In this document: one piece after another, positions 1 to 21,395 of the stretch
Layout: every line of letters starts with the position of its first letter
Position numbering within the stretch: the stretch's first letter is position 1
IMG/VR virus record: IMGVR_UViG_3300006805_000192
Coordinates: 1-21,395 of that record
Length of the DNA stretch: 21,395 nt
DNA from: a virus
Strand: one strand, 5' to 3'
The notes under the pieces: model-generated
What the model saw: only the letters and a program-made list of their open reading frames with translations
Database searches by the model: none
Told to the model about the DNA's origin: nothing
Position numbers and translations under genes: made by a program

Positions 1-351
1 GACCGCGTAGTTCTCTCCAAAGACGAGGACCGACCTCCTGAACTTTGCACCGATGAGGCGACCTGTGAGGATGTCATCAGGCACCACCACAAGGACGAGT
101 TCTGGTGCATCCTCCTTCAGCCCACAAGCCCTAACAGGACGACTGAGGACATAGATAGGTGCATCGAGAAAGCCACCACCAATGGGCTAGGCTGTGTCTC
201 TACCTATCACTACAATACCAATGGTGCGGTGTATGTGGCGACTTGGGAATGGCTTGAGATTCACGACTTCCACCACACCGGACTGGCTAAGTACGAAATG
301 CCTGAGGAGCGGTCATTAGACATCAACTACATCGAGGACTTCTGGAAGTGA
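1..351 (+). CDS. CMP-sialic acid synthetase-like cytidylyltransferase, 3' end only
   Basis: The frame is open from base 1 to a TGA at 349-351, so only the last 116 codons of a gene that starts outside the window are visible. The segment ILLQPTSPNRTTEDIDRCIE matches the conserved core of acylneuraminate cytidylyltransferases (NeuA family), which make CMP-activated sialic-type sugars from CTP. Further on, NGAVYVATW and the ending DINYIEDFW match the NGAiYi and DIDteEDF blocks near the C-terminus of that family. The nucleotide-binding N-terminus is not in view. The next reading frame begins in a GTGA overlap at 348, as in an operon. G+C is about 55% in the lines counted, well above the phage genes that follow, so this is recently acquired or foreign to the rest of the window. 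Other sugar-nucleotide transferases of the same fold are possible. Confidence 0.72.
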   Translation, partial: DRVVLSKDEDRPPELCTDEATCEDVIRHHHKDEFWCILLQPTSPNRTTEDIDRCIEKATTNGLGCVSTYHYNTNGAVYVATWEWLEIHDFHHTGLAKYEMPEERSLDINYIEDFWK

Positions 352-899
352 GCCTCAGACTCCCACGCATAATTCCTCGCCTGGACATTAAGGGGCCGAA
401 CGTCATCAAGGGTGTGCAGTTCGAGGGACTTCGCGTTGTCGGAAAGCCTGAGGAACTTGCTAAGAAGTACAACATGAACAACCGCACCACTATTTCTGCT
501 AAGAGAACAAGAGCCATTCAAAAGATAGCACCCATGTTAGCTGAACAAGTGGAGTTATCAAAAGCTATGGACGGTTGTTCTGCTAAAGGTTCTGCAAAAA
601 TCGGCAACAAAACTGTAACTTTTGTAGATAATGTTGTGGTTGAAGTCAGTTCTGTTGACAAAGATGGAAACGTAACCACAAAGACGAAAGAAAAAGACGG
701 TTGGTTGGTGCAGACAAAAAATAAAAAAGGCGTTCTGTTGGTAGAAGGTATGAAAAACCTTGAAGACAAGCGCATTGGAACTTGGGTGGAATACCATGAG
801 AATGGAAAAGTTAGTGCAAAAGTCAACTATGATTATGACATGCGCTTCATGACCTTTGACACTTTCGGAAATGGTATAGAAATGGGGAAATTGAGATGA
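348..899 (+). CDS. Chimeric reading frame: HisF-like N-terminus joined in frame to an unrelated phage protein
   Basis: A GTG start overlaps the upstream stop (GTGA), with GAGGA about 9 bases before it. Residues 1-42 contain RIIPRLDIKGPNVIKGVQFE and GLRVVGKPEELAKKY, the first strand and phosphate-loop region of HisF-like cyclases, including those found in surface-sugar clusters. A real HisF runs to about 250 residues, but homology stops at residue 42. Codon 43 is an ATG (474) that could start a separate 141-residue protein. That part is Lys/Val-rich, and its tail GTWVEYHENGKVSAKVNYDY resembles one YwqK/MORN_2-type repeat. G+C drops from about 55% to about 40% across 470-530. Either the product is a fusion, or translation starts at 474 and the HisF piece is a remnant, or the join is an assembly artefact. 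The stop overlaps the next ATG (ATGA). Confidence 0.6.
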   Translation: MSLRLPRIIPRLDIKGPNVIKGVQFEGLRVVGKPEELAKKYNMNNRTTISAKRTRAIQKIAPMLAEQVELSKAMDGCSAKGSAKIGNKTVTFVDNVVVEVSSVDKDGNVTTKTKEKDGWLVQTKNKKGVLLVEGMKNLEDKRIGTWVEYHENGKVSAKVNYDYDMRFMTFDTFGNGIEMGKLR

Positions 900-1558
900 A
901 TTACGACAGCTTTTACGACAGCGTCAAGTCTATCGGTGACTTGACGTTTGGTCATCAAAACGGAGACCATATGATTATGATGCCATTTGTGGCTGACATC
1001 AAAAAAGTCCACCTATTGGTGGAAAGAGAAGAAGTTTTTATGGAGGGGACACATCTAGAAGTAGAGGGCAAGTCCATTTTGGTCTTTGATGAACCTTTTG
1101 TTGATCTTCCGTTTACAAAGAACTTAAAAACCTTGTTTGGTGCTTTATTGGTGCAAACCAGCCCCACCACTGGGAGATTGAGCATATCAAAAATAGGGTG
1201 TCCAGTTTTAGACACACCACCAGATGCTAAGGAGCACATATTAAACTTTCTCGAAGAGGCGAAACAAGAATTGGAGAAGCGAACAATCGACCTCATCATA
1301 AAAACCAGTGGACATATGGATGTGTCTTTCACAGACACTATGACGTACCTAAACGACGGAATAACTTATTTTGGCAAAATATTTTTGGTGAAGGAGGTTA
1401 TGAAGACGCTGGAACTATCAAGATCACTTCTGGTGGACAACATGTGCAACAAGGCTGATCTGGAATCGTTTTTCAACAGATTTATAGAAGCTGTTGAAGT
1501 ATATTACACAGCATTATCAACGGCCAATTTGGCACAAATAAACAAAAATGGTAGTTAA
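896..1558 (+). CDS. Unrecognised phage protein, 220 residues
   Basis: I do not recognise this protein. The ATG at 896 overlaps the stop of the preceding gene (ATGA), and the 3' end overlaps the next gene by 11 bases, so the three genes probably share one transcript ending at the hairpin near 2060. The first 100 residues look like a mixed beta-rich domain (MIMMPFVADIKKVHLLVERE, then KSILVFDEPFVDLPF). The second half is mostly helical with charged stretches such as ILNFLEEAKQELEKR. There is no signal peptide or membrane segment. Codon use and G+C agree with the phage genes downstream. The setting just before the baseplate operon makes a virion or virion-assembly role possible, but nothing in the sequence shows it. 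Confidence 0.75.
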   Translation: MNYDSFYDSVKSIGDLTFGHQNGDHMIMMPFVADIKKVHLLVEREEVFMEGTHLEVEGKSILVFDEPFVDLPFTKNLKTLFGALLVQTSPTTGRLSISKIGCPVLDTPPDAKEHILNFLEEAKQELEKRTIDLIIKTSGHMDVSFTDTMTYLNDGITYFGKIFLVKEVMKTLELSRSLLVDNMCNKADLESFFNRFIEAVEVYYTALSTANLAQINKNGS

Positions 1559-2024
1559 TTACAACGGATTGAAAGAACTTCAGAACAAATTGCGTTCTGC
1601 GGTTAATGTTAAAAGCACTAGTGTCGCATTAGTTGTCAGAAAAAACCTCATGGCTGTTGAGGAGAAACTCAACAACATCAGCATGGAAATTGAAGAAAAA
1701 CAGCTTGTTTTGCTGGAAAAGCATGCTGCTGAAAGAAGCGAAATTGATGTGGTCAATGAGAAGATGGACGCTTTGCATAATGCCCTAAGAGACAAGTCAG
1801 GACAGGTCAATGAGGAGACGTTCAACAACAGCATGGAGGCAATTTTGGCCGCTCACCCATCTGTTAGACCATTCTTCGACGAGAATAAAGAATTGATCGA
1901 TGGAATCTTGAACTCTGAGATGATCTTGGACGACATGGACAAATTCACGGTGGGGTCTTTGCCAGACAACTTGAGTGTAAACGACCTTTTTGTTTTAGGA
2001 TTCCTGATAGAAGACCTAGACTAA
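1548..2024 (+). CDS. Unrecognised acidic coiled-coil protein, 158 residues
   Basis: The ATG at 1548 lies inside the 3' end of the previous gene, an 11-base overlap typical of translational coupling; the leader is A-rich with no Shine-Dalgarno. Residues of about 30-80 form a long heptad-like helix (NLMAVEEKLNNISMEIEEKQ onward), so a coiled coil is likely. The C-terminal 50 residues are acidic and end GFLIEDLD. No enzymatic motif is visible. It is the last gene before the hairpin at 2044-2073. Small coiled-coil proteins next to tail genes are often chaperones or structural linkers, but that is only context. Confidence 0.72.
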   Translation: MVVNYNGLKELQNKLRSAVNVKSTSVALVVRKNLMAVEEKLNNISMEIEEKQLVLLEKHAAERSEIDVVNEKMDALHNALRDKSGQVNEETFNNSMEAILAAHPSVRPFFDENKELIDGILNSEMILDDMDKFTVGSLPDNLSVNDLFVLGFLIEDLD

Positions 2025-2043
2025 AAGACAGTAAAGATAACTT

Positions 2044-2073
2044 GGTTGGGGTGGCTGAAATGTCACCCCAATC
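2044..2073 (+). terminator. Hairpin terminator after the first plus-strand operon
   Basis: The arms TTGGGGTGGC and GTCACCCCAA (2046-2071) pair over ten positions including one G-T wobble, extended outward by two more pairs, around the loop TGAAAT. It lies 20 bases after the stop codon at 2024. No T-run follows, so termination could be inefficient or factor-assisted. The same GGGGTG/CACCCC core recurs at 15316-15338. Confidence 0.6.
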
Positions 2074-2094
2074 TGTATAAAGACATGTCATTGT

Positions 2095-2120
2095 GTCAGT
2101 TTGTCATGTCAGTTTGTCAT
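2095..2120. repeat. Two perfect tandem copies of a 13-base unit
   Basis: GTCAGTTTGTCAT occurs twice with no spacer at 2095-2107 and 2108-2120. A degenerate part-copy, GTCATTGT, lies just before at 2087-2094, itself overlapping the perfect palindrome GACATGTC (2082-2089). TATAAAGA at 2076-2083 is one base off the late promoter box. The block sits in the 171-base gap between genes ending at 2024 and starting at 2196. It looks like a protein-binding cluster or a slippage-derived repeat; its function is unknown. Confidence 0.65.
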
Positions 2121-2195
2121 GCCCAACTAGTTTCTGATGCTCTAGGAAAATTTGGCACGGTCTTTGAAAATTGTTTATGAATAATTAAAAGAAAC

Positions 2196-2585
2196 ATGGA
2201 AACATTTAAAGTCGACGATTACAACAAAGCCTTTTTCGAAGAGATGAAGCATTTGGGCTGTTCTCTTGATGTCGAAGGTAGAGAATTTGCCATCCCAGAT
2301 AATAAGAAACCAAATTTCTCAGAGGTGAAAAACTTCTATTTTGGTGAAGCTAAAAACTTGACACCGTTTCAGAAAAAGTTTAAAACTTATCTTGAAAGCA
2401 ACTTACCTTATGACATAATCATCAAAAAGACAGACAAAGGTATGTTCTTGGTTGATGAGAACGACTTGATCGACAAAAAAGACTTGATCAGTCTGTTGGG
2501 TAAAATAGGCGCAAAAGTAACTAGAACTATGAATAAAAAAAGACACCTTTTAAACACAGAAGGGTGCGTAGGTAAACTAAAATAA
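2196..2585 (+). CDS. Unrecognised small phage protein, 129 residues
   Basis: I do not recognise this protein. The ATG at 2196 is preceded by an A-rich leader (AATTAAAAGAAAC) with no Shine-Dalgarno. TATGAATA at 2176-2183 is one base from the late promoter box but only 12 bases from the ATG. The product is lysine-rich and soluble: a predicted helical first part, then a stretch FKTYLESNLPYDIIIKK followed by MFLVDENDLIDKKDLISLLG, which could be a small alpha/beta domain. The gene stands alone, 20 bases before the next gene, which has a similar A-rich leader. No catalytic or metal-binding motif is seen. Confidence 0.65.
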   Translation: METFKVDDYNKAFFEEMKHLGCSLDVEGREFAIPDNKKPNFSEVKNFYFGEAKNLTPFQKKFKTYLESNLPYDIIIKKTDKGMFLVDENDLIDKKDLISLLGKIGAKVTRTMNKKRHLLNTEGCVGKLK

Positions 2586-2605
2586 TAAACTAAAAAATAA
2601 CAAAC

Positions 2606-3067
2606 ATGAAAACACAAACACAAAACATCGCATTGAAAGCTGGGCAAGTATTCCAAACAGCATCTGACAACACTTTTTTAAAAGTTATTAAGAAACATGG
2701 CACTGGTTTTATCGTGCTGGTTATCGACAACGACAACGAAGTCGAATATGAAGTTTTCGCCATGAAGAAAGACATCATCGAATTTGGAGAAGTTGACCCG
2801 AAATCTTTGGACAAATCCAAAGTGCGAACAAAGATAAACAAAACAGAAATCCTCATTTTGTCTCAGATCAGAAAGATGGAGAAAAAATCTGACGACGGGC
2901 AAATCGAGTCTAGTGGAATAGCTGTTGATGGATTGAACAAGTTTCAGGTTGCTGGACACATTTCCATTTTGGATAAAAAAGGTTTAATTTCTTTGGACAA
3001 AAAATCCAGTAAAAAGAAAATGATCAGCGAATCGGCTTTCTCAAAGTCCATCTTTGATAGAGTTTAA
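2606..3067 (+). CDS. Unrecognised basic protein with a possible C-terminal winged-helix-like segment, 153 residues
   Basis: The ATG at 2606 follows the A-rich leader AAAAAATAACAAAC, typical of starts in hosts that do not use Shine-Dalgarno pairing. Residues 1-60 are beta-rich (GTGFIVLVIDNDNEVEYEVF). The C-terminal third, ILILSQIRKMEKK and then FQVAGHISILDKKGLISLDK, has the order of helix, helix, short hairpin seen in small winged-helix or MarR-like domains. That is a shape resemblance, not a family match. A strong terminator begins 16 bases after the stop, so the gene ends its transcript. Possible roles include a phage transcription modulator, but this is a guess. Confidence 0.65.
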   Translation: MKTQTQNIALKAGQVFQTASDNTFLKVIKKHGTGFIVLVIDNDNEVEYEVFAMKKDIIEFGEVDPKSLDKSKVRTKINKTEILILSQIRKMEKKSDDGQIESSGIAVDGLNKFQVAGHISILDKKGLISLDKKSSKKKMISESAFSKSIFDRV

Positions 3068-3082
3068 AGACGACAAATCCTC

Positions 3083-3118
3083 AAAAGTCCAGCCGTTCTT
3101 GCGAATTGCTGGACTTTT
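3083..3118 (+). terminator. Strong hairpin terminator before the baseplate operon
   Basis: The arms AAAAGTCCAGC (3083-3093) and GCTGGACTTTT (3108-3118) pair over 11 positions. The inner TTC/GAA pairs extend the stem to a TTGC tetraloop. The 3' arm ends in four Ts, giving a normal intrinsic terminator. It closes the 2606 gene and insulates the late promoter that begins 3 bases later. Confidence 0.8.
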
Positions 3119-3120
3119 CA

Positions 3121-3128
3121 TATAAATA
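3121..3128 (+). promoter_or_regulatory. T4-type late promoter box (TATAAATA)
   Basis: TATAAATA is an exact match to the T4 late promoter element, read in T4 by the phage sigma factor gp55. It lies directly after a terminator and 20 bases before the ATG of the gp6-like gene, which would leave a leader of about 14 bases. A one-mismatch box before the portal gene has the same 20-base spacing. It probably drives the 3149-6335 morphogenesis operon. Confidence 0.75.
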
Positions 3129-3148
3129 CATATTGTAAAAGAAAGAGG

Positions 3149-4702
3149 ATGTCCCAGCAATATCTACAAAAGAAAGACATACAAGGCCAAAACTTGTTGA
3201 ACAAGGCCAAAACTTACATGTCTGACAAATTTGGTCAAATCGCCCAAATGTTCAGTTATTCGACTGGTTATGGCCAAATACAGCTGAACATATCGAATCA
3301 TTCAAAACTAGTTTTCTACTACATAAAGGATTCTATTAATGAGATGTCTTTTAAAACGGCTAGAAGAAAGGATTCTATTTATGGGATGGCTCAATTGAAC
3401 GGCCATAACGCTCATAGAGGATTTGGAGCAACTGGGACAATAACCGTTTCTTTGAAGTCAGATGGCCTATTAAACCAAGGTGTTTCTGGGGGTCTGATAT
3501 ACGTTCCCAATTTTACCAGACTCAGGTGCGCAGACAACGGCCTTTTGTATTACTTAAATCTGGGGCAAGAATATATTGAGATCACTGGAAACACAGCCCA
3601 TTCGTTCACGGCAAACATACTACAAGGTGTTGTTAGAAGTGATACCTTTACTGGTGACGGGACTGATAATCAAACTTATTCCGTTACCTTCAACAACCTC
3701 ATGGTTGACATGAACCACATCAAAGTTGAGGTAAACGGAAATCCATGCAAGGTCGTGTCTACCTTCTCTGAATTTGAGTATGGAAAGTTGTGTTGTATAG
3801 TTAGGACTGGTTTAACGGCTGGAATAGACCTTATCTTTGGTAAAAAGATATATTCAACCATACCAGAGGGCGGTGAGGAAATCAGGGTTTATTATCCAGT
3901 GATAGCTGGAAAACTTGGTAACGTCAAAGCACCAATATTCTCGTTCATAGACCCGTTCTACAACCAGAATGGTAACGCCATAGATGTCAATAAAACATAT
4001 GACATAAAGGTCATAGAAAATCCAGACTTTGGTGCAGAAGCGGAGGACATAGAATTGACCAAGTTGATAGCACCAAACGTTAACAAGAACAGCATAATTT
4101 TTGATAAAAAAAGCTTAAAGTACACTATAGACAGAATGAACTTGTTTGGTAGTGTCAAAATTTTTAACGACACCCAAGCAAACGTTTTGGACACTTACAT
4201 CTACCCAAGATTGGAGGATATGGTTGGGGTCGGCCAAGACTACTTCAACATGAACAGGAATGACATCGTGTTGTCTGATGTGACGAAAACGAGGTTGCTT
4301 GGGCTTATAAACTCACAGAGATCACAAAACATTGATGTTGTGATAAAAGACCCAGTGGTAAAAAGTTACTCGATGGTGGTAAAGGCTGATGTCTATAAGA
4401 CTTCTGGGTCTGATCTCACGAAGATGAAAGAAGATATCAGGACTGTCATCTCCAACAGCATGCTGAAAATGAGGAGAACCAACAAGATACCAAAATCTGA
4501 CATCGTGAAATTGGTGGATGACATGAACATCGTCGACTCAGTTGACGTCGAGTTTATTGTTGAAGATCAAAGCATGTTGGATTCCATAGGAAACATAATC
4601 GTCAAAAATAAAGAGATAGCTTTACCATCAAACAACTTTATAGATGGTAATGGCAACCAAGTGTTAAAGGCCATAGTTATTGACCTAACATATTCTGAGT
4701 AA
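3149..4702 (+). CDS. gp6: Baseplate wedge subunit, gp6-like
   Basis: The product (517 residues) is a structural protein of the contractile-tail baseplate wedge; in T4, gp6 dimers form the ring that joins wedges around the hub. The N-terminal part (LNKAKTYMSDKFGQIAQMF, then YYIKDSINEMSFKTARRKDS and YGMAQLNGHNAHRGFGATGT) follows the pattern of gp6 proteins of marine T4-like phages. The C-terminal half (about 355-515) has the regular alpha/beta pattern of the gp6/baseplate-J core, such as SYSMVVKADVYKTSG. T4 gp6 is 660 residues, so this is a shorter form. AGAGG abuts the ATG directly, too close for a normal Shine-Dalgarno. The gene is first in the operon, behind a late promoter, and its stop overlaps the next ATG by one base (TAATG). 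The call is recall-based but supported by gp25 in the same operon. Confidence 0.82.
   Translation: MSQQYLQKKDIQGQNLLNKAKTYMSDKFGQIAQMFSYSTGYGQIQLNISNHSKLVFYYIKDSINEMSFKTARRKDSIYGMAQLNGHNAHRGFGATGTITVSLKSDGLLNQGVSGGLIYVPNFTRLRCADNGLLYYLNLGQEYIEITGNTAHSFTANILQGVVRSDTFTGDGTDNQTYSVTFNNLMVDMNHIKVEVNGNPCKVVSTFSEFEYGKLCCIVRTGLTAGIDLIFGKKIYSTIPEGGEEIRVYYPVIAGKLGNVKAPIFSFIDPFYNQNGNAIDVNKTYDIKVIENPDFGAEAEDIELTKLIAPNVNKNSIIFDKKSLKYTIDRMNLFGSVKIFNDTQANVLDTYIYPRLEDMVGVGQDYFNMNRNDIVLSDVTKTRLLGLINSQRSQNIDVVIKDPVVKSYSMVVKADVYKTSGSDLTKMKEDIRTVISNSMLKMRRTNKIPKSDIVKLVDDMNIVDSVDVEFIVEDQSMLDSIGNIIVKNKEIALPSNNFIDGNGNQVLKAIVIDLTYSE
3181..3215 (+). repeat. 15-base direct repeat inside the start of gp6, copies 20 bases apart
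   Basis: ACAAGGCCAAAACTT is present at 3181-3195 and again at 3201-3215. Because the period is 20, the copies are read in different frames (QGQNL and NKAKT). Slippage between them would delete or add 20 bases and shift the frame of gp6 near its start. Confidence 0.8.
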
Positions 4703-5361
4703 TGGAACTCCCTAGTGAGACACTAGCAAAAATCAAGAAGCACAGGTCTGATTCGTCCTTGAGGAACAGGAATCAGAAGTGGTTCAACGATTTCTATTTT
4801 GAGAGAGGAGTCCCGAAAAGTGCTTACATAGAAAACAACAGGAGGGAATTTGACTTCGTTGTTGGCCACATATACACCTTCTACTATTTCAATCCAAAAT
4901 GGAAAGATGAACTTGAGTACTATAATGCAGTGCCTGTTGGGGTATTTATAGGATGGCACAAGTGTGGAAACCCGATGTTTCTAGGGCTACAGTTTATACC
5001 CCCAAAACAAAGAGCATTGGTACTGGACATGATAGTTAAATTCAACCAAAACAGGATTGAGGCCTCCAATAAGGTCATATTAAAGACTGGTGTTTCCTCT
5101 AGGATGTTGAGAACTTCTTACACTGATCTTAAAACCTATCTTAAAAAAAGCGGGTTTGAATACGCCATCAGAAGCTACATAATAACCAGAATAAAGATGA
5201 AGCCTTTGATAATAACCTTTTTAGACTGGTATAGACTACTTACCTTTTCTGGCCAGTTTATGAAAAAGAAAAACATCGCTTACATCTATTATGATTATAA
5301 GAAAAATCTGGACGCTTCATATAGAATCGGAAGGAAAGAACCAAAACTAAAAGATACATAA
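4702..5361 (+). CDS. Probable virion-associated protein of the baseplate operon, 219 residues
   Basis: The ATG overlaps the gp6 stop by one base (TAATG). Residues of about 50-115 contain GHIYTFYYFNPKWKDELEYY, followed by FLGLQFIPPKQRALVLDMI. This resembles a block (Y-x-PK-x-KD-x-L-x-YY-D-x-x-P, then GL-x-x-x-x-P-P-x-x-R) that I recall from uncharacterised proteins in morphogenesis clusters of T4-like phages. The rest is basic and aromatic, with no membrane segment or enzymatic motif. It lies between gp6 and a tail-tube-like gene, so a baseplate or neck component is the most likely role. It does not look like T4 gp53. The exact function is unknown. Confidence 0.6.
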   Translation: MELPSETLAKIKKHRSDSSLRNRNQKWFNDFYFERGVPKSAYIENNRREFDFVVGHIYTFYYFNPKWKDELEYYNAVPVGVFIGWHKCGNPMFLGLQFIPPKQRALVLDMIVKFNQNRIEASNKVILKTGVSSRMLRTSYTDLKTYLKKSGFEYAIRSYIITRIKMKPLIITFLDWYRLLTFSGQFMKKKNIAYIYYDYKKNLDASYRIGRKEPKLKDT

Positions 5362-5364
5362 AAC

Positions 5365-5982
5365 ATGTTGAGCAATTCATTAGTAAAAGACTTCCAGATA
5401 CGGCTTGGAAATTCCTTCATCTTAAAAGATGTTGAGGAAGAGTTCAAAGACTACTTTGATGTTGAGAATGGTTCATATTCAAAGATGATAGACTTTTTGA
5501 ACAACACCATTATAGGAGCAACCGTCTTGGGTTTAGAAGCCCTATCTACTCAGGAACAACTATCGGGTAGAGGTACTAAAGTCAGAACTCACAATAGTTC
5601 TTTGCCATTGAGCAGAAAGAGAAGTAGAACCATAACTTTGACGTTCTCAAGCAAGAAGACATTTTTAAACTATATGATCTTGTATAGGAACATGGAGTCG
5701 TTTAATGATGGCGATAATGAGAACGCCAGAGATGGAGGTGCTTTCTATGACAACATATTTTTGGACATGTTGGATTCGGCTGGTAACATCGTTTATTCTT
5801 TTGTTTACCGTGAAATCCAGATAAACAAAATATCAGAAATAGGTTTGTCAAAAAACGACAGGTCGATTTCAGTGAATGAATTTTCTCTGGATATAACCTA
5901 CAACCAACTCACATTCTCTTCACACTTGAACAAAAATAGGTCTGATCTCAACGACTCTTACAAACACAACTTTGAGAAATGA
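5365..5982 (+). CDS. Tail-tube-like or baseplate tube-initiator-like structural protein
   Basis: The product has 205 residues. The central part RTITLTFSSKKTFLNYMILY, then a linker, then NIFLDMLDSAGNIVYSFVYR and the ending FSLDITYNQLTF, follow the strand order of the T4 gp19/gp54-like tail tube fold: a strand ending in an LNY-type helix, a strand with D-x-x-GN-V-Y, a loop with I-x-x-I-x-x-I-x-L, and a final F-x-x-x-x-x-Y-x-x strand. T4 gp19 is about 163 residues and gp54 about 320, so the length does not decide between tube and initiator. Its position with gp6 and gp25 favours a baseplate-proximal tube protein. It starts 3 bases after the previous stop and overlaps the gp25-like gene (ATGA). 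Confidence 0.5.
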   Translation: MLSNSLVKDFQIRLGNSFILKDVEEEFKDYFDVENGSYSKMIDFLNNTIIGATVLGLEALSTQEQLSGRGTKVRTHNSSLPLSRKRSRTITLTFSSKKTFLNYMILYRNMESFNDGDNENARDGGAFYDNIFLDMLDSAGNIVYSFVYREIQINKISEIGLSKNDRSISVNEFSLDITYNQLTFSSHLNKNRSDLNDSYKHNFEK

Positions 5983-6335
5983 TAGAAATAAAAGCGGATA
6001 GCATAAATGACCAAGACTACTCTCAAACAGACCTTGAGACATCTGACCCGATCGAAATCTACGCAGACCAGATAAAAATGGCTTTGGAGTCGGAACTTGG
6101 TTCTATCATGGGTGCTGACATAACCATGGATTTAGAGACATATGTCTTTGAGATGGATTTGGATCAATTGGAGTTGCAGACGAAAATACGGGACATAGTC
6201 TCCAATTTTTGTTCTTTTTATCCAATGTTCTCGACAGATATTAGTGTCATATTCACCAAAGGAGAAACAAGAGATATATGTCTCGTTTCCATACTCATAG
6301 ACAATGTCAAGAAGATCAACGTGGTCATATCCTAG
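5979..6335 (+). CDS. gp25: Baseplate wedge protein, gp25-like
   Basis: The product has 118 residues, close to T4 gp25 (132). The order of elements fits the gp25/GPW family: an N-terminal tail, a helix (YADQIKMALESELGSIMGAD), a short loop ending in an aromatic-acid pair (TYVFEMD), a helix (LELQTKIRDIVSNF), then paired strands (DISVIFTK and ICLVSILIDN). gp25 joins wedge subunits to the sheath initiator region in T4. The canonical GER motif is not evident, so this is a divergent member. The ATG overlaps the previous stop (ATGA). The 3' end overlaps the convergent GroES-like gene by 11 bases with no room for a terminator. Confidence 0.6.
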   Translation: MIEIKADSINDQDYSQTDLETSDPIEIYADQIKMALESELGSIMGADITMDLETYVFEMDLDQLELQTKIRDIVSNFCSFYPMFSTDISVIFTKGETRDICLVSILIDNVKKINVVIS

Positions 6336-6690
6336 CTATCCTTTCAGCTTGCTTGCCAGCTAGGTCTTGAGCCATATAAAAAGATAAGTCTTCTCCAAGG
6401 TACAAATCTGAGTCGTCTGATATTAGAGCGATCTCGGCCTTGTGTAAAACATAGTAATTCCTGTTTTTTTTCTTGAAGGGGAAAGCACCAGCCATGTCAC
6501 CAAAATGAACCATGTCACCTTTTTTTATTCCAGCTTCCTCCGCTTCCGCAGACAGAGCCTTGACAACTCCTCTATTTCTATATCTGGAATCGTTTACTTC
6601 GTTTATTATACCAACATCCGTTGTGTCGATCAAGATCAAGACGAGGTTCTCCATCATGATCACTTTTTCTGTGTCTATTACAAATTGCAT
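6325..6690 (-). CDS. GroES-like co-chaperonin
   Basis: The product (121 residues) is slightly longer than bacterial GroES (about 97) and near T4 gp31 (111). After a start region, LVLILIDTTDVGIINEVN looks like the first GroES strand and the mobile loop that contacts GroEL. RGVVKALSAEAEEAGIKKGD then MVHFGDMAGAFPFKKK and NYYVLHKAEIALISDD match the GroES pattern G-x-V-x-x-V-G, K-x-GD-x-V-x-F, G-x-x-x-K and Y-x-x-L-x-x-x-x-I-x-x-I. The C-terminal 25 residues are an extra alpha-helical tail. In T4, gp31 replaces GroES for folding of the major capsid protein. The gene is last in the replication operon and overlaps the primase 3' end by 13 bases. The GroES assignment is a pattern match, without a sequence search. 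Confidence 0.62.
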   Translation of the reverse strand: MQFVIDTEKVIMMENLVLILIDTTDVGIINEVNDSRYRNRGVVKALSAEAEEAGIKKGDMVHFGDMAGAFPFKKKNRNYYVLHKAEIALISDDSDLYLGEDLSFYMAQDLAGKQAERIARI

Positions 6691-7754
6691 ATGTCAAGTT
6701 TACTACTGCTTAAAAACGCATCCAGACCATCTGTGGTGCGCATGCCTTTCTTGAAAAGATCGTTTATGTCTGTGCAAGAAGAATAAAAAGGGTTGAGTTT
6801 CTTAAATTTCGTCCATAGGAACACTCGTCTACCTTCTTTGAGGAGTTCGCTACCAATTTTGCGACCAGCCGTGTCATCATCTAGATAGTAATGGGCATCA
6901 TCTATCTTTATTATAGACCCAGTCCCCCAAGACGCCAAAGAGTTTGGAAAATGATGAGAGTTCACAGAAGACTCAAAAATGTTTAGGTTGTTCCTAAGAT
7001 CAACCCTGAGGATGTTGTACAACATGGAAATCCTTTTCACTTTATCTGCACCCTCTGGAACTTCTTGCTTCAATATTCTTTCGTAAATATCTTGGTAGCT
7101 AAAACTCAAAAATCTGGGTTTCGACTTGTCCTCCAATTTATACTTTCTTATCTGTAGACCTAAGACTTTTTCCGTTGTGGTCATATTAAAGAAGATAAGG
7201 TCTTTGTTCCTTGGATTTCCAGCAAGCCTAGTGTCGTAGATGTCTAGTTTTCTACTCTGAACATACTGCTTTATTTCTTGGTCTGCGAACACCTCCACCA
7301 GTCCCATTTTTTTCATCAGGACATCCCTTGGTACTAGTTTGTCTTTTATGTCATAAACATCGAAGATACTCATGGCCACATTGGATGATCTGTTTTGGCT
7401 AACAAATCCCTCAAGTGTGAACTCTTTGATGTAAACCGCAAGTTCTGAATCAAATTCCTCGAAGAAAGATTTAAGAGGCATCCATGGTTTGGGACACCCA
7501 CCGTTCCAGCACTTGTATGTACTTGTGTTTAAGTAGATTATACCGCGTTTTTTTGAGGCTGTCCTTTCACTGTCCCCACAAAACGGGCATGCTATCCTTA
7601 TCCTCTCACCACCATATTCTGGTTCTGGTTTCCTTTTTTCTGGGTGGTCGTGAACTTTTGTTAAGATCACTCTGAGTTCGTCCAAAATATTTTGTGAGTT
7701 TATCTCCTTTGAACTTTCCTCTTTAAAAAATAAATCAAATCCTATATCTTCCAT
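6678..7754 (-). CDS. gp61: DNA primase, gp61/DnaG type
   Basis: The product (358 residues from the ATG at 7754) should make RNA primers for lagging-strand synthesis with the replicative helicase. Residues 53-90 form a CHC2-type zinc ribbon with cysteines at 56, 59, 82 and 87 (ACPFCGDSE and KCWNGGCPK). The TOPRIM-type catalytic core includes YYLDDDTAGRKIG (290-302), the equivalent of the D-x-D metal motif, and the late TDINDLFKK element. T4 gp61 is 342 residues. The frame is open further upstream, but that extension crosses the gp32 terminator hairpin, so 7754 is the likely start. It lies downstream of gp32 and overlaps the GroES-like gene. Confidence 0.85.
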   Translation of the reverse strand: MEDIGFDLFFKEESSKEINSQNILDELRVILTKVHDHPEKRKPEPEYGGERIRIACPFCGDSERTASKKRGIIYLNTSTYKCWNGGCPKPWMPLKSFFEEFDSELAVYIKEFTLEGFVSQNRSSNVAMSIFDVYDIKDKLVPRDVLMKKMGLVEVFADQEIKQYVQSRKLDIYDTRLAGNPRNKDLIFFNMTTTEKVLGLQIRKYKLEDKSKPRFLSFSYQDIYERILKQEVPEGADKVKRISMLYNILRVDLRNNLNIFESSVNSHHFPNSLASWGTGSIIKIDDAHYYLDDDTAGRKIGSELLKEGRRVFLWTKFKKLNPFYSSCTDINDLFKKGMRTTDGLDAFLSSSKLDICNL

Positions 7755-7774
7755 ACTTGTCCCATTTATACAAA

Positions 7775-7800
7775 TTGGGTCGGTTAAAAAACCGACCCAA
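7775..7800 (-). terminator. Terminator after the gp32 gene
   Basis: A perfect 11-pair stem, TTGGGTCGGTT with AACCGACCCAA, closes a 4-base loop (UUUU in the minus-strand transcript) and is followed by UUUGU. It begins 19 bases after the gp32 stop and ends 20 bases before the primase ATG. It would let gp32 be expressed more than the primase downstream, with some read-through. Confidence 0.75.
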
Positions 7801-7819
7801 CACAATGATGTTACTTGTT

Positions 7820-8956
7820 TTAAACTTCTTCACTAGTCAAACCAGTGGAGTCAGCCAAACCAGCTGGAAGATCATCACTAGTTCCGCTTTCAGCAGTTTC
7901 TGTCTTGGTTGTCTCAGGTAGGATGGTTTGTGGAGCGTCGCTGCTCAACAAATGCTCTTCACTGATTTCCATAGACGGTGCTTTTTCAGCAGACCCAGTG
8001 TTGATGTGGTTTCCATGAGTGTATGGACGACCATAAGTTTTTCGGAAAATTTCGCTGAAAATGTTGTCGTCACCAATGGTGATTCTAACAGATTCGATGA
8101 TTCGATCTTCCAAGTCTTTGTCCCAAGGTTTAGGCAAGTAGTCTTCCAAAGCTGGCGAGTTCTCGATACAGTATTGGTAAATTTTCTTAGCATAAGCCTC
8201 TGATACAGCCACCTCTTCTTTCGTAGATTCTGGAACTACCATGACACTTTGATCTGGAACGAATTTCGACTTACTATAAGATGTCTGTTTTCTCATCTTT
8301 TTAGTAACTTTGTCCTCGAACTCTTCTTCTTCAACGTTGATGATGAAGTTCAATCCTGTGAATGGGTGAGAATAATTCACACCTTTTTGATTTGTGGCTT
8401 CGTCATCTTTAACGATGTCCTCGATTTTCTCGTTAATTTGGTTGGCGAAACGGAAGACCTTGATCTTACCTTCCAATTCTGGTTGTTGGATGTCTTTCAC
8501 AATCTGTAAAAGGGTGAACCAATAACGCTTGCGGCTAAAATGTGCTTTAGCCAACGCCTCCAAACTGGGAACTTTAGTGTTCTTCAAATAAAAGAACGCA
8601 TTGGTGATGATGTTGTCACGTTGACCCCAGTTCGACGTACAATCCACGGCAATGACCGAAGACTGGTTGTTCGGGTTCGGGATGAAATACATGAATTTCG
8701 AGAAGACATTCAATGTTTTCTCCTTCGTGTTTCTAGGATTTTTGATGAAGCGAACAACAGACCTGTACGCACCATTAACAACGTTCTCGTTTTTCAACGA
8801 AGTAACATAGACGTTGTCATCACCACCTTTGACATCAATGTCGTCTGCCACAGACTCAGAAATGTCCTCAGAAAACATACTGGCTAAACCAAATTCCTCA
8901 GCAACTGCATTCACTACTCCTTCTTTCGATTCCTCGATTTTTTCTTTTTCCGACAT
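7820..8956 (-). CDS. gp32: Single-stranded DNA-binding protein, gp32-like
   Basis: The product (378 residues; T4 gp32 is 301) coats single-stranded DNA in replication and recombination. The OB-fold core shows AYRSVVRFIKNPRN (63-76), SRKRYWFTLLQIVKDIQQPE (141-160), EGKIKVFRFANQI (162-174) and HPFTGLNFIINVE (197-209), in the same order as the gp32 blocks around VIRFLP, YWANILVVKDP, GKVFKYRFG and PWEGANFVLKV. The zinc-binding cysteine cluster of T4 gp32 is absent: the only cysteines are 106 and 263. The C-terminal 70 residues are polar and acidic without predicted structure, as expected for the partner-binding tail, though less acidic than in T4. A pseudoknot-like leader precedes the gene and a strong terminator follows it. 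Confidence 0.85.
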   Translation of the reverse strand: MSEKEKIEESKEGVVNAVAEEFGLASMFSEDISESVADDIDVKGGDDNVYVTSLKNENVVNGAYRSVVRFIKNPRNTKEKTLNVFSKFMYFIPNPNNQSSVIAVDCTSNWGQRDNIITNAFFYLKNTKVPSLEALAKAHFSRKRYWFTLLQIVKDIQQPELEGKIKVFRFANQINEKIEDIVKDDEATNQKGVNYSHPFTGLNFIINVEEEEFEDKVTKKMRKQTSYSKSKFVPDQSVMVVPESTKEEVAVSEAYAKKIYQYCIENSPALEDYLPKPWDKDLEDRIIESVRITIGDDNIFSEIFRKTYGRPYTHGNHINTGSAEKAPSMEISEEHLLSSDAPQTILPETTKTETAESGTSDDLPAGLADSTGLTSEEV

Positions 8957-9037
8957 GATAAAAAATATTAAATAAAACTTAAACTAGAAAAACGGGTGCT
9001 TTTTGTATTTGTTGCACGTTTACCCGCAAAAAACGTG
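8957..9037 (-). promoter_or_regulatory. Putative gp32 translational operator: H-type pseudoknot plus AU-rich leader
   Basis: In the minus-strand RNA, CACGUUU (9037-9031) pairs perfectly with AAACGUG (9021-9015). The 9-base loop between them, UUUGCGGGU, contains GCGGGU (9027-9022), which pairs with ACCCGU (8997-8992; five Watson-Crick pairs and one wobble). The two stems abut with no spacer, and a 17-base A-rich strand, CAACAAAUACAAAAAGC, crosses from one to the other. This is the textbook H-type arrangement. The remaining 35 bases to the ATG contain only four G or C. T4 gene 32 is autoregulated through just such a leader pseudoknot followed by an unstructured AU-rich stretch. The first stem spans the stop codon of the upstream gene, so its translation would melt the fold. 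Confidence 0.65.
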
Positions 9038-9661
9038 GTATCTTTTGCCTCCACTCATGAAGGATGATTTTCTTCTTTTCCCATGCATGTGGGACAGCAT
9101 TCTTTCGTGATTTATACACAACCCACCTATTCTGTTATAAATCTTAGGGTTAGAACCCAGCATTTCTCCAAGTTCGTTAAAATGGGAACACGCATCAAAA
9201 ATGAATCGTTCATTCAGTGTAAAATCGGAGTCCAAACTTGCCACCAGAACCAAGTCCATGTAGTTCTTCACTATCTCCATATCCAACAAAATGTTGTTGA
9301 AATCGATAGCATCACAAAACTTAAGTCTAAGTTGCTCGATGGACATGGATAAATCCCGTGTTATGACGTTAAAACGTTTGTTTCCTTTTTGATCTTCACC
9401 CACAACGAAAACAAACCTTTCCACTTTCGACTTATCACCTTTAACAAAAGACATGGTGAGGAAATAATTGAAAGACTTCCAAGACACACCTTTTTGTAGG
9501 AACGTTCTGTGTGCCACGTACAACACATACAATGATGCTTCATCCAATTCGTGCGCGTTTCTATAGTTGTTGGCCACAAAGTCATATTCGACTGGGTTTA
9601 TTTCTCTATAATCATGCTCAGACAGTTGTGACAAGCATAAAATTTGACAGTCTATCACCAT
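9020..9661 (-). CDS. Unrecognised protein between polymerase and gp32, 213 residues; positional counterpart of T4 gp59
   Basis: I do not recognise the sequence. The ATG at 9661 overlaps the polymerase stop (ATGGTGA), which points to coupled expression with gp43. The product is mixed alpha/beta, with no metal cluster, a probable helical core and a basic C-terminus (GKRRKSSFMSGGKRYH) suited to nucleic acid binding. Its place directly upstream of gp32 and its length match T4 gp59 (217 residues), the helicase loader encoded just before gene 32 in T4. I see no convincing residue-level similarity to gp59, so that is position-based inference only. Its last codons form one arm of the gp32 pseudoknot. 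Confidence 0.72.
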   Translation of the reverse strand: MVIDCQILCLSQLSEHDYREINPVEYDFVANNYRNAHELDEASLYVLYVAHRTFLQKGVSWKSFNYFLTMSFVKGDKSKVERFVFVVGEDQKGNKRFNVITRDLSMSIEQLRLKFCDAIDFNNILLDMEIVKNYMDLVLVASLDSDFTLNERFIFDACSHFNELGEMLGSNPKIYNRIGGLCINHERMLSHMHGKRRKSSFMSGGKRYHVFCG

Positions 9662-12426
9662 AATTCTGCATCTACGACATAAAGTTCATATGTCAGTTTG
9701 TAATTTGGGTCTACTTTCTTTATGATATTATTTATGGGAGACAACACCATCTTTTCAAATTGTTTTTTCTTGTCGACTGCTGGGGCTTTTGCTGGGACTC
9801 CAGTCATCACAGGGTAGGCAAACACGTCGTCTGTCTTATCTTCTCCCTGTGTAAGGTACACACCGACTTTTTGACCGTTTGATATCAGTGGATACTTTTT
9901 CATGGTATCGTCTGTTTTGATCAAATGATTGTGTATACCAGCCGCCCTGTGAGATTGTGGCGCACCAGAGATAAACATCAGCGGGTTGTCTGATATTATG
10001 GACTTCGTAAAACCATTAACTCTGACTATCTCTGAAATGTTGTCTATGCTGGCGTTCGCAAATTCCTCCCTTACCAGCTTGGCCTCCTTGGTTACAGAGA
10101 ACATATCCAGTTTCCCTTCTTGAGCCATTATGTTCTTGATTATCTGCGCCAACTTGTCTCTAACAAATTTCGGGAAGGATGGTTTTGCCACCTCGATGCC
10201 TTTATAAGACAATTTCTCGTTGGGTTTGTATAGTTTACCATCAGACCAAATGGGGTTCTTGATGTAACGTTTCTTTTTGACGAACAAGACTTTATAATTG
10301 ATCTCCTCAAGTCCAAGCTTGAAGCTATCAACCCCGTCTGGTCTTGTCTCAAACGCCCCACATGCTCTACAGTATTCTCTGAATTTCTCCTTAAAGAATC
10401 CTTTTAAGAAGTGTTTGTCGATCTCCAGAAGTATGTCCCTAGTTTTCTCGTAATCTTTCAAGTGAGGCCAATCGGTTGTTTGCAGCACCGTCTCCATGTT
10501 CATCATGATGGAGTCTGTATCGGCATAGATGACAACGTCCTTGTCTGTGTTCTTATGAACTTTTATCCCTAGGGCTTCATGCACATCGGTCTTATCTTTC
10601 CACTCGTTTCTGAAGAAGTTATTCACTATGTCTATTGTATACTGCAGCAAATCCCTACTTTGGGCTGTAACGGTTGAAGCAACCGCTATGTTGTACAACG
10701 GGAAGTATCTGTATCCAAGAACACCGTAAATCGAGTTCATGATGATTTTCATGGCCTGTGACTCGTTGGCATATTTTTTTGACAGTTTTCCAAGTCTCTC
10801 TAACTCCAAATAAAGTTCTTGATCAGACACGGTTTGTCCATCCTCAAATTTAGAGTACTCAAATTTGCCAGATATCTTGCCGCCTTCGGTTTTTTCCAAG
10901 ATTTGTATTTCAACATCAACAGCTTTGGCTTTTTCTTTACACTGGACTCGACCATTGAACAAATCAAAGACCATTGTTCTTAATGAACTGTCACCATTCT
11001 CTTTCGTGTAGATGTAGCCGTTCGGTGCTAGGATGTGTCTTTTGAGGTCAAGGTCATAGATTTTCCCGTCTTCTTGTGAAATGTAAGACTTCTTATTGTG
11101 GGACAACCCCAACAAAGTGTCAATGCCCAGATTGAGTGCCATCATACCAGACGGGAACTTACTGGTAAAGTCATATATCATCACATAGTTGGAGATTCCA
11201 GCCACTGGGTCTTTTACCAATCCTCCTTCATATGTCCCGCCATCGTCGGATTCATACATGTTGATGAAAACTTGGTTGTTCTTGTGATAGAACGACTGGA
11301 ATTTTCTTTCACACATCATCCCAGCAAACAGTGCGTCGTGGATGGGAACTTCTACCACCGAAGACAAAGTCGGAACTATGTCGAATATTTCTGTAGCCCT
11401 GTCTATGAGTTGGACTAGGATGCTGTCTATGGCGTTATATAGACAAAATTTTACGAAGTTCTTGTTGTACAATTCTTGTAGGGTCATGTCATAAGATACC
11501 TTCTTTACACCTTCTAGAACCTCCTCTGAAACAGCATCCAAGGAATATTTTGATCTCTTTGGATAGTCAAACTGTTCCATTATGGCCATATAGTCAAGGA
11601 CTGGAACGTGATATGGCACTGGTACACTGATCTTAACGTCTTTGGCAAACTTGTCGACGATTCTTATGTTGAATATGCTACCAGTTGGGGAACATGTCTT
11701 AAAGGCGTCATAATTAAGGTCTCTTTTTTCTTTGCCAGCCAAATCTATGCCTTTCACAGTGATACTCCTATTGGCCAAGTACAACATATCAAACTTTAAG
11801 GAGTTCCAGCCCAACAAACAATCAACCTCGTTGTTGATATGCCTGAATATGGCCAGCAACATTTGCTCTTCGTTGTCGTATTTTATGTACCTTACTTTGT
11901 AGGGTTTCGTGACCAGAGACTTGTTCTTTAGCGTCGACAAATGTTTTGCTATACCCTCTTGTATCTCCACTATGTCATACTGGGTCAATTCTTTTAGCCC
12001 CATGATCAAGACGTCCTCGTCTGTCACAAAGACATTGGTCAATACTCCATGTTTCGGGTTGTCTGCATTTGGGAAAGAGTTTTCGTCGGACTCTGTCTCG
12101 ATATCGAAAAATGTCTTTCTTGGTTGATGGGGGTAATAAATTTTTTCCTTTATATTCTCTGGAAGCTTGTTGAACATTTCATATACTCTGAACTTTGACA
12201 GATTTCTGAACCTCTTGAGAGGCACTTTCCTGACGTGTTTACCATACGCAGACTTCATGTTGGGGTCTGCTAGGCTGGGTGAGGAGGTCTCCTCCCATTC
12301 ATACAACTCCGAGGTGGGAACTTTGAAGGAAATCATCTGCTTCTCTCCTTCTTCATTATAGTATGATACGAGTATTCTTTCTACAGTCCCTAGAGACCTG
12401 TTCATTACTTGTTCAACGTGAATCAT
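9655..12426 (-). CDS. gp43: Replicative DNA polymerase, family B, gp43-like
   Basis: The product (923 residues; T4 gp43 is 898) has all exonuclease and polymerase motifs. Exo I is FFDIETE with D108 and E110, Exo II GWNSLKFDM with N208 and D213, Exo III YNAIDSIL with Y330 and D334. Motif A is DFTSKFPSGMM from D419, motif B KIIMNSIYG from K560, motif C YADTDS with D636 and D638, and KKRY is at 718-721. It should be an active polymerase with proofreading. Motif A is unusual: F424 stands where most relatives have the steric-gate Tyr, and the usual SII is SGM. The C-terminus (YELYVVDAELW) is a plausible sliding-clamp-binding tail. The gene starts 46 bases after the portal gene, behind a small hairpin, and overlaps the 213-residue gene. 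Confidence 0.96.
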   Translation of the reverse strand: MIHVEQVMNRSLGTVERILVSYYNEEGEKQMISFKVPTSELYEWEETSSPSLADPNMKSAYGKHVRKVPLKRFRNLSKFRVYEMFNKLPENIKEKIYYPHQPRKTFFDIETESDENSFPNADNPKHGVLTNVFVTDEDVLIMGLKELTQYDIVEIQEGIAKHLSTLKNKSLVTKPYKVRYIKYDNEEQMLLAIFRHINNEVDCLLGWNSLKFDMLYLANRSITVKGIDLAGKEKRDLNYDAFKTCSPTGSIFNIRIVDKFAKDVKISVPVPYHVPVLDYMAIMEQFDYPKRSKYSLDAVSEEVLEGVKKVSYDMTLQELYNKNFVKFCLYNAIDSILVQLIDRATEIFDIVPTLSSVVEVPIHDALFAGMMCERKFQSFYHKNNQVFINMYESDDGGTYEGGLVKDPVAGISNYVMIYDFTSKFPSGMMALNLGIDTLLGLSHNKKSYISQEDGKIYDLDLKRHILAPNGYIYTKENGDSSLRTMVFDLFNGRVQCKEKAKAVDVEIQILEKTEGGKISGKFEYSKFEDGQTVSDQELYLELERLGKLSKKYANESQAMKIIMNSIYGVLGYRYFPLYNIAVASTVTAQSRDLLQYTIDIVNNFFRNEWKDKTDVHEALGIKVHKNTDKDVVIYADTDSIMMNMETVLQTTDWPHLKDYEKTRDILLEIDKHFLKGFFKEKFREYCRACGAFETRPDGVDSFKLGLEEINYKVLFVKKKRYIKNPIWSDGKLYKPNEKLSYKGIEVAKPSFPKFVRDKLAQIIKNIMAQEGKLDMFSVTKEAKLVREEFANASIDNISEIVRVNGFTKSIISDNPLMFISGAPQSHRAAGIHNHLIKTDDTMKKYPLISNGQKVGVYLTQGEDKTDDVFAYPVMTGVPAKAPAVDKKKQFEKMVLSPINNIIKKVDPNYKLTYELYVVDAELW

Positions 12427-12436
12427 TGCTTTATTT

Positions 12437-12453
12437 TGATCATAAACCGATCA
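12437..12453 (-). promoter_or_regulatory. Candidate gp43 leader hairpin
   Basis: In the minus-strand RNA, UGAUC and GAUCA pair around the 7-base loop GGUUUAU, ending 10 bases before the polymerase AUG. T4 gp43 represses its own translation by binding a hairpin of similar size (5-pair stem, 8-base loop) just upstream of its start. The loop sequence differs from T4. A 6-codon AUG frame starting within the hairpin ends in a UGA overlapping the gp43 AUG. Confidence 0.35.
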
Positions 12454-12472
12454 CATGGCATGACGTTGCTTA

Positions 12473-14218
12473 TTAGATGTCATCAAGTTCGTCGCCCAGA
12501 GGGTCTGATTTTTCCTCTCCCCTGTTTAACTCTTGTTTCATTATCTCCATCTCATTCCACTCCTCATCCGACATGAACTTGAATTTTCTTGTCAACAAGT
12601 ATTTCATAGGGAATATTGGGTTTCCTTCTCCATCTTCCAGTCTTGCCATCTCCCCGATTTCTGACAACATTTTGGTTTGTTTCTCAGAACTTCTAGCTTG
12701 GTAGTAGTAATCCATTGACTCCCAGTTGTACCTGATCTTTTTAGACAAGGAGTCATCCAACGTTGTTTTCGGGTCTGCTATGTTCACCAATAACATGGTT
12801 GGTTTCTTTATGGCGTGACCGAATTGGTGTAGAGTTCTGTCTAGGTAAGCATAGAAAGCAACCTCAGTGAAAGGAACACCTTCAGCTTTGTAAATCGAAA
12901 GACCACCTTTTTCACCTTCTTTGTCGAATCTAGAATATGGCAATTTTGTCGTATCCATGAACCTGTTTCTGAAGTAGTTCACCTCTTTCATCTCTGACAT
13001 GTCATATCCATTCCAGTTGACCGTACCAACTTCTGGTTTATTTCCTCCCCTGTCACCAAGCACTATGTGTTTCATGGTGTTATATGAACCTTCACCGTTG
13101 ATCTTCACGTTACCATCATGATCGACAGAGAAATTGTCCATATACTTGTTTCTCATCTTGGATATAGCTTCTTTCGCTTTAGATGCCACTTTCGTTGTAA
13201 TAGGTATCGTTGTTACCTGTCTAAACATGGCATTCATGATAGTCCATGACACAACCGTTGACTCCATTCTGTTCAACAAGTTCCAGTTTCTCATCAACTT
13301 GTGGGCATAAGAAACCTTTCTTACGGTGTTCACAACACTACCATACCTATTGATCGGCAAGTGGTTTCCAGAAATATCGTTGTAGTCCACGATACAGATT
13401 TCATTATCCGAGTAGATTCTGTCTCTGTATGTGTAGTATGGTTTTCCTGTTTCTTTTACGGTCGTTTTTCTAACCTCCAAGAAATTGACCACCTTGATCT
13501 TTTTTATGTCGGTCACTATCAGTTCCTCTCCCGTCTCTTCGTTTTTCTTAAACGTGTCTCTGTTTGATTGTTCTGTTATCTGTTCCAACAGTCGTTTTGT
13601 GGCTATTTTTTTGATGTTCAGTTTTTCTACCAGTCTTTCCTGTTTCTTCTTATCCGCAACCGACTCTGTTAATTTTTCTTTGTTCTCATCCAGCCTGACA
13701 TTTATCAAGTTCAGTTCTCGTTTAAGTTTTGTGACCTTCTCTTTTAGTTCTTTTCTGGATTTAAACTCAAACTCATACAACCAAGCCACTTTTCCAAAAC
13801 ATGACCACTCGTAGAACCTTTTCCAAGCCTCTCTATGGTCATCAAACCCAAGGAGACTCATAACCTTGTCGTGAGAATCCTGTATTTGTTTCATAAGGAA
13901 CGTGTCAGCGTTATTGTCAACTTCTAGAGACACGAACCTACCACTACCATCTGGGACGATGGCGCAATCGCACATTTTTTCTATGGCGTCTTTTAGTTCA
14001 GAATAGAGTTCTACTGCGGTGTATATCCTACTATATTGTTCTTCTTGGGTAATGGCATCGTCTCTGAGAGCCAATATGTCCATATAATCCATTTCTGCAT
14101 ATATGTCATCAGAATCAACATTTTTGTCGTTTACTCTATCGGCAGATTTCGCCTTAGAAGGTAATTGATTCTTGTTGATCAATCTGGATGTCGAAACCCT
14201 GTTATAATAGTTGTACAT
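12473..14218 (-). CDS. gp20: Portal vertex protein, gp20-like
   Basis: The product (581 residues; T4 gp20 is 524) should form the dodecameric DNA-entry ring of the capsid. Supporting features are the early region YSRIYTAVELYSELKDAIEK, the core GSVVNTVRKVSYAHKLMRNW followed by SWTIMNAMFRQV, and the late block MSEMKEVNYFRNRFMDTTKL then PYSRFDKEG. That last block corresponds to the YF-x-x-KLY-x-x-x-x-x-P-x-SRL signature of T4-like portals. FGHAIKKPTMLLVNIADP and IRYNWESMDYYYQARSSEK fit the C-terminal crown region. A charged helical stretch at about 155-225 is probably coiled coil. The stop is 46 bases before the polymerase start, so a head gene leads into the replication genes. A late-promoter-like box lies 20 bases upstream. 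Confidence 0.85.
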   Translation of the reverse strand: MYNYYNRVSTSRLINKNQLPSKAKSADRVNDKNVDSDDIYAEMDYMDILALRDDAITQEEQYSRIYTAVELYSELKDAIEKMCDCAIVPDGSGRFVSLEVDNNADTFLMKQIQDSHDKVMSLLGFDDHREAWKRFYEWSCFGKVAWLYEFEFKSRKELKEKVTKLKRELNLINVRLDENKEKLTESVADKKKQERLVEKLNIKKIATKRLLEQITEQSNRDTFKKNEETGEELIVTDIKKIKVVNFLEVRKTTVKETGKPYYTYRDRIYSDNEICIVDYNDISGNHLPINRYGSVVNTVRKVSYAHKLMRNWNLLNRMESTVVSWTIMNAMFRQVTTIPITTKVASKAKEAISKMRNKYMDNFSVDHDGNVKINGEGSYNTMKHIVLGDRGGNKPEVGTVNWNGYDMSEMKEVNYFRNRFMDTTKLPYSRFDKEGEKGGLSIYKAEGVPFTEVAFYAYLDRTLHQFGHAIKKPTMLLVNIADPKTTLDDSLSKKIRYNWESMDYYYQARSSEKQTKMLSEIGEMARLEDGEGNPIFPMKYLLTRKFKFMSDEEWNEMEIMKQELNRGEEKSDPLGDELDDI

Positions 14219-14238
14219 TAATAGACTGTTTGTTTTAA

Positions 14239-14246
14239 TATTTATT
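14239..14246 (-). promoter_or_regulatory. Late-promoter-like box for the portal gene
   Basis: The minus strand reads AATAAATA, one base off TATAAATA, with 20 bases to the portal ATG, the same spacing as the exact box at 3121-3128. It sits in the 113-base divergent gap between portal and spike genes. I find no equally good box for the plus-strand spike gene. Confidence 0.45.
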
Positions 14247-14331
14247 AACCCAGTCTGGAAAGCACTGTTTCATCAATTGGTGTCTTTCATCAGCAACTGG
14301 AATTAAGAACAAAGGTTTGGATATATAGATT

Positions 14332-15072
14332 ATGGTAAAATTATACAAAGGTACTGTTGTGTCAGTAGCAGATGACACCAAGTCTGGAATCATAAAAGCC
14401 AGAGTGAACGGTCTCTACAATTCTGAGAAGATCGGGAACATACCAGATGATGTTTTGCCGAGCCTTCATCCCATTTATAGCCAGAACCTAAACAGTTTTG
14501 ATACTCCAAAAGTCGGTGAAGAGGTGGTCGTCATCCTTGATAGAGACGATAAGCACTCTGGGTTTTGGATTGGGAAATATAGCCTATCCAAAGGGTTTTT
14601 GGATAAACTTTCAACGGATTATGAGGGATTCAAGTCTATAAGGTTTGATGAGGAGGAGAGGCTCAAAGTTTACTATAGCAGAAAAGACGGTTTGATGTTA
14701 GAACTGGACAAAGCCACTATAAACATAAAGGACAATGAGATCAGACTCTTGACACCAGATAGAAAACTTCACATAAAAGATGGGATGATATCTTTGGGGC
14801 AAGAGAACAAATCCAATGAACCTTCCGTTCTTGGTGACAAAAATGTCGACACCTTCAAAGAGATTTGTGACGAACTGACAGACATTGTTGACAAGTTGAT
14901 AATTTTCACAACGACCCAGAGTGCTGTGACAAAAAGTCTTGGATATTTGGGTGGGTTGACCGCTGGATATGACACGCTGCTGCAGTCGCTTCCAGCTTTG
15001 AGGTTGAAAATAGAGAAAACAAAAAATGTCACAACTCCAAAAACACTCAGCAAAAAAACAAGCTTAGATTGA
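14332..15072 (+). CDS. gp5: Baseplate central spike, gp5-like with OB-fold, no lysozyme domain
   Basis: The product has 246 residues. Residues 1-90 form the gp5/gpV OB-fold: YKGTVVSVADDTKSGIIKAR, IGNIPDDVLPSLHPIY, and TPKVGEEVVVILDRDDKHSG followed by FWIGKYSLS. A beta-rich middle (KSIRFDEEERLKVYYSRKDG to about 155) fits the start of the trimeric spike. NEPSVLGDK (162-170) is a block common near the end of such spikes in T4-like phages, and a helical tail follows. T4 gp5 (575 residues) contains a lysozyme domain and a long beta-helix; neither is here. The gene and its small neighbour are a plus-strand island flanked by minus-strand genes. It would pair with the gp27-like hub at 18550. Confidence 0.75.
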   Translation: MVKLYKGTVVSVADDTKSGIIKARVNGLYNSEKIGNIPDDVLPSLHPIYSQNLNSFDTPKVGEEVVVILDRDDKHSGFWIGKYSLSKGFLDKLSTDYEGFKSIRFDEEERLKVYYSRKDGLMLELDKATINIKDNEIRLLTPDRKLHIKDGMISLGQENKSNEPSVLGDKNVDTFKEICDELTDIVDKLIIFTTTQSAVTKSLGYLGGLTAGYDTLLQSLPALRLKIEKTKNVTTPKTLSKKTSLD

Positions 15073-15073
15073 T

Positions 15074-15328
15074 ATGCCAAGAACTAAAGAACAGGTTCTA
15101 ACTGATGTCAAGAGAGATGTCAATAGAATAATGAAAAAAGCGTTTATATCAGCAATGACTACCGAATTTTTGTTGGGAGATGGAAGTCAGACACCAGAAG
15201 AATATGCTGCACAGCACATAGAAAGGATGTCTACTGTTTTCGCCAAAGAAAGTGAAGATGTCGTGGACGTTATCTACAATAACATAAATGATTATCAAAG
15301 TGGTCAGGGTGTAGATGGGGTGATCTAA
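15074..15328 (+). CDS. Small unrecognised protein downstream of the spike, 84 residues
   Basis: The ATG is one base after the spike stop codon, so the two genes form an operon. The product appears mostly helical: KEQVLTDVKRDVNRIMKKAF and then EYAAQHIERMSTVFAKESED. It is acidic overall and has no motif I recognise. The stop codon lies inside the hairpin that ends this operon. A small helical protein fixed to the spike gene suggests a tail assembly partner, but function is not shown. Confidence 0.7.
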   Translation: MPRTKEQVLTDVKRDVNRIMKKAFISAMTTEFLLGDGSQTPEEYAAQHIERMSTVFAKESEDVVDVIYNNINDYQSGQGVDGVI

Positions 15329-15338
15329 AACCACCCCA
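15316..15338. terminator. Shared terminator between convergent genes
   Basis: TGGGGTG (15316-15322) pairs with CACCCCA (15332-15338) around a 9-base loop. ATTTT follows on the plus strand, giving a normal intrinsic terminator for the spike operon. Read the other way, it lies just after the MazG-like gene stop at 15345 and could end that minus-strand operon, though with no T-run. The core GGGGTG/CACCCC is the same as at 2046-2071. Confidence 0.7.
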
Positions 15339-15344
15339 ATTTTC

Positions 15345-15980
15345 CTACAAATCAAGTTCTTGTACTGGAGTCTTGAAGTTTGCTTCGGTGTACAAAAGAG
15401 ACTTCAAAATTTTTCCGTTTTGATCGCCGTCTTCAACCTTCAACACCACAAACCCACCATTCTGACACGGTTGATACTTGCAGTCAGTAAGCTGTCTTTT
15501 ATATTTCGCCACCGTATCTCTAGCTTCGGTTTCGGTCGCGCAGAACTTAGACATGTTGCTGGTTTGCACTTCTTTCCAGTCCTTTGAAATTTGGCCAGCG
15601 AATCCTCTTGTTAGGCTGTACCCAGCCAAAACATAGATGGAATCAACAAATGCGTCCCTTTCAAGTTCAAGATTTTCCTCCGCGCAAGCATCTGCAAGTT
15701 CTTTCGCTTCTTCGAAGATAAGACTGGTTCTCAACTGTTTAACACCATCAGACATTATCTGTGGGGTTTTCGCCACCGTGTGACCGCCCTTGATATTGAA
15801 GTCACACACATCAGAAACCACTTGCAATAGAGCGTTTTCTTTCATAAATTCCGCCATCAATTCGATCGCATCCACAGGCTGTGTGTCTGCCACAATAACG
15901 TTGAATTTTTCCGCGCCTTCTTCCATCAAGCCCGCCTCCACAAATTTCGCTATGATAGCGTTTTTAACCATTGTACTCAT
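15345..15980 (-). CDS. MazG-like nucleotide pyrophosphohydrolase
   Basis: The product (211 residues) is an all-alpha NTP-pyrophosphatase relative. VCDFNIKGGHTVAKTPQIMS and then LRTSLIFEEAKELADA show the family pattern V-x-DF to TPQ to LR-x-x-LI-x-EE-x-x-EL. The metal-binding residues are EExxE at 90-94 and D109 with D113 (RDAFVDSIYVL). SNMSKFC (141-147) and the C-terminal GKILKSLLY are also typical. These enzymes hydrolyse (d)NTPs or related alarmones to monophosphates. The first 55 residues are an extra N-terminal segment. The gene ends the thyA operon and overlaps the previous gene by 17 bases, one of the longest overlaps here. With ThyA it points to control of the nucleotide pool during infection. 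Confidence 0.82.
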   Translation of the reverse strand: MSTMVKNAIIAKFVEAGLMEEGAEKFNVIVADTQPVDAIELMAEFMKENALLQVVSDVCDFNIKGGHTVAKTPQIMSDGVKQLRTSLIFEEAKELADACAEENLELERDAFVDSIYVLAGYSLTRGFAGQISKDWKEVQTSNMSKFCATETEARDTVAKYKRQLTDCKYQPCQNGGFVVLKVEDGDQNGKILKSLLYTEANFKTPVQELDL

Positions 15981-16377
15981 ATATTTGCTGTTTTAAGAAT
16001 TGGCTTTCGACAAGGCTAGTTATCGCTTTGTCTGTAAAATATTTCCTAAGGTTGTCCAAAGTCACCATAGTTCCTTTGACAAACCATAGTGTTGCCCTTT
16101 CAACGACATAATTTGTGTTTGGCGGCAATAATCCGTCAAACGAGTCGTCACACCAGACTGGTGTGTTTTCACCGACATATGCACCTCGAATGTTGAAGTC
16201 AAAGTGTTCTAGTGCGTCTTCCATACTCATCCCTTCAGCGACGAGTATGCTTAACACCTTTTGTGTTGAATACACCAACCTTTCACCAAGTTGATCAAAT
16301 CCTATGATGGCATCATCAAATCCATCCGCCACCATAAACTGGGAGTCTGGAAAGTGTTCTACGATTTCCTCTAACAT
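15964..16377 (-). CDS. Conserved protein of unknown function, 137 residues
   Basis: The pattern DGFDDAIIGF, then a Y-x-x-x-x-x-x-x-x-L stretch, then GMSMEDALEHFDFNIRGAYV and GENTP is one I recall from a widespread uncharacterised bacterial and phage family, usually as EGM-x-Y-EEA-x-E-x-x-x-FN-x-x-GA-x-x-GE-x-TP. Residues 1-95 are that domain. The last 40 residues (VKGTMVTLDNLRKYFTDKAI onward) appear to be an additional helical tail not typical of the family. It starts one base after the stop of the peptidase-like gene and overlaps the MazG-like gene. It has no known catalytic residues. Confidence 0.72.
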   Translation of the reverse strand: MLEEIVEHFPDSQFMVADGFDDAIIGFDQLGERLVYSTQKVLSILVAEGMSMEDALEHFDFNIRGAYVGENTPVWCDDSFDGLLPPNTNYVVERATLWFVKGTMVTLDNLRKYFTDKAITSLVESQFLKQQIYEYNG

Positions 16378-16378
16378 A

Positions 16379-16960
16379 CTAAAAATGGGTTTTAAAAAAT
16401 TCTGGTAAATGCTCGGATGGGTTCACTCGCTCCGTTCTGTTCTTCAAGAAAATGATATCGCTTGGACACACCTCTTCGTTAAGCATTATTGGTTGTTTGG
16501 CTAGATTGCCAGATTCACCAATGATTTCGTATAAACCGAAAAAGGCGTTGATCTCTGACAGCGAAATGTACTCCTTCATGCTTGCAACACTTATGACATC
16601 TTCTTTCAACGAATCGTAGATTTCTAAACGCCCGTCTGACATCATTTTACCAGACACCATGTGGTTTCTACCGCTTTTTAACATGATGCTCATCAAGAAA
16701 GGTAAGTATTTGTCCTCTGTTGCAATGAGACCAAATTCGCCATTTATGGAGAAGATCAGGTTCTGATACAATGGCAAGATCGCCACGCCATATTCCATCA
16801 AAAAGAGGTTCAGCTGGTAAGAATCATTTCCTCCCAAACACAAGTTCTGGTCTTCACCAAGTTTCTCAAAGGTGTCCAAATCGAGCAAATTGGCCAAGGC
16901 GTAGAACCCGCATCCATACGGGTTCTTTTGTTGTCTGATATTCTTCATGGCTACATCCAT
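16379..16960 (-). CDS. Putative papain/C39-like cysteine peptidase, 193 residues
   Basis: The N-terminus reads QQKNPYGCGFYALANLLDL, the oxyanion Gln and catalytic Cys arrangement of C39-like papain-fold peptidases (Q10 or Q11, C17, then a hydrophobic helix). RNHMVSG provides H100, and LEIYDSL provides D116, giving the order Gln-Cys-His-Asp with normal spacing for the fold. Ulp1-type peptidases also have a DSL motif but place Cys last, so they do not fit. There is no signal peptide, transporter domain or membrane segment, so a cytoplasmic role is likely. It sits between the 65-residue and the 137-residue proteins in the thyA operon and overlaps the former by 10 bases. A processing, protein-modifying or non-catalytic role are all possible. 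Confidence 0.6.
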   Translation of the reverse strand: MDVAMKNIRQQKNPYGCGFYALANLLDLDTFEKLGEDQNLCLGGNDSYQLNLFLMEYGVAILPLYQNLIFSINGEFGLIATEDKYLPFLMSIMLKSGRNHMVSGKMMSDGRLEIYDSLKEDVISVASMKEYISLSEINAFFGLYEIIGESGNLAKQPIMLNEEVCPSDIIFLKNRTERVNPSEHLPEFFKTHF

Positions 16961-17148
16961 TCGTTTTTGTCAGCAAACCATTGTGGAACGTCCAACTCAC
17001 AGTTCTTTTCATCCAAGGTATCCTCGATCAAAGACAAAGGTATCCAAGTTTGTTCTGTTTCAGCTTCGTCCATAGAAACCAACACCGCTTTTTCCGTTTT
17101 GCACACAACATGGTGAAACTTCAACGTGTAATATTCTTGACTTGCCAT
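16951..17148 (-). CDS. Small conserved protein, 65 residues
   Basis: The ATG at 17148 overlaps the thyA stop by one base (TAATG). The pattern KTEKAVLVSMD, then TWIPLSLIED, then ELDVPQWFADKNEW recalls a small protein found in many phages and bacteria (T-x-KA-x-L-x to W-x-P-x-S-x-I to V-x-x-W-x-A-x-K). It looks like a compact beta-barrel with a helical end. No function is known to me. The 3' end is overlapped by the peptidase-like gene. Confidence 0.72.
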   Translation of the reverse strand: MASQEYYTLKFHHVVCKTEKAVLVSMDEAETEQTWIPLSLIEDTLDEKNCELDVPQWFADKNEWM

Positions 17149-18095
17149 TATTTTCCGACTGAAAGTTTTAATCTAACTGGAGGGTGAGAGGTGTAGTTTC
17201 TCAAAATGAAGTCTTTTGGTTTCATGTCCCACAAGTTCACTTCTCTTGGACTATCGATCACACAAACAGGAGAGGCCATTGGCTTTCTCAATGCTTGTTC
17301 TCTCAATTTTTCTTGGTGGTTTTCATAGATATGAGTGTCGCCACCAAAGAAGGTAACGTCTCCAGCTATGCACCCAGTTTTATCGGCAACAGCCAGCAAC
17401 AATGCTGCGTAGCTTGCCACATTGTACGGCAAACCTAAACCAACATCAACGGAACGCATGTAGAACGCAATGTCCAAGTATTTCGCATCCTTTTCGAATC
17501 TTACATAAAACTGGAACAAGATGTGACACGGAGGCAAAGCAACGTCATGGTGTGTTGAAGGATTCCAAGCAGACACAACGTGATATCTAGAAAACGGTTC
17601 TGTTTCTATAGAAGTCTGTATCTTCGCTATTTGATCAATGGAATCAGCAAAAGATCGCCACTCGTGCGGATAAACCTTACCAAGATCACCAAAGGTGTAT
17701 TCCTTTATATCATTATCAGCCCCCCCTAGAAGAACGATCTTCTTTTGTGACAAGACGTGTTTAATGAACTCGTCTTTTTCGCACGGTTCAAACTCATATT
17801 TCTTTGCCAGCCTTAGGTAGTACTTGTAGCAATCATCGTTCCAGATGTTGCACTTGTTTTCCACCAAATACTTTATGTTAGATTCTCCTCTCAAGAACCA
17901 TAATAACTCAACAACAATGTTGTTAAAGTCCATTTCCTTGGTTGTTAAAAGAGGAAATCTAGAATCGACATCCTTGAATGTTATGGCTTGTCCAAACAAT
18001 CCTATTGTTGGTGGCATCCCTTCTCTAGCTGGTGGCCTAAAATTCCCCAGTTCCAAGATCGATGAAACTAGGTTGAGGTATTTTTTATCGTGCAT
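17148..18095 (-). CDS. thyA: Thymidylate synthase, ThyA type
   Basis: The product (315 residues from ATG 18095) converts dUMP to dTMP using methylene-tetrahydrofolate. Seen are FPLLTTKE (47-54), ELLWFLRGE (63-71), HEWRSF (144-149), the catalytic Cys190 in LPPCH, FYMRSVDVGLGLPYNVASYA with R214, D217 and N225, and GGDTHIYENH with H255 and Y257. N225 corresponds to the Asn selecting dUMP over dCMP, so this is not a dCMP hydroxymethylase. The usual SRR phosphate-binding pair reads SRY (169-171), so the second Arg is Tyr. Loop insertions make it longer than the E. coli enzyme (264). A TTG six codons upstream is possible, but the ATG aligns better with known starts. It leads a five-gene operon. Confidence 0.93.
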   Translation of the reverse strand: MHDKKYLNLVSSILELGNFRPPAREGMPPTIGLFGQAITFKDVDSRFPLLTTKEMDFNNIVVELLWFLRGESNIKYLVENKCNIWNDDCYKYYLRLAKKYEFEPCEKDEFIKHVLSQKKIVLLGGADNDIKEYTFGDLGKVYPHEWRSFADSIDQIAKIQTSIETEPFSRYHVVSAWNPSTHHDVALPPCHILFQFYVRFEKDAKYLDIAFYMRSVDVGLGLPYNVASYAALLLAVADKTGCIAGDVTFFGGDTHIYENHQEKLREQALRKPMASPVCVIDSPREVNLWDMKPKDFILRNYTSHPPVRLKLSVGK

Positions 18096-18148
18096 AATAA
18101 TACGTTTACACAAAAACCGAGGCTTCTTTATTTTGTTTCAACATCTGT

Positions 18149-18493
18149 CTAACAATACTTGCTCACCCAATCTCCTAGGCTTATGTAGTCAAAACGATGC
18201 GGCATGAACTTGGTATCCTTGATGTAAAGAGAGCCATCTTTTAGGAACATGTTGTCTGTAAGACTTTGTTTCAGTTCACCACAAATGGCAAGTTTTTGGA
18301 GAAGAAGGTAATCCTTTGGGCAAATTTGCACATGTTCACCATCCAGTAGTTCAGCCTTGAACACGACACACATGGAATTAGGCTCGTTATCACGTCTGAT
18401 ACAGAACACATTCTTCTTAAAGTTGTAGCATAAAGCACCATTGAATGGTTCATTCATGACAGTTGGTTCAAACCAAATTTTTATTTTTACCAT
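18149..18493 (-). CDS. Unrecognised protein upstream of thyA, 114 or 131 residues
   Basis: I do not recognise this protein. I place the start at the ATG 18493, which has an A-rich leader and leaves 56 bases to the divergent hub gene. An in-frame ATG at 18544 would give 131 residues but leave only five bases between the two start codons. The body is mixed beta and helix (VKIKIWFEPTV, SMCVVFKAELLDG, YLLLQKLAICGELKQS) with six cysteines downstream of 18493 that do not form an obvious metal site. The ending YISLGDWVSKY is conserved-looking. It is 53 bases upstream of thyA on the same strand and may share its promoter. Confidence 0.65.
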   Translation of the reverse strand: MVKIKIWFEPTVMNEPFNGALCYNFKKNVFCIRRDNEPNSMCVVFKAELLDGEHVQICPKDYLLLQKLAICGELKQSLTDNMFLKDGSLYIKDTKFMPHRFDYISLGDWVSKYC

Positions 18494-18549
18494 ATCACAG
18501 TTTTTTCTCAAAAACTTGAAAGGGTCATTTTGGTTACAATACATATCTT

Positions 18550-19845
18550 ATGGAGCATATTCTAGAAATAAAAAAACCAACCTTAACTCTACCGACGGTT
18601 GAAATTCCAGCAACAGAACCAGCCGTTAACAGGCGGGATGAATATATTGCTGGTCAATTTTCCCCCTTAATAGACTTGGCTGGGAATTATTATCTCAACG
18701 ATAATGTCATAGACTTTAAACTGAATTATGGTGGTGACACGTTCCTACCAAATTGTTCGTTTACCATAAATGACTTGGCATCCAACATAAACAATGATGA
18801 ACTTGATGGCATAGAAACTTTCGTAGTGTTCTTGAGATCAAACACACCAGATTTCGAACCCATAACTTTAGAGTTCTTGGCCACTGGCATCAAGAAAGCT
18901 TCGGAGGGAAAGTATAGAGTGACTGGCGAAATGTTCATAAAGGGCATGGATGCGGAACTCATAAGACACTACACTGGTGATACTTTCTCAGTCTGTATGA
19001 AAATAGCAGAGGAGTTGGGGCTAGGTTACGCAAGCAATGTCACAAAGGCAAACGATTCTCAAAATTGGTTGAGGCTAAGCCAATCAGCAAGAGATTTTCT
19101 CCAAGAGATTTCCTCAAATGCTTGGGTCGATGATAAATCTGCCATAAAGGTGTGGATTGACCCATACTACAGGATGAATTACTATGATCTTGGAGAAGCG
19201 TACAAGAGTGATAGAAGTGATTTTGAAAAGATATCACAAGTGAATAAAATGCCGAGGTTGGACGCAGATAGAGAACAAACAGTGTACGAGTTTGTGTTCA
19301 CAGATCATAAAAAACGTGCTGGTGGTGACACCTATATCGAAAGTTATTCACCTTTTGACAATAGGGGGGACATTGAACGAGCAATAGGATACGAACGAGT
19401 TTTCAAGACAGAGGATGTTGACACGAACGATTACTTTGAGTATAGTGTTAAACACATAGTCTTGGAAGACACCATATCAAGGGCTGGTGACAATACCAAA
19501 AACTCCTACATGGGGTTCACCAACAAAAATAAACACAGACAGTTTGATCATGCTAGGGTGCAAAACTCCATAAACTGGCAGATATATTCTGGCAAAGGCA
19601 TAAACTTTGTTGTGTCTCCGTTCAATCCAGCCACGATAGTTGGTATGATAGTCCCAATAGTCATCAACAACAACGACAACCTAAACATGGATTTGAAGGA
19701 TAACGCCGATGGTGTTCAATACAACAACACCTTGTCTGGGTTCTATATCATTGGCAACATATCCATCTCATATAGAGGAAAAGCCCTATACACAAAATAC
19801 AGGGCTTTCAAGATCAGAGATGATATTCGCGATCTAAACTCCTAA
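18550..19845 (+). CDS. gp27: Baseplate hub protein, gp27-like (late control D family fold)
   Basis: The product (431 residues; T4 gp27 is 391) should form the trimeric hub that connects tail tube and spike. The early part [20 protein letters not shown] followed by FVVFLRSN fits the first tube-like domain. [20 protein letters not shown], then [20 protein letters not shown], is the central segment that I recall in hub proteins of marine T4-like phages. The end [20 protein letters not shown] followed by TKYRAFKIR returns to a beta domain. It is a single plus-strand gene between minus-strand neighbours, with no clear late box upstream. Its 3' end overlaps the convergent SEC-C gene by four bases. 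Its expected partner is the spike at 14332. Confidence 0.65.
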
Positions 19846-20315
19846 GAGCCAGATGGGAGGGTATTCTGATGACATTTTTTATATTTCAGACCACTACCAC
19901 ATGGGCAAGCATCGTTGCGGCCGACTTTTCTGTCTAAGCGTCGCAAAGTTCCATTGATATGAGTCTTTGTGTAACCTTTCTTATTGGCTTCCTCTTCTTC
20001 ACGCGCAGCATTTTCTTCCATGGCTTTCACAGCTTCTTCACGTTTTTTGATTTTGTCAACGACCATTTCCATCATCGTCTGATCTACTTCATCCAACAGA
20101 ATTAGCGTACTTATCTTTTCCAAAAACAGGGTTTTATCTTCTTCTGAAAAACTTGGATTGTCTTTCATCTTCTCCAAAAACTCCTCTGGGGTCATAATGG
20201 ATATGCCTTCTTGCTCTTTCAAGCCATCCAAGAGCGGGTTCTCTTTATCAGAAACCATTATTGGCTCATGAGTGGCGTCTAATATGGCCACGTATTTTTC
20301 TTTGTACTCTTCCAT
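19842..20315 (-). CDS. Protein with C-terminal SEC-C zinc motif, 157 residues
   Basis: The C-terminus [18 protein letters not shown] is a canonical SEC-C motif (C137, C139, C148, H149), a zinc-binding module first known from SecA that also occurs in many small proteins. Residues 80-125 are a highly charged helix ([20 protein letters not shown] onward). The N-terminal 50 residues ([20 protein letters not shown] and then [13 protein letters not shown]) look like the last strand-helix units of a PIN-type fold, but without the full acidic active site; this is a weak impression. The true start is the ATG at 20315, not the TTG just before it. Role unknown; adaptor or nucleic-acid contact are possibilities. 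Confidence 0.78.
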
Positions 20316-20338
20316 CAATCAAAAACTATTTGTGGATA

Positions 20339-20767
20339 TCATTGTTTCGCAGCGCACACTTCTCCAATCCCCATAGCAACTGCCTTCTCTGTTTTGAGGG
20401 TTCTACCACAGACAACACACTTGCCATAATGATAAATCTCTAGAACAAGAGCGAGTTTATCGAGATCGCCAGCCTCCAAACGAAATAAAGTCTCGGATAT
20501 GCTCTTAGCTGGTTCTGACACGACTTTCTCGCCTCTGTAGAATATATCACCAGCGAAGAATCTTCCTAGGTATTTTCTAGCACCGTTCTCGATTACGCTG
20601 ACGTCCATCTTAATAAAACCATCATCTTCGGTTTTTCTCTTCACCTTTATGGTGTAAGACACACCAGTCTTCTTGCTAAAAAGTTCAAAAGTACCATACG
20701 AATAGTTCGGAGTCTCGAAAAAGAGACGTCTAGCTATTGCCAGATCAAGTATGCTTCTACTCTTCAT
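20339..20767 (-). CDS. Protein with C-terminal zinc-finger-like domain (DUF6011-like), 142 residues
   Basis: The last 30 residues, GKCVVCGRTLK then AMGIGEVC, match a small zinc module of the type G-x-C-x-x-CGR-x-L to S-x-x-x-GIG-x-x-C found at the end of many phage and actinobacterial proteins and known to me as DUF6011 (C117, C120, C138). The first 75 residues are beta-rich with a charged middle (YTIKVKRKTEDDGFIKMDVS) and a helical section follows. It overlaps the upstream gene by 11 bases. Such proteins often accompany DNA-related phage genes, but no reaction is known. Confidence 0.7.
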   Translation of the reverse strand: MKSRSILDLAIARRLFFETPNYSYGTFELFSKKTGVSYTIKVKRKTEDDGFIKMDVSVIENGARKYLGRFFAGDIFYRGEKVVSEPAKSISETLFRLEAGDLDKLALVLEIYHYGKCVVCGRTLKTEKAVAMGIGEVCAAKQ

Positions 20768-21170
20768 AGGATTCTATGGTTGATATTTGGTCTTCGATCT
20801 CCTCCACCATTTCTCTTAGTCTTTCTAAGACATGACCTTCTTGAAAATGCTCTTCTATATTTTGTATAGATTCGTTCCTTTCGTCGACGAAATCTCTAGC
20901 CTCCTCTAATAACTCTTCGTTGTATTCTTCATCATCAACACAATCTTGTAGCTTCTGAGAGAGTTCTGAGAAAACCTTCTCTAAAGAGTGGGGGTATTTG
21001 TCGGTCAGTCTAGGTAGGTTAACGGAGCGTTCTTTTTCATAGTATCTCCATTTCCACCAGTAGTATGGACTCCCAACTGGTATTTTCTCTCCAGTCTGGG
21101 AGTCTGTGTACTCTTTTCTAGATTTCTTTACGTGGTGTACGGTTATGTAACCAATCTTCTTATCCGTCAT
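20757..21170 (-). CDS. Conserved phage-type protein with YYWW motif and coiled coil, 137 residues
   Basis: Residues 13-43 contain HVKKSRKEYTDSQTGEKIPV then GSPYYWWKWRY, followed by a PRLTDK segment. I recall this arrangement (KD to G-x-x-YYWW-x-FR to P-R-x-S-x-LT) from uncharacterised proteins in phages and bacteria. Residues of about 60-137 are strongly charged and helical (ELSQKLQDCVDDEEYNEELL onward), probably coiled coil. The start overlaps the stop of the next upstream gene (ATGA) and the end overlaps the zinc-finger gene by 11 bases, so the four right-end genes probably form one operon. No function is known. Confidence 0.65.
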   Translation of the reverse strand: MTDKKIGYITVHHVKKSRKEYTDSQTGEKIPVGSPYYWWKWRYYEKERSVNLPRLTDKYPHSLEKVFSELSQKLQDCVDDEEYNEELLEEARDFVDERNESIQNIEEHFQEGHVLERLREMVEEIEDQISTIESYEE

Positions 21171-21395
21171 GCTTTTTCCGTTAAAGTGAATTTTTCCATG
21201 CTATTCATACCACTTTGCAAAATCTCCAAAACTTTCTCCAATTTCATCGTTTTGATCTCTTTTGGATTACCAGCACCCATCAATAAGGAAACATGGTTGT
21301 TTTGTAGGATTTTCCCTTTGACAAACTTAACACCAAGGATTTTATCGTAGCAATACCCCATAGTTGGGTAAACTTTATCAAAACGAACTGGTATA
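21167..21395 (-). CDS. 3' part of an unrecognised gene cut by the window edge
   Basis: The frame is open from the window edge to the TGA at 21167-21169, about 75 codons. An ATG at 21361 is possible, but the 11 codons before it are also open (IPVRFDKVYPT) and no start-like leader precedes it, so a longer gene running off the window is more likely. The visible part has DKILGVKFVKGKILQNNH and a basic helix (MKLEKVLEILQSGMNSME). No motif is recognised. The stop overlaps the next gene (ATGA). Confidence 0.5.
   Translation of the reverse strand, partial: IPVRFDKVYPTMGYCYDKILGVKFVKGKILQNNHVSLLMGAGNPKEIKTMKLEKVLEILQSGMNSMEKFTLTEKA

Follow-up and report, generated by a model that had tools for sequence, protein, structure and literature searches.

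A candidate H-type pseudoknot in the leader of a gp32-like gene, with features of the T4 gene 32 operator

We analyzed a window of 21,395 nt (IMGVR_UViG_3300006805_000192, positions 1-21,395; coordinates below are window positions). On its minus strand, a gene for a gp32-like single-stranded DNA-binding protein is preceded by a short ORF and followed by a primase gene (Table 1). The 378-aa product matches PF08804 (E = 7e-9; 36.4 bits, cut-off 26.8), phrog_224, and, by sequence, the solved gp32 structures 2a1k/1gpc (E = 1e-7). Judging from these matches, it is a true homologue of gp32, as the original prediction held. That prediction also stated that the T4-style zinc cluster is missing, and the alignment bears this out: at the positions of the zinc ligands of T4 gp32 (His64, Cys77, Cys87, and Cys90), the window's protein has one cysteine only (C106). 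The KRKST motif near the N-terminus of T4 gp32 is likewise absent from the window's protein in this alignment.

The 213-aa upstream ORF had no match in Pfam, PHROGs, or phage proteins. It has a syntenic counterpart of 218 aa (23% identity) in L036, a related locus that is discussed below. Its position beside gp32 recalls gp59, and we found no similarity to gp59. Between gp32 and the primase gene lies a perfect 11-bp hairpin (7801-7775, minus strand), followed by GTATAAATG. For the primase, the ATG at 7754 is a more plausible start than the listed TTG at 7805.

Table 1. Genes and elements of the candidate fold at the gp32 locus (window positions).
Feature	Positions	Strand	Remarks
Upstream ORF, 213 aa	9661-9020	minus	between polymerase and gp32; TAA inside the pseudoknot
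Stem 1, 5' arm CACGUUU	9037-9031	minus	7 pairs with the 3' arm
Loop 1 UUU	9030-9028	minus	read from the sequence
Stem 2, 5' arm GCGGGU	9027-9022	minus	5 Watson-Crick pairs plus a G9027-U8992 wobble
Stem 1, 3' arm AAACGUG	9021-9015	minus	adjoins the 5' arm of stem 2, 0 bases between
Loop 3 CAACAAAUACAAAAAGC	9014-8998	minus	17 nt, 11 of them A
Stem 2, 3' arm ACCCGU	8997-8992	minus	partner of GCGGGU
AU-rich leader	8991-8957	minus	35 nt, 4 G/C, without a Shine-Dalgarno sequence
gp32-like single-stranded DNA-binding protein, 378 aa	8956-7820	minus	PF08804, phrog_224, gp32 structures

Just upstream of the gp32-like gene, the minus-strand RNA (9037-8992) can form an H-type pseudoknot with S1/L1/S2/L2/L3 lengths of 7/3/6/0/17, which would occupy the region from 81 to 36 nt 5' of the gp32 AUG (8956-8954). 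All of the elements that had been described for this fold are present, namely a stem of 7 pairs, a second stem of 5 pairs plus a wobble, no intervening base between the stems (L2 = 0), and an A-rich crossing strand of 17 bases. The 5' arm of stem 1 falls within the coding part of the upstream ORF, and the TAA of that ORF (9022-9020) straddles the junction between stem 2 and stem 1. An Rfam search of the site returned no family at E-values up to 1.

The 35 nt between the fold and the AUG are also as described, with only four G or C. Among the 26 leaders in the window this one has the lowest GC content, and only 0.03% of 35-nt segments are equally AT-rich. It is rich in U (two copies of UUUAA, none of UUAAA or UAAA), and we did not find a Shine-Dalgarno sequence in these 35 nt. 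Promoter-like TATAAAT motifs were also considered and set aside, as they occur at about the frequency expected by chance.

To score the fold, we used a scanner that searches exhaustively for H-type pseudoknots with Turner stacking energies. In a control scan, the best match in the leader was the known gene 32 pseudoknot in T4 and in RB69, and its equivalent in EcS1. The window's fold has a stacking score of −23.1, which was reached by 0 of 4000, 4 of 4000, and 8 of 4000 dinucleotide shuffles for leaders of 100, 150, and 200 nt, respectively, and by 1 of 2000 in a separate run with the 150-nt leader. Given a fixed stem 1, the second stem has p = 0.011. Across both strands of the whole window, about half a dozen sites score about equally or better, versus 0.6 per strand in shuffles; most of these consist of a long hairpin and a short stem 2. 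Strong leader folds also precede some other genes of these phages, for the most part with a long hairpin and a second stem of 4 bp. When 232 leaders are ranked by their weaker stem, the gp32 leader of Flavobacterium phage MaF61 comes first and that of the window third. Enrichment in gp32 leaders reached p = 0.04 at the strictest of four thresholds and was not significant at the other three.

By a crude estimate with Dirks-Pierce pseudoknot penalties, the best nested fold of the leader is more stable than the window's pseudoknot by 0.6-2.6 kcal/mol. For the genuine T4 pseudoknot, the identical estimate gives −1.1 to +2.9 kcal/mol relative to its best nested fold. Because these ranges overlap, folding energy neither proves nor excludes the pseudoknot.

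The candidate resembles the gene 32 operator of T4 and RB69 (PMC535899, PMC3014915) in being an H-type pseudoknot with coaxial, adjoining stems in a gp32 leader, and in being followed by an AU-rich unstructured strand. Its distance from the AUG is also similar (35 nt, versus 39-45 nt in T4, RB69, and EcS1). The proportions differ: in the T4 type, S1 has 4-5 pairs, L1 is a single A, S2 has 7 pairs, and L3 has 4-6 nt, and no fold of these dimensions was among the best in the window's leader. The fold has no sequence similarity to the T4 operator, and the window's U-rich leader differs from the T4 type in having neither UUAAA/UAAA repeats nor a Shine-Dalgarno sequence. Of the T4-like architecture that was originally proposed, the H-type fold, the AU-rich leader, and the spacing to the AUG show a resemblance, and the stem and loop sizes are clearly different. 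The different sizes and the unrelated sequence speak against assigning the fold to the T4 gene 32 pseudoknot type and would make it either an analogue of the T4 operator or a form that has diverged far from it. It may work like that operator; membership in the T4 family is not demonstrable.

The stop codon within the fold had been proposed to add a layer of coupling to upstream translation. In T4, the stop codon of the upstream gene segG lies at the same S2/S1 junction (the overlap of segG with the pseudoknot is noted in PMC535899), so the stop codon in the window's fold is no added layer. Another point of comparison is the STAXI motif (PMC2864571), a pseudoknot that is also found by genes for a single-stranded DNA-binding protein (Ssb). 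STAXI occurs in two or three tandem repeats, whereas the fold described here is a single copy without an Rfam match.

We sought relatives in viral contigs and genome contigs and found one identical copy of the leader, the loci L036 and L038, the loci L037 and L047, and about 18 distant loci. The contigs scanned held no relative of the leader between 50% and 99% identity, and as the sole other copy that covers the leader is identical, no compensatory change is visible in either stem. The nearest cultured relative is MaF61 (33-35% identity for gp32 and 29.5% for DNA polymerase), in which gp32 is followed by a primase gene as in the window. Because this relative infects Flavobacterium, the window's phage probably has a host in the Bacteroidota.

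The closest relatives with a syntenic leader are L036 and L038 (gp32 43% and polymerase 47% identical), which do not differ from one another in the 13 kb that were compared and share the window's gene order of polymerase, small ORF, and gp32. In L036, the spacing from the stop codon to the gp32 AUG (74 nt) is almost the same as in the window, with the two genes in different frames. Nevertheless, the L036 leader has no comparable fold (best score −9.6, p = 0.66; S2 given S1, p = 0.91): at the equivalent place there is a weak 5-bp A/U hairpin and no second stem. The original prediction had named homologous leaders with a broken stem as evidence against the fold, and L036 is such a leader; conservation thus gives the fold no support. 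Nor did the pseudoknot scan find a comparable fold in about 15 more distant gp32 leaders. The absence in L036 does not refute a function, because the genuine T4-type operator is patchy too: we found the T4-type fold in 3 of 8 Straboviridae gp32 leaders tested and not in the other 5, and RB49 has been reported to lack it (PMC535899). Among the Straboviridae, the gp32 leaders of Merlin, Thanatos-2, and PspYZU05 (L060, L062, and L064) are pseudoknot-free and contain repeated ACUGUWAA-like words instead.

The gp32 leader of MaF61 (L003, 5682-5741) contains a candidate pseudoknot of 11/4/7/0/20. Its score was not reached in any of 4000 shuffles, and S2 given S1 has p = 0.0056. Like the window's fold, it precedes a homologous gp32 gene and has a long stem 1, no base between the stems, and a long, A-rich L3 with UGCAACAA. 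Unlike the window's fold, it has 11 pairs in S1 and 7 in S2, lies 76 nt from the AUG, and follows a different upstream gene. Also, a plain hairpin is predicted to be about 3.5 kcal/mol more stable there than the pseudoknot, and for this reason we do not claim a conserved architecture. A T4-sized candidate (UGGU-U-GUCGUU/ACCA-UAU-AACGAC, 4/1/6/0/3; minus strand, record G001) lies in the gp32 leader of L047, at about 50-27 nt 5' of the AUG; L047 comes from the record of L037 (gp32 43% identical to that of MaF61). When only T4 dimensions are scanned, the candidate has p = 0.002; in the general scan it is not significant.

Words enriched in gp32 leaders are mainly A-rich, as fits leaders that are AU-rich throughout; the mild enrichment of AACAAAT and UAACAA is not significant once the roughly 3,000 words are taken into account. 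AACAA is found at or shortly 3' of a hairpin 3' arm in L3 of the window's fold and in the leaders of L003, L047, and L036. That these four closest gp32 leaders have it in common may be chance in A-rich sequence.

The explanation that we tentatively prefer, while rating it somewhat short of probable, is that the fold is a translational operator of gp32 that works like that of T4, without being demonstrably related to it. By analogy, the leader RNA would fold into the pseudoknot in the cell, and gp32 in excess of the available single-stranded DNA would bind it as a nucleation site. The protein would then spread cooperatively over the adjoining unstructured, U-rich strand, cover the start codon, and stop its own translation. 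From the geometry, which T4 shares, translation to the end of the upstream ORF would disrupt stem 1 as well as the 5' arm of stem 2. The operator reading is favored by a fold that outscores about 999 of 1,000 local shuffles and whose second stem is also unusual given the first, by a scanner that independently recovers the known operators, by a real gp32 gene downstream, and by the placement of the window's lowest-GC leader directly between fold and AUG. The layout and ranking of the MaF61 candidate also count in its favor, as does the overlap in energy gap to nested folds between the window's fold and the genuine T4 pseudoknot. Against it are the lack of a comparable fold in L036 and the more distant gp32 leaders, the identity of the only other copy, the more stable plain hairpin in MaF61, the strong leader folds at other genes together with the marginal enrichment in gp32 leaders, and the absence of the T4 zinc ligands, KRKST, and UUAAA repeats.

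It is quite possible, though slightly less so than an operator, that the fold is a product of chance: a pairing without function, at a place where the upstream gene's GC-richer end borders on an AU-rich leader. Equally good folds elsewhere in the window, strong leader folds before other genes, the closest relative without the fold, and a stem 1 5' arm that is coding sequence all speak for this account. It is harder to reconcile with a local probability of about 0.001, a conditional probability of about 0.01 for S2, the similar layout of the MaF61 candidate, and a site that is exactly where T4 has its operator. A structured role that does not need gp32 binding, such as attenuation or termination of transcription from upstream, or a stabilizer or processing site at the 5' end of the gp32 mRNA, seems unlikely. 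A short U-run does follow the 3' arm of stem 2 directly, terminator-type hairpins recur between genes of this phage (such as the one at 7801-7775), and stem 1 of MaF61 alone would be a long terminator-like hairpin, with a short U-run only. However, we set a terminator aside, as the site is absent from the output of the terminator scan. If stem 2 formed a simple hairpin, its loop would be 24 nt long; the nested folds available to the region are weak (−6.5), and the site matches no Rfam family. Finally, the pseudoknot overlaps the end of an ORF that is in the gp32 frame (TAA 9022, TAG 8986, AUG 8956), as might suit a signal for programmed frameshifting or readthrough. We rejected this very improbable alternative on geometry, as the stop codon and a U6 run lie inside the fold rather than 5-9 nt upstream of it. 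Also, none of the canonical slippery heptamers occurs in frame, ribosomes would need to get past two stop codons, and in L036 the two genes are in different frames.

A gp32 without zinc ligands whose leader pseudoknot has other proportions than that of T4 would offer a direct test of what gp32 recognizes: sequence, topology, or just single-strandedness. The test would be in a lineage of phages that probably infect Bacteroidota, hosts that make little use of Shine-Dalgarno sequences. A 2010 review considered the T4-type gene 32 pseudoknot to be possibly the sole viral pseudoknot for translational autoregulation and called for work on diverse relatives (PMC3014915). The gp32-leader layouts that we compared are 7/3/6/0/17 in the window, 11/4/7/0/20 in MaF61, 4/1/6/0/3 (26 nt from the AUG) in L047, and none in L036. 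A speculative reading, which we consider improbable, is that in T4-related phages of Bacteroidota, pseudoknot operators in gp32 leaders arise independently and are replaced fast. If so, what gp32 recognizes would be topology together with an AU-rich tail, and not a sequence; the operator of T4 would then be a single instance of a solution that recurs.

Outside of gp32 leaders, the top score among 244 leaders belongs to a T4-sized candidate (CUGCC-UU-GUGGUG/GGCAG-UAUUU-CGCCAC) at about 833-861 of L005, 41 nt before a clamp-loader gene (PF16790, gp62-like). It is also present in L006, which is about 99.9% identical to L005.
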